Shown here in pieces: positions 1-64,000 of a DNA stretch of 64,000 nucleotides (position 1 is its first letter; every line of letters begins with the position of its first letter). Below the pieces are notes generated by a model that was not told the DNA's origin, did not search any database, and saw only the letters and a program-made list of their open reading frames with translations. The position numbers and the translations under genes were made by a program. This stretch comes from Maribacter dokdonensis DSW-8. Lineage in GTDB: Bacteria > Bacteroidota > Bacteroidia > Flavobacteriales > Flavobacteriaceae. The stretch is from the NCBI RefSeq assembly GCF_001447995.1, contig NZ_LDPE01000001.1, forward strand, positions 2,108,001-2,172,000. Reading direction: 5' to 3'.

Positions 1-272
1 TTAGTGACTATGAAGTCCCTGAAGAATTGAAAATAATTTTTAAGGAAAATCCCACTTTTAAAAACGCATTTGAAAAATTGACCCCTGGTAGACAAAAAGG
101 ATATTTATTACATTTTTCAAAAGCCAAACAATCTTCGACAAGGTTAGCCCGAATCAATAAATACACCAATAGAATTTTAAGCGGAAAAGGTCTTAATGAT
201 TGTGTTTGCGGACTTTCAAAAAGAATGCCCAATTGCGACGGGTCTCATAAGGGTATCGGAACCATTTCATAA
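1..272 (+). CDS. C-terminal part of a YdeI/OmpD-associated family protein ending in a CDGSH-type motif (partial)
   Basis: The reading frame is open from the window edge, so the gene starts upstream; the TTG at 27 lies inside the protein and is not a start. The stretch LTPGRQKGYLLHFSKAK followed by TRLARINKYTNRI is typical of the YdeI/OmpD-associated (bacteriocin-protection-like) family. The last 20 residues read CVCGLSKRMPNCDGSH, an exact match to the CDGSH iron-sulfur pattern C-x-C-x2-S-x3-P-x-C-D-G-S-H. In CDGSH proteins the three Cys and one His bind a 2Fe-2S cluster, so cluster binding is expected here but is inferred. The molecular role of the family is not established. Confidence 0.75.
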   Translation, partial: SDYEVPEELKIIFKENPTFKNAFEKLTPGRQKGYLLHFSKAKQSSTRLARINKYTNRILSGKGLNDCVCGLSKRMPNCDGSHKGIGTIS

Positions 273-294
273 AATATGCTGTGATAATATATGC

Positions 295-328
295 TTTGTA
301 ACAACTTACAGCATTCTATGTATCTTTG
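295..328 (+). promoter_or_regulatory. Bacteroidetes-type promoter for the TPR gene
   Basis: TTTG at 295-298 and TATCTTTG at 321-328, separated by 22 bp, match the -33 and -7 consensus of the Bacteroidetes primary sigma factor. The -7 box ends only 3 nt before the ATG at 332. Transcription would therefore start at or inside the start codon, which suggests a leaderless message or a coincidental match. Confidence 0.5.
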
Positions 329-331
329 AGT

Positions 332-2119
332 ATGCGGTTTATCCTTTTTCTAATTACATACATAACCTTTACAACATTTTGTTTTGCCCAAGATGATTTT
401 TTGGCCAAACAATATTTTGCAGATGGTGATTTTGAAAAAGCTGTAGTATTCTACGAAAAATTGGTAGAAAAAAATCCCCGAAGAACAGAGTATGTGCAAG
501 ACCTAGTTGCTTGCTACCAACAGTTGGAAGCATACCAAAAAGCAGAATCTTTTTTGAATGCACGGTTAAATGACCGCAATCCTTACCCTACCCTGTTAAT
601 TGACCTTGGTTACAACTATGCGCTACAAGAACAGCAAGACCTGGCGCAAAAGAATTACGACAAAGCTTTGGCCATTATAGATAAAAATCCCAATTACGGA
701 TATGCCTTGGGACTTCAATTTCAGAAATACAACCTTTTGGATATGGCCATAAAGGCTTTTCAAAAATCAATGGAGTTAAACCCCGCTTTAAACTTCAATT
801 TTCAATTGGCAAGAATTTATGGGGAACAGGGCAACGTTGAGGCTATGTATAATTCGTATTTAAATCTTGTTATTGATGGTAAAACTTCAAAAAGCAATAT
901 TCTAAGAAGCATAGACGATTTTGTATCGGAAGAACCGGAAAACCAAAATAACATTTTGCTAAAAAAAGTGTTATTGGAACGCGCTCAAAAGAATCCTGAT
1001 ATTTTATGGAACGAGTTATTGAGTTGGTTATTTGAAAAACAAAATCAATACGGTAGTGCATTTAGGCAAGAAAAAGCCATTTTTAAGCGTATGAATGGCA
1101 GTTCTACCAGTCGTTTAGAAAATTTAGGACAAAGCGCTCTGGAGAATGAAGAATATGAAATTGCTAAAGATATTTACAGCTATATCATTGAAAACACCAG
1201 TGATAAAATAGTTCAACTAGATGCAGAATTAAATCTAATTGATATTGAATTGGTAGGCGCAACGGACAGTACGTTAGACGCTATTCAAAAAAAATATGAG
1301 GAACTTGTGGATATTTACGGGTACAGATCACAAACCCTTCAGCTTCAGGTAGCCTATGCCAATTTTCTAACTTTTAAAAAGAACGACCCGGCACCTGCCG
1401 AAGAATTATTGAAAAACAGCCTTGAACTGCCCATGAGCGATAGAGGCACTGCCTATTTAAAATTGGCACTTGGAGATATTTTAGTGTTCAACAAAAAATT
1501 CAATGAAGCACTCATCTATTTTTCACAGATTCAGCAAAAACTTAAAAACGACGTTTTAGGTCAGAATGCACGGTTTAAAGTTGCGCAGACCAGCTTCTAC
1601 AAGGGAGATTTTGATTGGGCCTTAACCCAACTAAAAGTATTAAGAAGCTCTACCTCACAGCTTATCGCAAATGATGCCATGCAGCTGAGCCTCTTGATAT
1701 CCGATAATTCATTAGAAGATTCTACTCAAACAGCATTAAAAAAATATGCACGGGCAGATTTTTTAGCCTACCAAAATAAAAACGATGAGGCAATCAATGC
1801 CTTGGGTGACATTCTAGAAAATCATAAGGGAGAAAAAATTGAGGACGAGGCTTTATTGAAGCAAGCCCAATTATACGAGAAACTTAAAAAATACGATAAT
1901 GCGCAATTAAATTACCAAAAAATCATCACGTTCTATGGTAATGGTATTCTTGCAGATGATGCTTATTATGCCTTGGGAGAACTTTACAGAACAGTGTTCA
2001 ATGACCCCATAAAAGCAAAAGAGCAATATGAAAAAATCATTTACAACTATCAAGATAGTTACTACTTCCCAGAAGCCCGCAAGAACTTCAGAATTTTAAG
2101 GGGAGATTCCATTAATTAA
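332..2119 (+). CDS. Secreted or periplasmic tetratricopeptide-repeat protein
   Basis: A 595-residue protein starting with a signal peptide (MRFILFLITYITFTTFCFA, likely cleaved before QDD). The rest is helical and made of TPR-like pairs. Clear ones are at about residues 25-60 (YFADGDFEKAVVFYEKLVEKNP), 90-150, 375-440, and at the C terminus (LADDAYYALGELYR...AKEQYEKIIYNY), which resembles the YbgF/CpoB style of outer TPR arrays. ATG 332 is preferred over the in-frame TTG at 326, which overlaps the promoter-like box. The gene stands alone, about 70 bp before the next. TPR proteins act as protein-binding scaffolds; the partner is unknown. Confidence 0.85.
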   Translation: MRFILFLITYITFTTFCFAQDDFLAKQYFADGDFEKAVVFYEKLVEKNPRRTEYVQDLVACYQQLEAYQKAESFLNARLNDRNPYPTLLIDLGYNYALQEQQDLAQKNYDKALAIIDKNPNYGYALGLQFQKYNLLDMAIKAFQKSMELNPALNFNFQLARIYGEQGNVEAMYNSYLNLVIDGKTSKSNILRSIDDFVSEEPENQNNILLKKVLLERAQKNPDILWNELLSWLFEKQNQYGSAFRQEKAIFKRMNGSSTSRLENLGQSALENEEYEIAKDIYSYIIENTSDKIVQLDAELNLIDIELVGATDSTLDAIQKKYEELVDIYGYRSQTLQLQVAYANFLTFKKNDPAPAEELLKNSLELPMSDRGTAYLKLALGDILVFNKKFNEALIYFSQIQQKLKNDVLGQNARFKVAQTSFYKGDFDWALTQLKVLRSSTSQLIANDAMQLSLLISDNSLEDSTQTALKKYARADFLAYQNKNDEAINALGDILENHKGEKIEDEALLKQAQLYEKLKKYDNAQLNYQKIITFYGNGILADDAYYALGELYRTVFNDPIKAKEQYEKIIYNYQDSYYFPEARKNFRILRGDSIN

Positions 2120-2159
2120 ATTCAAGGGATATCTAATTCATAGTCAGGTCTAGTTCAAC

Positions 2160-2167
2160 TAACTTTG
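2160..2167 (+). promoter_or_regulatory. Putative -7 promoter element (TAACTTTG)
   Basis: TAACTTTG fits TAnnTTTG and lies 23 nt before the ATG at 2191, leaving a normal short leader. No clear -33 TTTG is seen at the expected distance. It probably drives the DUF4286-GGCT / rsmA / mgtE group. Confidence 0.45.
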
Positions 2168-2190
2168 CAATTCAATCTGAACAATAATAC

Positions 2191-2826
2191 ATGTACATAT
2201 ATAACGTTACCACCAATATAGAGGAAACAGCACATGACTCTTGGCTGCAATGGATGAAAGAGACCCATATACCACAAGTACTATCTACCGGTAAATTTTT
2301 GAGCGCAAAATTCACCAAGGTTCTAGTAGAAGAAGATATGGGAGGCTATACGTATTCCGTGCAATATACGGTGCCCGATAAGGCAACATTAGATCGTTAC
2401 TATGAAGAAGATGCCCCGGCACTCATAGAAAGTATCCAGAAAAAATTTGCCGGTCAGTTGGTTTCTTTCAAAACAGAATTAGAAGTTGTAGATGAATATT
2501 TTGTACAACGCGCTACTGCAACACATTTTTTGTTTACATATGGCACTTTACAAGAAAGAGAAGTTCAATTAGGAGTTTTTGCAAGACCTTTGAACGGATT
2601 TGAAGATGAATTACCGTCATATATAATATCCGACCAAAAAATAGCAGACCTCTACCCTACTTTGCAACATACAGGAAAAGCGGAAGATTCCATTAAAGGC
2701 CAAGTGTACACCCTGTCTCATCAAGAATTGCAAAAAGCCGATGTATACGAGGGCGAAGCGTATGAAAGAATTGAAATTCAATTGGCTTCCGGCAAAAAAG
2801 CATGGGCTTATATTGCAAAATTTTAA
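2191..2826 (+). CDS. DUF4286 domain fused to a gamma-glutamylcyclotransferase-like (AIG2/GGCT) domain
   Basis: A 211-residue protein of two parts. Residues 1-105 (YIYNVTTNIEE...HDSWLQWMKETHIPQVLSTGKF) resemble DUF4286, a stand-alone domain of about 100 residues usually found beside rsmA in Flavobacteriia. Residues 112-211 carry a GGCT-like fold signature: YGTL at 117-120 for the substrate-binding loop, and a D-x-x-E-G element with E187 (DVYEGEAYERI) at the position of the catalytic acid. GGCT enzymes cleave gamma-glutamyl peptides to 5-oxoproline. The fold call is reasonably firm, but substrate and activity are inferred. It lies 17 bp before rsmA and is likely co-transcribed with it. Confidence 0.75.
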   Translation: MYIYNVTTNIEETAHDSWLQWMKETHIPQVLSTGKFLSAKFTKVLVEEDMGGYTYSVQYTVPDKATLDRYYEEDAPALIESIQKKFAGQLVSFKTELEVVDEYFVQRATATHFLFTYGTLQEREVQLGVFARPLNGFEDELPSYIISDQKIADLYPTLQHTGKAEDSIKGQVYTLSHQELQKADVYEGEAYERIEIQLASGKKAWAYIAKF

Positions 2827-2843
2827 GCTTTTAAAATAGATTT

Positions 2844-3710
2844 ATGGGAACAAAGAAAAAGAAATACAAAGGAGATAAATATGCTCAAAAAAAGCATCAA
2901 GAAAAAGGTCCCGTAAAAGCAAAAAAACACCTTGGCCAGCATTTTCTAAAAGATGAGAATATTGCCAAACAAATAGCAGATACGTTATTACAGAAAGACT
3001 ATAAAAATGTAATTGAAATTGGTCCGGGTACGGGGGTATTAACAAAGTACCTACTATTACGCAACAGTAATTTAGTGGCCATGGACTTAGATACGGAGTC
3101 TATCAACTACTTGAACGAAACTTTTCCACTAGAGCATCCAAAGGCATTTCAAGGTGAAGGTTCTTTTAAGGTTATTGAAGCGGATTTTTTAAATTTCGAT
3201 ATCTCCACTTTATTTGGCAATGAGCAGTTTGGCATTACGGGTAACTTCCCCTATAACATCTCAACCCAAATAGTTTTTAAAATGTTAGAGCTACGAGATC
3301 AAATTCCAGAATTTTCGGGTATGTTTCAAAAAGAGGTAGCACAACGTATATGTTCGTCAGAAGGTAGCAAGGCCTATGGTATTCTTTCTGTATTGTCTCA
3401 AGCATTTTATGATGCCGAATATTTATTTACCGTTGAAGCCGATGTCTTTGACCCCCCACCAAAAGTGCAATCGGGCGTTTTAAGATTGACCCGAAAAGAA
3501 AATTTTAAACTCCCTTGTGACGAACAACTACTTTATAGGGTAGTAAAGACAGCTTTTAACCAAAGAAGAAAGACATTACGTAACAGTTTAAAAACATTCA
3601 CTTTATCAGATAATCTAAGAGAAGACACTATATTTGACCTTAGACCGGAACAATTATCGGTCGAAGATTTTATTGCATTGACGAAGAAAATAGCAGATGA
3701 CACCCTTTAA
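2844..3710 (+). CDS. rsmA: 16S rRNA (adenine(1518)-N6/adenine(1519)-N6)-dimethyltransferase RsmA (KsgA)
   Basis: A 288-residue Rossmann-fold methyltransferase that dimethylates the two adjacent adenines of the helix-45 loop of 16S rRNA late in 30S assembly, using S-adenosylmethionine. Visible signatures are [11 protein letters not shown] near residues 27-37, the SAM-binding EIGPGTGVL near 57-65, and the catalytic NFPYNIS near 133-139, a variant of NLPYNIS. The C-terminal helical domain has the usual [12 protein letters not shown]. Length is slightly above average because of a lysine-rich 25-residue N-terminal extension. Its last 14 nt overlap the start of mgtE, which implies translational coupling. 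Confidence 0.96.
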
Positions 3711-5049
3711 ACTTACAGACGAATTAGTTTCAGAAATAGAACAGCTCATTGAACAAAATAATGACGCTGAACTAAATGCTATGTTAGGGACCGTGCATTA
3801 TGCAGATGTTGCGGAGATCATTAATGAACTGGATAAGGAGCAGGCAACTTATTTGATCAAATTATTGGACAGCGATAAAACATCGGATGTTCTTACAGAA
3901 CTAGATGAAGATGTCCGTGAAGCTATTCTTAGTAATTTATCTACCAAGGAAATTGCGGGCGAGCTAGAAGAACTTGACACAGATGATGCTGCCGATATTA
4001 TTGGTGAACTACCAAAAGAACAAATACAGGATGTTATCTCTAAAATTGAAGATAGGGAACATGCCAAAGATATTGTTGATCTTTTAAGATATGCCGAAGA
4101 TTCCGCAGGGGGACTCATGGCAAAAGAGCTTGTAAAGGTGAACGAAAACTGGAACGTGCTTACATGCGTAAAAGAAATGCGCACACAAGCAGAAAACGTT
4201 ACCCGTGTACATTCTATCTACGTAGTAGATGATGAAGATAAACTAAAAGGTCGTTTATCCTTAAAAGACTTATTGACCACATCTACCAAAACCCACATAA
4301 AGGATGTTTTTATAAAAAATGTAGATTCGGTCAACGTTAATGAAGATCCAGAGGAAGTTGCTAGGATTATGAGCAAATATGACCTTGAAGCCATACCTGT
4401 GGTTGACGAAATTGGCAGGTTGGTGGGGCGTATTACAATTGATGATATTGTAGATGTCATTAAAGAAGAAGCGGAACGAGATTACCAAATGGCCGCGGGT
4501 ATTTCACAAGATGTTGAGGCAGACGATAGTATTTGGGATTTAACTAGAGCTCGTTTACCATGGCTGATCTTAGGGCTTTTTGGTGGTGCCGCCGCCGCAG
4601 TAATTATGGGCGGTTTTGAAGAAATGTTTCGTGAGTATACCGTACTTTTTCTATTTACACCACTAATAGCGGCAATGGCAGGTAATGTTGGAGTACAATC
4701 TAGTGCTATTATAGTACAAGGTCTGGCCAATGACGACATTAAAGGAAGCATCAGTAATAGATTGATAAAAGAAATGTTATTGGCATTATTGAACGGGTTT
4801 ATCCTATCTTGCTTACTGCTTATTTTTACTTGGATTTGGAAAGGGGATTTTCCCACCTCATTGGCAATTTCCATATCACTGATCGCCGTTATTGTAGTAG
4901 CCGGTTTCATAGGCACATTTGTGCCATTGTTTTTAGACAAAAGAGGTATTGACCCCGCCATTGCAACAGGACCTTTTATTACGACTAGTAATGACATTTT
5001 TGGTATATTAATTTACTTCTCTATCGCAAAATTGATTTTGGGCATATAA
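3697..5049 (+). CDS. mgtE: Magnesium transporter MgtE
   Basis: A 450-residue inner-membrane Mg2+ channel of normal MgtE length. The order is an acidic helical N domain at about residues 1-130 ([18 protein letters not shown] repeats), a CBS pair at about 135-255 ([29 protein letters not shown]), then a plug helix and five membrane segments from about 285 to the end. The signature [18 protein letters not shown], which lines the ion pathway, is intact. The cytosolic domains sense Mg2+ and close the pore. It overlaps rsmA by 14 nt, so no upstream Mg2+ riboswitch is possible at this start. Pairing with rsmA is common in Flavobacteriia. Confidence 0.95.
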
Positions 5050-5165
5050 TTAACCCACTATCTTTTTTAGAATACTAAGGCTTTACGTATCTTACTGTAT
5101 TCAATTTTACCTTAATTAAATCATTCTTTGCCATACCCTTCAAAAAGGATAAGGCAAACAACCCT

Positions 5166-5531
5166 ATGAAAAGCATTAATCTTAAAGAAAAACATAAACT
5201 TGTAGATGGGTATTGGCATCCACACAAAATTGGTGTCGTGGATAATATGCAGGTATTATTGGCTAAGCTTAAAGGTGAATTTGTATGGCATTCACATGAC
5301 AATGAAGATGAACTATTTCAAGTGACAAAAGGTACGCTATATATGCAATTTAGAGACCGTACGGAAGTGGTAAGACAAGGCAAATTAATTATTGTACCCA
5401 AAGGTGTAGAACATTGCCCTTTAACCAAAGACAATGAGGAAGTGCATATTATGTTATTTGAAAAACAAGGCATTGCACATACCGGTAATGTAATAGACAA
5501 AAAAACAAAGACAGAATACCCCAAAATATAA
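5166..5531 (+). CDS. Small single-domain cupin protein
   Basis: A 121-residue cupin. The first metal box is visible as HSHDNEDELF (H-x-H-x4-E), followed by the glycine turn KGTLYM, and the second box around PKGVEHCP contributes another His. Such proteins bind one divalent metal and may be isomerases, dioxygenases or sensors; the function here is not known. It precedes the hydroxyacid dehydrogenase by only 10 bp and is likely in the same transcript. Confidence 0.85.
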   Translation: MKSINLKEKHKLVDGYWHPHKIGVVDNMQVLLAKLKGEFVWHSHDNEDELFQVTKGTLYMQFRDRTEVVRQGKLIIVPKGVEHCPLTKDNEEVHIMLFEKQGIAHTGNVIDKKTKTEYPKI

Positions 5532-5541
5532 TTGAACATAA

Positions 5542-6504
5542 ATGAAAGTATTACACATAGATATAAACCACCCATTAATAATTGAACAGTTTGCTGAACT
5601 AGGCTTTACGAACGATGAAGATTATACTTCTTCAAAAGAACAGATAGAAGCAAAAATAGCCGATTATGATGGTCTGATCATTAGAAGTAGGTTTACGATA
5701 GACAAACAATTTCTTGATAAAGCAAAAAATCTAAAGTTCATTGGCAGATTAGGAGCCGGACTTGAGAACATTGATACCAAATATGCAAAATCATTGGGTA
5801 TTTTTCTAGCAGCTGCACCTGAAGGCAATCGCAATGCCGTAGGTGAACATGCCTTGGGTATGCTTTTATCGCTATTTAACAAATTAAATACTGCCGACAA
5901 GGAAGTTAGAAATGGCAAATGGGACCGAGAAGGCAATCGCGGAATTGAACTAGAAGGAAAAGTAGTTGGTGTTATCGGTTATGGCAACATGGGCAAGGCC
6001 TTTGCTAAAAAACTAAAAGGTTTTGATGTGGAAGAAGTGATCTGCTACGATATTAAAGGCGGCGTTGAAGATGAAAACGCACGCCAAGTTGGTATTATGG
6101 AATTTCAAAGCAGGGTGGATGTCATAAGCCTCCATGTACCCCAAACAGAGGTAACCATAGGCATGATAGATGCAGAATATCTAGATAAGTGCAAAAAACC
6201 TATTTGGATCATTAATACTGCCAGGGGAAAATGTATAAAAACCAAAGATTTAGTTGATGCCTTAAAATCCGGTAAAGTTTTAGGGGCAGGTTTAGATGTA
6301 TTGGAATATGAAAAAGCTTCGTTTGAAAACATGTTCACAGATGATAATCTTCCTGAGGCATTTCAGTATTTAATTGCATCTGACCAAGTAATGCTATCGC
6401 CACATGTAGCCGGTTGGACGGTAGAAAGCAAAATAAAATTGGCCCAAACCGTAGTTGATAAAATAAAGGCAAAATTCGAAAGCTACAATGAAGTACAAAG
6501 CTAA
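5542..6504 (+). CDS. NAD-dependent D-2-hydroxyacid dehydrogenase (phosphoglycerate-dehydrogenase-like)
   Basis: A 320-residue enzyme of the D-isomer-specific 2-hydroxyacid dehydrogenase family. It contains the nucleotide-binding GVIGYGNMG in the middle of the chain, the substrate-binding loop GRLGAGLENID, the catalytic Arg in NTARGK, the Glu region GAGLDVLEYE, and the catalytic His in SPHVAGWT. There is no C-terminal ACT domain, so it is a short form and its substrate cannot be read from sequence; 3-phosphoglycerate or hydroxypyruvate are possible. It sits 10 bp after the cupin and overlaps the next gene by 17 nt. Confidence 0.88.
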   Translation: MKVLHIDINHPLIIEQFAELGFTNDEDYTSSKEQIEAKIADYDGLIIRSRFTIDKQFLDKAKNLKFIGRLGAGLENIDTKYAKSLGIFLAAAPEGNRNAVGEHALGMLLSLFNKLNTADKEVRNGKWDREGNRGIELEGKVVGVIGYGNMGKAFAKKLKGFDVEEVICYDIKGGVEDENARQVGIMEFQSRVDVISLHVPQTEVTIGMIDAEYLDKCKKPIWIINTARGKCIKTKDLVDALKSGKVLGAGLDVLEYEKASFENMFTDDNLPEAFQYLIASDQVMLSPHVAGWTVESKIKLAQTVVDKIKAKFESYNEVQS

Positions 6505-6943
6505 CACACCAGACGAATATATTGCTCAATTACCACAAGAACGTAAAGAGGTAATTGAAAAGTTAAGGGCAATTTTACTTAACAATTTGCCTAAGGGCTT
6601 TACAGAGCAATTGAGTTATGGTATGCTGGGCTATGTTGTGCCACATTCGCTTTATCCGGCAGGTTATCATGTTCAACCAGAACTACCTTTACCTTTCATT
6701 AATTTGGCATCGCAAAAAAATTATATTGCACTGTACCACTCCGGTATTTATGCAGACAACTTATTAATGAGTTGGTTTAAGGACGAATACCCCAAATATT
6801 GCAAACGTAAATTGGATATGGGCAAAAGCTGTATACGATTTAAAAGTATGGATGACATCCCGTATTCTTTAATAGAAGAACTGTGTACTAAAATGACCGT
6901 AAAGAATTGGATTGATCTGTACGAAAATACTATTAAAAGATAA
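6488..6943 (+). CDS. DUF1801 (YdhG-like) domain protein
   Basis: A 151-residue soluble protein with the DUF1801 hallmarks PDEYIAQLPQERKEVIEKLR at the N terminus, SYGMLGYVVP, and the C-terminal KLDMGKSCIRFKSMDDIP. The family shares the frataxin/YjbR-like fold and has no confirmed enzymatic role. Start codon ATG 6488 lies inside the end of the preceding dehydrogenase (17-nt overlap), indicating coupling. The VOC gene follows 6 bp later. Confidence 0.88.
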   Translation: MKYKANTPDEYIAQLPQERKEVIEKLRAILLNNLPKGFTEQLSYGMLGYVVPHSLYPAGYHVQPELPLPFINLASQKNYIALYHSGIYADNLLMSWFKDEYPKYCKRKLDMGKSCIRFKSMDDIPYSLIEELCTKMTVKNWIDLYENTIKR

Positions 6944-6949
6944 ATAGAT

Positions 6950-7336
6950 ATGAAAAAAAGAGTTACGGGACTAGGTGGCTTTTTCTTTAAGACCAAAGAT
7001 CCCGATCATTCAAAAAATTGGTACAACAAACACTTAGGTTTAAATACCGATCAATATGGCTGTACTTTTTGGTGGAAAGATAAAGAAGGAAACGACTGTT
7101 CTACACAATGGAGCCCTATGAATAACGACACTACCTATTTTAACCCTAGCAAATCTAGTTTTATGATGAATTTTAGGGTTGAGAATCTTGTAGAACTTTT
7201 GAAAGTTTTAAAAGAAGAAGGAGTCACGGTAATTGGTGAGATCGAAGAATTTGAATATGGAAAATTTGGATGGATTTTAGACCCTGATGGAAACAAGATA
7301 GAACTTTGGGAACCAGTTGATAAAGCATTTTTATGA
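6950..7336 (+). CDS. VOC (glyoxalase/bleomycin-resistance) family protein
   Basis: A 128-residue single VOC protein: N-terminal GLGGFFFKTKDPDHSKNWYNKHLGL, and the C-terminal strand pattern FGWILDPDGNKIELWEP that supplies the metal-binding Glu. VOC proteins bind a divalent metal and act on small electrophiles or antibiotics; the substrate is unknown. It follows DUF1801 by 6 bp as the last gene of the cupin-to-VOC group. Confidence 0.88.
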   Translation: MKKRVTGLGGFFFKTKDPDHSKNWYNKHLGLNTDQYGCTFWWKDKEGNDCSTQWSPMNNDTTYFNPSKSSFMMNFRVENLVELLKVLKEEGVTVIGEIEEFEYGKFGWILDPDGNKIELWEPVDKAFL

Positions 7337-7389
7337 TGTTAAAATAATTGCTACATTTAACACCTATTAACCACCAAACAACAATTAAA

Positions 7390-7836
7390 ATGTCAGACGA
7401 GAATAAAAATTTCGGAGATAAGGCTGAAGATGCTTTTGATAACGCAAAAGAATCGGCCAAAGAATTTTCTGAAGATGCAAAAGAATCAGCTAAAGAATTT
7501 AGTGAGAATGCCAAGAAAACTGCCGATGAATTTACTGCTGGAGCCAAAGAAGCTTTTAGTGGAGCAGGAGGAGAAAACAAAAAAGTTTTAGTAGGAATTT
7601 TAGCAATTATATTAGGTTCCTTAGGGGTTCATAAATTCATATTGGGATACCAAAAAGAAGGTTTTATTCTTTTAGGAGTAACAATATTAGCTTACGCAAC
7701 GTCCTGTCTTGGTATAGGTCTACTATTAGTGTGGATTCCTTACGTTATAGGATTAATTGAAGGTATCATCTACCTAACAAAATCAGACGAAGAATTTTAT
7801 AACACGTACCAAGTAGGTAAAAAACCTTGGTTCTAA
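7390..7836 (+). CDS. TM2-domain membrane protein with an N-terminal 11-residue repeat helix
   Basis: A 148-residue protein. Start ATG 7390 is chosen over the in-frame TTG at 7348 because MSDENKNFGDK begins the charged repeat region. Residues about 15-60 hold three near-copies of an 11-residue unit (NAKESAKEFSE, DAKESAKEFSE, NAKKTADEFTA), expected to form an amphipathic apolipoprotein/LEA-like helix. Then comes a TM2 domain with two membrane spans (LVGILAIILGSLGVHKFILGY and the following hydrophobic stretch). The function of bacterial TM2 proteins is not settled. A strong terminator follows directly. Confidence 0.85.
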   Translation: MSDENKNFGDKAEDAFDNAKESAKEFSEDAKESAKEFSENAKKTADEFTAGAKEAFSGAGGENKKVLVGILAIILGSLGVHKFILGYQKEGFILLGVTILAYATSCLGIGLLLVWIPYVIGLIEGIIYLTKSDEEFYNTYQVGKKPWF

Positions 7837-7844
7837 AAAACTTG

Positions 7845-7874
7845 AGCCAGATATGATCTATCTGGCTTTTTTTT
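7845..7874 (+). terminator. Rho-independent terminator after the TM2 gene
   Basis: Perfect 9-bp stem AGCCAGATA / TATCTGGCT (7845-7853 with 7859-7867), 5-nt loop TGATC, followed by an eight-T run to 7874. It separates the TM2 gene from arsR. Confidence 0.93.
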
Positions 7875-7884
7875 AATTTTATTA

Positions 7885-7904
7885 ATATCGTAATATTGCT
7901 ATAT
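7885..7904 (+). promoter_or_regulatory. Likely ArsR operator
   Basis: An imperfect 20-bp palindrome beginning ATATCG and ending CTATAT, with 16 of 20 positions symmetrical around TAATATTG. It lies 11 bp before the arsR start. ArsR/SmtB repressors bind such AT-rich dyads overlapping their own promoter. The assignment rests on position and symmetry. Confidence 0.55.
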
Positions 7905-7915
7905 ACAAATATCTT

Positions 7916-8239
7916 ATGGGATTAACGAAAACACAAATATTCAATGCAGAGCAAAATGATCTAGCTATTATTTTTAAAGTGCTTTCTAATCCCGCTCGCA
8001 TTGCCATATTACAATACATAAGTCGGCAAGATGCTTGTATTTGCAATGATATTGTTGATGAAATAGGTTTAGCACAACCAACAATATCACAGCATCTAAA
8101 AGAATTGAAAAGTATTGATTTAATTAGAGGTGAAATTGAAGGCAAAAAAGTTTGTTACTGTATAAATCTCCAAAAATGGACAGCAATACAGGAATTGTTC
8201 AATTCATTTTTTAATACTACTAAAAGTAATTGTTGCTAA
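7916..8239 (+). CDS. arsR: ArsR/SmtB-family metal-responsive repressor
   Basis: A 107-residue winged-helix repressor. It has the family core LSNPARIAILQYI, then DACICND, where the C-x-C in helix 3 is the arsenic/antimony binding box, then the recognition helix QPTISQHLKELK. A C-terminal Cys pair (SNCC) could add a ligand. Binding of As(III) or a similar ion to the cysteines releases DNA. The gene is preceded by a palindrome and followed 41 bp later by a PAT-like acetyltransferase. No arsenate reductase or arsenite pump is adjacent, which is unusual for an arsR. Confidence 0.88.
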   Translation: MGLTKTQIFNAEQNDLAIIFKVLSNPARIAILQYISRQDACICNDIVDEIGLAQPTISQHLKELKSIDLIRGEIEGKKVCYCINLQKWTAIQELFNSFFNTTKSNCC

Positions 8240-8280
8240 TGAATCTTAAAATTATTGAATTCCATTAAAGCTAATAAAGT

Positions 8281-8781
8281 ATGAATAATATAACCATAAG
8301 AGCAATGTTGGCTACTGATTGGAATGCTGTATCAGAAATATATGTAGAAGGTATTTCAACCGGCATTGCCACTTTTGAAACATGTGCACCAACCTATGAA
8401 GCATGGGACGCCGCCCACATGAAAAACTGCCGCTTTGTTGTTGAAAGCAATGGTGAAATATTAGGTTGGGTTGCCCTCTCTCCCGTTTCCAATAGATGTG
8501 TCTATGGTGGTGTAGCAGAAATTAGCGTTTACATTGCTGGTAACAGTAGAGGTAAAGGTCTTGGGAAATTGTTATTGGAGCATGTCATAATCGCAAGTGA
8601 AAAAGAAGGCATCTGGACATTACAATCTGGCATATTCCCTACAAATTATGGAAGCATAAAAGTTCATGAAGCTACAGGTTTTAGAATGATAGGTAAACGC
8701 GAGCGTATAGGAAAATTACATGGCAAATGGGTAGATAACGTGCTTTTTGAAAGGCGTAGCAAAATTGTTGGTATAGATTAA
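8281..8781 (+). CDS. PAT-like GNAT acetyltransferase (phosphinothricin / arsinothricin type)
   Basis: A 166-residue GNAT enzyme. The whole chain follows the phosphinothricin acetyltransferase plan: IRAMLATDWNAVSEIYVEGI, FETCAPTYEAW, GWVALSPVSNR, the AEISVYI strand, the acetyl-CoA loop RGKGLGKLLLEH, and the C-terminal NYGSIKVHEATGFRMIGKRERIGKLHG. Relatives encoded next to arsR (ArsN1 type) acetylate the antibiotic arsinothricin. The position directly after arsR therefore makes an arsenical substrate plausible, but methionine sulfoximine or another amino acid analogue cannot be excluded. It is convergent with, and 1 bp from, the olsF-like gene. Confidence 0.8.
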   Translation: MNNITIRAMLATDWNAVSEIYVEGISTGIATFETCAPTYEAWDAAHMKNCRFVVESNGEILGWVALSPVSNRCVYGGVAEISVYIAGNSRGKGLGKLLLEHVIIASEKEGIWTLQSGIFPTNYGSIKVHEATGFRMIGKRERIGKLHGKWVDNVLFERRSKIVGID

Positions 8782-8782
8782 A

Positions 8783-10603
8783 TTATGCTTCGTTATCAGT
8801 ATTTTGACCTTCAAGTAATCGTCGCTCCAATTCAGCTTGAAATTCTTCCATAACAGGTTTAACCGTGCTTTCCGGTAGATCTGCTATTTTAATATACATT
8901 AATCCGTCTACAGAATTATTAAAGAGTGGATCAACATTAAAAGCCACCACCTTTGCATTTTGCTTAATGTATTTTTTAATCAAAACCGGTAAGCGTAAAT
9001 TACCAGGTTCTACTTCATCGATCAAGCGATCAAACTTATTTAAATCGGCTTGGGTTTCATCAAAAACGAATTCTTTATCGGCATCCTTTAGTTTCACCTT
9101 AAATTCCTTTTTAGGTCTAATGTATTGCGCCACATAAGGATCCCAGTAATTGGACTTCATGAACTCGATCATCAAAGACTTAGAAAAATTAGAGAACTGG
9201 TTACTTATACTTACCCCTCCTATTAAATACTTATGCTCTGGAAAACGCAAAGTAGTATGCACAATACCTTTCCACAGCAAGAATAATGGCATTGGTTTTT
9301 GCTGATACTCTTTTGTGATATAGGCACGGCCCATTTCTATGGAATGCTTCATCATATCATAGAGTTCTGGCTCTACCCTAAATAAATCTTGTACGTAAAA
9401 CCCATCTATACCATGAGCAGGAAATATCTCTGACCCCATACCCATTCTATAAGCTCCAACAATACATTTAGCATCATCGTCCCAAAGAAAAAGGTGGTGA
9501 TAGTAGGTATCAAAATCATCAAGATCTATTGCCTTATTGGTACCTTCTCCAATAGCCCTAAACGTTACCTCTCGCTGTCTACCAATTTCTTTTAGGATAA
9601 ACGGCATATCCTTTTCTTTGGCTAAAAAAACCTCATAGTTCTTACTCTGCAGTAACCTACAATCCTTCTCCCTTAGCTTCTCAATTTCACCCTCCATAAC
9701 CTCTTTACGAACCGCATCCGCAATTTTCTTTGGTTGCTTGGGCAGTTTGAGTGAAGTAGGTATTTGATCAATTAAACGCTCTTTCTCATAGGCGTTAGAG
9801 AGCATGTATGTTTTACGGCGCAAAAGATCAGTATATTCTTCAATACTTTGTTGTTCTTGCTGGGTAGCTAATGAAATAGGTTGACCAATTCTAACTTTGA
9901 TCGGTCTATTGCTTTGGGAAAAAACCTGTGAAGGTATCATGGCAGTTCTTAAAGAATCGCCCAACTTAGAGATTCTATAGAACAAAGAGCTGTTTTTAGC
10001 ATGAAAATATATGGGTACTACGGGTACATTTGCCTTTCTGATCAGTTTAATGACCGCTTCTTCCCAAGGCTTATCAACAATTAACTTACCGTCTCTATAC
10101 GTAGATACTTCGCCCGCAGGAAATACACCCAGTACATGACCATTCTTTAAATGTTCTAAGGTTTTCTTGAATCCGGCTAAATTGCTTCTAGCATCTTTAT
10201 GGTCATTAAAAGGATTAACCGGTAATATATAAGGTTTTAAGGGCACCATTCTCTCTAAAAGAAAATTCGCCATTATTTTATAATCTGGGCGTTGACGCAA
10301 CATTAGCTTGAACAACAGAATACCGTCTATTGCCCCCAAAGGATGATTACTGATAGTAACGTATGGTCCTTCTTTAGGCAGACGTTTAAAATCTTCCTCA
10401 GGAATTTCATAGTCAATATCAAAATGCTCTAAAATGGCATTGGCGTAACTTTCCCCCTCTAAATGGGCAATAGAATCATAAAATCTATTGATAGCCGATA
10501 TACGTGTAACCTTCATTAACACCCAACCAACAAAGGTTCCCAACACCCCATATTTGGAGAGGTTAATGGCTTTGGCTATTTCTTTTGCGGTGACTAAACC
10601 CAT
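8783..10603 (-). CDS. olsF: Bifunctional acyltransferase of ornithine/aminolipid synthesis (OlsF-like)
   Basis: A 606-residue two-domain protein. Residues about 60-270 are a PlsC-type O-acyltransferase with NHPLGAID (H87, D93; one residue longer than the usual H-x4-D) and FPAGE at 161-165. Residues about 310-500 are an OlsB-like N-acyltransferase of the GNAT superfamily (REVTFRAIGEGTNKAIDLDDFDTYYHHLFLWD). This order matches OlsF of Flavobacterium and Serratia, which makes ornithine lipid in one polypeptide: the C-terminal part N-acylates the amino acid and the N-terminal part O-acylates the lyso-lipid. The amino acid head group could also be glycine or another residue. It has its own upstream region. 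Confidence 0.75.
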   Translation of the reverse strand: MGLVTAKEIAKAINLSKYGVLGTFVGWVLMKVTRISAINRFYDSIAHLEGESYANAILEHFDIDYEIPEEDFKRLPKEGPYVTISNHPLGAIDGILLFKLMLRQRPDYKIMANFLLERMVPLKPYILPVNPFNDHKDARSNLAGFKKTLEHLKNGHVLGVFPAGEVSTYRDGKLIVDKPWEEAVIKLIRKANVPVVPIYFHAKNSSLFYRISKLGDSLRTAMIPSQVFSQSNRPIKVRIGQPISLATQQEQQSIEEYTDLLRRKTYMLSNAYEKERLIDQIPTSLKLPKQPKKIADAVRKEVMEGEIEKLREKDCRLLQSKNYEVFLAKEKDMPFILKEIGRQREVTFRAIGEGTNKAIDLDDFDTYYHHLFLWDDDAKCIVGAYRMGMGSEIFPAHGIDGFYVQDLFRVEPELYDMMKHSIEMGRAYITKEYQQKPMPLFLLWKGIVHTTLRFPEHKYLIGGVSISNQFSNFSKSLMIEFMKSNYWDPYVAQYIRPKKEFKVKLKDADKEFVFDETQADLNKFDRLIDEVEPGNLRLPVLIKKYIKQNAKVVAFNVDPLFNNSVDGLMYIKIADLPESTVKPVMEEFQAELERRLLEGQNTDNEA

Positions 10604-10686
10604 ATATTCATCCTCATTTTAAAATGTAAATATAGGCAAATAGCCAAAGTAGCTACCAATAATAAATTAGTGAAATAGTGACTGTA

Positions 10687-11934
10687 TTACTTCACTACCA
10701 ATTGAACGGTTTCCGTACCGCGCTGCTCCAGTAACAACTCATGTCCGTTTTGCAAGGTCTCTAAAGCCTTATTGTCAAAATGCCTTATGGTATATAAAGA
10801 AACATTCTCGTGGTGTACCACTTTAAACTTACTTTTTAGCTGTTGTAATAACGCAGCCAATCCTCCAAATTTATTGTCGATACAAACAGAAAAGCTAATA
10901 GCGGAATTCTGAATTAAATCTACCTTAATTTTATGCTGATGGAATAATTTAAAAAGCTCACTAATACTGTCTTCTACGATAAATGAAAAATCCAATGAGG
11001 ATAATTTCATTAGTACCTGATTCTTCTTTACTATAAAGCAAGGTACTTTTGGTTCTATACCAACACCCTTGCCTACCGTAGTACCTTTATCTTTTGGGTT
11101 GACAAAAGATTTTACGTGCAAAGGAATTTCCTTGCGTTGTAGAGGCTGCAATGTTTTAGGGTGAATAACGGATGCCCCATAAAAAGCAAGTTCAATAGCC
11201 TCTCTATACGAGATATTGTTAAGTAATTGTGTTTCTTCAAAATATCTAGGATCCGCATTTAAAACGCCTGGAACATCTTTCCAAATGGTTACGGAATCCG
11301 CATTTAGGCAATAGGCTAAAATAGCTGCCGTATAATCAGAACCTTCACGTCCCAAGGTTGTTGTAAAGTTATTGTCATCACTGCCTAAAAATCCTTGCGT
11401 TATGTTAAGAACCTTTTTATCAATATTGGTAACGTTCTTTTGCGTACGTTCCCAATCTACAGTGGTATCTCTATAACTACTGTCTGTCTTAATATAGTTT
11501 CTTACATCTAACCATTGGTTTGCAATGCCAATTTCTTTTAAATACGCACTAATTATTGTTGTAGATAACAGCTCACCGTAACCTACAATTTGATCATAAA
11601 CAAAATTATAATTAGGAGATTTGTTCCAAACCAAAAAGCCGTTTATTTCATCGATCAATACTTTTATTTCTTTATAAATGGTATGTGAAGCATTTGGAAA
11701 TAATTCTGACACTATAGCATGATGATAATCGACCAACTCAGAAACCTTAGCTGGTATTTCTTGTTTATCATTAAAATAGGCATTAATAATATCTTCCATG
11801 GCATTGGTGGTTTTCCCCATTGCCGAAACTACCAGTAACGTATTATCATACCCTACTTCCCTTAGAACCTTAACTACATTTTTAACCGCATTTGCATCTT
11901 TTACAGATGCTCCTCCAAATTTAAAAACCCTCAT
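10687..11934 (-). CDS. lysC: Aspartate kinase (monofunctional)
   Basis: About 415 residues. The N terminus VFKFGGASVKDANAV is the aspartokinase ATP/aspartate motif (KFGGxSV). The middle has TTLGREGSDYTAAILAYCL and the C terminus has two short ACT-like regions (SSLDFSFIVEDSISEL, QNSAISFSVCIDN). It phosphorylates L-aspartate, the first step toward lysine, threonine, methionine and diaminopimelate; the ACT part usually gives feedback control. ATG at 11934 is preferred over TTG at 11940. No lysine riboswitch is visible in the short upstream gap. The neighbouring GNAT gene is on the same strand. Confidence 0.92.
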   Translation of the reverse strand: MRVFKFGGASVKDANAVKNVVKVLREVGYDNTLLVVSAMGKTTNAMEDIINAYFNDKQEIPAKVSELVDYHHAIVSELFPNASHTIYKEIKVLIDEINGFLVWNKSPNYNFVYDQIVGYGELLSTTIISAYLKEIGIANQWLDVRNYIKTDSSYRDTTVDWERTQKNVTNIDKKVLNITQGFLGSDDNNFTTTLGREGSDYTAAILAYCLNADSVTIWKDVPGVLNADPRYFEETQLLNNISYREAIELAFYGASVIHPKTLQPLQRKEIPLHVKSFVNPKDKGTTVGKGVGIEPKVPCFIVKKNQVLMKLSSLDFSFIVEDSISELFKLFHQHKIKVDLIQNSAISFSVCIDNKFGGLAALLQQLKSKFKVVHHENVSLYTIRHFDNKALETLQNGHELLLEQRGTETVQLVVK

Positions 11935-11981
11935 ATTCAATCTATATCTAATCTATTTATTTTCTTTTTCCTTAGTTCTTC

Positions 11982-12464
11982 TTATGCAATCGCATTTAAA
12001 TATGCTTTAATACCTTTTTGATCTAATTGAACTACATCCCAATCTCTCATTACATTGGCACCTTTACTTTCATAAAAACCTATAGCAGGCTCGTTCCAAT
12101 CCAGCACTTCCCAGCAAATTCTTCTTACCCCTAATTCATCACCATACTTCACCACTTCATCTAAAAGCGCCGTACCCAATCCTGTTCCGCGCATTTCTTT
12201 GGTGACGATCAGGTCTTCTAAATGAATAACCGGTCCTTTCCACGTAGAATATCTTGGGTATACCAATGCCATACCTACAATTTTTTGATTCTTTTCTGCA
12301 ACAAAACAGTGAAACAATTTCTGTTTACCAAAACCATCTTCCTTTAAATCTTGTACACTAACCTCAACGGCGTGTTCTTCCTTCTCAAAAGTGGCCAATT
12401 CTTGAATTAATTGATGCACTTGTTCCATGTCCCCTGCTTGGGCAACTCTAATTATATACTCCAT
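11982..12464 (-). CDS. GNAT N-acetyltransferase, diamine-acetyltransferase-like
   Basis: A 160-residue GNAT protein. It contains the acyl-CoA loop MRGTGLGTALLDEV, the preceding strand GPVIHLEDLIVTKE, and the C-terminal VLDWNEPAIGFYESKGA typical of the spermidine/spermine N1-acetyltransferase-like subgroup (LDWNxxAIxFY). In that subgroup the substrate is often a polyamine or thialysine, which is inferred here. It has a -7 element 19 nt upstream and reads toward lysC. Confidence 0.85.
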   Translation of the reverse strand: MEYIIRVAQAGDMEQVHQLIQELATFEKEEHAVEVSVQDLKEDGFGKQKLFHCFVAEKNQKIVGMALVYPRYSTWKGPVIHLEDLIVTKEMRGTGLGTALLDEVVKYGDELGVRRICWEVLDWNEPAIGFYESKGANVMRDWDVVQLDQKGIKAYLNAIA

Positions 12465-12483
12465 AATTGTTACAAATAAAACA

Positions 12484-12491
12484 CAAAGTTA
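12484..12491 (-). promoter_or_regulatory. Putative -7 promoter element for the GNAT gene
   Basis: On the minus strand TAACTTTG matches TAnnTTTG and lies 19 nt before the ATG at 12464. No convincing -33 element is seen. Confidence 0.4.
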
Positions 12492-12572
12492 TAAATTTAA
12501 AAAATGTAATTAAAATGAAAATGAAACGTTTAACAAAATACACGATATTTGTATATAACCATAAACTAAAGA

Positions 12573-13583
12573 ATGTCTCCAAAAAGAAATCAGACCCTAG
12601 GGGAGTTTATTATTGAAAATCAAGATTCATTTCAGTACTCTTCGGGCGAATTATCAAAACTTATTAATGCCATTAGATTAGCGGCCAAAGTTGTAAACCA
12701 TGAGGTAAGCAAAGCAGGACTAATTGATATTCTAGGTGGCGTAGGCGAAACCAACATTCAAGGTGAAGACCAACAAAAACTAGATCTTTTCGCGAACGAT
12801 AAATTTATTCAAACATTAAAAAACCGGGAAATTGTATGTGGTATCGCCTCGGAAGAGGAAGATAGTTTTATCAGCATCAACAGTAACGATGATAACCACC
12901 AGAACAAATATGTAGTACTGATCGACCCTTTAGACGGCTCGTCCAACATCGATGTAAACGTTTCCGTGGGTACCATTTTTTCTATTTACAGACGGGTTAC
13001 CCCTATTGGAACTCCCGTTACAATGGAAGATTTTTTACAGCCTGGACACAAACAAGTTGCCGCCGGTTACGTAGTTTATGGCACCTCTACCATGTTGGTG
13101 TATACCACAGGTGATGGTGTAAACGGCTTTACCTTAAACCCTGCATTGGGTACTTTTTACCTATCGCACCCAAATATGCAATTCCCGGAAGATGGTAGAA
13201 TTTACTCAGTAAACGAAGGTAATTATGTGCATTTTCACCAAGGCGTAAAAGATTATATCAAGTACTGCCAAATGGAAGAAGATGATAGACCATATACCTC
13301 AAGATATATTGGATCCTTGGTTTCAGATTTTCATAGAAACATGATCAAAGGGGGCATTTACATGTACCCTAAAAGTAGTGTTACTGAAAGCGGTAAATTA
13401 AGGTTATTGTATGAATGTAATCCTATGGCATTTTTAGCCGAACAAGCGAACGGACTTGCAATTGGCGGCAAAAATCGAATTATGGACATACAACCAACAG
13501 AACTGCACCAAAGGGTTCCTTTCTTCTGTGGAAGTAAGAACATGGTCATAAAACTTCAAGAATTTTTAGATAAATATCATTAA
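12573..13583 (+). CDS. fbp: Class I fructose-1,6-bisphosphatase
   Basis: 336 residues, the normal length for class I FBPase. Metal-binding and catalytic signatures are present: ASEEED near residue 90, the hallmark [22 protein letters not shown] near 112-133, and substrate-binding [21 protein letters not shown] near 242-262. It hydrolyses fructose-1,6-bisphosphate to fructose-6-phosphate, the irreversible step of gluconeogenesis. The start ATG 12573 gives the usual RNQTLGEFI beginning. A hairpin terminator follows 4 bp after the stop. Confidence 0.97.
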
Positions 13584-13587
13584 TAAA

Positions 13588-13613
13588 AAAGGGAGCTTTT
13601 AGCTCCCTTTTTC
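13588..13613 (+). terminator. Rho-independent terminator after fbp
   Basis: Stem AAAGGGAGCT / AGCTCCCTTT with loop TTT, followed by more T. The A-rich left flank also makes it usable for the convergent TerB gene ending at 13639. Confidence 0.9.
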
Positions 13614-13638
13614 TTTACCCTTTTTTCAAGGCTAAAAA

Positions 13639-14061
13639 TTATTTCTTTAATAGATACAGATAATCTTCAAAATCAATTTTTCCTCCAAAAATAGCTACTG
13701 AACGCTCAATAACCTTATCTGCTTTATCACCGGTAAAACCTAGACCAATAGCATATTTTTTAATTAGAATTCTTTCTTCGTCATCAATTTCATGATCAGA
13801 ATAAACAATTCTAAATAGATCATATAAACGCTCCAATCTTTTTTCGGAATCTGGCGTTGAATCTATTGGATATTTATTTTCCTTCTTAAAAACCTCCTCA
13901 TACTCAGATTTGGTGATATCTAGTTTCGTAGCAAAACGATCTAGCATTTTTCTTTCCTCTGTACTAATTTCACCGTCTACTGACGCTAAAGTTGCCAAAG
14001 CTGCAAAGTGGGCCAAATTTCTTCTGTGCTCACCGCTAGTATATAAATCTGCAAAAGACAT
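13639..14061 (-). CDS. TerB-family protein
   Basis: A 140-residue all-helical protein with the two acidic TerB signatures: LASVDGEISTEERKMLDRFA near residues 25-44 and IVYSDHEIDDEERILIKKYA near 90-109. These (D-G-x-I-x-x-x-E) are metal-binding in TerB of tellurite resistance and in the DjlA/TerB family. No tellurite-resistance operon is nearby, so a resistance role is not supported; the family is thought to act at membranes or as a chaperone-like module. It is convergent with fbp. Confidence 0.82.
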   Translation of the reverse strand: MSFADLYTSGEHRRNLAHFAALATLASVDGEISTEERKMLDRFATKLDITKSEYEEVFKKENKYPIDSTPDSEKRLERLYDLFRIVYSDHEIDDEERILIKKYAIGLGFTGDKADKVIERSVAIFGGKIDFEDYLYLLKK

Positions 14062-14083
14062 ATCTTATTTTTTAATTATTGAG

Positions 14084-14091
14084 CAAATATA
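14084..14091 (-). promoter_or_regulatory. Putative -7 promoter element for the TerB gene
   Basis: On the minus strand TATATTTG matches TAnnTTTG, 22 nt before the ATG at 14061. A -33 box is not evident. Confidence 0.45.
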
Positions 14092-14163
14092 ATTTTTTTA
14101 GAGGTCATAGTTTACTTTGACATCAACTTTGTTAAAATACAAAATTTGTAACTTGACAAAGCT

Positions 14164-15189
14164 ATGAAAACTCCCTTATTACAATTTACCAACAACGGTA
14201 TTTATTGCGAAAAAGCCAATGTATACCTGGATCCGTGGAAACCGGTAGACCACGCCATAATCTCTCATGGGCATGCAGACCATAGTAGATATGGTCATAA
14301 GAAATATATAACCCACTACCGTAACGTACCAATAATTCAACATCGTTTAGGTGAAATAAATGTTACCGGAAAAGAATGGGGAGAAATCTTCACGGTCAAC
14401 AATGTAAAGTTTAGTCTTCACCCAGCCGGGCATATTATTGGCTCGTCACAAATTAGGGTAGAACACAAAGATGAAGTATGGGTTTTTACAGGAGATTATA
14501 AAACTGAAAATGATGGTATTTCCACACCGTATGAACCTATAAAATGTAACACCTTTATTACCGAATGTACCTTTGGATTACCCGCATTTAAATGGACACC
14601 CCAGGCAGAAGTTCTAGAAAACATTAACAATTGGTGGGCAGAAAATAGAGCTGAAGGTAAAACATCCATACTTTTTGGGTATAGTTTGGGCAAAGCACAA
14701 CGATTATTAAAGTACCTAGATACCGACATTGGAGAAATATATACCCATGGTGCCATTGAAAATATGACCGAGGTTCTTAGACCGTTGGTAGATTTTCCCA
14801 AGACCACTTTAATTACCAGAGACACCAAAAAAGAGCAGCTTTTAGGCAATATTGTATTGGCACCACCAAGTGCCCATGGTAGTACTTGGATCAGAAAAAT
14901 GGTACCCTATGTTACTGCTTCCGCAAGCGGATGGATGACCTTTAGGGGAGCAAGACGAAGAAGGGCTATTGACAAAGGTTTTGTTTTAAGCGATCATTGC
15001 GATTGGCCCGGTCTTTTAGAAAGTATTGAAGCCACAGGCGCCGAAAAAATTATCTGTACACATGGCTATACAGATATATTCTCGAAATATTTACGGGAAC
15101 AAGGTTATGATGCCCGTACAGAAGCTACGCAATACGGTGAAGAAGAAACAGAAGCTGCATTAGCTTCAAAATCTACCGCATCTGTATGA
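14164..15189 (+). CDS. Ligase-associated DNA exonuclease (metallo-beta-lactamase fold)
   Basis: A 341-residue MBL/beta-CASP-type nuclease. The metal-binding motif SHGHADHSRYG (HxHxDH) is at about residues 39-49, followed by HPAGHIIGSSQI, FTGDYKTE, the CASP-like segment and a late LSDHCDWPGL and ICTHGY. It matches the putative exonuclease family of the ligase-associated DNA damage response cluster. Its TGA overlaps the ligase ATG (ATGA, 4 nt), so the two are translationally coupled. The role in double-strand break or end processing is inferred from the cluster. Confidence 0.9.
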   Translation: MKTPLLQFTNNGIYCEKANVYLDPWKPVDHAIISHGHADHSRYGHKKYITHYRNVPIIQHRLGEINVTGKEWGEIFTVNNVKFSLHPAGHIIGSSQIRVEHKDEVWVFTGDYKTENDGISTPYEPIKCNTFITECTFGLPAFKWTPQAEVLENINNWWAENRAEGKTSILFGYSLGKAQRLLKYLDTDIGEIYTHGAIENMTEVLRPLVDFPKTTLITRDTKKEQLLGNIVLAPPSAHGSTWIRKMVPYVTASASGWMTFRGARRRRAIDKGFVLSDHCDWPGLLESIEATGAEKIICTHGYTDIFSKYLREQGYDARTEATQYGEEETEAALASKSTASV

Positions 15190-16868
15190 GAAATTTTGCA
15201 CAGCTTATAAAAACCTTGGATAGTACCAACAAAACTACGGTTAAGGTACAGGCATTGACCGACTATTTTCTAAAAGCCAATGATGCCGATAAGGTTTGGA
15301 CCATCGCAATTTTATCGCATCGTAGACCACCAAGACCGGTAAACACAACGCTATTAAGAACTTGGGCTTCAGAACTGGCAAATATTCCACTGTGGTTATT
15401 TGAAGAAAGCTATCATATTGTTGGTGATCTTGCAGAAACTATCGCCTTGGTCATTCCGGCAGCCGACCAATCATCGGACAAAAGTTTAACCGATTTTCTT
15501 CAAGAAATGATTGCCCTTAAAAAGAAGACAGACGAAGAAAAAAGAGCATATCTCTACGAAAATTGGAGTGTTTTAAACTATTACGAACGGTTTGTGTTCA
15601 CTAAACTGATTACTGGCGGATTCAGAATTGGGGTAAGTCAAAAACTAATGACACGTGCCCTTGCAAAAGCCACCCAAATTGACGAAGATATTTTAGCCTA
15701 TAAATTAATGGGCAACTGGGACCCGAATAAAATCACTTTTCAACAATTGGTTTTAGAGGAAAATGAGAGCGATTACCTTTCAAAACCTTATCCTTTTTAT
15801 TTGGCTTATGCCATTGAAGGTGAAGTGTCAGACTTAGGCGTTATACAAGAATGGTCTGCAGAACATAAGTGGGACGGAATTCGTTCTCAAGTGATCTTAA
15901 GAAACAATGAATTATTTGTTTGGAGCCGTGGCGAAGAATTGGTTACGGATAAGTATCCCGAATTTGAAAAATTCATAGGCGTTATCCCAAACGGTACGGT
16001 CATAGATGGTGAAATTCTACCTTTTCCAAAAGGTGCTATTGGCACCTTTAACGATTTACAAACCCGCATTGGTAGAAAAAACGTAACCGCCGCACTTTTA
16101 AAAAAAGTTCCGGTAATTTTAAAAGCATATGATATTCTTGAATGGGAAGGAGAAGATATTCGCCAATTACCTTTTATAGAACGTAGAGAAATTTTAGAAC
16201 ATCTTTTTAAAAATGTCACTGAGCAAAACCAAAGTGATGACACTAAACTTAGCCGAAACGAGGTCACTGAGCGTAGCCGAAGTGATGTCCCCCTTCACCT
16301 CTCTAAAACCATCTATTTTAATTCATGGGAAGAGATGGCTGAAGAAAGAGACCGCTCTCGCGAAATGCACAGTGAAGGCTTAATGCTAAAAAGAAAAGAT
16401 TCGCCCTATTTAGTCGGTCGTAAGAAAGGTGATTGGTGGAAATGGAAAGTTGACCCACTGACCATAGATGCGGTTCTTACCTATGCTATGCGCGGTCATG
16501 GTAGGCGAAGTAATCTTTTTACAGATTATACTTTTGCCCTTTGGAAGGATAATGAAGAAGGAGAAAAAGAACTGGTAACCTTTGCAAAGGCATACTCAGG
16601 CTTAACCGATGCGGAATTCAGAAAACTAGATGCTTGGATAAAGAAAAATACCTTAGAAAGATTTGGACCCGTTCGTAGTGTTACTCCGCATCACGTGTTT
16701 GAAATTGCCTTTGAGGGTATAGCATTATCCAAGCGACATAAAAGTGGTGTTGCTACCCGTTTTCCTAGAATGCTACGCTGGAGAAAAGATAAAAATATTC
16801 ATGAAGCAAATACGTTGGATGATTTGAAGGGATTAATTCCGAGCGAAGCGAAGGAATCTGTTAAATAA
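15186..16868 (+). CDS. ATP-dependent DNA ligase of the ligase-associated repair cluster, with in-frame repeat insertions
   Basis: A 560-residue ATP-dependent ligase. An N-terminal helical DNA-binding domain occupies about 1-200. The nucleotidyltransferase motif EHKWDGIR has catalytic Lys228; motifs WSRGEELVTDKYPEF, DGEILPF and EGLMLKRKDSPY follow, then GRKKGDWWKWK and the OB-fold. It corresponds to the PP_1105 ligase family found with the exonuclease, helicase and PdeM genes here. Residues 344-367 are an unusual threefold 8-residue repeat (VTEQNQSD, DTKLSRNE, VTERSRSD) produced by a DNA repeat. The C-terminal SEAKES comes from a second palindromic repeat. Both lie in expected loop or tail positions, so activity may be retained. 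Confidence 0.92.
   Translation: MRNFAQLIKTLDSTNKTTVKVQALTDYFLKANDADKVWTIAILSHRRPPRPVNTTLLRTWASELANIPLWLFEESYHIVGDLAETIALVIPAADQSSDKSLTDFLQEMIALKKKTDEEKRAYLYENWSVLNYYERFVFTKLITGGFRIGVSQKLMTRALAKATQIDEDILAYKLMGNWDPNKITFQQLVLEENESDYLSKPYPFYLAYAIEGEVSDLGVIQEWSAEHKWDGIRSQVILRNNELFVWSRGEELVTDKYPEFEKFIGVIPNGTVIDGEILPFPKGAIGTFNDLQTRIGRKNVTAALLKKVPVILKAYDILEWEGEDIRQLPFIERREILEHLFKNVTEQNQSDDTKLSRNEVTERSRSDVPLHLSKTIYFNSWEEMAEERDRSREMHSEGLMLKRKDSPYLVGRKKGDWWKWKVDPLTIDAVLTYAMRGHGRRSNLFTDYTFALWKDNEEGEKELVTFAKAYSGLTDAEFRKLDAWIKKNTLERFGPVRSVTPHHVFEIAFEGIALSKRHKSGVATRFPRMLRWRKDKNIHEANTLDDLKGLIPSEAKESVK
16215..16286 (+). repeat. Three tandem 24-bp palindromic repeat units inside the ligase gene
   Basis: Units at 16215-16238, 16239-16262 and 16263-16286. 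Unit 3 begins GTCACTGAGCGTAGCC and ends GAAGTGAT, with CACT/AGTG arms; unit 1 is close, unit 2 degenerate. Each unit is exactly 8 codons and in frame, so the protein gains three octapeptides. The GAGCGTAGCC core recurs in metG at 37749-37770. Confidence 0.8.
16836..16857 (+). repeat. Palindromic repeat forming the ligase C terminus
   Basis: ATTCC at 16836-16840 and GGAAT at 16853-16857 flank the core GAGCGAAGCGAA. It encodes most of the tail SEAKES. The layout (short arms around a GAGCGnAGC-like core) is like the internal repeats. Confidence 0.6.
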
Positions 16869-16916
16869 AAAACGAAAAATTAATTTATATCTGTTGATTT
16901 CACAAGCCTAAATAAA

Positions 16917-17235
16917 ATGAAAGGATATGTCTATATAACAACCAATAAAAATAAAACAGTTCTTTATGTTGGAGCTACAGATGATATTAAAAGAAGAATA
17001 AATGAACATAAAAGCAGAATATATCCAAATGCTTTCACCAAGAAATACAATTGCGATATACTAGTTTATTTTGAGGAATTTGAAAATGTAGAAGATGCAT
17101 TTAAAAGAGAATTGAAATTAAAAGCTGGCAATCGGAAAAAAAAAGGAAGAGTTAATAAACTCAATGAATCCTGAATGGGGTGATCTTTCCATTAATTGGT
17201 TAGATGAAAATTTTAGGTTTCGGAACAAAAAATAA
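16917..17235 (+). pseudogene. GIY-YIG endonuclease-like (UPF0213) gene with a frameshift in an A9 run
   Basis: The frame from ATG 16917 gives GYVYITTNKNKTVLYVGATDDIKRRINEHK, the GIY-YIG core with its catalytic Arg, and runs to LKAGNRKKK. It then shifts at nine consecutive A (17136-17144) and stops at 17174 after a short unrelated tail. Reading with eight A restores EELINSMNPEWGDL, the expected family C terminus, and a stop at 17235. So either this is a recent one-base insertion, a sequencing error, or transcriptional slippage on A9 makes full product. The gene sits between the ligase and helicase genes, flanked on both sides by palindromic repeats. Small GIY-YIG proteins have no well-established role. 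Confidence 0.8.
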
Positions 17236-17257
17236 AATTCAAGAATAAATTAAACAG

Positions 17258-17279
17258 ATTGCTTCGCTTTACTGGCAAT
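17258..17279 (+). repeat. Short palindromic repeat abutting the helicase start codon
   Basis: ATTGC (17258-17262) and GCAAT (17275-17279) flank TTCGCTTTACTG. The right arm contains the first two bases of the helicase ATG (17278). It may be a degenerate dispersed repeat and could form a hairpin near the ribosome entry site. Confidence 0.45.
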
Positions 17280-19749
17280 GGTAAAAAGACAAGAACTCTA
17301 CGATATAGCAGAAAACTGGTTTCAGGAACAAAACTGGAAACCCTTCAAGTTTCAAAAAGATACTTGGAGAGCATTTTTACAAGGTAAGGACGGACTCCTA
17401 AATGCTCCAACCGGTAGTGGCAAAACCTATGCCTTATGGTTTCCCATTGTTTTAAATTACATAAAAAGCAATCCTAATTACAAGACCAAACATAAAAAAG
17501 GGCTAAAAGCTGTTTGGATAACGCCATTACGTGCATTATCGCAAGAAATTAAGCAATCGGCAGAACGTATTACGCAAGACCTGGGCACACAGATGACCGT
17601 GGGTATTCGCTCTGGAGATACTACCACCAAAGAGCGGGCGCAGCAAAAAAAGCAAATGCCCGATCTGCTGATCACCACTCCAGAAAGTCTTCAGTTACTG
17701 CTTGCTACAAAAGGTTATGATAAAATTTTTAAAGACTGCTCGGCAATTGTAGTAGATGAATGGCATGAAATATTGGGCACCAAGCGTGGCGTACAAATGG
17801 AACTTGCCTTATCACGTTTAAAAAATATATCCTCGCAATTAAGAATTTGGGGCATCTCTGCAACCATTGGCAATCTAGAACAGGCAAGAGATGTTTTGTT
17901 GGGCATTGATTCCAAAACGATAGAAAACTCGGTGCTCATAAAAGCCAAACTCAACAAAAAGATCACGGTTAAAAGTATTATTCCCAAAAAAATGGAAACA
18001 TTTCCATGGCGTGGTCATTTAGGTTTACACCTTTTGGAAGATGTTGTCCCCATCATCAATAGTAGCAAAACCACTTTACTCTTCACCAATACCCGTAGCC
18101 AATGTGAAATTTGGTTTCAAAAAATCTTGGAAAAGCACCCAGAATATGCGGGCGAAATGGCAATGCACCATGGCAGCATTAATAAGGAAACACGTGTTTG
18201 GGTTGAAAATGCAATTCGCAATGAACAGTTGAAAGCGGTGGTTTGCACCTCAAGTTTGGATCTTGGAGTAGATTTTGCCCCTGTAGAAACGGTAGTACAG
18301 ATAGGAGGACCCAAAGGTGTTGCCCGTTTTTTACAACGTGCCGGTCGCAGTGGTCATAGTCCCGGTAAGGAAAGTGTCATTTATTTTTTACCCACCCACG
18401 CCATTGAACTTATTGAAGCATCGGCTTTGCAAAAAGCAGTAAAGCTGAATACGGTAGAAGACCGTATACCTTACCTTAACAGCTATGATGTGCTTTTGCA
18501 ATATTTGACCACCTTGGCAATATCTGACGGATTCTACCCTAAAGAAATTTTTCAAGAAGTAAAGCAAACTTTTTGCTACCAAACGTTGACAGAAGACCAA
18601 TGGCAATGGTTATTGAATTTTTTGGTTATGGGCAGTCAAAGCTTGCAAAACTATGATGAATACAAAAAAGTAGAAATTGAGGAGGACGGGAAATTTAAGG
18701 TCAATAACCGTGGTGTTGCCATGCGGCATCGTTTTCAAATAGGCACTATTGTTGGCGATGTAAACTTATCGGTTAAATATCAAAAAGGAGGATATATAGG
18801 GTCTATAGAAGAGTTTTTTGTTTCTAAACTCAACAAAGGCGACGTGTTTACATTTGCCGGTAGAAATCTAGAATTCATCCGAATAAAAGAAATGACGGTG
18901 CAGGTGCGCAATAGCAATAAGAAAACCAACAAAATTTCTAGTTGGATGGGGAGCCGACTCACTCTTTCCGCACAAATGTCAGAGTTATTGAGAAACGAAC
19001 TGTATAGCTCGGGTGAACCAATAAAAAATCAATCTGAAGAAATAAGGGCATTGGCACCACTTTTTGAAAGGCAAAGACGAGATAGTATTGTACCCAAACC
19101 ATCAGAATTTTTAATTGAAACCTTTAAGACCAGAGACGGGTATCACCACCTCTTCTACCCTTTTGAAGGTAGATTTGTTCATGAGGCCATGGGCAGTTTA
19201 TTAGGTTATCGCATAAGTTTATTATCGCCTATTACATTTTCGTTGGCATTCAATGATTATGGTTTTGAACTACTTTCTGACCAACCCATAGACGTACAAC
19301 AGGTGCTGGACAATGACCTGTTCACTACAGATTTTATGCTGGATGATTTGCAAAAAAGTCTGAATGCCACAGAAATGGCTCGCCGAAGATTTAGGGATGT
19401 TGCCATTATAAGTGGTATGGTCTTTACTGGATACCCAAAAAAAGGTATTAAAATGAAGCATCTGCAGAGTAGTTCTCAATTGCTGTTCGATGTGTTTAGA
19501 GATTATGAACCTGATAATTTGTTATTTCAACAAGCCTTTACGGAAACCTTTGAGCACCAATTGGAAGAAGGGAGATTACGATTATCGTTAGAGCGCATTG
19601 CCACGCAAGAAATTGTTTGGAAAGAATGCGCAAAACCTACCCCGTTTTCTTTCCCGCTGATTACCGATCGTATGGGCAGGGAAAAATTGTCCAGCGAAAA
19701 GCTAGCAGACCGTATTAAGAAAATGGCAGCCTTATTGATGAAGAAATAA
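17278..19749 (+). CDS. Ligase-associated DEXH-box (Lhr-like) helicase
   Basis: An 823-residue superfamily 2 helicase. Walker A is APTGSGKTYALWFP near residue 40; motif Ia ITPLRALSQE; the Walker B box VVDEWHEI is a DEWH variant; motif III GISATIG; motif V SSLDLGVDFAPVE; motif VI FLQRAGRSGHSPG. A long Lhr-core C-terminal domain follows (winged helix and beta-barrel region, GYHHLFYPFEGRFVHEAM). This is the Lhr-Core type helicase that travels with the ligase, MBL exonuclease and PdeM, and presumably remodels branched or damaged DNA for the ligase. The usual close spacing to the ligase is broken by the 409-bp GIY-YIG segment. Confidence 0.92.
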   Translation: MVKRQELYDIAENWFQEQNWKPFKFQKDTWRAFLQGKDGLLNAPTGSGKTYALWFPIVLNYIKSNPNYKTKHKKGLKAVWITPLRALSQEIKQSAERITQDLGTQMTVGIRSGDTTTKERAQQKKQMPDLLITTPESLQLLLATKGYDKIFKDCSAIVVDEWHEILGTKRGVQMELALSRLKNISSQLRIWGISATIGNLEQARDVLLGIDSKTIENSVLIKAKLNKKITVKSIIPKKMETFPWRGHLGLHLLEDVVPIINSSKTTLLFTNTRSQCEIWFQKILEKHPEYAGEMAMHHGSINKETRVWVENAIRNEQLKAVVCTSSLDLGVDFAPVETVVQIGGPKGVARFLQRAGRSGHSPGKESVIYFLPTHAIELIEASALQKAVKLNTVEDRIPYLNSYDVLLQYLTTLAISDGFYPKEIFQEVKQTFCYQTLTEDQWQWLLNFLVMGSQSLQNYDEYKKVEIEEDGKFKVNNRGVAMRHRFQIGTIVGDVNLSVKYQKGGYIGSIEEFFVSKLNKGDVFTFAGRNLEFIRIKEMTVQVRNSNKKTNKISSWMGSRLTLSAQMSELLRNELYSSGEPIKNQSEEIRALAPLFERQRRDSIVPKPSEFLIETFKTRDGYHHLFYPFEGRFVHEAMGSLLGYRISLLSPITFSLAFNDYGFELLSDQPIDVQQVLDNDLFTTDFMLDDLQKSLNATEMARRRFRDVAIISGMVFTGYPKKGIKMKHLQSSSQLLFDVFRDYEPDNLLFQQAFTETFEHQLEEGRLRLSLERIATQEIVWKECAKPTPFSFPLITDRMGREKLSSEKLADRIKKMAALLMKK

Positions 19750-19757
19750 AGAACCTT

Positions 19758-19780
19758 GCCCCCTAACCCCCAAAAGGGGG
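19758..19780 (+). repeat. C/G-rich hairpin between the helicase and pdeM genes
   Basis: CCCCC (19767-19771), AAAA loop, GGGGG (19776-19780), preceded by GCCCCCTAA. No T-run follows, so it does not look like a classical terminator. It resembles the CCCCCTAACCCCC-type dispersed intergenic repeat seen in many Bacteroidota. Confidence 0.5.
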
Positions 19781-19828
19781 AATTGCTATTCTTGAAATCA
19801 AAATAAATTATTTATCCGGACTTTCTTG

Positions 19829-19836
19829 TAATTTTG
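19829..19836 (+). promoter_or_regulatory. Putative -7 element for pdeM (TAATTTTG)
   Basis: TAATTTTG fits TAnnTTTG and ends 5 nt before the ATG at 19842, suggesting pdeM can be transcribed on its own with a very short or absent leader. Confidence 0.4.
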
Positions 19837-19841
19837 TCTTA

Positions 19842-20513
19842 ATGACCCATTCTATTACCCTACATGATCAAATTTTTGAAATGCATTTTTCTGGCGCATT
19901 ATTTTGGGAAAAGCATTCCATACTTTTAATTAGTGATGTGCATTTGGGTAAGGTTTCCCATTTTAGAAAATATGGCGCTGCGGTACCACAACAAGCCGTA
20001 CAGCAAAATTTTGATGCGTTAACAGCGGTTGTTGAACATTTTAAACCAAAATCCATCCTTTTTTTGGGCGATTTGTTTCATTCTGCCATAAATATAGAAT
20101 GGTCACTTTTTGAGCAATGGGTGCAAACTACATCTCAAGAAATTATATTGGTAAGCGGCAATCACGATATCATTTCTCCGCTGAAATATGAAGCGCTAAA
20201 TATTAAGGTAATTCCAGAATTAACGCTTGATTCTTTTCTACTTACACATCATCCAGAGGAGCGCGATGGTTTCTTCAATTTTTCAGGGCATATTCACCCT
20301 GCTATTAAATTGAGTGGATTAGGTAGGCAATCGGTACGTTTACCTTGCTTCTACAAAACGGAACACCAAATGATATTACCTGCTTTTGGAGAATTTACGG
20401 GCACTTATACCCTAGAACCTTGTGAGGGCTGTGAAGTCTATGCCCTTTTGGGTGATGCCGTATTACCCGTACCTATAAAAGAGGTGAAAAAAAGGCGGTT
20501 TAAACGAAAATAG
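19842..20513 (+). CDS. pdeM: Ligase-associated DNA damage response metallophosphoesterase PdeM
   Basis: A 223-residue calcineurin-like phosphoesterase. Metal motifs in order: ISDVHLGKVSHFRK (D-x-H), LFLGDLFHS (GD), VSGNHD (GNHD), LTHHPEE and FSGHIHPAI (GHxH). This is the small phosphoesterase that always accompanies the ligase, exonuclease and Lhr-like helicase of this repair cluster. Biochemically the family has phosphodiesterase/nuclease-type activity; its exact substrate in the pathway is not settled. It is the fourth and last gene of the cluster. Confidence 0.92.
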   Translation: MTHSITLHDQIFEMHFSGALFWEKHSILLISDVHLGKVSHFRKYGAAVPQQAVQQNFDALTAVVEHFKPKSILFLGDLFHSAINIEWSLFEQWVQTTSQEIILVSGNHDIISPLKYEALNIKVIPELTLDSFLLTHHPEERDGFFNFSGHIHPAIKLSGLGRQSVRLPCFYKTEHQMILPAFGEFTGTYTLEPCEGCEVYALLGDAVLPVPIKEVKKRRFKRK

Positions 20514-20571
20514 TCCATTTAATACGCTAAAGGGCATACCTTTATAAAATATCTACCATAATTTTATAGGG

Positions 20572-21375
20572 ATGAAAAAAAAGTTATCCATACTTAATTT
20601 GGTATCTGTTGTTTTGGTAATTGCCGTGAATTATATTTCACAAGCCTTTTCACTTAACGACACCACTATAGGTGAAATGAGTAGGCGTTATAACAACTTA
20701 TTTACCCCTGCCGGATATGCTTTTGCCATATGGGGCATTATATTTCTAGGCTTATTGGGCTATGGTATTTTTCAGGTAAAGAGAGCCTTCTACAGTACCA
20801 AGAATAGTAATTTTATAGAACAGACTGGGTATTGGTTCTTTATAGCCAATATATTGAACTGTTGTTGGGTGTTTGCCTTTATGTACAATTACACAGGATT
20901 TTCAGTTATTATCATGCTCGGGATATTACTGTCACTGATAAAAATTATTCTTAATACAAATATGGAACGTTGGGACGCCCCGATTTCCACAATAGCTTTT
21001 GTTTGGTGGCCTGTATGTTTTTATAGTGGATGGATTTCTGTAGCCACCATAGCCAACATTGCGGCATATTTGAGTAAACTAGATTGGAACGGGGGCATAC
21101 TTTCTGAACAAGCCTGGACGATCAATATGATTGTAGCGGCTACGACCATTAATCTATTGATGATTTGGAAAAGAAATATGCGAGAATTTGCCCTGGTAGG
21201 CATTTGGGCATTATTTGCCATTTTTATAAGACACAACCGGTCCAATATGTACATTGCCTATGCAGCTATTACAGGAGTTATTATACTTTTTGTTGCAATT
21301 ACGATCCATGCCATGAAAAATCATGAGACCAACCCATTTAAAAAACTGAAAGAAAGATTGAGAGATAAGAATTAA
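20572..21375 (+). CDS. Tryptophan-rich multi-pass membrane protein (TspO/MBR-related)
   Basis: A 267-residue integral membrane protein with about seven hydrophobic spans and a short basic cytosolic tail (KLKERLRDKN). The segment NLFTPAGYAFAIWGIIFLGLLGYG is characteristic of the tryptophan-rich sensory protein family of Bacteroidota, distantly related to TspO. Many Trp residues lie at membrane borders (WERWD, WWPVCFYSGW). TspO proteins bind porphyrins or sterol-like ligands; no ligand is known for this subgroup. It ends convergently with a FAD oxidoreductase (4-nt overlap). Confidence 0.75.
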   Translation: MKKKLSILNLVSVVLVIAVNYISQAFSLNDTTIGEMSRRYNNLFTPAGYAFAIWGIIFLGLLGYGIFQVKRAFYSTKNSNFIEQTGYWFFIANILNCCWVFAFMYNYTGFSVIIMLGILLSLIKIILNTNMERWDAPISTIAFVWWPVCFYSGWISVATIANIAAYLSKLDWNGGILSEQAWTINMIVAATTINLLMIWKRNMREFALVGIWALFAIFIRHNRSNMYIAYAAITGVIILFVAITIHAMKNHETNPFKKLKERLRDKN

Positions 21376-22721
21376 ACCATACTCTTAATATCATTTACCC
21401 ACGAAGGATAGGTAAAAATAGTCGACTTAATATCCCTATCTGTCATCTTATTATTTATAGCCATAGTAAAAATGTTTATGGTCTCACCAGCATTAGGACC
21501 AATTAAGTGAGCCCCAACAATTTCTCTTGTTCTTTCGTTTAAAATTACCTTGTACGCATACAACGGTGCATTTATACGCTTGGCATTGAACCAATCTGTA
21601 GACACCTCATAATTAACAATGATATTTTTATATCTAGTACGGGCTTCTTCTTCAGAATAACCAACAGTAGCCAAATTTGGTAAGGTAAAAACTACAGAAG
21701 GTACTACTGGTACTTCCAATTCTTTTTTATTTCCATTGATAATATTCTCTGCAACTACATAACCTTGTCTTCCAGAAAGAGGGGTCAAAGGCAAATTCTT
21801 GTCAGACACATCTCCGCAGGCATAAACATTGACATTGCTCTTACTTTGCAAAAAGTCATTGGTAACTACTCCGCTATCTGTAAAATCAACATTACCATTA
21901 TCCAAATCTAGCTCAGCCAATGCCGGTACACGACCTGCAGTATTAAAAACCATATGGGCTTCAATAGTTTTTATACCACCTTTGACCTCATAGCTTAAAA
22001 TATGTTTCTTTCGTTTCTTTTTAAGTGAAGTTGGTTTCGCCTCAAAAATGAAAGTAATACCTAAAGATTCAGAATACTTTTTCAGTGCTTTCACCAAGTC
22101 CGGATCAAATGCATGTAATGGTCGTTTACCAGTATCTACAACAGTGACCTTTGCTCCTGCGCGTGCGGCCATATGGGCAAACTCCATCCCAATGTAACCA
22201 CCACCGACAAAAACAATATGCTCTGGCAATTTTTTAAGGTTCAGAAAATCATCACTATTCTTAAAATGTTTTGAGCCCTTAATTTCTATTTTTCTAGGTA
22301 CTTGCCCTGTAGCAATCACAATTTTTTGGGCACTTATTTTTTTACCCTCCACCAGTAACGTTCGCTCATCAATAAACTTTGGAGATTGGTGAAAGAGATG
22401 AATGCCTTTCTCTTTTAAAACCCGCTCTGTAGCAACAGGCACGTTAACGGTGAAATTACGTTTATACTTTTGCAACTTGCCCCAGTTAATCCTAGGTGTT
22501 TTGGCAACGCCTTTCCCCTTCAAATTTTTACTAAGTTCATAAGCCTCCATTGCCCCCAATAATATTTTTTTGGGATCACAACCTCTGTTTGCACAGGTAC
22601 CTCCAAACTCACGGTTATCGGCTACAGCAACTTTCAAACCAGCCTCTACGCATGATTTTGCCACAGTTTGCCCGGCGATACCACTTCCTATTACAAAAAC
22701 ATCAAATGCAATCTCTTCCAT
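21372..22721 (-). CDS. FAD-dependent pyridine nucleotide-disulfide oxidoreductase lacking the usual C-terminal His-Glu pair
   Basis: A 449-residue class I flavoprotein disulfide reductase-like protein. FAD-binding VIGSGIAGQTVA is near residue 10, the redox-active disulfide GGTCANRGCDPKK near 40-52, NAD(P)H-binding VFVGGGYIGMEFA near 170, and the second FAD motif ACGDV near 300. The dimer interface is intact (GAHLIGPNAGETINIF). However, where dihydrolipoamide or glutathione reductases have HPTxxE, this protein has YPSWVND, so the acid-base His is missing. It is probably a reductase for a non-classical acceptor. No lipoyl-enzyme genes lie nearby. Confidence 0.85.
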   Translation of the reverse strand: MEEIAFDVFVIGSGIAGQTVAKSCVEAGLKVAVADNREFGGTCANRGCDPKKILLGAMEAYELSKNLKGKGVAKTPRINWGKLQKYKRNFTVNVPVATERVLKEKGIHLFHQSPKFIDERTLLVEGKKISAQKIVIATGQVPRKIEIKGSKHFKNSDDFLNLKKLPEHIVFVGGGYIGMEFAHMAARAGAKVTVVDTGKRPLHAFDPDLVKALKKYSESLGITFIFEAKPTSLKKKRKKHILSYEVKGGIKTIEAHMVFNTAGRVPALAELDLDNGNVDFTDSGVVTNDFLQSKSNVNVYACGDVSDKNLPLTPLSGRQGYVVAENIINGNKKELEVPVVPSVVFTLPNLATVGYSEEEARTRYKNIIVNYEVSTDWFNAKRINAPLYAYKVILNERTREIVGAHLIGPNAGETINIFTMAINNKMTDRDIKSTIFTYPSWVNDIKSMV

Positions 22722-22822
22722 AAACCTTACTTTATTAGCTTCACCACAATTTCCAACTTTTTAAGGGTAATGCGTAGCCCATATGTGATAATAATGAGTG
22801 GTATCCATTAATTAGGTATACG

Positions 22823-22830
22823 TATATTTG
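22823..22830 (+). promoter_or_regulatory. -7 promoter element for mfd (TATATTTG)
   Basis: A perfect TAnnTTTG. Its last three bases are the in-frame TTG at 22828 that a longest-ORF rule would pick as the mfd start. If the promoter is real, that codon is not transcribed and translation must begin at TTG 22846. Confidence 0.5.
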
Positions 22831-22845
22831 CAAAAATTTAAACTG

Positions 22846-25800
22846 TTGAGTCATTCTTCTATCCAACAACGGTATGCCCAGTCTCCCCAAATAGGGAAAC
22901 TGCAAAACGCTATTGCCGAATCTGAACAATCAGGAACAAAAAATATTCAACTGAAAGGTCTTGTAGGGTCATCGTTATCCTTTGTACTTTCTAGTATTTT
23001 CGAATCTGAAGACCGACCGTTTTTGGCGATATTCAATGATAAAGAAGAGGCGGCCTACTACCTTAACGATCTAGAACGGTTAATTGGTGAAGACCATGTG
23101 CTATTCTACCCGGGCAGCTATAGAAGACCTTATCAAATTGAAGAAACAGACAATGCCAATGTGCTTTTACGGGCAGAGGTATTGAACAGAATAAATTCCA
23201 GAAAAAAACCTGCGGTAATTGTCACCTACCCAGATGCGCTGTTCGAAAAAGTGGTCACCAGAAAAGAATTGGACAAGAATACCCTAAAAATGAAGTTAGG
23301 GGATACGCTTTCTTTAGACTTTTTAAATGAAATACTTTTTGAGTATAAGTTTAAACGCGTAGATTTCATAACAGAACCTGGTGAGTTTTCAGTTAGGGGC
23401 GGTATTGTAGATGTCTATTCGTTTTCTAACGATGAACCCTATAGAATTGAATTTTTTGGAGATGAAATAGACAGCATACGTACTTTCGATGTAGAGTCGC
23501 AGCTTTCAAAAGAGAAGATAAAATCAATTACCATAGTGCCAAATATGGCGGATAAGTTTTTGGTTGAAAAACGCCAAAGCTTTTTAACCTATGTTGCCTC
23601 TAAAACATTGGTATTTGCTAAAAACACCGATTTATTATATGACAGATTAGATGATTTCTTCGGCAAAGCAAAGGAAGCATTTACAAAACTCTCAAAAGAT
23701 ATAAAACATGCCGAGCCCGAAGAACTTTTTATGGGAGGCAATGAATTTAGGGAGCAACTTTCCGGTTTTACGGTTTTAAGTCAAGATGCCCATAAAGATG
23801 CGCCCAATCTTGTTGAATTTCACTCAAAACCTCAACCATCTTTCAATAAAAAGTTCGATTTATTAATCGAAAACTTAAATGGTTATAAAGACAAAGAATA
23901 CACCAATTTTATATTCTGTGCCAGTGAACAGCAGGCAAAACGTTTTCATGACATTTTTGAAGAAGTAAACCAACAGGTTCATTACCAAACCATTGTTTCT
24001 CCCCTTTTTCAAGGCTTTATAGATGACGACCAAAAACTGGTTTGCTATACTGACCATCAAATATTTGAACGTTACCATAAATTCCACTTAAAGAACGGTT
24101 ATGCCAAAAAACAGGCCATAACGTTAAAAGAGCTGAACAAGCTTGAAATTGGTGATTATGTAACCCATATTGACCACGGAATTGGAAAATTCGGCGGATT
24201 ACAAAAAATAGATGTTGAAGGTAAAAAGCAAGAAGCCATTAAATTAATGTACGGCGAACGAGATATTTTATACGTAAGCATACATTCTTTACATAAAATA
24301 TCCAAGTTCAACGGTAAGGATGGTGCTCCGCCAAAAATTTACAAACTTGGTTCTGGTGCTTGGAAAAAAATAAAGGATAAGACAAAATCCAGGGTCAAGA
24401 AAATTGCCTTCAACCTTATTAAGGTCTATGCAAAAAGAAGATTGGAAAAAGGGTTCCAATATAATCCAGACAGTTATTTACAGAATGAACTAGAAGCTTC
24501 GTTCATCTACGAAGACACGCCCGATCAAAGTTCAGCTACCGAAGACGTAAAGCGCGATATGGAAAGTGAACGCCCTATGGACCGTTTAATATGTGGCGAT
24601 GTAGGTTTCGGTAAAACCGAGGTAGCCATAAGGGCCGCGTTCAAAGCAGTGGATAATGGCAAGCAAGTTGCTGTTTTGGTACCAACTACTATTTTGGCTT
24701 TTCAACATCACAGAACTTTTTCCGAACGTTTAAAAGATATGCCGGTAACCGTAGATTATTTAAATAGGTTTAGAACGGCAAAAGAGAAAAAAGAGACCAT
24801 TCAACGTTTAGGTGAGGGCAAAGTAGATATTATTATTGGTACGCATCAACTGGTCAACAAAAATGTCCAATTCAAAGATTTGGGACTTTTAATTGTAGAT
24901 GAAGAACAAAAATTTGGGGTTGCCGTAAAAGACAAATTAAAATCAATTAAAGAAAATGTAGATGTTTTAACGTTGACGGCTACTCCAATACCAAGAACAC
25001 TTCAGTTTAGTTTGATGGCAGCCAGAGATTTATCTACCATAACCACAGCACCACCAAATAGATACCCTATTGAAAGTCAGGTAATTCGTTTTAACGAAGA
25101 AACTATTAGGGATGCGGTAAGCTATGAGATTGAAAGAGGTGGACAAGTCTTCTTTATCCACAACCGTATTGAAAACATAAAAGAAGTGGCCGGTATGATC
25201 CAGAGATTGGTACCCGATGCAAAAGTAGGTATTGGCCACGGTCAAATGGACGGTAAAAAACTAGAGGCGTTAATGCTTGGTTTTATGAACAGTGAATTTG
25301 ACGTTCTGGTTTCAACAACAATTGTGGAAAGCGGTTTAGATGTAACCAATGCCAATACAATTTTCATTAACAACGCCAATAACTTTGGTTTAAGTGATTT
25401 ACACCAAATGCGTGGTAGAGTTGGTCGTGGTAATAAAAAGGCATTCTGCTATTTTATTACTCCGCCGTACGAAGTAATGACAACCGATGCCCGCAAACGA
25501 ATTGAGGCTTTAGAACAATTTACAGAACTGGGCAGTGGTTTTAACATTGCCATGAAAGATTTGGAGATTAGAGGCGCGGGAGACCTATTAGGTGGTGAGC
25601 AAAGCGGATTTATCAATGAAATTGGTTTTGAAACCTATCAAAAAATTCTTGCCGAAGCCATTGAAGAATTAAAAGAAAATGAATTTAAAGACCTTTATGA
25701 TGAAGTTGAAGGCAAGCAAGAAAAGATATTTGTAAAAGAAACACAGATAGATTCTGATTTTGAATTACTCTTCCCGGATGACTACATCAATAATATAACA

Positions 25801-26214
25801 GAAAGACTAACGTTATATACAGAACTGAATCAAGTAAAGGATGAGGAAGCCCTTCAAAAATTTGAAGCACAGCTTGTAGACCGTTTTGGCGAATTGCCCG
25901 ATGAAGCTCAAGATTTACTGAATTCAGTACGTATAAAATGGATTGCTAACAGCATTGGTTTAGAGAAAATTGTAATGAAACAAGGTAAAATGATCGGTTA
26001 TTTTATAAGTGACCAACAATCGGCCTTTTATCAAACTTCAACATTTACCAAAGTATTACAATATGTACAATCACATGCTCAGCAATGCAAGATCAAAGAA
26101 AAACAGACCCGTAACGGTCTAAGACTTTTATTGGTTTTTGATAGTATAAGATCAATTGACAGAGCTTATTTAGCATTAAGACCCTTTGAAAGTAAAGAAA
26201 AAACAACAGTATAA
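22846..26214 (+). CDS. mfd: Transcription-repair coupling factor Mfd
   Basis: About 1122 residues. N-terminal UvrB-homology region (EFSVRGGIVDVYSFS), RNA polymerase interaction domain (KLEIGDYVTHIDHGIGKFGG), RecG-like translocase with Walker A CGDVGFGKTEVA, DEEQ box VDEEQKFG, LTATPIPRTLQ and QMRGRVGRG, then the C-terminal TRCF domain (FPDDYINNITERLTLYTEL). It displaces stalled RNA polymerase and recruits UvrA. No ATG is available near the N terminus. TTG 22846 (LSHSSIQQRYAQSPQ) is preferred to TTG 22828 because the latter lies in a promoter-like box. A TerB-like gene starts on the base after its stop. Confidence 0.95.
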   Translation: MSHSSIQQRYAQSPQIGKLQNAIAESEQSGTKNIQLKGLVGSSLSFVLSSIFESEDRPFLAIFNDKEEAAYYLNDLERLIGEDHVLFYPGSYRRPYQIEETDNANVLLRAEVLNRINSRKKPAVIVTYPDALFEKVVTRKELDKNTLKMKLGDTLSLDFLNEILFEYKFKRVDFITEPGEFSVRGGIVDVYSFSNDEPYRIEFFGDEIDSIRTFDVESQLSKEKIKSITIVPNMADKFLVEKRQSFLTYVASKTLVFAKNTDLLYDRLDDFFGKAKEAFTKLSKDIKHAEPEELFMGGNEFREQLSGFTVLSQDAHKDAPNLVEFHSKPQPSFNKKFDLLIENLNGYKDKEYTNFIFCASEQQAKRFHDIFEEVNQQVHYQTIVSPLFQGFIDDDQKLVCYTDHQIFERYHKFHLKNGYAKKQAITLKELNKLEIGDYVTHIDHGIGKFGGLQKIDVEGKKQEAIKLMYGERDILYVSIHSLHKISKFNGKDGAPPKIYKLGSGAWKKIKDKTKSRVKKIAFNLIKVYAKRRLEKGFQYNPDSYLQNELEASFIYEDTPDQSSATEDVKRDMESERPMDRLICGDVGFGKTEVAIRAAFKAVDNGKQVAVLVPTTILAFQHHRTFSERLKDMPVTVDYLNRFRTAKEKKETIQRLGEGKVDIIIGTHQLVNKNVQFKDLGLLIVDEEQKFGVAVKDKLKSIKENVDVLTLTATPIPRTLQFSLMAARDLSTITTAPPNRYPIESQVIRFNEETIRDAVSYEIERGGQVFFIHNRIENIKEVAGMIQRLVPDAKVGIGHGQMDGKKLEALMLGFMNSEFDVLVSTTIVESGLDVTNANTIFINNANNFGLSDLHQMRGRVGRGNKKAFCYFITPPYEVMTTDARKRIEALEQFTELGSGFNIAMKDLEIRGAGDLLGGEQSGFINEIGFETYQKILAEAIEELKENEFKDLYDEVEGKQEKIFVKETQIDSDFELLFPDDYINNITERLTLYTELNQVKDEEALQKFEAQLVDRFGELPDEAQDLLNSVRIKWIANSIGLEKIVMKQGKMIGYFISDQQSAFYQTSTFTKVLQYVQSHAQQCKIKEKQTRNGLRLLLVFDSIRSIDRAYLALRPFESKEKTTV

Positions 26215-26541
26215 ATGGAATTTGACATCTCAGAAAAATTGGCGATCGTCCATCTTATAGACTCTGTAATCGTTGCAGACGGTAAAGTACATGAAGGTGA
26301 AATTAATGCCCTTAGCAAATTTATGCCCATTATTGATTTTGATAGTAATTTCTTAATTCAGGCACGTACCATAGACATTGATCAAAGTGTACTTATTCTA
26401 AAGGAAATGACTGAAGATAAAAAAAGTAAACTGGCAGAAATCTTAGAAGAAGTCGCTATTTCAGATGGCTATGTGCATGAAAAGGAAAGTGATGTAATAC
26501 GTCATGTATTTTCAGAGATAGGCGTTTCTAAAAAAGCTTAA
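26215..26541 (+). CDS. Small TerB-like protein A, directly after mfd
   Basis: A 108-residue helical protein. It carries two acidic boxes typical of the TerB fold: DSVIVADGKVHEGEINAL near residues 16-33 and EEVAISDGYVHEKESDVI near 80-97. Its ATG immediately follows the mfd stop codon, so it is co-transcribed. It is clearly paralogous to the genes at 29083 and 29426 (shared layout xxDG.vH..E and DEVAxSDGxxHxKE). The function is unknown; no tellurite cluster is present. Confidence 0.75.
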   Translation: MEFDISEKLAIVHLIDSVIVADGKVHEGEINALSKFMPIIDFDSNFLIQARTIDIDQSVLILKEMTEDKKSKLAEILEEVAISDGYVHEKESDVIRHVFSEIGVSKKA

Positions 26542-26634
26542 TTATATCCTGTTACAATAATTGTGTTGACTCTATATTAATTTATTATCCGTAGCAACTT
26601 ATGTATCTTAACGGTAGAATTTAAATAAACCGTT

Positions 26635-27648
26635 TTGAACCACACCATAGTTTCTTCACAAGAAATGCAAACTGTATTGGCGACTTTGTTCACCAAATAC
26701 AATTTTCCACAAGAACAGGCAAAAACATTGGCCCGTATACATACCGAAAGCACAATTGATGGCATATATTCCCATGGTATCAATAGAATACCCGTATTTA
26801 TAGATTACGTAAAAAAGGGGTTAATTAATATAGACACCACAGCAAGTAAAGTTACTGCTATGGGAAGTATAGAAAGATGGGATGGCAACCGTGCATCTGG
26901 CGTACTCAACGCCATAAAATGTACGAACAGGGCTGTTGATATGGCTAAAACGCACGGCATGGGCTTAGTTGCCCTTAAAAATACCAATCATTGGATGCGC
27001 GGTGGCACTTATGCCTGGCAAGCAGCTGAAAAAGGATGCATCTCTATACTTTTTACAAACACCATACCTAATATGCCAGCTTGGGGCGGAAAAGAAAATA
27101 AGATTGGCAATAACCCATTAGTAATTGGTATTCCACGTAAAAATGGACATGTAGTTTTAGACATGGCACTATCACAATACTCTTTCGGGAAAATGCAAAG
27201 TTTAGCTTTAAACGACCAAGATTTACCTTTTGACGGTGGATGGGATAATGATGGAAATTTAAGTAAAGACCCAAAAGCCATTATTTATTCTGGTAAGGCA
27301 TTACCCTTTGGCTATTGGAAAGGATCTGCACTATCAATGATTTTAGATATGTTGGCCACTTTATTGTCAGCAGGAAACTCAACGTATAAAATAGGGTTAG
27401 AAAAAGATGAAACCGCGTTATCACAAGTATTTCTATGCATAGACCCATCAACCTTTAAGGATACAGAAATTCAAGAAAAACTACTAAACGAAATTATTGG
27501 TTTTACCCATGACAGCAGTCCAATCTCAAAGGGAGACAGAACCTACTACCCAGGGGAAAGAACTTTAAAACAAAGGTCAAAATCCATTAAAGAAGGAATG
27601 CAGGTCAACACGGTAATATGGAAAAAAATTCATGAGCTTATTGCGTAA
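26635..27648 (+). CDS. yiaK: YiaK-type 2,3-diketo-L-gulonate / malate-lactate dehydrogenase-2 family reductase
   Basis: A 337-residue NAD(P)-dependent reductase of the LDH2/MDH2 family, which lacks a Rossmann fold. Family marks: SHGINRIPVFIDYV with the catalytic His near residue 46, NTNHWMRGGTYAWQAAEKG, GNNPLVIGIPRK, and the C-terminal LPFGYWKGSALSMILDMLATLL. Wording and length follow YiaK, which reduces 2,3-diketo-L-gulonate in L-ascorbate/xylose catabolism. The start is a TTG; the first ATG would remove 10 residues. No sugar kinase or transporter lies beside it, so the true substrate is uncertain. Confidence 0.82.
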   Translation: MNHTIVSSQEMQTVLATLFTKYNFPQEQAKTLARIHTESTIDGIYSHGINRIPVFIDYVKKGLINIDTTASKVTAMGSIERWDGNRASGVLNAIKCTNRAVDMAKTHGMGLVALKNTNHWMRGGTYAWQAAEKGCISILFTNTIPNMPAWGGKENKIGNNPLVIGIPRKNGHVVLDMALSQYSFGKMQSLALNDQDLPFDGGWDNDGNLSKDPKAIIYSGKALPFGYWKGSALSMILDMLATLLSAGNSTYKIGLEKDETALSQVFLCIDPSTFKDTEIQEKLLNEIIGFTHDSSPISKGDRTYYPGERTLKQRSKSIKEGMQVNTVIWKKIHELIA

Positions 27649-27710
27649 ACAATTAATTGTCAAGTGTATAATTTTATACCTTTAACTGTTTCACCACCAA
27701 TGTACTGTTC

Positions 27711-28985
27711 ATGAAAAAAGTTCTACTCCCACTACTCGCCTTATTGATTGTTTGCTCTTGTAAAGAAGAACCTAAGGGCAAAGCACCTGAGAAAGTTATA
27801 ATCCATAACAAAATAATTACCACTACTGTAAAAGCAAGAATAGACTCGGTACTCAACGCTTTCGTACAATCTGGAAATATTGCCGGTGCTTCTGCACTCA
27901 TTTTTGAAAATGGAGAAGAGGTATATTATAATGCTTTTGGTTATGCCGATATCGCATTAGAAAAACCAATGCAAAGAAATACTATAGTTCAAATATACTC
28001 CATGACCAAGCCAATTACGGGTACGGCTCTAATGACTTTATTTGAGCAGGGAAAATTCAAACTAGATGACCCTTTATCAAAGTACATTCCCGAGTTTGAA
28101 AATATGACCGTGTATGCTGGTGTAGATGAAAATGGCAAAATGAAAACCGAACCACTTAAGAGAGAAATTTCAATTAGAGATCTAACCAGGCATACCGCTG
28201 GTTTTCCCAACAGGGACGACATTCCTGGTCTAAGCAAGTTATTTCGCAAGGCAGATGCTATGAATAGAGAAAATACACTTACTCAAATGGCGGAAAAAAT
28301 GGCAAAAGTACCTTTATGGTTTCAGCCAGGTGCACAATGGGAATATGGTCCCAGTGTAGATGTACAAGCTTTATTGGTAGAAAGAATTTCAGGAATCCCC
28401 TACGGTGAATACGTACAACAACATGTATTATCTCCTTTAAAAATGGATGAAACCAGATATTTCGTACCTAAAAAAGATAGAGATAGATTCTCAAAATTAT
28501 ATATTAGAAAAGGTGAAGGTGAGTTAGTTAAAGATACTACAACCTATAGTAATTATACGGCACATTGGCCACTTACACGTGGTGGCTCTGGACTTACCTC
28601 AACCTTAGATGATTATATGCGTTTTGCACAAATGCTAGTCCATCAAGGAAGTTTAGATAGCGTACAGGTATTACAACCAGAAACGGTAAAACTTATGGCT
28701 ACCAACCACTTGCCTGATAGTGTTACCAAACGTTCTTGGTTGCCCAGCAAAGGTCAGGTTGGTTTTGGCATTGACTTTGCCGTTAGGGTGGCACCACCAA
28801 AAACGCCAGAAGAAAATAACGGTGTGGTTGGCGAATTTTATTGGGACGGTGCAGCGTCTACCTTATTTTGGGTAGACCCCGTAAATCAATTAACGGCTGT
28901 ATTGTTCGTACAACTTTTTCCTTATGACCAGATAGGGTTACATAAGCAATTTAGAGATGCAGTATATGGTCCTTACCCCTTTTAA
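27711..28985 (+). CDS. Lipoprotein serine hydrolase (class C beta-lactamase / penicillin-binding-like)
   Basis: A 424-residue protein with a lipoprotein signal (LLALLIVCSC, acylated Cys about 17). The serine hydrolase fold shows S-x-x-K as SMTK in QIYSMTKPITGTALM and a Tyr motif YGPS in QWEYGPSVDVQALLVE; later segments RGGSGLTSTLDDYMRF and LFVQLFPYDQ are typical of COG1680. Such proteins hydrolyse esters, D-amino acid peptides or beta-lactams; true beta-lactamase activity cannot be assumed. It probably sits at the outer membrane. Confidence 0.87.
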   Translation: MKKVLLPLLALLIVCSCKEEPKGKAPEKVIIHNKIITTTVKARIDSVLNAFVQSGNIAGASALIFENGEEVYYNAFGYADIALEKPMQRNTIVQIYSMTKPITGTALMTLFEQGKFKLDDPLSKYIPEFENMTVYAGVDENGKMKTEPLKREISIRDLTRHTAGFPNRDDIPGLSKLFRKADAMNRENTLTQMAEKMAKVPLWFQPGAQWEYGPSVDVQALLVERISGIPYGEYVQQHVLSPLKMDETRYFVPKKDRDRFSKLYIRKGEGELVKDTTTYSNYTAHWPLTRGGSGLTSTLDDYMRFAQMLVHQGSLDSVQVLQPETVKLMATNHLPDSVTKRSWLPSKGQVGFGIDFAVRVAPPKTPEENNGVVGEFYWDGAASTLFWVDPVNQLTAVLFVQLFPYDQIGLHKQFRDAVYGPYPF

Positions 28986-29082
28986 GTTAATATAGCCTCC
29001 ATAATATTAGTGAATAACTAGTAGTTAAAGTCAATAAGATATCCTCTTGTTTTTCTTATCTTTCAGCTCCAAAAAAAAGCAC

Positions 29083-29412
29083 ATGGAGTTTGAAGATTTT
29101 GTAAAAGCGGCCTTTGTAAAAATGATTTATGAGGTTATAGAGGCAGACGGTAAAATTCACCCCGCGGAATTAGAAACCTTAAACAAACTAAAGGACATTA
29201 TCGGTTTTGATAATAAATTTTTAGAACGTGCAAAGAAATTGGACTACGACAATGCCTTAATTACCCTTTATAATTTGCCTCATGACCAAAAGAAAGCTTT
29301 GGCCCAAATTTTAGATGAGGTTGCTATCTCAGACGGTGCCATTCATAAAAAAGAAATGGATCTAATCATAGAAACATTTATAAATATAGGCTTAGGCGAA
29401 GAAACGGAATAA
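29083..29412 (+). CDS. Small TerB-like protein B
   Basis: 109 residues from ATG 29083 (MEFEDFVKAAFVKM). The in-frame TTG at 29047 is not used because it would add an unlikely Phe/Ser/Lys leader overlapping a TATCTTTC promoter-like box. Acidic boxes YEVIEADGKIHPAELETL and DEVAISDGAIHKKEMDLI mark the TerB-like fold. A second paralogue follows 13 bp later, so the pair is an operon. Function unknown. Confidence 0.75.
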   Translation: MEFEDFVKAAFVKMIYEVIEADGKIHPAELETLNKLKDIIGFDNKFLERAKKLDYDNALITLYNLPHDQKKALAQILDEVAISDGAIHKKEMDLIIETFINIGLGEETE

Positions 29413-29425
29413 CTAAAGGTATGGT

Positions 29426-29758
29426 ATGATGAATTATACAAAGGAAGAAAAGCTAGCTGTGGTAAAAATGGTTGACTATGTTATTTTAGCCGATAGCAAG
29501 GTTGCTCCTGCAGAAATGCAATTTCTTACCCAACTAATGGATCGCTTTACTTTTGACAGTTTCTTTATAGGTCAAGCCCGTAATTTAAATAAAGATTTAG
29601 CCTATAAGATTTTAAGTGCAATGTCCCTGCCCAAAAAAAAGGCTCTTGCCCAACTCTTAGATGAAGTTGCATTATCAGATGGCTTTGTACATGAAAAAGA
29701 AATACTAAAAATTTCAGAGGCTCTTGGCCACATGGAAATTGAAAAAGAATTATCATAA
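29426..29758 (+). CDS. Small TerB-like protein C
   Basis: 110 residues, starting with MMNYTKEEKLAVVKMVDYV. The boxes are VILADSKVAPAEMQFL, where the usual DG is DS, and DEVALSDGFVHEKEILKI. It is a tandem duplicate of the gene just upstream and is also similar to the one behind mfd. The first metal-binding-like box has weakened, which may mean divergence of function. Confidence 0.72.
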   Translation: MMNYTKEEKLAVVKMVDYVILADSKVAPAEMQFLTQLMDRFTFDSFFIGQARNLNKDLAYKILSAMSLPKKKALAQLLDEVALSDGFVHEKEILKISEALGHMEIEKELS

Positions 29759-29923
29759 CCTTTTCAAAATTAAAGCTTTCAATTGCGGGTCTATTAGTAC
29801 TTTTATACCGTGAATATTAAAATCTTCACTCCGTCAATGACCAAAACAATACCTTTTAAATCAACATCTTTATTTACAGGTGCTAGCAAGGTAATTGGTA
29901 TAATAATTGTTTTTTAATTCAGC

Positions 29924-31243
29924 ATGAGAGTATTTTTACGTTTTTGCATCTTTTTTATTACCATAAGTATACAAGCGCAAGGTTCTATAAGCGGCAATTT
30001 TTCCCCGGCAAAAGATTTTAAATGGCTTATTGCCTATGAGCTCACCTCCAATGGTGAACGCTACAGTAAAGACACCGCTGTTAAAGACGGTGCATTTACC
30101 TTAGAAATGCCCTTGACCGCACAGGCAGGCATGTACAGACTAGTTTATGCAGTACCACAAGATGAGTTTTATATTGATATCATCTATGATAAAAAAGAAG
30201 AGGTAAAATTCAATTTTGACCTTCAAGATGGGTTGACCATAACCAACTCAATAGAAAATAAATGGTACAATGAATATTTTTCAAAAATAACAACTGCACA
30301 AGACCGTTTATTGGAATATTATGAGCTAGGCAAAGATTCAAAAAAAGAATACATGGCCCTTCTTAAAGAGTTACAAACACTACAAGATACATACGAGGAG
30401 AACCATGCCAATACTATTGCTCATAAATTCATAAAGGCCAACCGTAGTTATTTGCCCACGGAATATGAGAATCTAGAAACCTTCCTGAAAAATAAAAAAC
30501 AGCATCATTTTGATCATTTAACTATCAATGATCCTATACTACAGGGCTCTAATTTTTTGACCGATAAATTTGCCAGTTACGTTTTCTCAGCATTACCGGT
30601 GAATATTACCACCAAAGAACAATTATTTACAGAAGTCATTAAAAATGTAAATGTTACCGCTTCTAAAATTGCGAATACATCTACAGGTTTTCAAGTAAGA
30701 TCATTTCACCAATTATGGAATATTGCGGATGCCAACGGTATGGCAGAAGTTCAAGATTACATTTTTAAAAATTATTTGAAAAAAGCAGCAATAGCTAACA
30801 ATGACCAAAAACTTGTAGATGAACTAGAAATGGCTTCACGATTAAGAATTGGTGCAATATCTCCTAATATAACCTGGGAAATCAATGGTAAGAAGAGATC
30901 ACTTTCAACCATTGACCCAGCAGAAAACTACTTACTTATTTTTTGGAGCAGCACATGTTCTCACTGTCTAAAAGAACTACCTACACTTCATAAAGAACTT
31001 AAAGAATATGAAGATTTAAAGGTAATAGCCGTTGGTTTAGAGGACGATGCCATTAATTGGAAAAAAGTATCTGCCACATTACCTGCATTTAACCACGCCA
31101 TTGCTTTAGGCAAATGGGAAAGTGATTATGCCAAAACCTTTGGTATTCAAAGTACACCAACCTATTTTATCTTGGATAGCGAAAAGCGATTTTTAGCTAA
31201 ACCAGAATCTGATAAAGAGGTGGTTGAATTTCTAGAAAATTAA
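29924..31243 (+). CDS. Periplasmic thioredoxin-like (TlpA/ResA-type) protein
   Basis: A 439-residue exported protein (signal peptide MRVFLRFCIFFITISIQAQ). Residues about 20-300 are a long N-terminal region with a beta-rich DUF4369-like start and a helical part. Residues about 310-439 are a thioredoxin fold with the redox motif C-S-H-C in WSSTCSHCLKELPTLHKEL and the cis-Pro segment STPTYFILD. It is expected to work in disulfide exchange in the periplasm, as similar Bacteroidota proteins do. It is convergent with the ACT-domain gene (4-nt overlap). Confidence 0.85.
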   Translation: MRVFLRFCIFFITISIQAQGSISGNFSPAKDFKWLIAYELTSNGERYSKDTAVKDGAFTLEMPLTAQAGMYRLVYAVPQDEFYIDIIYDKKEEVKFNFDLQDGLTITNSIENKWYNEYFSKITTAQDRLLEYYELGKDSKKEYMALLKELQTLQDTYEENHANTIAHKFIKANRSYLPTEYENLETFLKNKKQHHFDHLTINDPILQGSNFLTDKFASYVFSALPVNITTKEQLFTEVIKNVNVTASKIANTSTGFQVRSFHQLWNIADANGMAEVQDYIFKNYLKKAAIANNDQKLVDELEMASRLRIGAISPNITWEINGKKRSLSTIDPAENYLLIFWSSTCSHCLKELPTLHKELKEYEDLKVIAVGLEDDAINWKKVSATLPAFNHAIALGKWESDYAKTFGIQSTPTYFILDSEKRFLAKPESDKEVVEFLEN

Positions 31244-31899
31244 AGAGATTTTAAATCCTTAATAGTTTTGAATGCCATATCTACTTGTTCGTCATTAACA
31301 AGAATAGTGAACTCATTGGTTGTAGAAATTACTTCATAAAGTACAATGCCTTCCCAAGCCAAACGCTGAAAAATAAAATAATAAATTCCGGGTACCGAAA
31401 CATTTTCAGCAGGTAATTTTACCGTTATGGAAGAAAGTTCCTCTGCTTTTTGTGTACATTTTTCATCCTTAAAAAGCTTTTCAACCGTTTTGTCCATCAC
31501 ATTGCTAATAACAATGTTTATTTCGTTAACACCACGGCTAGAGGTATAGAACACATCTTGGTTATCGTTGATCTCTTCAAGAAGCTTAGCTTGGTGCACC
31601 AATATTTTGTCCGATGCCAAAAAAGTATAATCGGTCAAAGAAGACCTTACGGTAATCTCACCAATATTCTTTAATACTTTAAGAATTTTGTGGGTTGCTC
31701 TAAATTCCAGGTCATCGGACAAGCGTTTTAGTGCCATTACAATTGCACCATTACGAATATCCTTACCTAATTCATGCTCAATTTCTGGTTTTACTATTCT
31801 AGATAGCGATGTAAGATTGATGATTCCCTGAGCAAGAGCACTTTGCAAAAATGGTTTTTTCTTGATGTACTCTTCAACGACTGACGATATTGTTTTCAT
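31240..31899 (-). CDS. ACT-domain protein with an N-terminal helical (possible DNA-binding) region
   Basis: A 219-residue protein. Residues 1-65 are helical (SALAQGIINLTSLSRIVKPEIE, NGAIVMALKRLSDDL) and look like a helix-turn-helix module. Residues about 75-219 carry ACT-like beta-alpha units (VPGIYYFIFQRLAWEGIVLYEVISTTNEFTILVND) of the aspartokinase type. ACT domains bind amino acids, so this may be an amino acid sensor or regulator. Its promoter contains a perfect 17-bp palindrome, consistent with autoregulation, which is inferred. No kinase domain is present. Confidence 0.65.
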   Translation of the reverse strand: MKTISSVVEEYIKKKPFLQSALAQGIINLTSLSRIVKPEIEHELGKDIRNGAIVMALKRLSDDLEFRATHKILKVLKNIGEITVRSSLTDYTFLASDKILVHQAKLLEEINDNQDVFYTSSRGVNEINIVISNVMDKTVEKLFKDEKCTQKAEELSSITVKLPAENVSVPGIYYFIFQRLAWEGIVLYEVISTTNEFTILVNDEQVDMAFKTIKDLKSL

Positions 31900-31919
31900 T
31901 TTTATAACTGGTTGTTGTG

Positions 31920-31951
31920 CAAATATAACAACTTGTTATAAATAAAACAAA
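31920..31951 (-). promoter_or_regulatory. Bacteroidetes promoter of the ACT-protein gene
   Basis: On the minus strand TTTG (31948-31951), a 20-bp spacer and TATATTTG (31920-31927) match the -33 and -7 consensus closely. The leader to ATG 31899 is about 15-20 nt. This is the best promoter match in the window. Confidence 0.75.
31924..31940. promoter_or_regulatory. Perfect 17-bp palindrome, candidate operator
   Basis: TATAACAA-C-TTGTTATA lies in the promoter spacer and overlaps the -7 box. Eight-bp arms around a single C make a typical site for a dimeric repressor. The regulator is unknown; the ACT protein itself is the simplest candidate. Confidence 0.55.
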
Positions 31952-31987
31952 ATGTTTTTATATAAATCTACTAATTAAGTAGATTAT

Positions 31988-32347
31988 TCAAAAATGCAAG
32001 AATGCAGATTCTATATGTTCAAGTTGAAATTGTTTGGTATTTTTAAGGATGGTAATAATATCAAATCGAACCTCAACATCCATATTATTCTCGTTAACAT
32101 AATGGTCAGCTGCCATGACCAATAGTTTTATTTTTTTCGGTGTAACCGTTTCAGCAATATTCTCTAGAAAATCTGAGCTTCTTGATCGGACTTCAACAAT
32201 GGCCAGCACATCATCCTTTCTAGCGATAATGTCTATTTCCGCCTTTAAGTACCTATAATTTTTGTAGCAAATGACATACCCATTCTTTATAAGGAAGTCT
32301 ACCGCTAATTGTTCTCCTTCCTTTCCAAATTCGTTATGTTTTCCCAT
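31988..32347 (-). CDS. yraN: UPF0102 (YraN) family putative endonuclease
   Basis: 119 residues, the usual UPF0102 length. It has the family start GKEGEQLAVDFLIKNGY and the nuclease-like core NYRYLKAEIDIIARKDDVLAIVEVRSRSS, which contains the E-x-D ... E-V-R (E-x-K-like) residues of the PD-(D/E)xK fold. The family is structurally similar to Holliday-junction-type nucleases, but its role in cells is unclear. Confidence 0.92.
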   Translation of the reverse strand: MGKHNEFGKEGEQLAVDFLIKNGYVICYKNYRYLKAEIDIIARKDDVLAIVEVRSRSSDFLENIAETVTPKKIKLLVMAADHYVNENNMDVEVRFDIITILKNTKQFQLEHIESAFLHF

Positions 32348-32534
32348 GTAGTAGTGCTCAAATTGTGCAATTCATCGAAAATATAGGAATTTCGACGCCA
32401 TTATAAGGATAATTCTCGTTATTTGATTCCAGATTATCGAAAATAGATAGTTTTAAATACTATACCAAATTTCGAAACGTTTAGCATAGAAGCCCCAACT
32501 CTACGAACGTAATACAAATGCCTATTTTAAGACT

Positions 32535-34028
32535 ATGGAATATTTCATTAATTGTAATACTTCTACTCTTGCTCCGTATACAGCTAATTTAGACCAGCTT
32601 AGAGCATCTCATTTATATAGACGATTAGGGTTTAGCGCCTCTGTCGCCACTATAGACCAAGCTACGGGACAAAATGCCGGCACCTTGGTTGATCAGTTGG
32701 TTGATGAAGCGTTGAATATGCCCACGATAACTGCTCCTACCTGGGCTACATGGACTAATGCGAATTATCCTGAAGATGATGATGCCAGTAATCAATTAAA
32801 GAGAGAACAGAAGAACGAGTTTCAGCTAGCATATGCCAATAGCTTGTTGAACAATAATTTAAGAGATAGGTTAAGCTTTTTTTGGAGTAACCATTTTGTT
32901 ACGGAATTAGAGGTGTATAACTGCAACTCCTATTTATATGAATATATAGAATGTTTACAAAGAAACTCAATAGGTAATTTTAGAACCTTTACCAGAGAAA
33001 TAGGGCTTACAAATGCCATGTTGTATTACCTAGATGGTGTATATAACAATGGTAACAACCCCAATGAGAATTATGCAAGGGAGTTGTATGAGCTCTTTAC
33101 TTTAGGTGAGGGCAACGCTTATACGGAAGAAGATATTATTGAAACTGCCAAGGCTTTGAGCGGTTATGTAGAACGTGGTGAAATTGGTTGTTCTCCAGTA
33201 GCCTTTGATGCTACCAAGCACGATGCCGGTAGTAAAACCATTTTGGGCCAAACAGGTAATTGGGGCTATGATGATGTCATCAATATTCTTTTTGAGCAAA
33301 GGGCTCCTGAAATAGCCGAATTTATTTGTAGAAAACTATACGAATTCTTTGTTCACCCAGACTCTAGGGATGATGCCAATAACGCACAAGTTATAATCGA
33401 TGGCATGGCAGCTACTTTAGTCTCCAATGATTTTGAATTAGCACCGGTTCTAAGACTTTTATTCAAGAGTCAACATTTTTTTGATGATGAAGCTATTGGG
33501 GTTATTATAAAGAGCCCTGTAGATTTCTATTTTAACACGCTCAACGAATCTGGTTTTGCTTATACCGATACCAATGTAGCCGAAATGGTAAATTATAGCG
33601 CATTGCTAAGTCAAGAGATATTTGAACCATTTGATGTTGCCGGTTGGCAAAGAGACCGATCTTGGATCAACACTAATTTTATGATTGGGAGATGGCTTAC
33701 CATAGAGAGTATTTTAGAGAATTTCTACATGGCCGATAATGAACAATTTAGGTCTTTTGGTTTAGAAATATCCGGTAATGCAGGCTTAACCAGTTCTAAC
33801 CCAGATGAAGTTGCAAGGCTAATAATCGATTTTATTCTCTCCAAAGGACTTTTAAATGAAGATGAATATGCCAAAGCGTTTACAATTTTCAGGAGTGATG
33901 TTGAAGATGTGTATTATGAAGGTGGCAACCAAGAATCTTGGACCTTGGCCACTTGGCCACAAGCACCTTTTCAAGTATATCTACTTTTTCAATATTTAGC
34001 GAGACAACCTGAGTTTCAATTAAAATAA
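32535..34028 (+). CDS. DUF1800 family protein
   Basis: A 497-residue protein of the DUF1800 family: HLYRRLGFSASVATI at the N terminus, NNNLRDRLSFFWSNHFVT, NENYARELYELFTLGEG, and IICRKLYEFF-like segments in the middle. No clear signal peptide is visible at the chosen ATG. DUF1800 and DUF1501 genes nearly always occur as a pair, as here, with 11 bp between them. The function is unknown; envelope or extracellular polymer roles have been proposed for the pair. Confidence 0.88.
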   Translation: MEYFINCNTSTLAPYTANLDQLRASHLYRRLGFSASVATIDQATGQNAGTLVDQLVDEALNMPTITAPTWATWTNANYPEDDDASNQLKREQKNEFQLAYANSLLNNNLRDRLSFFWSNHFVTELEVYNCNSYLYEYIECLQRNSIGNFRTFTREIGLTNAMLYYLDGVYNNGNNPNENYARELYELFTLGEGNAYTEEDIIETAKALSGYVERGEIGCSPVAFDATKHDAGSKTILGQTGNWGYDDVINILFEQRAPEIAEFICRKLYEFFVHPDSRDDANNAQVIIDGMAATLVSNDFELAPVLRLLFKSQHFFDDEAIGVIIKSPVDFYFNTLNESGFAYTDTNVAEMVNYSALLSQEIFEPFDVAGWQRDRSWINTNFMIGRWLTIESILENFYMADNEQFRSFGLEISGNAGLTSSNPDEVARLIIDFILSKGLLNEDEYAKAFTIFRSDVEDVYYEGGNQESWTLATWPQAPFQVYLLFQYLARQPEFQLK

Positions 34029-34039
34029 CACCTACATCT

Positions 34040-35743
34040 ATGTGCAATACACACCATACCCCATTTAAAGGCCTACATCACGAAGGTCATGATGAAGAAC
34101 ATAAAACATGGAGCAGACGCTCTTTTTTACAAGCAATGGGCATTGCGGGATCAGGCTCAATGATGTTAGGTTCCAACATGCTATCAGCTTCTGCCCCATC
34201 TGCATTGTCTGCAGCAATTTCGGGCGCGGAAACAGATAATATACTAATACTTATTCGCTTATCTGGCGGTAATGACGGGCTAAGCACCGTTATTCCTATT
34301 GAACAATATGATAGTTACGCAAATGCAAGACCCAACATATATATACCAGAAAGTAAAGTACTTAAATTGACCGATGAATTTGGTGTTCCTTCCTATATGA
34401 ATTCCATTGCCCCAATGTGGGATCAAGGTCAGTTTAAAGCTGTTCATGGTGTAGGATATGAAGGTCAAAGTTTATCACACTTTACAGGTTCAGATATTTT
34501 TGCCAATACAGACATAGAAACTACGGGTTTTAGTGGACTAAATACTGGTTGGATGGGTAGGCACTTTGAAAGTATTTACCCAGATTATTTAGTAAATCCG
34601 CCAGCAGCACCTGCTGCCATTCAAATTGGACAATTCGGAAGTTTGGTCTTTCAAGGGGACGAAACCAATTATGCCTTTGTCACCTCAAATGTGGATCAAT
34701 TAGAAGAAATAGCCGAATCTGGTGTAGTCTATGGTCTAGAAGATACCTTGTTCAACAATTGTATGTACGGTGATCAATTAAAGTTCTTAAGAGGTGTTGC
34801 CAATACAACCTATGAATATTCAGGCATTATTCACGACGCTTACACACGTGGACAAAACCAAGTTGAATATCAAGATAATAGTTTTGCCCGCCAGCTGGCT
34901 CTTATAGCAAGATTGATCAAAGGTAATCTGGGTACTAAGGTTTATATGATTTCTATGGGAGGATTTGATACCCATGGCAATCAACCACAGGCACATGCAC
35001 GTTTAATGACCAACTTATCTGTAGCCGTAAATAACTTCTATGAAGATATTGCATTTACTCAACAAGATGATAAAGTATTGAGCATGACTTTTTCTGAATT
35101 TGGTAGACGTATTTTCGAGAATGGTTCTAATGGTACCGATCACGGTAAGGCCACACCAACATTGTTCTTTGGATCAGGCTTAAACGGTAGTGCTTTTGTA
35201 GGTGACCACCCCACTTTAGATGACCCGGACGGAAGAGGTAATTTAGAATATACAATGGATTTTAGAGATCTGTACGCCACGGTATTAGCAGAGTGGCTCT
35301 GCGTTGACATTCCATTGGTAGAGGCACATTTATTGAATTACAAACCCTATGTTCCGGTAGATTTAGGTTTTAGTTGTAGTGGAGAACCATTTCCAGATAT
35401 AGCTTACAGTGATGGTGAAGTTACACCACCGGTACCGCCAGGGGAAGAGGCCGAAACACCTATAACTCCAGACTTATTGAACGCTGTGGTACATAAACCA
35501 TTCTACCCAACGGATCAGACACCACATATCTACCTAGAAATGCCATTTTCTGCACACGTAGATATTCAACTTTATAATATTTTAGGACAAAAAGTAGGCA
35601 CCGTTTTCAACGAAATGATGTTAGAAGGTTCTACAGAAATAAATATACGAGAGCGCATGCCCGAACAGTTATCTACAGGTAAATACATCTATAGAATCAA
35701 TGTACAGAATCAAAAGATGAGTAAATCTGTTATGGTAGCCTAG
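34040..35743 (+). CDS. DUF1501 protein with a Tat signal and a C-terminal T9SS sorting domain
   Basis: A 567-residue protein. Residues 25-55 are a twin-arginine signal (SRRSFLQAMGIAG, Arg26-Arg27, then a hydrophobic stretch with ASA cleavage sites). Residues about 65-450 are a sulfatase-like DUF1501 domain (ILIRLSGGNDGLSTVIP, MISMGGFDTHGNQ, FSEFGRRIFENGSNGTDHG). A Pro-rich linker PPVPPGEE follows. The last 80 residues form a Por-secretion tail (VDIQLYNILGQKVGTV, LSTGKYIYRINVQNQKMSKSVMVA), which directs outer-membrane translocation by the type IX system. This predicts Tat export followed by T9SS secretion. A terminator follows. Confidence 0.9.
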   Translation: MCNTHHTPFKGLHHEGHDEEHKTWSRRSFLQAMGIAGSGSMMLGSNMLSASAPSALSAAISGAETDNILILIRLSGGNDGLSTVIPIEQYDSYANARPNIYIPESKVLKLTDEFGVPSYMNSIAPMWDQGQFKAVHGVGYEGQSLSHFTGSDIFANTDIETTGFSGLNTGWMGRHFESIYPDYLVNPPAAPAAIQIGQFGSLVFQGDETNYAFVTSNVDQLEEIAESGVVYGLEDTLFNNCMYGDQLKFLRGVANTTYEYSGIIHDAYTRGQNQVEYQDNSFARQLALIARLIKGNLGTKVYMISMGGFDTHGNQPQAHARLMTNLSVAVNNFYEDIAFTQQDDKVLSMTFSEFGRRIFENGSNGTDHGKATPTLFFGSGLNGSAFVGDHPTLDDPDGRGNLEYTMDFRDLYATVLAEWLCVDIPLVEAHLLNYKPYVPVDLGFSCSGEPFPDIAYSDGEVTPPVPPGEEAETPITPDLLNAVVHKPFYPTDQTPHIYLEMPFSAHVDIQLYNILGQKVGTVFNEMMLEGSTEINIRERMPEQLSTGKYIYRINVQNQKMSKSVMVA

Positions 35744-35761
35744 TTTGTTTCCCACAAATGA

Positions 35762-35799
35762 AAAAGCCCTATTTGCAACATGTAAATAGGGCTTTTTTT
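35762..35799. terminator. Bidirectional hairpin terminator
   Basis: Stem AAGCCCTATTT / AAATAGGGCTT (35764-35774 with 35784-35794), 9-nt loop, T-run on the right and A-run on the left. It can end both the DUF1501 transcript and the small minus-strand gene that stops at 35798. Confidence 0.9.
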
Positions 35800-35977
35800 A
35801 TGTAAGTTTAGAATTGTTCATCTTAGATTCAAATCTTAATTCTTTAATAACCCTATGGTTTTTGTTCTTGTGAACCAAAGCCACATTCTTAATGTTTTTC
35901 TCAACGCTCTTTCCTTCTATATCTAACTTTTCTAAACTTTTATCTAGCTTTAGTTTTTTTGAATCACAAACTGCCAT
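35798..35977 (-). CDS. Small Lys-rich hypothetical protein (59 residues)
   Basis: An open frame on the minus strand inside a 445-bp gap. It starts at ATG 35977 (MAVCDSKKLKLDKSLEKLD) and ends at TAA 35798, next to a bidirectional terminator. The protein is basic and highly charged, with no membrane segment. Codon choice looks like the neighbours and there is no overlapping gene. I do not recognise a family. The region upstream to metG (35978-36188) holds only AT-rich sequence and the metG promoter-like box. Confidence 0.5.
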   Translation of the reverse strand: MAVCDSKKLKLDKSLEKLDIEGKSVEKNIKNVALVHKNKNHRVIKELRFESKMNNSKLT

Positions 35978-36163
35978 ACCGTATATATTTTAGTTAAAAA
36001 AATAAGTTTTTTCTTACAATAGAACTTTTTTTTATTCGTTTTAGTATATTTTTCAGTAACCTCCCTAATATTTACTTCACTTACCAATCCTATATTGACT
36101 ATAGTTTCATTAGGACGATAACTTCAATTGCTCGGATATTAGTAATTCTCCCAGCAAATTCAG

Positions 36164-36171
36164 TATTTTTG
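36164..36171 (+). promoter_or_regulatory. Putative -7 element for metG (TATTTTTG)
   Basis: TATTTTTG fits TAnnTTTG and lies 17 nt before ATG 36189. No clear -33 TTTG at the proper distance. Confidence 0.4.
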
Positions 36172-36188
36172 TGGCTTAATTTATTTTG

Positions 36189-38276
36189 ATGTCCGATATT
36201 AAATCACCCTCTAGATATACGATTACTGCAGCACTACCTTACACAAATGGTCCAATTCATATTGGTCATTTGGCCGGTGTTTATGTGCCTGCAGATATTT
36301 ACGCCCGTTACTTAAGATCAATAGGTAAAGATGTCGCCTTTGTTTGCGGTAGCGATGAACATGGTGTTGCCATTTCAATGAAAGCTAAAAAAGAAGGCGT
36401 TACCCCAAAAGATATTATTGACAAATACCACGCAATAATTAAACAATCCTTTATGGATTTTGGTATTACGTTCGATAATTATTCTAGAACCTCTGCTCCC
36501 GTTCATCACAAAACAGCATCGGATTTCTTTACGACACTCTACAAGAAAGGAGACTTCATAGAGGAAACTACAGCCCAATTATATGATGAGGAAGCCCAGC
36601 AATTTTTAGCTGATCGTTTTGTAATAGGTACGTGTCCAAAGTGTGGAAATGAAGAGGCATACGGTGATCAGTGTGAAAATTGTGGGTCAAGTTTAAATGC
36701 GACGGATTTAATAAATCCGAAGTCGACCATTACCGGAACAGTACCAACCACCAAGGAAACAAAACACTGGTTCTTACCATTGGACAGATATGAGGATTTT
36801 CTTAAGGATTGGATATTAAAAGGACATAAGGACGATTGGAAACCAAATGTTTACGGTCAATGTAAATCTTGGATCGATGGTGGCTTAGAGCCAAGAGCTG
36901 TCACCAGGGATTTAGACTGGGGTATACCGGTGCCTGTTGAAGGCGGAGAAGGAAAAGTATTATACGTATGGTTTGATGCCCCGATCGGATATATTTCATC
37001 TACCAAAGAATGGGCTGCTCGTGAAGGAAAAGACTGGGAACCGTATTGGAAAGATAAAGACACTAAATTGGTGCACTTTATAGGTAAGGATAATATTGTT
37101 TTTCACTGTATTATTTTCCCATCCATGCTAAAGGCAGAAGGAAGCTATATTTTACCGGAAAACGTTCCTGCAAACGAGTTCTTGAACTTAGAAGGAAACA
37201 AGCTTTCTACATCTAAAAATTGGGCGGTTTGGTTACATGAATATTTAGTGGATTTTCCAGAAATGCAAGATTCGCTACGTTATACACTTACAGCAAACGC
37301 ACCGGAAACAAAGGATAATGATTTTACTTGGAAAGATTTTCAAGCACGTAACAACAATGAATTAGTTGCCATTTTAGGTAATTTCATTAACAGGGTAGTT
37401 GTACTGACCAACAAATATTATGATGGCAAAATACCAGCTACAGGTAGTTTAACCAACGTTGATGCAGAGACACTTGAGCAATTATCAAAATACCCTGAAA
37501 TCGTTTCAACTTCTATTGAGCGTTACCGTTTTAGAGAAGCTGGTCAAGAATTAATGAACCTTGCCCGTTTGGGGAATAAATATTTAGCCGATGAAGAACC
37601 ATGGAAGGTCATTAAGGTAGATGAAGAACGCGTAAAAACAATTATGAACGTGGCTTTACAAATAGCTGCAGGTTTAGCTGTTTTAAGTGAGCCATTTTTA
37701 CCATTTACATCTAATAAATTAAAGAATATTTTAAATCTATCTTCTTCTGGGACTGAGCGTAGCCAAAGTCTTAACTGGAACGATGTTTCTAATAAAAAAG
37801 CATTATTGAAGCCTGAACATCAAATAAATAAAGGAGAATTACTTTTCAGAAAAATTGAGGATGCTGAAATACAAACTCAGTTAGATAAATTAGAAGCGAC
37901 CAAAAAAGCGAACGAGAACGAAAACAAACAAGTAATGCCACAAAAAGATACGATTACCTTTGATGATTTTTCTAAATTGGATATGCGTGTAGGTACCATT
38001 ATCGAAGCTGAGAAAATAGCGAAGGCCAAAAAGCTTTTAGTACTTAAGGTTGATACCGGATTAGATGTTAGAACCATAGTTTCCGGTATTGCAGAAAGCT
38101 TTAAACCAGAAGAAATTGTTGGTAAAAAGGTAACAGTGTTAGTCAACCTGGCACCAAGAGCATTGCGCGGTGTTGAGAGTGAAGGTATGATATTAATGAC
38201 AGAAAACGCCGATGGAAAATTGGTATTTGTAAATCCTGATGAGGATGGAGTTGGTAATGGATTGACCATTAATTAA
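36189..38276 (+). CDS. metG: Methionyl-tRNA synthetase with C-terminal tRNA-binding domain
   Basis: About 695 residues from ATG 36189. Class I signatures: [10 protein letters not shown] (HIGH) near residue 18, a zinc cluster [18 protein letters not shown] near 150, and NKLSTSK (KMSKS type) near 340. The anticodon-binding helices are followed by a linker and a C-terminal Trbp111-like domain ([20 protein letters not shown]) that supports dimerisation and tRNA binding. The linker contains GTERSQS (residues 521-527), encoded by the same palindromic repeat found in the ligase gene. A hairpin terminator follows. Confidence 0.97.
37749..37770 (+). repeat. Single copy of the GAGCGTAGCC palindromic repeat inside metG
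   Basis: GGGACTGAGCGTAGCCAAAG, continuing TC, shares ACTGAGCGTAGCC with ligase unit 3 (16263-16286). GACT/AGTC arms are conserved. It is read as GTERSQS in the linker before the tRNA-binding domain. Confidence 0.7.
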
Positions 38277-38292
38277 ACAGAATATATCATTA

Positions 38293-38321
38293 AAAGCTTT
38301 GGTTAATCACCAAAGCTTTTT
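38293..38321 (+). terminator. Rho-independent terminator after metG
   Basis: Stem AAAGCTTTGG / CCAAAGCTTT, 7-nt loop TTAATCA, followed by TTGTTTTT. Confidence 0.88.
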
Positions 38322-38398
38322 GTTTTTAGATAAATAGGTCTACACCTTGATTTCAATACCTAATAATGGGTATTTTTAAAAGTTCTAAACGATTTTAC

Positions 38399-40522
38399 AT
38401 GCAATTACTGCCCTTTATACTTAAACACACCCAACTGCCCGAAAAAGGAATACAGAATACCATTGAGCTTTTAAATGCCGATTGCACCATCCCTTTTATA
38501 TCAAGATACCGTAAAGAAAAAACCGGAAATTTGGATGAAGTCCAAGTGGGAGCCATTGTTCAATTCAAGGAACAATTTGAAGCGCTTGAAAAACGTAAAA
38601 AAGCAATTATAAAAGCAGTTGATGAGCAAGGCGTACTTACAACAGAACTACAACAAAAATTTGAGCGCGCTGAAGACCTTACCCAATTAGAGGATCTTTA
38701 TTTGCCTTTCAAAAAAAGCAAAAAAACAAAAGCCGAAGTTGCCCGTAAAAACGGACTAGAGCCTTTGGCAAAAATCATTATGGCGCAACGTAATGATGAT
38801 ATTGAGTTTACGGCATCTAAATACCTTAGCAATACTGTAGAAAATGAAGATGATGCTTTAGAAGGTGCGCGTCATATTATTTCTGAGTGGATCAATGAAA
38901 GAACAGATATTAGAGCGTCTATCAGATCTCAATTAGCAAGATTTGCCATTATTAGCACCAAAGTGATCGGCACAAAAAAAGATGATGAAAAGGCGCAGAA
39001 ATTCCGTGATTATTTTGATTGGAGCGAGCCTTTGAACAAATGTCCGTCACACAGATTATTAGCCATACTTCGCGCCGAATCGGAAAAATTCATTCGGGTT
39101 AAAATTGAATTGGATGATGAACGATTATTAGACCGAATAGAAAACAGAATTATAAAAACAAATAATGCCTGTGCCCAACAAATTGAAATGGCTTTGACAG
39201 ATGCCTATAAGAGATTATTGTTTCCTTCTTTATCCAAAGAACTTTTAAAAGCGGCAAAGGAAAAAGCAGACGATGATGCCATTGCTGTATTTTCCAATAA
39301 TCTGAGACAATTATTATTGGGCGCTCCTTTGGGAGAAAAACGTATACTTGCCATTGACCCCGGTTTTAGAACGGGCTGCAAAGTGGTTTGTTTAGATGCC
39401 CAAGGCAATTTGCTACACAATGAAACCATATACCCACATGCACCACAAAACGATGTTGGCGGAGCTATCAAAAAATTAAGCTCATTGGCAAATGCGTATA
39501 AAATTGAAGCTATTGCCATTGGCAACGGCACAGCGTCAAGAGAAACGGAACAAGTTGTAAAGAAAGTACTATTCAACGATCCCCTTGAAGTTTTTGTAGT
39601 GAGCGAAGCTGGTGCCTCTATCTATTCCGCATCTAAAATTGCGCGAGAAGAGTTTCCCAATTATGATGTTACCGTACGTGGCGCCGTTTCTATTGGTAGG
39701 CGCTTGGCTGATCCACTTGCGGAACTGGTAAAAATAGACCCTAAATCTATTGGTGTAGGGCAATACCAACATGATGTAGATCAAAACAAGCTAAAAACTT
39801 CGTTAGATACGGTAGTTGAAAGTTGTGTGAACTCCGTCGGCGTAAATATCAATACTGCCAGTGTTCCACTATTAAGTTATGTATCTGGTATTGGTCCTAA
39901 ATTAGCGGAGAATATTGTAAGCCAAAGAAAGGAAAAAGGAGCTTTTAAAAGCCGAAAAGATATTATGGATGTTCCTCGTTTAGGCGGCAAAGCGTTTGAA
40001 CAAGGGGCGGCATTTCTACGTATTAAAGATGCTGAAAATCCGCTTGACGATTCTGCCGTTCACCCAGAGAGTTACGCTATCGTAAAACAAATGGCAAAAG
40101 ATAAAGGAACCGAAATTCTTTCCTTGATTGGCAACAAAACGCTTCTTAAAGACATAGACTTACAAAAATATTGCACCGCCGAAGTTGGACTCCCTACCCT
40201 GGAGGATATACGTTCAGAACTTGAAAAGCCTGGACTGGACCGCAGGGAAAAGGCAAAAGTGTTCACCTTTGACCAAACTATTAAATCGATCACCGATCTA
40301 CACAGTGGGCAATTACTACCAGGTATTGTAAACAACATTACCAACTTTGGGTGTTTTGTGGATATAGGTATTAAGGAAAGCGGATTGATCCATGTTTCAA
40401 ATCTTTCGGACAGCTTCGTTAAAGATGTTAACGAGCATGTTCATTTACACCAACAAATTATTGTAAAGGTATTAGATGTTGATGTTTCAAGAAAACGAAT
40501 TCAATTGAAGCTTCACAAATAG
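38399..40522 (+). CDS. tex: Tex-family RNA-binding transcription accessory protein
   Basis: About 707 residues. ATG 38399 (MQLLPFILKHTQLPEKGIQNTI) matches the normal Tex beginning better than the in-frame ATG 38366. Order: N-terminal helical domain with IPFISRYRKEKTGNLDE, YqgF/RuvX-like nuclease fold (ILAIDPGFRTGCKVVCLD), helix-hairpin-helix (LSYVSGIGPKLAENIVSQRK), and C-terminal S1 domain (LLPGIVNNITNFGCFVDIGIKESGLIHVSNLSD). Tex binds nucleic acids and affects transcription and toxin gene expression in several bacteria; the exact mechanism is unclear. Confidence 0.93.
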   Translation: MQLLPFILKHTQLPEKGIQNTIELLNADCTIPFISRYRKEKTGNLDEVQVGAIVQFKEQFEALEKRKKAIIKAVDEQGVLTTELQQKFERAEDLTQLEDLYLPFKKSKKTKAEVARKNGLEPLAKIIMAQRNDDIEFTASKYLSNTVENEDDALEGARHIISEWINERTDIRASIRSQLARFAIISTKVIGTKKDDEKAQKFRDYFDWSEPLNKCPSHRLLAILRAESEKFIRVKIELDDERLLDRIENRIIKTNNACAQQIEMALTDAYKRLLFPSLSKELLKAAKEKADDDAIAVFSNNLRQLLLGAPLGEKRILAIDPGFRTGCKVVCLDAQGNLLHNETIYPHAPQNDVGGAIKKLSSLANAYKIEAIAIGNGTASRETEQVVKKVLFNDPLEVFVVSEAGASIYSASKIAREEFPNYDVTVRGAVSIGRRLADPLAELVKIDPKSIGVGQYQHDVDQNKLKTSLDTVVESCVNSVGVNINTASVPLLSYVSGIGPKLAENIVSQRKEKGAFKSRKDIMDVPRLGGKAFEQGAAFLRIKDAENPLDDSAVHPESYAIVKQMAKDKGTEILSLIGNKTLLKDIDLQKYCTAEVGLPTLEDIRSELEKPGLDRREKAKVFTFDQTIKSITDLHSGQLLPGIVNNITNFGCFVDIGIKESGLIHVSNLSDSFVKDVNEHVHLHQQIIVKVLDVDVSRKRIQLKLHK

Positions 40523-40529
40523 AAATGTA

Positions 40530-41432
40530 ATGCTAAAAATAGCCTATCATCCTATTTACAAACATCCATTGCCAGAAGGGCACCGGTTTCCAATGCTAAA
40601 ATATGAACTGCTACCACAGCAACTTATTCATGAAGGCACATGTACCGAGGCTAATTTCTTTGAGCCAGAAATACCAAATGACAAGTATATTGTAGCGGTA
40701 CACGATCCTGAGTATTTCTATGATTTATTGAACATTATGATTTCGCCAAAAATGGCACGGAAAATAGGTTTTCCGCTATCAGAAGAACTGGTGGAACGAG
40801 AACGTATTATTGCTGATGGTACCATAAAAGGTTGTGAATATGCATTGAAAAATGGCATTGCCATGAATATAGCCGGTGGCACCCACCATGCTTATAGCGA
40901 CCATGGTGAAGCCTTTTGCATGCTGAACGATCAGGCTATTGGCGCAAGATATTTACTGAATAAAGGGCTGGCGAAAAAAATTCTCATTGTTGATCTAGAT
41001 GTGCACCAAGGCAACGGAACGGCAGAAATATTTCAAAATGATGAATCGGTTTTTACGTTCTCCATGCATGGAGCCGGTAACTACCCGTTCAAAAAAGAAG
41101 AATCTGACCTTGATATTGCCCTACCTAAAGGAACCAACGATGAAACCTATCTTTCTATTTTAAAGAAAGAATTACCTAGGCTAATTGAAAACATACAACC
41201 AGATTTTATCTTTTATCTATGTGGCGTAGATATTCTTGAGAGTGACAAATTAGGAACTTTAGGTTTAACTTTAGAAGGATGCAAAAAACGGGACGAGTTT
41301 GTTCTAAGCACTTGCCATAGACTAAAAATACCCGTACAATGCAGCATGGGTGGTGGTTACTCTCCTGATATCAAAATCATAGTTGAAGCGCATGCAAATA
41401 CATTTAGAATAGCACAGCGTCTATATTTTTAA
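40530..41432 (+). CDS. Histone-deacetylase-family amidohydrolase
   Basis: A 300-residue arginase/deacetylase-fold enzyme. The Zn site and charge relay are visible: GGTHHAYSDHGEAFCMLND with the catalytic His pair near residue 120, IVDLDVHQGNGTAEIF with metal-binding Asp and His near 155, and CGVDILESDKLGTLGLT with the third ligand Asp. Bacterial relatives include acetoin utilisation proteins and acetylpolyamine amidohydrolases; the substrate may be an acetylated lysine or polyamine. It follows tex by 7 bp and is probably in the same operon. Confidence 0.92.
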   Translation: MLKIAYHPIYKHPLPEGHRFPMLKYELLPQQLIHEGTCTEANFFEPEIPNDKYIVAVHDPEYFYDLLNIMISPKMARKIGFPLSEELVERERIIADGTIKGCEYALKNGIAMNIAGGTHHAYSDHGEAFCMLNDQAIGARYLLNKGLAKKILIVDLDVHQGNGTAEIFQNDESVFTFSMHGAGNYPFKKEESDLDIALPKGTNDETYLSILKKELPRLIENIQPDFIFYLCGVDILESDKLGTLGLTLEGCKKRDEFVLSTCHRLKIPVQCSMGGGYSPDIKIIVEAHANTFRIAQRLYF

Positions 41433-41499
41433 TGTCTTTTCAATAGTAATAGGATCAAACATTGTTCTAATTTCACTATATTCTAAACGACCAACCCAT

Positions 41500-41507
41500 T
41501 AAATTTG
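41500..41507 (+). promoter_or_regulatory. Putative -7 element for the PAP2 gene (TAAATTTG)
   Basis: TAAATTTG ends 4 nt before ATG 41512, the same close spacing seen at the TPR, pdeM and recQ genes. Confidence 0.4.
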
Positions 41508-41511
41508 CACC

Positions 41512-42345
41512 ATGAAAAAATTATTGATCCTTTTAGGCTTTATTTTATGTATTTCATTAAGTGCACAAGAAACCAGTAAAGATTCTGTTGAAACAAGATG
41601 GAATATGTTCAAGTATGATATTGCCACCATGTTTCAAGGTGTGGGATATTCTTATACAAGACCTCTACATTGGGAAGGAAATCAATGGGCTCAATTTGGT
41701 GCGGTCGTTGGCGGTACAGCTTTGGTATATTTAGCAGATGATGATACCTCTAGGTTTATTAGAAATAACAGGGAAGGAGTACCCCAAGTAATTCGTGATT
41801 ATGGAGAATTTTACGGTAGCCCATCAAACAACTACATGGCAACTTCTGGTGTTTATGCAGTGGGATTAATAACCAAAAACGAAAAACTTAGAAGAACCGG
41901 TGTGCTACTGATATCCTCAGCCACCTCTGCCGGATTATTACAGCAGGTCTTAAAATCTGTCGTGGGCAGAGCAAGACCGCTCGCCGATCTAGGTAAGGAT
42001 ACCTTTGATCCATTTAACTCCAGCAGAAATTTCCATTCTTTTCCATCTGGACATGCCCTACTTGCATTTACGAATGCATATGCCATAGGCAAGCAATTTA
42101 AGAGTCCATGGGTAAAAGCAGGAATTTATACCCTAGGAGCAATACCTGGTATTTCACGTGTTTGGGACGGTCAACATTGGTTGAGCGATATGGTCTTTGC
42201 TTTTGCTATAAGTATTGCAACAGTAGAATCCATAGACAGATATTTGGATAAAAAATATGACCAAAAGTACAACAACCAAAAGAAGTTAGTAAGTTGGAAC
42301 TTAAATTTTGGTCCAGGCACTATGGGTGTGACCGTCAATTTCTAA
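41512..42345 (+). CDS. PAP2-family phosphatase, exported
   Basis: A 277-residue protein with a signal peptide (MKKLLILLGFILCISLSAQ). PAP2 phosphatase motifs are complete: KSVVGRARP (KxxxxxxRP), FHSFPSGHALLAF (PSGH), and SRVWDGQHWLSDMV (SR-x5-H-x3-D). It likely dephosphorylates a lipid or polyprenyl phosphate at the periplasmic side of the membrane; few strong membrane spans are present, which suggests an outer-membrane or periplasmic subtype. It is convergent with recQ (4-nt overlap). Confidence 0.92.
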   Translation: MKKLLILLGFILCISLSAQETSKDSVETRWNMFKYDIATMFQGVGYSYTRPLHWEGNQWAQFGAVVGGTALVYLADDDTSRFIRNNREGVPQVIRDYGEFYGSPSNNYMATSGVYAVGLITKNEKLRRTGVLLISSATSAGLLQQVLKSVVGRARPLADLGKDTFDPFNSSRNFHSFPSGHALLAFTNAYAIGKQFKSPWVKAGIYTLGAIPGISRVWDGQHWLSDMVFAFAISIATVESIDRYLDKKYDQKYNNQKKLVSWNLNFGPGTMGVTVNF

Positions 42346-44426
42346 GCATCCAACATATACAACGCAAACTTAATTTTCCAATAAGGCATTTTTTCTTCAA
42401 AGTATTCAAAATAATCTTTCAACCCTGTAGCATCGGTTAATTCTGATTTGGCTTTTTCTATTTGTGCTATTTCTTTAGCGTCAACAAACTGATCTAAATC
42501 TAGCTCCTCACCTTCGGCATGTTTTTTCATTAAATGTCCGTAAATGGTGTTTTCAGATAGGTTTCTTTGCGTGGCTATCTCAGAAACCGATAATCCGTCA
42601 GAAAACAATTCAAAAGTTTGATCGTGAGTTTTCTTTTTAGATTTTTTAGTGCCTACATGCTTTTTAATTTCCTGCAAAAACACATCTGCATACTTCTCTA
42701 ATTTCGCCTGACCTACTCCGGATACCTCCATAAATTCCGTTTCATTCTTAGGTAACTTGGCTTCCATATCTTTCAAACTGGCGTCACCAAAAACTACATA
42801 AGCAGGAACATTCTGTTCTGTTGCGATCTGTTGCCTAAGCAATCGTAGTTTTTCGAATAAATCGGTTTTCTTCACTTTTGATTTGGATGGTGCCTTTTTC
42901 TTTTCCACGGCTTTTTGTAGAACGGCCAATTGTATTTTTTTACCGGAAAACAAAACTTCGTTTGCCAAGGGTGTTAACCCGATCCTAGCCCCTTCCCTAA
43001 AGTTGATTTCCAAAATACCTTGGTTCAACATTTGAATTACATACTGCTGTAAATCTAACCATGCAACATCTGTTACGGCACCATAGGTTTTTATATGCTG
43101 ATATCCCTTCTCTAATACCTGTGCGTTTTTTGCCCCTCTTAAAACATCAATCACCATACCCATAGGCTCACGCTCCTTTAGTCTGGCAACTCCGGAACAT
43201 ACTTTTTGAGCCAATACCGTAGCATCAAAATAAGCAGGCGGTGCGGTACATATATCACAATTACCACAACCTTGGGTAACTTGTTCTCCAAAATAGTTCA
43301 ACAATGCAATCCTACGGCAACTTAAGGCTTCGGCAAACTGTTGCATGCGCTCTAATTTAGCATATTCAACATCTGCATTTTCACTTTGGGTTATAAACCT
43401 TCGTAATTGCGCTACATCTGCAAAACTATAGAACAACAAGGCATGTGCTGGCAGTCCGTCCCTACCACCACGACCAATCTCTTGATAATAGCCTTCTATA
43501 TTTTTAGGTAAATTATAATGTATTACCCAACGTACATTACTTTTGTCTATACCCATACCAAATGCAATGGTGGCTGCAATGATCGGTACTTTGTCCGTAA
43601 TAAATTCTTCTTGCACCAATGATCGCTCATTTGAAGACATACCTGCATGGTAAGCTTTGGCCTTAAAACCTGAATTGCGCAATTTCTCGGCAATAGCCTC
43701 GGTACTTTTACGGCTAAGGCAATAGATAATACCGCTTTCAAAAGGACGCTCTTCTAAAAATTCTAATATATGCTTTATTTTATCTTGGGCAGGTTTTACA
43801 TCCAAATATAGGTTAGGTCTATTAAAAGAAGCTAAATGGCGATTGGCATTCGGAATACTTAATTGATCAACAATGTCATCTTGTGTAGTCTTATCGGCAG
43901 TTGCCGTAAGAGCCATAAAAGGAATATTAGAAAACCTTCTTTTCAATCCGCCGAGCTGAGTATAAGCCGGTCTAAAATCATGTCCCCATGAAGAGATACA
44001 ATGTGCCTCATCAACTGCGAAAAGACTTATTTTTAAGTTCCCGAGAATGTTATTAAAGAAGCCTAAACTTTCAGGAGCAACGTAAAATAGTTTCAACTCT
44101 CCTCTCTCTAACTTTCCAAGAATTTCTTGTTGTGTTTCTACAGACTGGGAGCTGTTGTAGTACTCTGCAGCTATACCGTTAGCTTTAAGCACATCTACCT
44201 GATCTTTCATTAACGCTATAAGTGGTGAAATCACAATTGCGGTACCTTCAAGTGCCAGAGCCGTTAATTGATAGCAAAGGGATTTACCACCACCTGTTGG
44301 CATTATCGCCAATACATCTTTTTGTTGCAATGCATCTTCAATAATTGATAATTGATTCGGTTTAAAGGAATCATAACCAAAATATTTCTTTAATAAGGGA
44401 AGTAACTCTTGCTCTTGTATCATCAT
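42342..44426 (-). CDS. recQ: ATP-dependent DNA helicase RecQ
   Basis: About 694 residues from ATG 44426 (MMIQEQELLPLLKKYFGYDSFKPNQ). Walker A MPTGGGKSLCYQ, DEAH box FAVDEAHCISSWGHDFRP, motif VI YYQEIGRGGRDG, zinc site CRRIALLNYFGE...CGNCDIC, RQC winged helix, HRDC (FMEVSGVGQAKLEKYADVF), and a C-terminal HTH (GLSVSEIATQRNLSENTIYGHL). It unwinds recombination intermediates 3' to 5'. The longer open frame to 44492 adds 22 residues from the inverted-repeat region and begins upstream of the promoter-like box, so it is not used. Confidence 0.95.
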   Translation of the reverse strand: MMIQEQELLPLLKKYFGYDSFKPNQLSIIEDALQQKDVLAIMPTGGGKSLCYQLTALALEGTAIVISPLIALMKDQVDVLKANGIAAEYYNSSQSVETQQEILGKLERGELKLFYVAPESLGFFNNILGNLKISLFAVDEAHCISSWGHDFRPAYTQLGGLKRRFSNIPFMALTATADKTTQDDIVDQLSIPNANRHLASFNRPNLYLDVKPAQDKIKHILEFLEERPFESGIIYCLSRKSTEAIAEKLRNSGFKAKAYHAGMSSNERSLVQEEFITDKVPIIAATIAFGMGIDKSNVRWVIHYNLPKNIEGYYQEIGRGGRDGLPAHALLFYSFADVAQLRRFITQSENADVEYAKLERMQQFAEALSCRRIALLNYFGEQVTQGCGNCDICTAPPAYFDATVLAQKVCSGVARLKEREPMGMVIDVLRGAKNAQVLEKGYQHIKTYGAVTDVAWLDLQQYVIQMLNQGILEINFREGARIGLTPLANEVLFSGKKIQLAVLQKAVEKKKAPSKSKVKKTDLFEKLRLLRQQIATEQNVPAYVVFGDASLKDMEAKLPKNETEFMEVSGVGQAKLEKYADVFLQEIKKHVGTKKSKKKTHDQTFELFSDGLSVSEIATQRNLSENTIYGHLMKKHAEGEELDLDQFVDAKEIAQIEKAKSELTDATGLKDYFEYFEEKMPYWKIKFALYMLDA

Positions 44427-44432
44427 GTTTTG

Positions 44433-44440
44433 CAAAAATA
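44433..44440 (-). promoter_or_regulatory. Putative -7 element for recQ (TATTTTTG)
   Basis: On the minus strand TATTTTTG ends 6 nt before ATG 44426, giving an almost leaderless transcript. Confidence 0.4.
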
Positions 44441-44459
44441 AGAAGTTTGAATACCATAA

Positions 44460-44597
44460 AGGTCTTTGGACTGTACTAAGACTTGCATTCATCTACATTT
44501 ATAAAGCCGATTTAATGGTGCCAACTGAACTTTACACATAATTAACTCCTAATATTCAGATGTGTGTCAACCCGTTTTTAGCACAGTCCAAAGACCT
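44460..44597. repeat. 15-20-bp inverted repeat enclosing about 100 bp between ssb and recQ
   Basis: AGGTCTTTGGACTGT at 44460-44474 and its exact complement at 44583-44597. After one mismatch the arms continue for four more bases (CTAA), giving about 19 of 20. The enclosed segment has no gene. It could be a small non-autonomous element, a large RNA stem in the ssb-recQ transcript, or a recombination site. Confidence 0.65.
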
Positions 44598-44608
44598 GAT
44601 ACTCATTA

Positions 44609-44941
44609 TTACTTTCCTAGCATCAACAGCTCATTACACCTAACTTCGGTAATATATCTTTTATCACCTTCTTTGGTTTCATAAGAGCGATGGGTTAATT
44701 TTCCCTCTATGGCAACCTGTTTGCCTTTTATCAAATAATTCTCTACGATTTCAGCAGTCTTACCCCACGCTACAATATTATGCCATTGGGTATCATCTAC
44801 TTTTTCTCCGTTTGCATTTTTGTAACTGTCTGTGGTAGCAATGGAAAATTTTGCCAATTTGTTGCCTCCTTCCAAGTTTACAATTTCTGGGTCTTGCCCT
44901 AAATGTCCAATCAACTGTACTTTGTTCTTTAATGCGTTCAT
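44609..44941 (-). CDS. ssb: Short single-stranded DNA-binding protein without an acidic tail
   Basis: 110 residues, a single OB-fold: NKVQLIGHLGQDPEI, KLAKFSIATTD, TQWHNIVAWGKTAEIVENYLIKGKQVAIEGKL, and YITEVRCNELLMLGK at the end. Canonical SSB is longer and ends in an acidic DDDIPF-type peptide that recruits repair proteins; here the protein stops after the OB-fold. This is probably the second, shorter SSB of the genome, possibly used in recombination or mobile-DNA contexts. Its upstream region contains the CGTTT repeats and was later split from the next gene by a transposon. Confidence 0.9.
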   Translation of the reverse strand: MNALKNKVQLIGHLGQDPEIVNLEGGNKLAKFSIATTDSYKNANGEKVDDTQWHNIVAWGKTAEIVENYLIKGKQVAIEGKLTHRSYETKEGDKRYITEVRCNELLMLGK

Positions 44942-45035
44942 CTTACTAAAATTTAATGGTTTAACAGTTCATACTATCAAGCTACTATAGCCCAACACCG
45001 CAAACCTAGAACAGCACTGAAACTTTATTCGGTAT

Positions 45036-45090
45036 GTAAACGTTTACTATCGTTTGTTGTCGTTTACATTCGTTTATAAACGTTTTTATT
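45036..45090. repeat. Five CGTTT boxes at exact 10-bp spacing with two 12-bp palindromes
   Basis: CGTTT occurs at 45041, 45051, 45061, 45071 and 45081, one per helical turn, so all face the same side of DNA. GTAAACGTTTAC (45036-45047) and CGTTTATAAACG (45071-45082) are perfect 12-bp palindromes. It lies about 95 bp upstream of ssb, before the target duplication. The rest of the 413-bp gap 44942-45354 holds the ssb promoter area and the left transposon end; no gene is seen. Confidence 0.75.
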
Positions 45091-45093
45091 GTT

Positions 45094-45101
45094 GATTTAC
45101 A
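45094..45101. repeat. Left target-site duplication GATTTACA
   Basis: Eight bases identical to 48289-48296, directly outside the left inverted repeat. An 8-bp duplication is typical of IS1595-family insertion. Confidence 0.93.
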
Positions 45102-45124
45102 GGCAACTATATACTTGTTTACAC
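45102..45124 (+). repeat. Left terminal inverted repeat
   Basis: Begins GGCAACTATATAC and ends TTTACAC. Aligned with the right end (minus strand GGTAACTATATAC ... ATTACAC), 18 of 23 positions match, 12 of the first 13. Confidence 0.9.
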
Positions 45125-45354
45125 TTAGAAGTAAAGTTTGATTTCGGGTGCTATACCCTGTATTTTTTTTTCGGTTGATTGATTACTACTTGTGTTATGG
45201 TTACTACATCGCTAAATCAATATAGCAGAGCATAACTTTTTTCATATACCAATATTCCGAATTTCAATGAGCGTTGTGCATTGTCAATGAAACGCTTTCT
45301 TAGGACGTTTCCAAGACTATACGGTCAAAACCGATGCTATGTTTCTGAATTTAA

Positions 45355-45540
45355 TTAAGCAAGTCCGAGTCCTATTACTGTTTGTGTTGCCATCTCCTGA
45401 ATTTTCTCATCAGTAAGATCGTTAATTGGTTTGCTTTGGGCTGAAACCCAACCAATATTTTTAGCAGAACGTACAGATACAATTCCGTTTTCATACTTAA
45501 CATGAAAATTTTTACCTCTAATAATCATAGTTGTTTCCAT
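45355..45540 (-). CDS. 61-residue hypothetical passenger protein
   Basis: Starts METTMIIRGKNFHVKYENGI and ends TQTVIGLGLA. A beta-strand-rich first half (RGKNFHVKYENGIVSVRS) is followed by an acidic helix (DLTDEKIQEMATQ). It begins 4 bp after the rhuM stop on the same strand, so it is the last gene of the transposase-rhuM transcript. I do not recognise a family. It could be a partner or modulator of RhuM; there is no direct evidence. Confidence 0.65.
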   Translation of the reverse strand: METTMIIRGKNFHVKYENGIVSVRSAKNIGWVSAQSKPINDLTDEKIQEMATQTVIGLGLA

Positions 45541-45544
45541 GATG

Positions 45545-46666
45545 CTATTTATTTTCGTGAGGATTCCAATTTAACCCTTGTTTTAGTTTTTTGTTAAAAT
45601 CTGATAAAGGAGGTGGCGCTGGGGGTAATGGTGGTGGTGGAGGTAATTTCTCCCCCTTATTTATCTTAGAAACCACCCTGTCAAAATCAGACACAAATTC
45701 TTTATCTTGTTTTATTCTAAATTTTTGATACTCACTTTCTGCAAACTTTTTAGCTACGTCTTTTCTTATTCTACCAGCATCATCTAATAAATTATAATCA
45801 TTGAATTGCAAAAAGGAATCTAACTTATTAGCCCATTCAGCCATAGTCATAGTTTTACCTCTTTTTGCTTGTAATTCTGCAAAATCTAAGTACATATTAA
45901 CTAAAGTGTTAAGCTCTCCTATTTCTTCTTTTTTAAGATAATTCTTAGCTACAGACACATCGGTCTTAATAATTTTTCCACCTTTTTTTTCATTTTTCCA
46001 ACTTGTCAAACCCATATTGGGCTTTTTAGAATCAGCTCTTAATTTTATTATTTCTGGTGCTGTGTGATGTGTTATTGCATACTCTAATTTATTTTGTACG
46101 GTTGCAAAAAACAACCTTGTAATCTCTGCTTTAGGATTATAATCAATTGCTGTTGCATATAAATCTGTGATTTTTTGATAAAACCTTCTTTCAGAAGCTC
46201 GTATCTCTCTTACAATCTCAATTAATTCATCAAAATAATCTTTATCAAAAAGATTTTTTCCTTGTTTCAATCTATCATCATCAATAGCAAAACCTTTAAC
46301 TAAATAGTTCTTGAGTACACTATTTGCCCATATTCTAAACATGGTTGCTTTTTGTGAACTAACTCTGTAGCCTACTGATATTATGGCATCTAAATTATAG
46401 AAATCGATGTTTCTCTGTACATCTCGATTACCTTCCTTTTGAACTGTCAAAATTTCTTTGACAGTTGAATATTTATTTAGTTCACCCTCCTTGTAAATAT
46501 TACCTAAATGATAACTAATAATTTGCTTAGAGGTGCCAAAAATATCAGCCATGCTGTTTTGAGATACCCAAACAGTTTCGTTTTTATCATCAAGTATTAC
46601 TTGGATGTTCGTAGTACCGTTATCCGAAGTATAGAACATGAATTCTGTGTTCTCTAAACTATGCAT
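45545..46666 (-). CDS. RhuM-family protein carried as transposon cargo
   Basis: A 373-residue cytosolic protein. The N-terminal part (VWVSQNSMADIFGTSKQIISYHLGNIYKEGEL, then NIDFYNLDAIISVGYRVSSQKATMFRIWA) is the hallmark of the RhuM family, with an HTH-like first segment suggesting nucleic-acid binding. The middle is helical (ASERRFYQKITDLYATAIDY). Near the C terminus is a proline tract (LPPPPPLPPAPPPLSDF). The family was named from a Salmonella pathogenicity island gene; its biochemical function is unknown. Its first 8 nt overlap the end of the transposase gene, showing it is a true passenger in the same transcript. Confidence 0.88.
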   Translation of the reverse strand: MHSLENTEFMFYTSDNGTTNIQVILDDKNETVWVSQNSMADIFGTSKQIISYHLGNIYKEGELNKYSTVKEILTVQKEGNRDVQRNIDFYNLDAIISVGYRVSSQKATMFRIWANSVLKNYLVKGFAIDDDRLKQGKNLFDKDYFDELIEIVREIRASERRFYQKITDLYATAIDYNPKAEITRLFFATVQNKLEYAITHHTAPEIIKLRADSKKPNMGLTSWKNEKKGGKIIKTDVSVAKNYLKKEEIGELNTLVNMYLDFAELQAKRGKTMTMAEWANKLDSFLQFNDYNLLDDAGRIRKDVAKKFAESEYQKFRIKQDKEFVSDFDRVVSKINKGEKLPPPPPLPPAPPPLSDFNKKLKQGLNWNPHENK

Positions 46667-47564
46667 TTATTAATTCTTTATAGGTTATTCTATTTTCTAT
46701 GTTTTGTAAAAATAAATTAAATCTCATTGCTTCACTAGACGTTCTTGAATTGTAGCGAAATACGAATTCATCAACGTATAATTGTAAATGCTTTTTAGAA
46801 GTAAAATGATAAATACCCACAATACCTCTTTTTAACAAAGACCAAAATGCCTCTATTGTATTTGTATGTACTCTACCTTGTACATATTGGTATTGGCTAT
46901 GCTTCACAACTTGGTGGTCGTAAACTCTTTTTAAGCGCTTATAAGATGTATATTCATCAGTGTAAAGTTTTGCTGTTTCCTTTACACTTTTAAGTATCTC
47001 GATTGATAATGTTTCATAAGTTGTATTAGGTATCTGCTTAGCTATTACTTTACCATTTCTTTCTACCATTCCCAAAACTGGCGCTTTATCATCAGAAGAA
47101 CCTTTAATCTTTTTATTAGCGTGTCTGTTTTTATTCTTACCACCTACAAAAGTTTCATCCGCTTCAACTTCATTATCTAATTGAGAATCGTTATCAATAC
47201 CGAAGCATTGACGTATTCTAGACAACATGAACCAAGCAGATTTTTGAGTAATATTTAAATCTCTACCTAACTGTAAAGAGGAAATACCTTTCTTATGTAA
47301 AGTAACTAACCATATACCTAAAAACCACTTTTGAAGTTCAATTTTCGTGTTGTCAAAAATAGTGTTGGTCTTTACGTTAAAATATTTACCTGTATTCTTA
47401 CATTTGTATTTGTTCCCCTTACAATTATAAACCTTAGATTCTGAATCGAAAGGACTTACAACGTTTCCGTTCCATCTTAATTGCTCTAAATGGTCAATAC
47501 AAGATTGTTGAGTTGGAAAGGCTTTGATTAAGTCTATTATCGAATTAAAATCTTGGTTGATCAT
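46659..47564 (-). CDS. IS1595-family (ISXO2-like) transposase
   Basis: 301 residues. An N-terminal zinc-ribbon-like segment with partly lost cysteines (VYNCKGNKYKCKNTGKYFNV) is followed by NTIFDNTKIELQKWFLGIWL, then an HTH (ISSLQLGRDLNITQKSAWFMLSRIR). The ISXO2-like DDE domain starts at VEADETFVGGK (first Asp), has TDEYTSYKRL (second) and HTNTIEAFWSLLKRGIVGIYH (third acidic region), then RYNSRTSSEAM. It catalyses cut-and-paste transposition of the element. It is full length with no frameshift. Confidence 0.94.
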   Translation of the reverse strand: MINQDFNSIIDLIKAFPTQQSCIDHLEQLRWNGNVVSPFDSESKVYNCKGNKYKCKNTGKYFNVKTNTIFDNTKIELQKWFLGIWLVTLHKKGISSLQLGRDLNITQKSAWFMLSRIRQCFGIDNDSQLDNEVEADETFVGGKNKNRHANKKIKGSSDDKAPVLGMVERNGKVIAKQIPNTTYETLSIEILKSVKETAKLYTDEYTSYKRLKRVYDHQVVKHSQYQYVQGRVHTNTIEAFWSLLKRGIVGIYHFTSKKHLQLYVDEFVFRYNSRTSSEAMRFNLFLQNIENRITYKELINA

Positions 47565-47595
47565 AATAGTATTATTGTACAGCTAAGATAATACT

Positions 47596-47631
47596 TTAAT
47601 TACACCAAGCCTAATTATTTAGTGTAATTAA
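47596..47631. promoter_or_regulatory. Inverted repeat in the divergent promoter region of the transposon
   Basis: TTAATTACAC (47596-47605) and GTGTAATTAA (47622-47631) form 10-bp perfect arms around 16 bp, between the transposase and the membrane-protein gene. ATTACACC here also occurs in the right terminal repeat. It may be an operator, perhaps bound by the transposase or another element-encoded protein. Confidence 0.5.
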
Positions 47632-47650
47632 GTTCTAAAAAAATAATTTT

Positions 47651-48211
47651 ATGAACAATAATGAGGATGATGATTTTAAATTTATAACAAGCGAGTATAT
47701 AAATAATTTAGATTTAAAACTTAAATCCAATTTTGAATACTTAACCGAAAATCAGAAAAACGATATTAAATTATCTGATTTATGTACAAATTTTATAGTT
47801 AGTTATTTATCATTAACCATTGATGGGATAGGTAAGATAGACCAGTTAATTTTAGATAGAAACAAAATGAAAATAACCTTAGATCGGTTTATGAATAAGC
47901 AAAATGCAACTTACATGGGTTACGCAAAAATAACTAGTAAAACAAATGATTGTTATGTTTTAGAATTAACGGAAAGTGGAAGAATATACTATAGACATTC
48001 AGATGTAAAATACAGAATTAAGTTTCCTACATTAATCCAAAAGATCAAACTATATATATTAAATCTTACTAAAAAATTAAAATCTTTAGTCTTTGTATCT
48101 GCAAACAATAAAATAAAAATGATAATGGATAGTGGTATAACAAGACTAATACTGTTTATACTTAGTGTTATAACATTCGTTATTTTAATAAAAAACAACT
48201 TCTTTAATTGA
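47651..48211 (+). CDS. Hypothetical passenger protein with a C-terminal membrane anchor
   Basis: 186 residues, divergent from the transposase. Residues 1-105 are soluble (a helical start, then KITLDRFMNKQNATYMGYAKI and CYVLELTESGRIYY, reminiscent of a winged-helix end). Residues about 120-155 are basic (KIKLYILNLTKKLKSL). One strong membrane span lies at the C terminus (TRLILFILSVITFVILI), followed by KNNFFN. No known family is recognised. Because it is inside the terminal repeats it is cargo. Confidence 0.75.
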   Translation: MNNNEDDDFKFITSEYINNLDLKLKSNFEYLTENQKNDIKLSDLCTNFIVSYLSLTIDGIGKIDQLILDRNKMKITLDRFMNKQNATYMGYAKITSKTNDCYVLELTESGRIYYRHSDVKYRIKFPTLIQKIKLYILNLTKKLKSLVFVSANNKIKMIMDSGITRLILFILSVITFVILIKNNFFN

Positions 48212-48265
48212 ATTACATTAAAACATAATCCAATTATAATTGGTATTAATATCTTCATCTAATCG

Positions 48266-48288
48266 GTGTAATGTTGTATATAGTTACC
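48266..48288 (-). repeat. Right terminal inverted repeat
   Basis: On the minus strand GGTAACTATATAC begins the end and ATTACAC closes it. It pairs with 45102-45124. Confidence 0.9.
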
Positions 48289-48296
48289 GATTTACA
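48289..48296. repeat. Right target-site duplication GATTTACA
   Basis: Identical to 45094-45101. Removing the element and one copy restores a continuous intergenic region upstream of ssb. Confidence 0.93.
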
Positions 48297-48324
48297 GTAA
48301 TTTACAAAACATAGAAGAGTTATA

Positions 48325-49011
48325 TTATTTTCTACGATATAACCACCAATTCATATCTCTAGTTAAAGTATATCCTAATTTTTCATACAGAGGTATTGCA
48401 GAGTTACCCTTATTGGTGTGAAGAATGGGCTTCTTATTCTCTTTTAGAATCTCTTTTGTTGTATGTGCAATTAATTGTTTTGCAAGTCCTCGTCTCGTAA
48501 AATCCGGATGGGTGACAACGGCACTAACCTCAATAAAAAGATCTGTTTGCATTCGTTGACCTGTTATTGAAACCAATTTACCTTCCTTAAAAATACCGTA
48601 GTAATTACCCATTTCAAAAGTTCTTCTTCTGTAATATCCGGGCATTACCAACCAAACCAAATCATATATTTCATTGATATGTTCATCTCCCAATAAAACA
48701 ATTTTCTCAGTGATAGAAACATCTGATAACTCATTCAGAACCATTTGACAACCATCTATTTTCTTTTCCAAAAAAATATGGGCACTATCAACTTTTGGAG
48801 TTTTATTTTCTGATACAAAGAAAAAACTATCGGTAGTTTTAAGGTATTGGTTTGAAGCGGCAGTGGTTCTATCTTCATCAAAAAATGCACCAAAAGTGCA
48901 CACTTCTTGATCATAAAATAATACTTCCTTATACTTAACCGCAAATTTTTTGTGAGTTTCATTTAAGGAATACCACACCGGATTTTTAAGTTGCTGTTCT
49001 AACGCTGTCAT
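48325..49011 (-). CDS. GNAT acetyltransferase with FR47-like domain
   Basis: A 228-residue two-part protein. The first 120 residues are a divergent N-terminal half. The C-terminal half is a GNAT domain: YYGIFKEGKLVSITGQRM, EVSAVVTHPDFTRRGLAKQLI (acetyl-CoA loop R-R-G-L-A) and NSAIPLYEKLGYTLTRDM. The substrate is unknown. Before the transposon insertion this gene was the neighbour upstream of ssb, so the element separated them. Confidence 0.85.
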   Translation of the reverse strand: MTALEQQLKNPVWYSLNETHKKFAVKYKEVLFYDQEVCTFGAFFDEDRTTAASNQYLKTTDSFFFVSENKTPKVDSAHIFLEKKIDGCQMVLNELSDVSITEKIVLLGDEHINEIYDLVWLVMPGYYRRRTFEMGNYYGIFKEGKLVSITGQRMQTDLFIEVSAVVTHPDFTRRGLAKQLIAHTTKEILKENKKPILHTNKGNSAIPLYEKLGYTLTRDMNWWLYRRK

Positions 49012-49280
49012 TATATAAATATAAACAGTACAATTTAAATCTTAGCTAACTATATATTTACGACTAGTAAAGATTTTTGTTAAATAAATATAATTAGAAC
49101 GCTTTTTAATATTAAAAAAAGAACATTGTTTAATTAAATAAGCTTTTTTATCTATTTTAAACAAAGTAATTAATAAACCAACCATTTTGAAAACCTATAT
49201 TCTATATGTTCTGGAATAGTATAGGCTAGAAGTTACAATGAAAACTTCTTTTTGTATCACCTAATACACCTATTGCACTT

Positions 49281-50759
49281 ATGAACGTTATTGATTATCA
49301 ATATTTTGAAACTTTTATTTTTACGGCAATATTTGGTGTTTTTGCTATCTATCACATATTACTTTACATAATTCTAAGGTATAAGGCATTACTTTACTAC
49401 TGTGTTATATTGATAGGCTTAACCGCTCATTTTACGCTCTATTTATTGCTATTCGATGCAGATAAGAGCTTTTCTCTACTAGTTCAAAATACATCGTTGA
49501 TCACGGCTATGGTTACCACCTTTGGGTTTTTAATCTTTACAAGGAATTATCTTGCCATAAACCAGTATAAGACACCAAGGTTAAACAAAACCTATAAATT
49601 TCTAATTGTAGCAACAATTGCCTTAACCATTATTCATATTCTTAACATCATTATCGCTGGCTACAATACCTTTAGCAAACTTCTAGAATTATTAGCCGCT
49701 TTTACCGCATTGGCAACCATGATATTAAATATCATTTCAGGAGTTAAATTATTTCATGCAGAAAAATTCAATAAATACTACCTCTATTCCTATACACCTT
49801 ACCTTTTAGCCTCGATCTTATACGTAATTACCTGGTTGTTAAGTTATTTTTTTAATATCAAAACTGACTATATATTATTAATCACCTCAATTTTAATAAC
49901 CTTACAGATCATACTTTTCTCCATATTAATGGGTTTCAAATTCAAATCTATTCAAGATGAAAATAAGAGAATACAGGTAGAGGCCAATAATAGATTAGAA
50001 TATGAAGTTGATGTGCAAACCAAACAATTACAATTAGCCAAAAAGGAACTTGAAATTCAAAATAAAGAACTTGAAACGGTAAATAAATTAAAAAACAAAC
50101 TATTCTCCTTGCTTACGCATGATGTAAGAGGTCCACTCAACAATGTTAGTACCTTAATTGAATTGATAGAAAATAAATTATCAGATAGTCCATTAAAGGA
50201 AATTACATCCAAATTAAAAAGTGATGTCAATGACAGGGTATCAATGATCAACACTTTGTTAGACTGGTCTTATAAACAACTAGAAGGCGTTAAGGTCCAT
50301 AAAGAACAATGTGATTTAAATGCAATTTTCATTACTATCATAAAGGAATTTGAACGGGCTGCACTTGATAAAAATATAACTATAGAACAAGAGGTTTTAT
50401 GTCCCGTTATTTACATAGACCAGAATATGTTAAAGGTTATGCTACGTAACCTTTTATCAAATGCTATAAAGTTCAGTGAATACGGTCAAAAAATTATGTT
50501 CTCTTCAAAATGTAACTCCGATACAATTGACATCATCGTTGAAGATTTTGGAACAGGTATGCAAGTAGATTGGTTCAATTCAAAAAACGAACATTGTCCC
50601 CAAACCAAAAAAGGCACCAAAGGTGAAGTCGGTACCGGTTTTGGGCTTTTGATTACAAAAGATTTTGCAGAAATGAATGGTGGAAAAATAATATGCGAAA
50701 GCGAAATCAACAAAGGCACTAAGTTCACCCTAAGTTTTGAGAATATTTTACCAGATTAA
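49281..50759 (+). CDS. Membrane sensor histidine kinase
   Basis: A 492-residue kinase. Seven hydrophobic spans occupy about residues 8-222 (7TM-DISM-like), followed by a coiled coil (225-272, KKELEIQNKELETVNKL). The HisKA box LLTHDVRGPLNN has phospho-acceptor His280, and the HATPase domain carries MLRNLLSNAIKFS (N box), DFGTGM (G1) and GTGFGLLITKDFAEMNGG (G2). No response regulator is next to it, so it is an orphan kinase. The 269-bp AT-rich gap upstream (49012-49280) holds no gene. Confidence 0.92.
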   Translation: MNVIDYQYFETFIFTAIFGVFAIYHILLYIILRYKALLYYCVILIGLTAHFTLYLLLFDADKSFSLLVQNTSLITAMVTTFGFLIFTRNYLAINQYKTPRLNKTYKFLIVATIALTIIHILNIIIAGYNTFSKLLELLAAFTALATMILNIISGVKLFHAEKFNKYYLYSYTPYLLASILYVITWLLSYFFNIKTDYILLITSILITLQIILFSILMGFKFKSIQDENKRIQVEANNRLEYEVDVQTKQLQLAKKELEIQNKELETVNKLKNKLFSLLTHDVRGPLNNVSTLIELIENKLSDSPLKEITSKLKSDVNDRVSMINTLLDWSYKQLEGVKVHKEQCDLNAIFITIIKEFERAALDKNITIEQEVLCPVIYIDQNMLKVMLRNLLSNAIKFSEYGQKIMFSSKCNSDTIDIIVEDFGTGMQVDWFNSKNEHCPQTKKGTKGEVGTGFGLLITKDFAEMNGGKIICESEINKGTKFTLSFENILPD

Positions 50760-50932
50760 GATACCTTACAAAGCATTGATGTATAGGCTCACCCTACAAT
50801 CCAAAGTAACATAAACCTTCTCAAAAGCTATTGTGGCTTAAAAGAGTATTGTTTTACAAACCAGTTCCAATTATCTTCTTAAAAGAATCATTTTTTTCCT
50901 AACTTAAAAATTCTAAAATCAACAATTTACAA

Positions 50933-51142
50933 ATGGAAGAAAACAAATCAAATGACCAATGCGTCACCACTATTATTGTAGCCAACAACGGTCCTTTAAA
51001 AGTTAAAGGAAACCTAGAAATACAATTGGCCTCAGGTGAAATTGTAACTAAAGAAGGTACCACAGGTTTTTGTCGTTGTGGCGCATCTGAAAACAAACCG
51101 TTTTGCGATGGTGCCCATAGAAAAATAGAATTTATAGGATAA
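50933..51142 (+). CDS. Small CDGSH iron-sulfur protein
   Basis: 69 residues. The C-terminal half has CRCGASENKPFCDGAH, a full C-x-C-x2-S-x3-P-x-C-D-G-A-H motif that binds a 2Fe-2S cluster in the MitoNEET-like fold. The N-terminal half (TTIIVANNGPLKVKGNLEIQLASGE) is the beta-strand part typical of bacterial stand-alone CDGSH proteins. Such proteins can transfer electrons or clusters; no partner is known. It starts 21 bp before the catabolic operon and may be co-transcribed. A second CDGSH motif occurs at the window start (1-272). Confidence 0.9.
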   Translation: MEENKSNDQCVTTIIVANNGPLKVKGNLEIQLASGEIVTKEGTTGFCRCGASENKPFCDGAHRKIEFIG

Positions 51143-51163
51143 TCAAAACAAATCTGCCTAGCC

Positions 51164-52051
51164 ATGGAATTAGCCATACATAATTGGATGCGTGCCGAGA
51201 CTTTAGAACACACACTCAATAGGATCAACAAATTAGATTATACGCATATAGAAATACAAGGAACCCCAGAGAATTACGATATAAAAAAAGCTCAGTTACT
51301 TTTAGACCTCTACGGAATTAAATGTTGGGGATCTGTAACACTTATGTTAGAGCAACGTAATTTACTTGCTAAAGATCCCGCGCAACGGAAACTGTCTATT
51401 CAATACGTAAAAGATGTTGCCAAAATGGTATATGAATTGGGCGGTAAAGTCATTTCTTTAGTGCCGGCAACCGTAGGCAAAATTGTCCCCGATGCCAGAC
51501 CTGAAGAAGAATGGGAATGGGCGGTAGAAGGCATTAAAGAAATTTATAAATATACCGAAGACCACGGTTTACAAATAGGCATTGAGCCCATTAACCGTTT
51601 TGAGACCTATTTTATCAACAGGGGCGAACAGGCATTGGCACTTGCAGAAGCTGTTGGTCCTAATTGTGGAGTTTGCCTAGATACATTTCATATGAATTTA
51701 GAGGAGGTCAATATGTTTGACACCATTAAAAAAGTAGGCAAGCGTTTGGTAAATTTTCATGTTGCCGATAATAATAGAATGGCACCGGGGATGGGGCACC
51801 TCAACTGGACTAAAATCATAAATACATTAAAAGAGATTGAATATGACAAGGTGCTATCAGTAGAATTTTGTTCCCCGTTAGATAGAACACCTGCCAATCC
51901 GTATCCGAATTCCATAGAAACAAATCCTGAGGGACTCACTGCAGAACAAAAGAAATTCTTGGAAGATCACGGTAGTTCAGCCGTTACCGATGAGTTTTAC
52001 ACCATGCTGACCAAAAAATCCATAGACACCCTAAAAGAGCTTATTAAATGA
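51164..52051 (+). CDS. Sugar phosphate isomerase/epimerase (D-tagatose 3-epimerase-like)
   Basis: A 295-residue TIM-barrel protein of the AP-endonuclease-2/xylose-isomerase-like group. The metal-binding Glu lies in IGIEPINRFETYFINRG, Asp and His in CLDTFHMNLEEVN, His in NFHVADNNRMAPGMGHLNW, and the last Glu in SVEFCSPL. These segments closely follow the D-tagatose/D-allulose 3-epimerase signature. It probably epimerises a ketose or keto-acid at C3. It overlaps the dehydratase gene by 4 nt (ATGA), first of a five-gene operon. Confidence 0.87.
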   Translation: MELAIHNWMRAETLEHTLNRINKLDYTHIEIQGTPENYDIKKAQLLLDLYGIKCWGSVTLMLEQRNLLAKDPAQRKLSIQYVKDVAKMVYELGGKVISLVPATVGKIVPDARPEEEWEWAVEGIKEIYKYTEDHGLQIGIEPINRFETYFINRGEQALALAEAVGPNCGVCLDTFHMNLEEVNMFDTIKKVGKRLVNFHVADNNRMAPGMGHLNWTKIINTLKEIEYDKVLSVEFCSPLDRTPANPYPNSIETNPEGLTAEQKKFLEDHGSSAVTDEFYTMLTKKSIDTLKELIK

Positions 52052-53211
52052 AAATCACCAATATAGAAGCGTTTTGGTTACGCTGTCCAATACCAAAAGA
52101 AAAGCAACATTTTTCAGATTATGGTCTATTGACAAATTTTGATATGACCTTGGTAGTGGTAACGACCGATACTGGATTACAAGGTTTTGGCGAAGCAAAG
52201 GCAGCTGTAGGTTCTTCCGGGTCTTGTGCCTCTATAGTCAGCTGCATAGAAAACGAACTAAAACTACAATTAATAGGTAAGGATGCCCGAAATATCTCCC
52301 GTATTTGGGAACACGTATACAACGGCACACGAGATCATTATTCCCTATCAAGAGGTCGTAAATTTCCCATTTTAGGAAGAAGGGGATTGACCATTTCTGC
52401 CATGAGTGGAATAGATACTGCGCTGTGGGATATTAAAGGAAAGGCTTTAAAAGCTCCTGTGGTAGAATTGTTGGGTGGTAGCTGTCGCGATAAAATGCCA
52501 GCATACGCCAGTGGTGGTTGGGCAAAAGCCGATGCTATTGGCGAACAACTGTTGGGGTATACCCAAAAAGGGTTTAGCGGTGTAAAAATGCGTGTTGGTA
52601 TAATGGATCAAACCGTTGCCGAAAGTGTAAAAAGAGTTCAAGCAGCACGTGAAGCCTTGCCCGATCACATAAAGTTAATGACCGATGCCCATGGTACTTT
52701 TAGCGTACCCGAAGCCAAGCAGTTTACAAAGGGTGTAGAAGACTGCAACTTATATTGGTTTGAAGAACCTATTAGTCCAGATAATAAAATAGGTACCGCG
52801 GAAGTTCGTGCCAATACCTTTATACCCATTGCCGCTGGTGAAAGTGAGTACACCGCTTTTGATGTTCGCGATTTAATAGCCGAACGTGCGTTAGATGTGT
52901 TACAACCAGATTGCGCCATAATTGGCGGTATTACAGAAGCCATGCGGGTTTCACAATTGGCACATACCTATCAACTGGAATTGGCACCGCATTGTTGGGG
53001 ATCAGCATTTTCATTTATGGCGGGACTTTCGGTGGCATTCGCTTCCCCTTCTGCCAATGTAATAGAGTTTTCGTTGGGCGGCAACCCTATGATGTATGAT
53101 TTGGTACAGGAACAAATTACGGTGAATAATGAAGGTATGCTCAATGCACCCACCAAACCCGGACTCGGTTTAACCCCTAATTGGGATTTTGTAAAAGACT
53201 TTAAACAATAA
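52048..53211 (+). CDS. Mandelate racemase/muconate lactonizing enzyme family; acid-sugar dehydratase-like
   Basis: A 387-residue enolase-superfamily enzyme. The active site is complete and spaced as in mandelate racemase: K180-x-R182 (in SGVKMRVG), metal ligands D213, E239 and E265 at steps of 26, and the Asp288-His315 dyad (QPDCAIIGG, ELAPHCWGS). The His-Asp dyad is typical of the MR subgroup and of acid-sugar dehydratases. The second base position is Arg instead of Lys, so a dehydration reaction on a sugar acid is more likely than racemisation. The substrate is not deducible. Coupled with both neighbours. Confidence 0.88.
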   Translation: MKITNIEAFWLRCPIPKEKQHFSDYGLLTNFDMTLVVVTTDTGLQGFGEAKAAVGSSGSCASIVSCIENELKLQLIGKDARNISRIWEHVYNGTRDHYSLSRGRKFPILGRRGLTISAMSGIDTALWDIKGKALKAPVVELLGGSCRDKMPAYASGGWAKADAIGEQLLGYTQKGFSGVKMRVGIMDQTVAESVKRVQAAREALPDHIKLMTDAHGTFSVPEAKQFTKGVEDCNLYWFEEPISPDNKIGTAEVRANTFIPIAAGESEYTAFDVRDLIAERALDVLQPDCAIIGGITEAMRVSQLAHTYQLELAPHCWGSAFSFMAGLSVAFASPSANVIEFSLGGNPMMYDLVQEQITVNNEGMLNAPTKPGLGLTPNWDFVKDFKQ

Positions 53212-53214
53212 ACT

Positions 53215-53709
53215 ATGGCAAAGGCAGTACATATTAATCACGTAGCACTAGTGGTAAGCAATTTAGAAGAAGCTTGTAAGTTTTACGAGGAAGAACTCGG
53301 TTTGGAAGCCATACCCGCATTCTTATTTGATTATCCCACGGCATTTTTTAAATTCAACGAGGAGCAACAATTACATTTAACCGAGTGGGAAGATGCCTAT
53401 TCGTTTAGAGGTCACATCTGTGTTCAGGTAGATGACATCAATACCTTATTCTTTAGAATGAAAGAGCTTGGTGTCATTGATATAAAACCGTGGGGCAATG
53501 TACGTCAACTACCGGATGGCGCCATACAAATGTTTGTTCGTGACCCATCGGGGAATTTGGTAGAGCTCTCCTCCGTTCCCGGTGATTATATAGACCCAAA
53601 GATTTTTGAAGACGAGTTGTTCAAAGAAGGAATTTATGTCTCGGGCAGAAATGATTTCCGTGGATACAAATCCAAAGACGCCACGCTTTACCATAAATCA
53701 GATGAATAG
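53215..53709 (+). CDS. VOC family protein of the catabolic operon
   Basis: A 164-residue VOC protein. HINHVALVVSNLEEACKFYEEELGL is the classic first module, HICVQVDDINTLFFRMKELG the second, and FVRDPSGNLVELSS supplies the metal-binding Glu. A C-terminal tail of about 40 residues is extra. It begins 3 bp after the dehydratase and its last 8 nt overlap the dehydrogenase gene. It may act on the same intermediate, perhaps as an isomerase or lyase; this is inferred from position only. Confidence 0.87.
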   Translation: MAKAVHINHVALVVSNLEEACKFYEEELGLEAIPAFLFDYPTAFFKFNEEQQLHLTEWEDAYSFRGHICVQVDDINTLFFRMKELGVIDIKPWGNVRQLPDGAIQMFVRDPSGNLVELSSVPGDYIDPKIFEDELFKEGIYVSGRNDFRGYKSKDATLYHKSDE

Positions 53710-54667
53710 AAAAAATATTCTTTTACTAGAAACGGTTGCCGAAAATGCTATGAGTATGTTGGAAAATGCTTCGGACATCAATATTTTGACAGGGTTTGAT
53801 GAGGCATCACTGAAGCATCAGATAGAAAACAACGTGATTGATGCCATCATTACACGAGGGAAGGGTCAGGTACGTGATTCGTTCATGGAACAGTTGCCCA
53901 ATTTAAAAGTAATATCCCGTTGTGGTGTTGGTTTGGACAATATTGATGTATCAAGTGCCACCAAACGAGGAATCAAAGTAGTGAACGCCCCAAATTCCAA
54001 TGCCGACACCATTGCAGAACACACTATTGCCCTGTTATTAATGCTTCAGCGGAATTTGTACAATGCCGTAACCATGGTCAAAGAAAATAGATGGGGAGAC
54101 CGGGGAACGTATGTTGGCGATGAAACCCATGGCAAAACTTTGGGGATTATCGGTATGGGAAATATTGGAAAAAAAGTAGCGCATATCGCCAAGGCCTTAG
54201 GCATGAATGTCATTTATTGGAGCTCAAAAAAAGAAGATGTACCCTTCTCATTTGTAGAATTTGAACACCTTTTAACCACTTCAGACGCAATTAGCTTACA
54301 CCTGCCTTTGACCTCTAAAACAGAAAAACTAATTGATTCCGCTGCCTTTTCATTAATGAAAACCAATGCGTTGTTGATCAATACCGCCAGAGGAGGAATC
54401 ATAGATCAAAAGGAGTTGTTCACTGCCCTGCAAAGCAATAGCATAGCAGGTTTCGCTGCCGATGTTCTGGCAGAAGAACCACCAGTGGAAAATGATCCAT
54501 TACTTCAATTAAAAAATGTATTGATTACGGCACATTTAGGCAGCCTATCCAAAACAACGTATACTAAAATGTGTACCATGACGGTTAAAAATACCTTGGC
54601 AATTTTACGTAATGAAGCTCCTATGCAAAATTGTGTTTTCAATAAAAAAGAACTGGAGAACAACTAA
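53702..54667 (+). CDS. D-2-hydroxyacid dehydrogenase of the catabolic operon
   Basis: 321 residues from ATG 53702 (MNRKNILLLETVAENAM). The open frame extends 32 codons upstream but that part lies inside the VOC gene. NAD-binding GIIGMGNIGKKVA, catalytic Arg in NTARGGIIDQKEL, Glu region AADVLAEEPP, and His in ITAHLGSLSKTTY are all present. It likely reduces or oxidises a 2-keto/2-hydroxy acid made by the dehydratase branch. It is less than 50 percent similar by eye to the dehydrogenase at 5542. Confidence 0.88.
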   Translation: MNRKNILLLETVAENAMSMLENASDINILTGFDEASLKHQIENNVIDAIITRGKGQVRDSFMEQLPNLKVISRCGVGLDNIDVSSATKRGIKVVNAPNSNADTIAEHTIALLLMLQRNLYNAVTMVKENRWGDRGTYVGDETHGKTLGIIGMGNIGKKVAHIAKALGMNVIYWSSKKEDVPFSFVEFEHLLTTSDAISLHLPLTSKTEKLIDSAAFSLMKTNALLINTARGGIIDQKELFTALQSNSIAGFAADVLAEEPPVENDPLLQLKNVLITAHLGSLSKTTYTKMCTMTVKNTLAILRNEAPMQNCVFNKKELENN

Positions 54668-54678
54668 AGCATAATATT

Positions 54679-55119
54679 ATGAGAAACAATGAACCTATAA
54701 TTGTCACTCAGCTTTTTAACACTTCAATGGAGCAGGTATGGGAAGCATTGACACATGTGGAATACATGCGAAAATGGTACTTTCCTGGTATTCCGGACTT
54801 TAAGCCAGAAGTTGGTTTCACCACCAGCTTTCTTATTACCAACGAAGGAAGAAATTTTACCCACAACTGGGAAGTAATAGCAGTAACACCGCCATCCAAA
54901 ATAAGTTATCGTTGGACGTTTGATGAATACCCCGGAGAAAGTATCAGTACCTTTGAGTTATCCAAAAATGAACAAGGCACCTTTCTTACCCTTACCGGTG
55001 AAGTCATTAAAGATTTCCCAACCGATATTCCTGAATTTAAAAAAGAAAGTGGCAAAGCGGGTTGGGAATATTTGATTCAGGAAAGTCTTGTCCAATTTTT
55101 AAAATCTCATAAATTTTAA
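54679..55119 (+). CDS. SRPBCC (AHSA1-like) domain protein
   Basis: 146 residues of the START/Bet v1-like SRPBCC fold in the AHSA1 group: VTQLFNTSMEQVWEALTHVEYMRKWYFPGIP at the N terminus, a central SYRWTFDEYPGESISTFEL and a C-terminal GWEYLIQESLVQFLKS helix. These proteins bind hydrophobic ligands; the function is not known. It follows the dehydrogenase by 11 bp and closes the operon. A weak GGGC/GCCC hairpin lies just after the stop. Confidence 0.87.
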   Translation: MRNNEPIIVTQLFNTSMEQVWEALTHVEYMRKWYFPGIPDFKPEVGFTTSFLITNEGRNFTHNWEVIAVTPPSKISYRWTFDEYPGESISTFELSKNEQGTFLTLTGEVIKDFPTDIPEFKKESGKAGWEYLIQESLVQFLKSHKF

Positions 55120-55177
55120 CAGCGGGCTATCGCCCTTAAATGAGTACCTTAGTTCAAAGAACTAAACTAACTTGAAC

Positions 55178-56725
55178 ATGAAAAAAGTACTACTCATTGG
55201 GGCATATTTCCTATGCTCCACATTTGCAATTTCACAAACTGTAGAGGACATGGTCAATGCCATAGAGAAAGAAGGCATTGAAAACTCCCAACTAGAACAA
55301 TTGGCTTATGAATTAATGGACCTCAACGGTCCAAGATTAGTGGGTACGCCAGAAATGAAAAGTGCTCATGATTGGGCGGTAAACACCTACAAGAAATGGG
55401 GAATTTCTGCAGAAAACCAGCAATGGGGAACCTGGAAAGGATGGCAAAGAGGTATTACCCATGTAGATATGGTGTCACCTAGAGTAGCCTCATTACATGC
55501 AACACAATTGGCATGGAACCCAGGCACTAGCTCTAAAGGTGTTACGGCTTCATTAATTACACTGCCAAGTTTTACAGATTCATTGTCCTTTGTAAAATGG
55601 CTACCTAACGTAAAAGGGAAAATAGTAATGGTGAGCATGTTGCAACCTACGGGCAGACCAGATGAAAACTGGGAAGAATACGCGACCAAAGTATCTTTTG
55701 AAAAAATGAAAAGCGAACGCGATTCATTGGAGAAAATCTGGAGACAGAATATTAATAATACGGGATATACCAGTAGAAACATCAATGCAGCATTTGAAAA
55801 AGCCGGTGCTGTAGGTATTGCACAATCAAGATGGTCCGAGGGTTTTGGTGCCAATAAGATTTTTAGTGCAAGTACTGAAAAAATTCCTGCTGTTGATATT
55901 TCATTAGAAGATTACGGAATGCTATACAGGATGGTAGAGCATGGTGCGGATACCAAAATTAAAATAGTGGCAGAGTCCAAAGACTTAGGCGTTGTACCAA
56001 CATTTAATACCATAGCCACCATACCCGGCACCGAGTTCCCTGATGAATATGTGATTCTTTCCGCTCATTTTGATTCATGGGACGGCGGTACAGGTGCAAC
56101 CGATAATGGTACAGGTACCATTACCATGTTAGAAGCAGCACGTATTCTGAAAAAAGTATATCCAAACCCAAAAAGGACTATTCTTGTAGGGCATTGGGGA
56201 AGTGAAGAACAAGGTTTAAATGGTTCTAGCTCATTTGTTGAGGATCACCCAGAAATTGTTGCCGGTGTACAAGCATTATTCAACCAAGACAATGGTACGG
56301 GCCGTGTGGTTCGTTTATCCGGGCAAGGATTTCTTCATGCATATGATTATTTGGGGCGATGGTTAGAAGCCGTACCGGAAACCTACAAAAACGAAATTGA
56401 AACTACATTCCCCGGTTCGCCCGGTCGTGGTGGATCAGATTATGCATCTTTCGTAGCGGCAGGTGCCCCTGCGTTTTCGCTAAGCTCGTTGAGTTGGGAT
56501 TATTGGAACTATACTTGGCACACCAATTTGGACACCTACGATAAAATTGTTTTTGACGATGTACGCAACAACGCCATATTAACTGCCATTCTAACCTATA
56601 TGGCATGCGAAGACCCAGAAAAAACATCTCGTGAAAAAGCTGTTTTGGGCATTAACCCAAGATCAGGCAAAAAAGGAGAATGGCCAACACCAAGAACGCC
56701 ACAACGTAAAGGCGGACAAGATTAA
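55178..56725 (+). CDS. M28-family metallopeptidase, exported
   Basis: About 515 residues from ATG 55178, with a signal peptide (KKVLLIGAYFLCSTFAISQ). A PA-like insert lies in the middle and the M28 catalytic core follows: AHFDSWDGGTGATDNGTGT (His and bridging Asp), HWGSEEQGLNGSSSFVEDH (catalytic Glu-Glu), DNGTGR and a late HTNLDTYD with the last His. It is a zinc aminopeptidase or carboxypeptidase of the periplasm or outside. The in-frame TTG at 55172 is not used. Confidence 0.92.
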   Translation: MKKVLLIGAYFLCSTFAISQTVEDMVNAIEKEGIENSQLEQLAYELMDLNGPRLVGTPEMKSAHDWAVNTYKKWGISAENQQWGTWKGWQRGITHVDMVSPRVASLHATQLAWNPGTSSKGVTASLITLPSFTDSLSFVKWLPNVKGKIVMVSMLQPTGRPDENWEEYATKVSFEKMKSERDSLEKIWRQNINNTGYTSRNINAAFEKAGAVGIAQSRWSEGFGANKIFSASTEKIPAVDISLEDYGMLYRMVEHGADTKIKIVAESKDLGVVPTFNTIATIPGTEFPDEYVILSAHFDSWDGGTGATDNGTGTITMLEAARILKKVYPNPKRTILVGHWGSEEQGLNGSSSFVEDHPEIVAGVQALFNQDNGTGRVVRLSGQGFLHAYDYLGRWLEAVPETYKNEIETTFPGSPGRGGSDYASFVAAGAPAFSLSSLSWDYWNYTWHTNLDTYDKIVFDDVRNNAILTAILTYMACEDPEKTSREKAVLGINPRSGKKGEWPTPRTPQRKGGQD

Positions 56726-56734
56726 CGGTACCAT

Positions 56735-59323
56735 CTAAAACTGATTTTCAAGCTCAAGGCTGTCCGCTGCTTGTAATGCTTTTTTAATAGCAGTACTCCA
56801 CAGTGCATAGCCTTGCTTGTTCAAATGTAATCCGTCAGAAAGGTATAACTCTGGTATAGGCCTATTATCAGTAGTGATCATTTGTGCAAACACATTAATG
56901 TATTGGGCATTAAGCTCAGAAATAAAATATTTTGACAGCATTAAATTAGTTTCCATGATCAGCGGGATCAGATGTTCACGCTCTACACTTGGTTTTAAAC
57001 TTATAAGCGCCAATTCTACATCTGGGTATTTATTCTTGATCAATTCTACCAGCTCCATACACCCAGAAAGAACTTCTTGGGGTGTCTTGCCATCATTTAA
57101 ATCATTTTCACCGGCGTACAACACAATTTTAGACGGATTTGCCTCTACAAATATTTCATCAAAATAATGAATACACCAAGCAAAAGTAGAACCGCCAAAA
57201 CCCAGGTTAACCACATTGAACGGACTCAAGTCCCTTTTCATATTCACCCAAAGCCGTACAGATGAACTACCATAAAAGGCAATTAAATTATCTTGGGTAG
57301 GCAATTTGGCCACTCGTCTTTTAAGTCGCTTTATTTCATTACACCATATTGCGGGTGGTTCTTCTAAACTATCGGCACCTGAGCTAGATACGTTCAATTG
57401 CTCTGCTCTTTCAATTGCCGCTTGCACATACCCTTTATACTCCTCTTGGTATTGCTCCATAAAAGCATATAGATCTTCATTGTTTTTAGAAGGCACCTTT
57501 TCACTCAAAAGAAAAGGTTCTTTAATGGCACAATAATATAAAGATTTACCAATTCTGTGGTCAAAATTCACCATGACTATAGGAGTAATGTATGGTTCCG
57601 GCTCTGTATGCATTGCTAGTTTAAAAGCACCCATTTTAAATGGTCCAGGAGATTCCTCAGTTCTATAAGATGTACCTTCTGGGCTTATGATCAGGTTATA
57701 TTCCTGCTTTAAATGCTTAGAAGCCTCGCTATAAAATATGCTTCGCGCCTGTTCCTTTTTATTACTTGTCGTTTGTTCAGATTCTTTGGTGTAAACATTG
57801 ATATAGCCTAGATTATTGTAATAATTTTGATGTCCATACTCCTGTCCTTGCCCAATACGAACAGTTCTAATACCCGGTTCTCCATATTTCTTATACAGTA
57901 CCATAGCACTTAGAAAATGAGAATCTAAGGTTATTTGAAAATTATTGTTCAGGGTATAATGTGCATCATTGATCAGGTGATTATAAATGAAGATATTCCC
58001 TGTTTTATCAGGTAAATTATCCCATCCTTCAATAATGTAGGGTACGTTTTTAAAGACCTTCATAGTCAATTCCGCACATACCTTTCTATTCAGCATTACA
58101 TCATTACTATTCTTTTCCGCAACGTTTTCATACATCTGCTGTAACCCACTGACAAAATCGTGCTCCTTTTGATCTTCTCCCAATAATTCTAAACTCAATG
58201 AGGCTATATGACGTTCTAACGCCGTACCGTTTTTTAACAAATTTGCAAGTGCTTCATAAGCAAATTGCTTTGTGGTCATACTCTTTAAAAGATGTGGCAC
58301 TTGGTGTAAAGGCGATGAAAGCAATAAGCGCGATTTGTTGTTCTTGATCAATTGATATACGGCTTGCAAACTATGTTTTCCCAACAAACCAACATATCTA
58401 ACAAAAGCCGCATTCAGTTGGTTACCCATGAGCCAAAGCAACCGTTGATAAAATTGACCTTCAAAGGCATCATCTCTCTGAAACAATTTCATGAGATCAC
58501 ATTCCGGTATAAAATAGGCAGATGTCTTTGTATTGGTAATCGCAGAGCAAATATCTTTTTCCCTTAAAAGACAAGACCACCCAAAAACAAACCCAGAGTT
58601 TTTTATAGAGCGTTGTTTAATTTCAATGGTATTTTCAATTCTTTTTATAGTAACCTCGCCATGAATTAGAATAAATAACCCGTTGCTAGATCCGTCTTGC
58701 ACATACAACACCTCATCTGGTTCATATTCACGCCTTTCTGCCAAACCGGCCAGTGCCATTAAATTTTTCTCCTCAAAAAAATCTAAAAACGGAGAACGTC
58801 TCATCAATGAGACTATTTCTTCTTGTTCCGTTACCGGGGAAATAAAAAATTGCCTATCCTCTACAAAAGGCTGAAACCTTACCGGGCTCAACAATTCCGT
58901 TTGTTTCAATAATGCAGTACGCAAAACGTGATATAACTTGGCACCTATGTTTTTCAACAGAACGTTTTGGTGCCCCTTTTTTAAGTATACATCAAGATCG
59001 TTAAAAGGAATTTCAAAGAATGAAGCTTTTGCAGACGCCACCGTTGCTTTATAAGTAAAGCGTTTAGGCGTGTTAAATCCGTTTAAACCAATAGTTGAAA
59101 ACGGTTCTGAATTTTGGCAAACCAAAATATCGCTCTCTGGGCTATCTAAAGAAATATAGTAATTGACGCTTCCTTCAATAAGCCATCTAAAAGTGTTTAC
59201 CTTTTTGTGAATATAACTAATAGCATACCCTTTTTCGTATGTTTTTATTACTCCTTTTGGGAAGTATTCCTTAAGTTTTTCAGTACTTATTTCTTGTCTT
59301 AAAAGTCTAGTTTGGTGTGTCAT
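56735..59323 (-). CDS. Fusion of cyclic-nucleotide-binding domains, PlsC-type acyltransferase and SGNH hydrolase
   Basis: An 862-residue protein. Residues about 10-150 and 178-300 are two cNMP/CRP-type sensor folds (second: SPFLDFFEEKNLMALAG, DGSSNGLFILIHGEV). Residues about 405-640 are a PlsC-like glycerolipid acyltransferase with NHLIND (H449, D453, an H-x3-D variant) and SPEGTSYR (548-550 PEG). Residues about 678-850 are an SGNH esterase: FYGSSS with nucleophile S687, NLGFGGS, AGENDLNDG (N740), and SDGLHLN (D830, H833). Acyltransferase plus lipase-like esterase in one chain under a possible cyclic-nucleotide control suggests lipid remodelling. No membrane span is obvious. Confidence 0.82.
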   Translation of the reverse strand: MTHQTRLLRQEISTEKLKEYFPKGVIKTYEKGYAISYIHKKVNTFRWLIEGSVNYYISLDSPESDILVCQNSEPFSTIGLNGFNTPKRFTYKATVASAKASFFEIPFNDLDVYLKKGHQNVLLKNIGAKLYHVLRTALLKQTELLSPVRFQPFVEDRQFFISPVTEQEEIVSLMRRSPFLDFFEEKNLMALAGLAERREYEPDEVLYVQDGSSNGLFILIHGEVTIKRIENTIEIKQRSIKNSGFVFGWSCLLREKDICSAITNTKTSAYFIPECDLMKLFQRDDAFEGQFYQRLLWLMGNQLNAAFVRYVGLLGKHSLQAVYQLIKNNKSRLLLSSPLHQVPHLLKSMTTKQFAYEALANLLKNGTALERHIASLSLELLGEDQKEHDFVSGLQQMYENVAEKNSNDVMLNRKVCAELTMKVFKNVPYIIEGWDNLPDKTGNIFIYNHLINDAHYTLNNNFQITLDSHFLSAMVLYKKYGEPGIRTVRIGQGQEYGHQNYYNNLGYINVYTKESEQTTSNKKEQARSIFYSEASKHLKQEYNLIISPEGTSYRTEESPGPFKMGAFKLAMHTEPEPYITPIVMVNFDHRIGKSLYYCAIKEPFLLSEKVPSKNNEDLYAFMEQYQEEYKGYVQAAIERAEQLNVSSSGADSLEEPPAIWCNEIKRLKRRVAKLPTQDNLIAFYGSSSVRLWVNMKRDLSPFNVVNLGFGGSTFAWCIHYFDEIFVEANPSKIVLYAGENDLNDGKTPQEVLSGCMELVELIKNKYPDVELALISLKPSVEREHLIPLIMETNLMLSKYFISELNAQYINVFAQMITTDNRPIPELYLSDGLHLNKQGYALWSTAIKKALQAADSLELENQF

Positions 59324-59525
59324 GCGCCTTCTAACTTAACCAGATTAAACCTAAAAAAGAAACCCTACACACATTAAAATCAATTTATCATTTTAAGAAA
59401 ATAATATTGGTCAAAACCATAAAAATGGCACCCTTAAAATTAGAATTACCAAATTAAATTTTCCCACTCACTTTTTACAAAGGCTTTTGTTATCTTACCT
59501 ACTCAACAACTAATTTGACCACACC

Positions 59526-62500
59526 ATGAAAACCATCAAATTTCTATTTGTGCTATTGATGATTGCACCTATGACCTTACAATCTCAACGTAGAAAAAGT
59601 AAAATCACCCAACCATCAATTACATTAAATGACTCTGTTTTTACAGGATTAAAATGGAGAAATATTGGTCCATTTAGAGGAGGTAGAAGTGTAGCATCAA
59701 CCGGTGTGGTTGGTCAACCCATGGTGTATTATATGGGAACCGTTGGTGGTGGAATTTGGAAAACCACGGATGATGGAATCACATGGAAAAATGTTTCGGA
59801 CGGATTCCTAAAAACGGTAACCGTTGGCGCCATATCTGTATCTGAAAGTAATCCGAATATTGTAATTGCCGGCATGGGAGAACATGCGGCAAGAGGTGTG
59901 ATGACCTCTATGGGAGATGGTGTTTACAAATCTACCGATGCGGGTAAAACTTGGAAACACATAGGGCTAGACAAAACACGGCACATTTCTGATGTCATTA
60001 TTGACCCTACAGACCCAAACATCATTTTTGTTTCGGCACAAGGTGCACAATATGGACCTTCTACTGAAAGAGGCATTTATAAATCTACCGATGGCGGTGA
60101 TACTTGGAAAAATGTACTTTTCCTAGATAATACTACTGGAGCATCTGGTCTTACAATGGATATGACCAACCCAACCATACTATATGCCGCTATGTGGCAA
60201 CACAGACGATATCCCTGGACAATGGAATCTGGTGGAAAAAACTCAGGTATCTATAAATCTACCGACAGTGGTGAAACTTGGCAGCAATTAACCGAGGGGT
60301 TACCAAAAGAAATGGGTAAAATTGGTATTTCTGTATCTAGGGCCAACCCTGAACGTGTATTTGCAGTGATCGAGGCAGAAGGAGAAAAAGGCGGAGTATA
60401 CCGTTCTGATGATGCCGGTAAAAAATGGAAATTGATCAATAAAGACCGTATTAATATTGCCCGGTCTTGGTACTATATGGAAATTTTTGCAGACCCCCAG
60501 AATGAAGATATTGTCTATGTGCTAAATGCACCGGTCACAAAATCAATAGATGGCGGTACATCTTTTTCACCGTTGCCAACACCACATGGCGATAATCATG
60601 ACTTATGGATAGACCCTTTGAACAACAAGCGCATGGTAAACTCTAACGATGGTGGTTCTAACGTTTCTAATAACGGTGGAAAGAGTTGGAGTACGCAACA
60701 AAATCAAAATACCGCTCAATTTTATAGGGTGATAACGGACAATTTGGTACCGTACAATGTCTATGGCGGGCAACAAGATAATTCTACCGTTGCCATTGCG
60801 TCAAGAACAAACGATAACGGAATAGATTGGAAAGATTGGTACGCAGTTGCAGGTGGAGAAAGCGCCTTTTTAGCTTTTGACCCAGACGACCCAAAATTAA
60901 TTTATGGTGGCACATACCAAGGAAATATTGACAAGTGGAACGCAAGTACCAAAGAGTCAAAACCCATTAAAGAATACCCGGAATTAGGTTTAAGTATATC
61001 ACCAGAAAATGCAAAATACCGTTATAATTGGAATGCCCCAATTATTACCTCTCCACATGACAGAAAAACAATTTACCACGGCGGCAATGTAGTTTTTAAA
61101 TCAACCGACGAAGGTCAAAGCTGGTCAGTTATTAGTCCTGATTTGACCCGTAATGAAAAAGATAAGCACGGACTTGGCGGTAGACCCTTTACCAATGAAG
61201 CCGCAGGAGGTGAAATTTATAACACACTTACCTATTTGACAGAATCTCCACATGAAGAAGGCGTAATTTGGTCAGGTAGTGATGATGGTTTGGTACATGT
61301 AACCAAAGATGGTGGTGCCAATTGGTCAAATGTTACTCCTACAGACGCCATGGAAGGGATTATTAATAGTATTGAAGTATCTCCACATGATCCGGCAACA
61401 GCTTACATCGTTTTAATGCGTTATAAGTCGATGGATTTCAAAAATTACATTTACAAGACTACGGACTATGGTACTACTTGGACAAAAATCACCAATGGCA
61501 TTACCGGTGACAACACCTTTACCAGAGTGGTTCGTGAAGATAAAAAGGTAAAAGGTCTACTATATGCGGGTACCGAAACGGGCTTGTTTGTTTCTTTAGA
61601 TGATGGCATGCATTGGCAACCTTTACAGTTAAATTTACCTTTAACCCCTATTAACGACCTTATTATTCAAGATAATGATTTGGTTGCTGCAACGGCCGGT
61701 CGTTCATTCTGGATCTTGGATGATTTAGCCGCTTTACAAAATGCCAGTGCACCAAAACAGGCATTGAACATTTTTAAACCCAAAGACACCTATTTATTCA
61801 TTGGAGGATATAGCGAAAAACCTGTGTCAGGCTTAGGAAGCAACCCCAAAAGCGGCGTTACTTTTGATTATTACCTGAACGAAGCACAAGATAGCACTGA
61901 GCTAAAATTAGAAGTTTTAAAAGATGGAGATGTAATACGAACGATTACCAATAAAAAAGACAAAAAGTTTAGTTCTTGGCCAGGCGGACCATCAAAACCA
62001 GCCGTATTGCCTTCTAAAAAAGGATATAACCGTTTTACTTGGGATTTTAAAAGAGACCCACTACCCGCAGTTGACAAAGTATTTGTACTGGGCGGATTAG
62101 ATGGTTCTATTGTTGGCCCAGGAGATTACCAACTTAGACTTATATTAGAAAATGAAACCGCAGAAACCTTGGTAAGTATTTTACCTCTCCCCAACATTAA
62201 AGCGACCATGGCAGATTATGAAGAGCAACAAAATATGTTGAAAACCATAGAAGCTACCGTAATAGAAATACATACTGCAGTGAATGATATGCTATCAGCA
62301 AAATCTCAATTAAAACAGTATAATCAATTACTTGAAGACCACACAAAAGCAGAAGCACTTTTAAAACAAGGCGATTCTTTGATCAAACGAATTTCATCTT
62401 GGGAAGAAAATCTTATTCAGCCCAACCAAAAAACCTTTCAAGATGTTATAAATTTCGAAAATAAACTAAACGCGCAATTATTGAATTTAAGAGGATATAT

Positions 62501-62681
62501 TGACGTAGCAGAACCCAGAGTTACAATGGGCGCAAAAGAAAGATTGCGTGATTTACTTGCTATATGGGGCAGTTTTAAAACAGAACATAATGCTATCATC
62601 AATACAGAAATGAAGGCATATAATACCCTATTCCAAAGTTTAGAAATCCCTGCAATTATATTACCGCAAGCACAAAATTAA
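59526..62681 (+). CDS. Exported BNR/sortilin-like beta-propeller protein
   Basis: A 1051-residue secreted protein with a signal peptide ([20 protein letters not shown]). At least ten BNR motifs of the form S-x-D-x-G-x-x-W are visible ([60 protein letters not shown] and others), forming one or two propellers up to residue about 740. A 300-residue C-terminal part follows with a beta domain and a helical end ([20 protein letters not shown]). The family is called VPS10/sortilin-like or BNR glycosyl-hydrolase-like in Bacteroidota; no enzymatic residues are certain. No T9SS tail is present. Confidence 0.88.
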
Positions 62682-62688
62682 AATTGAG

Positions 62689-63261
62689 TTGGAAAAACTA
62701 ATACTAGACCAGACTTTTAAAGGCGAAAATTATACCATTTCCCGTTTGCCACGTGCAGAATATGAAAATTGCATTTTTGAAAGATGCGATTTTTCCAAAG
62801 GATACTTGGACAACCAAATCTTTTTGGAGTGCGAGTTTATAGATTGTAACTTAAGTAATGTGAATTTGGTGAACACGACTTTTAAAGAAGTCAAATTTTC
62901 ACATTGCAAACTTATGGGTTTAGCATTCCACACATGTAACAGTTTTTTAATGGACTTCTCCTTTTATGATTGTAATTTAAATTTTTCCATATTTACCGAA
63001 TTAAAATTAATTGGTCAGGTATTTAAAGCCTGTAACCTTTCAGAAGCAGATTTTAGTGACTGTGATCTAAGTAATTCCAAGTTCGTAGATTGTAATTTAG
63101 AACGTACCATCTTTTCAAGAACCAATTTACAAAAGGCAGATTTTAGCACAGCAACCCATTTTAACATAGACCCAGAAAACAACATGGTAAAAGGCGCCAT
63201 CTTTTCCAGTGACATGCTAGAAGGTCTATTGCATAAGTATAAATTGAAGATATTGAAGTAA
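62689..63261 (+). CDS. Pentapeptide-repeat protein (Qnr/McbG-like)
   Basis: 190 residues from a TTG start (LEKLILDQTFKGENY), 7 bp after the previous stop; no ATG is available near the N terminus. About thirty A(D/N)LxX-like repeats are visible with Phe or Leu at the centre (CIFERCDFSKGYL, CEFIDCNLSNVNL, CNLSEADFSDCDLSNSKF). They should form a right-handed quadrilateral beta helix that mimics B-form DNA, as in Qnr and MfpA, which protect gyrase. Gyrase protection is possible but not shown. Confidence 0.87.
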   Translation: MEKLILDQTFKGENYTISRLPRAEYENCIFERCDFSKGYLDNQIFLECEFIDCNLSNVNLVNTTFKEVKFSHCKLMGLAFHTCNSFLMDFSFYDCNLNFSIFTELKLIGQVFKACNLSEADFSDCDLSNSKFVDCNLERTIFSRTNLQKADFSTATHFNIDPENNMVKGAIFSSDMLEGLLHKYKLKILK

Positions 63262-63278
63262 TTTTAAATTATAAGTAT

Positions 63279-63470
63279 ATGTATGAATATCAATTTGTTA
63301 AAATAAACCTTGGAGGTATTTTTACCGCAAAGCCCAGCTCAAATTATAAAGAAATTATATCATCTAAAGCAAAGGAAGGGTGGCGATTTGTTCAAATTTT
63401 CGCACCAGCGACCTCAGGGTATGGATCCGCATCTTATTTTGAATTGATTTTTGAAAAAAAGGTAGACTAG
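63279..63470 (+). CDS. DUF4177 domain protein
   Basis: 63 residues matching the small DUF4177 family: YEYQFVKINLGG at the start and the core ISSKAKEGWRFVQIFAP followed by YFELIFEK. The family is found across bacteria, and its function is unknown. It is 17 bp after the pentapeptide gene and may be co-transcribed. Confidence 0.85.
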   Translation: MYEYQFVKINLGGIFTAKPSSNYKEIISSKAKEGWRFVQIFAPATSGYGSASYFELIFEKKVD

Positions 63471-63527
63471 CATGGTCATTCATTTTGAACACTCTAACTG
63501 TCCAAATCGTAAAGTGATAGACGCTAA

Positions 63528-64000
63528 TTATTCAATTGCCGAAACCCTCCAAATAACACCACCGTCATCATCATTTACCAAAAGAGATCCATCTGGGGCA
63601 ACGGTAACTCCAACTGGTCTACCATACACTTCACCAGCTGCTTCATCAGCAATAAAACCAGTTAAAAAATCAACAGGTTTTTGGGGTTTTCCGTTTTGAA
63701 AAGGGACGAATACCACCTTATAACCAGCAAATTCCGCTCGGTTCCATGAACCATGTTGACCAACAAATGCTCCATTTTTATACTTCTCAGGAAATTGTGA
63801 AGCGGTATAAAACGTAAGCCCTAAAGAAGCGGTATGACTACCCAAAGGCACATCGGGAACTATAGTCATATCTACAAGGTTTTGGTGCGGATCATCTTCC
63901 CATCTTGGATCATTTATATCTCCATAATAACTATAAGGCCATCCATACCATCCTCCTTTTTTTACACTGGTTAGATAATCGGGCACTAAATTATTACCAA
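63528..64000 (-). CDS. C-terminal part of a PQQ-dependent sugar dehydrogenase / L-sorbosone dehydrogenase-like protein (partial)
   Basis: The frame enters from beyond the window end and stops at 63528, so only about 157 residues are seen. GNNLVPDYLTSVKKGGWYGWPYSYYG, then DVPLGSHTASLGLTFY, VGQHGSWNR and GRPVGVTVAPDGSLLVNDD are typical of the sorbosone/glucose dehydrogenase beta-propeller. GTG 63986 lies inside the protein and is not a start. These enzymes oxidise sugars in the periplasm with PQQ. Confidence 0.88.
   Translation of the reverse strand, partial: GNNLVPDYLTSVKKGGWYGWPYSYYGDINDPRWEDDPHQNLVDMTIVPDVPLGSHTASLGLTFYTASQFPEKYKNGAFVGQHGSWNRAEFAGYKVVFVPFQNGKPQKPVDFLTGFIADEAAGEVYGRPVGVTVAPDGSLLVNDDDGGVIWRVSAIE

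Follow-up and report, generated by a model that had tools for sequence, protein, structure and literature searches.

The 3187-bp insertion found upstream of ssb is an IS1595-family transposon that, with a mainly Bacteroidota subfamily of that family, probably moves as a two-protein module. Its members have a transposase (Tnp) with a DDE motif, similar ends and 8-bp duplications, together with a second ORF (ORF2) that starts in or beside the stop codon of tnp, and whose main part, the body, is swapped between elements while a short, usually C-terminal tail is kept. Given where ORF2 starts, both proteins are likely made together.

Structure and ends of the element

The features of the element and its surroundings in the window, by which we mean the whole 64,000-nucleotide stretch of DNA that was analysed, are as follows.

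44609..44941, minus strand: ssb, 110 aa, host neighbour; the element edge lies 160 bp upstream of its ATG
45041..45085, minus strand: host array, AAACG every 10 bp, 5 units; target-site landmark
45094..45101: ssb-side copy of the target-site duplication, GATTTACA
45102..48288: the complete element, 3187 bp, IS1595 family
45102..45124, plus strand: terminal inverted repeat, tnp-distal, adjoining ssb
45355..45540, minus strand: variable-slot ORF of 61 aa; nothing in two aligned sister elements corresponds to 45333-45540
45545..46666, minus strand: ORF2, 373 aa, a RhuM body followed by the tail; its first 8 bp (46659-46666) are shared with the end of tnp
45548..45610, minus strand: region encoding the shared tail (residues 353-373); tail HMM 44.3 bits
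46659..47564, minus strand: tnp, IS1595/ISXO2-like DDE transposase, 301 aa, identified by ORF, Pfam and DDE motifs
47651..48211, plus strand: variable-slot ORF of 186 aa; in two aligned sister elements the slot, about 47640-48253, is replaced
48266..48288, minus strand: terminal inverted repeat, tnp-proximal
48289..48296: target-site duplication, far side, GATTTACA

The termini read inward as GGCAACTATATACTTGTTTACAC and GGTAACTATATACAACATTACAC, with arms of 23 nt that are 78% complementary. Terminal inverted repeats and an 8-bp duplication mark the IS1595 family; both were present, and relatives are also GG-ended. Searching the window for GG-ended pairs with an exact 8-bp repeat (700-6000 bp apart, at least 17 of 24 end bases matching) returned the element's pair only, and the same search of 20 mononucleotide shuffles of the window returned none. 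Searching the 4.43-Mb genome found a single copy of Tnp and no element ends besides this pair. The tnp frame is intact and matched DDE_Tnp_IS1595 at 1.8e-43 (148.6 bits; cut-off 27), with the catalytic residues D136, D203 and E238 lying within DETFVGG, YTDEY and TIEAFW, respectively. Zn_ribbon_IS1595 matched weakly (E 0.0022; 18.4 bits, under the 25.4 cut-off), and the Cys residues of Tnp are 22, 48, 55 and 120, with no others; an N-terminal zinc finger is described for all IS1595 groups except IS1016 (PMC8101967). Among relatives, several carry the annotation 'IS1595 family transposase'.

These results bear out the preliminary description, which had called a complete IS1595-type transposon of 3187 bp with terminal repeats, a perfect 8-bp duplication and an intact ISXO2-like transposase: this is an insertion and not host sequence. 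The empty site that it proposed to look for in close relatives was also seen, since of 20 genus loci that were read, 14 have both flanks but no element (in L195 and L206, two of these 14, more than 1 kb of other DNA separates the flanks). The absence of any second element with the same ends, which by its own account would have refuted it, was not borne out: similar TATA-bearing ends with an exact 8-bp duplication were called automatically in at least 50 of 110 loci (109 with a Tnp match plus the window; by eye, the calls in L029 and L081 appear spurious).

Three cargo genes had been claimed as well, one of the RhuM family. The ORFs were correctly recognised and the RhuM assignment is confirmed (PF13310, 5.8e-110, 367 bits against a gathering score of 33.7), but rhuM overlaps tnp and is one of a set of tailed ORF2s that replace one another between elements; the other two ORFs are present, in slots that differ in both aligned sister elements. 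Neither the 61-aa nor the 186-aa ORF matched a Pfam family above cut-off; by eye, the 186-aa product is a possible membrane anchor. Searching solved structures by sequence with the RhuM and P63C profiles gave none at E 0.1. The predicted RhuM model, a poor one (mean pLDDT 56.7), matched DdrC at E 2e-4 with a poor overlay (TM 0.25/0.37, rmsd 13.4), and all four matches below E 0.005 in the fold search with this model were DdrC (query TM 0.18-0.25, rmsd about 13). Judging from this predicted model, the body formed by RhuM may be a DNA-binding module of the Bro-N/DdrC type.

The coupled ORF and its tail

Across the transposase subfamily, where Tnp identity was 60-100%, an ORF of at least 45 aa coupled to the tnp stop accompanied 46 of 52 Tnps, with the window counted, and 44 of these 46 ORFs carried a loose form of the tail motif; shuffled downstream DNA yielded 1.9 coupled ORFs, 0.3 with the motif. 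Coupling was seen for 28/38 Tnps at 50-60% identity, 8/20 at 40-50% and 2/18 below 40%. The bodies differ (P63C, the commonest, RhuM, KilA-N, Bro-N and mini proteins), as assigned with home-made HMMs and, for 'mini', a regular expression; among doubtful labels, L080 is a broken P63C gene, and the Bro-N labels of L012 and L072 fall on mini proteins. The tail is LSDFNKKLKQGLNWNP-like, and its HMM reached at least 10 bits for 51 of 54 Tnps of at least 60% identity, with controls no higher than 9.1 bits for RhuM loci lacking tnp and 9.6 bits for shuffles. At 50-60% identity 25 of 39 scored below 10 bits; 15 of these have a different tail form by eye, and in the other 10 (L084, L085, L091, L092, L107, L108, L109, L144, L150 and L151) no tail was recognised by eye. 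Below 50% identity, none of 38 reached 10 bits. This fading of tail and coupled ORF suggests that ORF2 may be dispensable and is not general to the IS1595 family. The tail HMM found nothing significant on three relatives from plasmids (B. faecis, Entomospira and Methylocystis); in the latter two, a small ORF starts on the tnp stop or immediately behind it.

The tail goes with the transposase, not the body. Among 30 RhuM loci, it was present in all five that adjoin tnp (window counted) and in none of the 25 others. The homologue lists covered 120 of 7999 scored for RhuM and 120 of 255 for P63C. Over 1245 different-body pairs, tail similarity correlated with Tnp identity (rho 0.62; 0/2000 permutations), and tails of same-body pairs were no more alike than those of different-body pairs (0.51 vs 0.53). 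Since tail and tnp are linked within one element, shared history alone could yield this correlation. We built a tree of 95 Tnps after excluding those matched over fewer than 275 residues, identical-Tnp duplicates (144 to 131) and Tnps below 48% identity (131 to 95); on it, body class required 33 changes among 78 labelled rows, and all eight body labels required 45 changes, where shuffled labels averaged 59.4 and 0/200 were as low, so that bodies are distributed non-randomly. The predicted P63C model has a helical tail (pLDDT about 73-80) preceded by a disordered linker.

Two sister elements show homology to the window element at element positions 1-231, 440-504, 1554-2538 and 3153/3161-3187, with scattered 15-21-nt alignments only between these blocks. 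At the tail codons, DNA homology to both sisters spans 45541-45605, and the RhuM body is not homologous. This return of homology at the tail would fit a tail conserved as DNA, a recombination junction for body exchange and not a peptide, as would the excess of residue-changing over silent codon differences in tail pairs (12170 vs 7015). We regard this as extremely unlikely, however: over 1550 different-body pairs the third codon position differs most (0.375/0.257/0.56), and in some loci the motif is N-terminal (L040, L048), internal (L070) or on a separate ORF (L036, L038, L045, L086).

An unlikely but weightier alternative is that ORF2 bodies are anti-phage or phage-regulator modules benefiting the host, the tail serving another partner (a host factor, or stability). 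PADLOC profiles matched RhuM (PDC-S05, 2e-144), KilA-N (PDC-S22, 2e-117), Bro-N (PDC-S13, 4e-97) and the HTH protein of L036 (PD-Lambda-2_B, 1e-25), the PDC families being mostly untested candidates (PMC12988326). In six other, hand-picked loci, large side genes matched restriction-modification in four (L084, L085, L103, L106) and a KAP NTPase candidate in L083, and had no PADLOC match in L045. On the other hand, P63C had no PADLOC match in the two examples scanned (L033, L042), the mini ORF2s, of 71-91 aa, hold little beyond a short head and the tail, and the tail, as described above, follows Tnp.

The ssb site and the AAACG array

The preliminary description placed the insertion upstream of ssb, but it missed that this is a recurrent, site-specific target across many genera. 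All six close genus copies are directly upstream of ssb, and the AAACG array occurs nowhere else in this genome. Insertion at ssb was scored in 22 of 26 members of one Tnp clade and in 0 of 40 outside it, with 3 clade members and 26 outside rows unscored ('ssb' denotes an ssb match inside the fetched locus, L031 being assigned by hand from its flank; 'not ssb' requires about 3 kb either side of tnp). The clade has support of 95/95 in a 48-row tree, a hand-chosen subset of the 95 Tnps, and its members away from ssb are L059, L066, L086 and L097. As a pattern, the element is thus site-specific: its clade mostly inserts beside the AAACG array, leaving ssb intact. The 22 ssb-site elements carry six ORF2 labels (RhuM, P63C, KilA-N, Bro-N, a 397-aa HTH protein and 'other'), so we rejected the body as what sets the target; the Tnp lineage would set it instead. 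Also rejected was attraction of Tnp by likeness of the array to the inner end sequence (GTTTACA), a likeness judged by eye and not specific to the ssb clade.

It is very unlikely that this is an ordinary IS1595 transposon with three unrelated passengers, inserted upstream of ssb recently and by chance. The ends, the duplication and the Tnp domain suit such an element, and Siguier and colleagues are said to have described, in 2009, IS1595 members carrying passenger genes. Against it stand the frequent overlap with tnp and the shared tail, found among RhuM loci beside tnp only (5/5 vs 0/25), and the same site in six genus genomes and many genera, occupied by clade (22/26 vs 0/40).

The genus copies speak to age and independence. 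Compared with three other genus copies, the core of the element has 90-95% identity and the ssb flank 80-85% (94% and 80% against G1015), and for the G1022 and G1013 copies the core is no more alike than the flank. That the insertion is recent, as had been proposed, is plausible from the perfect duplication and the three copies with core above flank; G1022 and G1013 do not follow this. A single ancestral insertion, inherited vertically with internal gene replacement and no repeated targeting, would agree with these two copies, and with five measured copies lying at the identical bp position relative to the array in the same orientation. We nevertheless consider it very unlikely. The duplications differ among genus copies (GATTTACA, TATATACA, GATATACA and GATTATTA), yet their two copies agree in all four genus elements with both ends seen, and such different letters between species argue for independent insertions, as does the gap between core and flank identity to G1015. 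Other genera, moreover, have elements in the opposite orientation (L034, L070, L072) or on the array's other side (L034, L072).

Proposed mechanism and known systems

From these sequence patterns we infer that the tail binds the transposase, as a docking peptide. Once docked, it would bring any attached body, here RhuM, to the transposition complex, where the body may bind DNA, regulate or sense. Bodies and side genes would be exchanged by recombination in the conserved blocks, namely tnp, tail and ends. A further reading, which we offer tentatively, is plug and play: the docking tail would fit several DNA-binding or sensor proteins to one transposase, the Tnp lineage alone would carry the address (in one clade the AAACG array upstream of ssb, in another attC-like hairpins), and the bodies, now listed as candidates for defence or as virulence factors, would act as partners or triggers of transposition. 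A literature search covering few subscription papers found no published account of a tailed ORF2 combined with IS1595.

The usual description of IS1595 elements is of insertion sequences with one gene, and a coupled partner whose body is swapped and whose tail is constant would, if true, represent a new type of accessory to transposition and a readily available supply of short transposase-binding peptides. In Flavobacteriaceae, the ssb address is a naturally used and apparently harmless place for site-specific insertion, and it points to a host regulatory array worth its own study. The mobile neighbourhood of the candidate defence genes RhuM, KilA-N and Bro-N may partly stem from transposons.

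The element shares with the IS1595 family (ISXO2-like) the DDE_Tnp_IS1595 domain, similar GG-starting ends and 8-bp duplications, and differs by its tailed, coupled ORF2, two further ORFs and one preferred site. IS1595 members usually have one transposase gene (PMC8101967), a layout that is not defining and from which the window element, with four ORFs, departs, and ISApl4 of this family has many A/T-rich insertion sites (PMC12561309). The RhuM family (PF13310; PADLOC candidate PDC-S05) supplies the body of the window ORF2, which is tailed, whereas the free RhuM genes read have no tail. The Tn7 attachment site, too, receives recurrent insertions, which lie a nearly constant distance away from a conserved host gene and leave it intact; here, however, the transposase is another one, the four ORFs contain no TnsABCDE genes (no Pfam family of TnsABC or TnsD type), the target is upstream of ssb and both orientations occur. 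IS21 also makes a second protein (IstB) with its transposase (IstA), but the window ORF2 has no AAA+ match in Pfam, and its body swaps between elements while the tail stays constant. Finally, Tn3-family transposons carry toxin-antitoxin genes as an integral part (PMC7157771); there as here, apparent cargo possibly belongs to the transposition module, although the family and the genes are different.

Anatomy and relatives of the element

The preliminary description had proposed a complete IS1595-type transposon of 3187 bp with terminal repeats and a target duplication, and the transposase domain, the ends and the flanking copies of GATTTACA bore this out. The features are:

45102–48288, whole element, 3187 bp; exact 8-bp duplication GATTTACA, imperfect inverted ends
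46659–47564, minus strand, tnp, transposase gene; Pfam DDE_Tnp_IS1595, 1.8e-43
45545–46666, minus strand, rhuM, starting inside the tnp stop (8-bp overlap); Pfam Virulence_RhuM, 5.8e-110
45355–45540, minus strand, 61-aa ORF; no Pfam match above cut-off
47651–48211, plus strand, divergent 186-aa ORF; no Pfam match above cut-off

Membership of IS1595 rests on the transposase (Tnp) domain, the ends and the duplication together; the zinc ribbon match of Tnp scores below its cut-off. A comparable pair of ends and duplication appeared in 0 of 20 shuffled windows. The element has a G+C content of 29.6%, against 36.6% for the window, and a search of the genome revealed a single Tnp copy and no further end of the element's pattern. 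A perfect 16-nt inverted match between 46695–46710 (tnp codons) and 48301–48316 (right flank, just outside the element) is possibly due to chance.

Relatives were collected through a Tnp search of genome contigs, from which the best 80 of 463 confirmed loci were kept, and further Tnp loci were added from family, order, phylum and genus searches. Among the matches listed, similar ends that contain TATA and are flanked by an exact 8-bp duplication were called automatically in 50 of 110 loci (109 with a Tnp match plus the window; two of the 50 calls, at L029 and L081, are distrusted), indicating that the element belongs to a large family, found mainly in Bacteroidota, whose members measure about 2–6 kb. 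Some members carry restriction-modification genes (L084, L085, L103, L106) and one a KAP NTPase gene (L083).

A shared tail on variable ORF2 bodies

We use ORF2 for the gene coupled to the tnp stop, which has a variable body (RhuM in the window) and a short shared tail, usually C-terminal. Such a coupled ORF, 45 aa or longer, was found for 46 of 52 Tnps at 60–100% identity to that of the window (1.9 in shuffled downstream DNA), 28 of 38 at 50–60% (1.45), 8 of 20 at 40–50% (0.6) and 2 of 18 below 40% (1.25), and the overlap with tnp was exactly 8 bp in 39/75 ORF2 with a classed body. These bodies include P63C (PF10546), RhuM, KilA-N (PF04383), Bro-N (PF02498) and mini proteins, as well as a 397-aa HTH protein whose neighbor bears the tail instead.

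The tail consensus is approximately [LS].F[ND]..LK.[GA]L.[YFW][ND]P. Its profile scored 10 bits or higher for 51 of the 54 Tnps at 60% identity or more, the exceptions being L048 (N-terminal motif, 7.2 bits) and L052 and L067 (both truncated at a contig end), for 14/39 at 50–60% and for 0/38 below 50%; controls peaked at 9.1 bits in RhuM loci without tnp and 9.6 in shuffles. By eye, the 25 missed at 50–60% comprised nine with a second, LLNVPPPKK-like form, six with a mini, TEFDKMIKQVFPKK-like form and ten with no recognizable tail form. Plasmids of Entomospira (Spirochaetota) and Methylocystis carry IS1595 relatives with unannotated small ORFs (L281:3416–3622 and L282:3406–3588; KTLKYNPDRKK and SFGEAMTRFVAVKPKE) whose start coincides with the tnp stop or follows it immediately; these ORFs are perhaps distant mini ORF2, and the tail HMM gave no significant match to them.

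The tail is largely independent of the body to which it is attached. When 30 RhuM loci were read, the tail was present in 5/5 adjoining Tnp (window included) and in 0/25 elsewhere (three of the latter, L138, L139 and L140, being fragments or odd). Among the 120 RhuM homologs listed of 7999 scored, 72 were tailed at 15 bits and 48 were not (one of the 48, P0052, scores 11.2 bits), and a FastTree of RhuM bodies needed 13 tail changes, at least eight on well supported branches; among the 120 P63C homologs listed of 255, 34 were tailed. In 1245 element pairs with different bodies, tail similarity correlated with Tnp identity (Spearman 0.62; reached in 0/2000 within-class permutations), and tail similarity was not higher in same-body than in different-body pairs (0.508 vs. 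0.526). On a tree of 95 Tnps, body class required 33 changes among the 78 rows that bear one of six labels; with all eight labels it required 45, against a shuffled mean of 59.4 (0/200 shuffles as low), so that the distribution is non-random. The window provides the closest example of such a switch: its Tnp is 98% identical to those of L031 and L032 and 94% to that of L033, where ORF2 is P63C. Pairwise comparison with the copies in two Maribacter genomes, G1026 and G1034, revealed 82–100% identity in four blocks (element positions 1–231; 440–504, the tail codons; 1554–2538, tnp and upstream DNA; and the terminal 35 or 27 bases). Between the blocks there are just scattered 15–21-nt alignments of 69–88%. 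The RhuM body, like each of the two small ORFs, thus seems to sit in an exchange slot.

The ssb address

Among 36 Maribacter genomes, six carried Tnp at 85–100% identity, all six just upstream of ssb in identical orientation. The duplication reads TATATACA in G1034 and G1026, GATATACA in G1015 (far end beyond the contig) and GATTATTA in G1013 and G1022 (far end not found in G1022), and both copies match in 4/4 elements where both are visible. Core identity to the window element is 95% in G1026, 94% in G1015 and 90% in G1034, vs. ssb-flank identities of 85, 80 and 85%; these copies would be explained best by independent insertions together with between-species transfer. Core and flank stand at 81% and 81% in G1022 and at 74% and 76% in G1013, insertions that could be older. 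The window ssb (44609–44941) encodes a short 110-aa product ending in NELLMLGK, without the acidic C-terminal tip usual for SSB, and several genus genomes hold a second, more distant match to the ssb stretch.

Across genera, 22 of 26 scored members of one Tnp clade lay at ssb (three unscored) vs. 0/40 scored outside it (26 unscored); clade support was SH-aLRT 87 among 95 Tnps and 95/95 in a 48-row tree. Automatic detection placed an element end no more than 420 bp from the ATG at 20 of 24 ssb-site loci; the four others were read by eye, giving a variant end in L055, L060 and L062 and a degenerate end in L044. The distance from edge to ATG was 158–161 bp in 9/20 (range 96–225), and an AAACG unit started 26 or 27 bp from the edge in 13/20; in L034 and L072 the insertion is on the ssb side of the AAACG array. 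L018 and L020, with more distant Tnps (42–43%), have another end type, GGCATCTATATAC, at the same site, and in L065, also at ssb, an element seems nested in or abutting another with ends GGCATCTATATACAACTTACCACA.

A pattern of three AAACG units at 10-bp steps occurs in the window's genome solely upstream of ssb, in the array at 45041–45085. The array is conserved in element-free genomes too and looks like a host regulatory site. The pattern was present in 45/299 family genomes vs. 6/299 for a reversed control pattern, and 25 of 30 array loci read lay at most 400 bp from the start of ssb. A separate Tnp subclade (L047, L058, L061, L087; support 100/99; ends near 4917, 262, 4918 and 4907, a single end found in L061) sits, by eye, inside imperfect palindromes resembling integron attC, e.g., GCACATAACCGCGG ... 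CCGTTAGGTGC, perhaps a second specialized target.

Possible role of ORF2 and comparison with known elements

The P63C model was good (83.5), with a body, a disordered stretch (289–311) and then the tail helix (pLDDT about 73–80). The RhuM model was poor (mean pLDDT 56.7; residues 31–110 about 65–87), and its best fold matches were to DdrC, a Deinococcus DNA-binding protein (E 2e-4, TM 0.25/0.37, rmsd 13.4). An N-terminal stretch of 85 columns matches between the RhuM and P63C profiles (probability 93.9%). From these models and this match, one DNA-binding theme may underlie the different bodies, with a flexible linker leading to a short helix, an arrangement that would be typical of docking peptides. 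Tnp would recognize the element ends and, in the ssb clade, the ssb site, with ORF2 putatively tethered to it through the tail. The bodies may instead be defense genes: those of the RhuM, KilA-N and Bro-N types have matches among PADLOC candidates, P63C has none in the two examples scanned (L033, L042), and restriction-modification genes occur in 4/6 other loci whose large side genes were scanned. According to PMC12988326, the PDC candidates were identified through 'guilt by embedding' and for the most part still await testing.

No description of the tail, body exchange or ssb site was found in a literature search that covered few subscription papers. According to PMC8101967, IS1595 members usually have one transposase gene; the window element, with more than one gene, departs from this single-gene layout.
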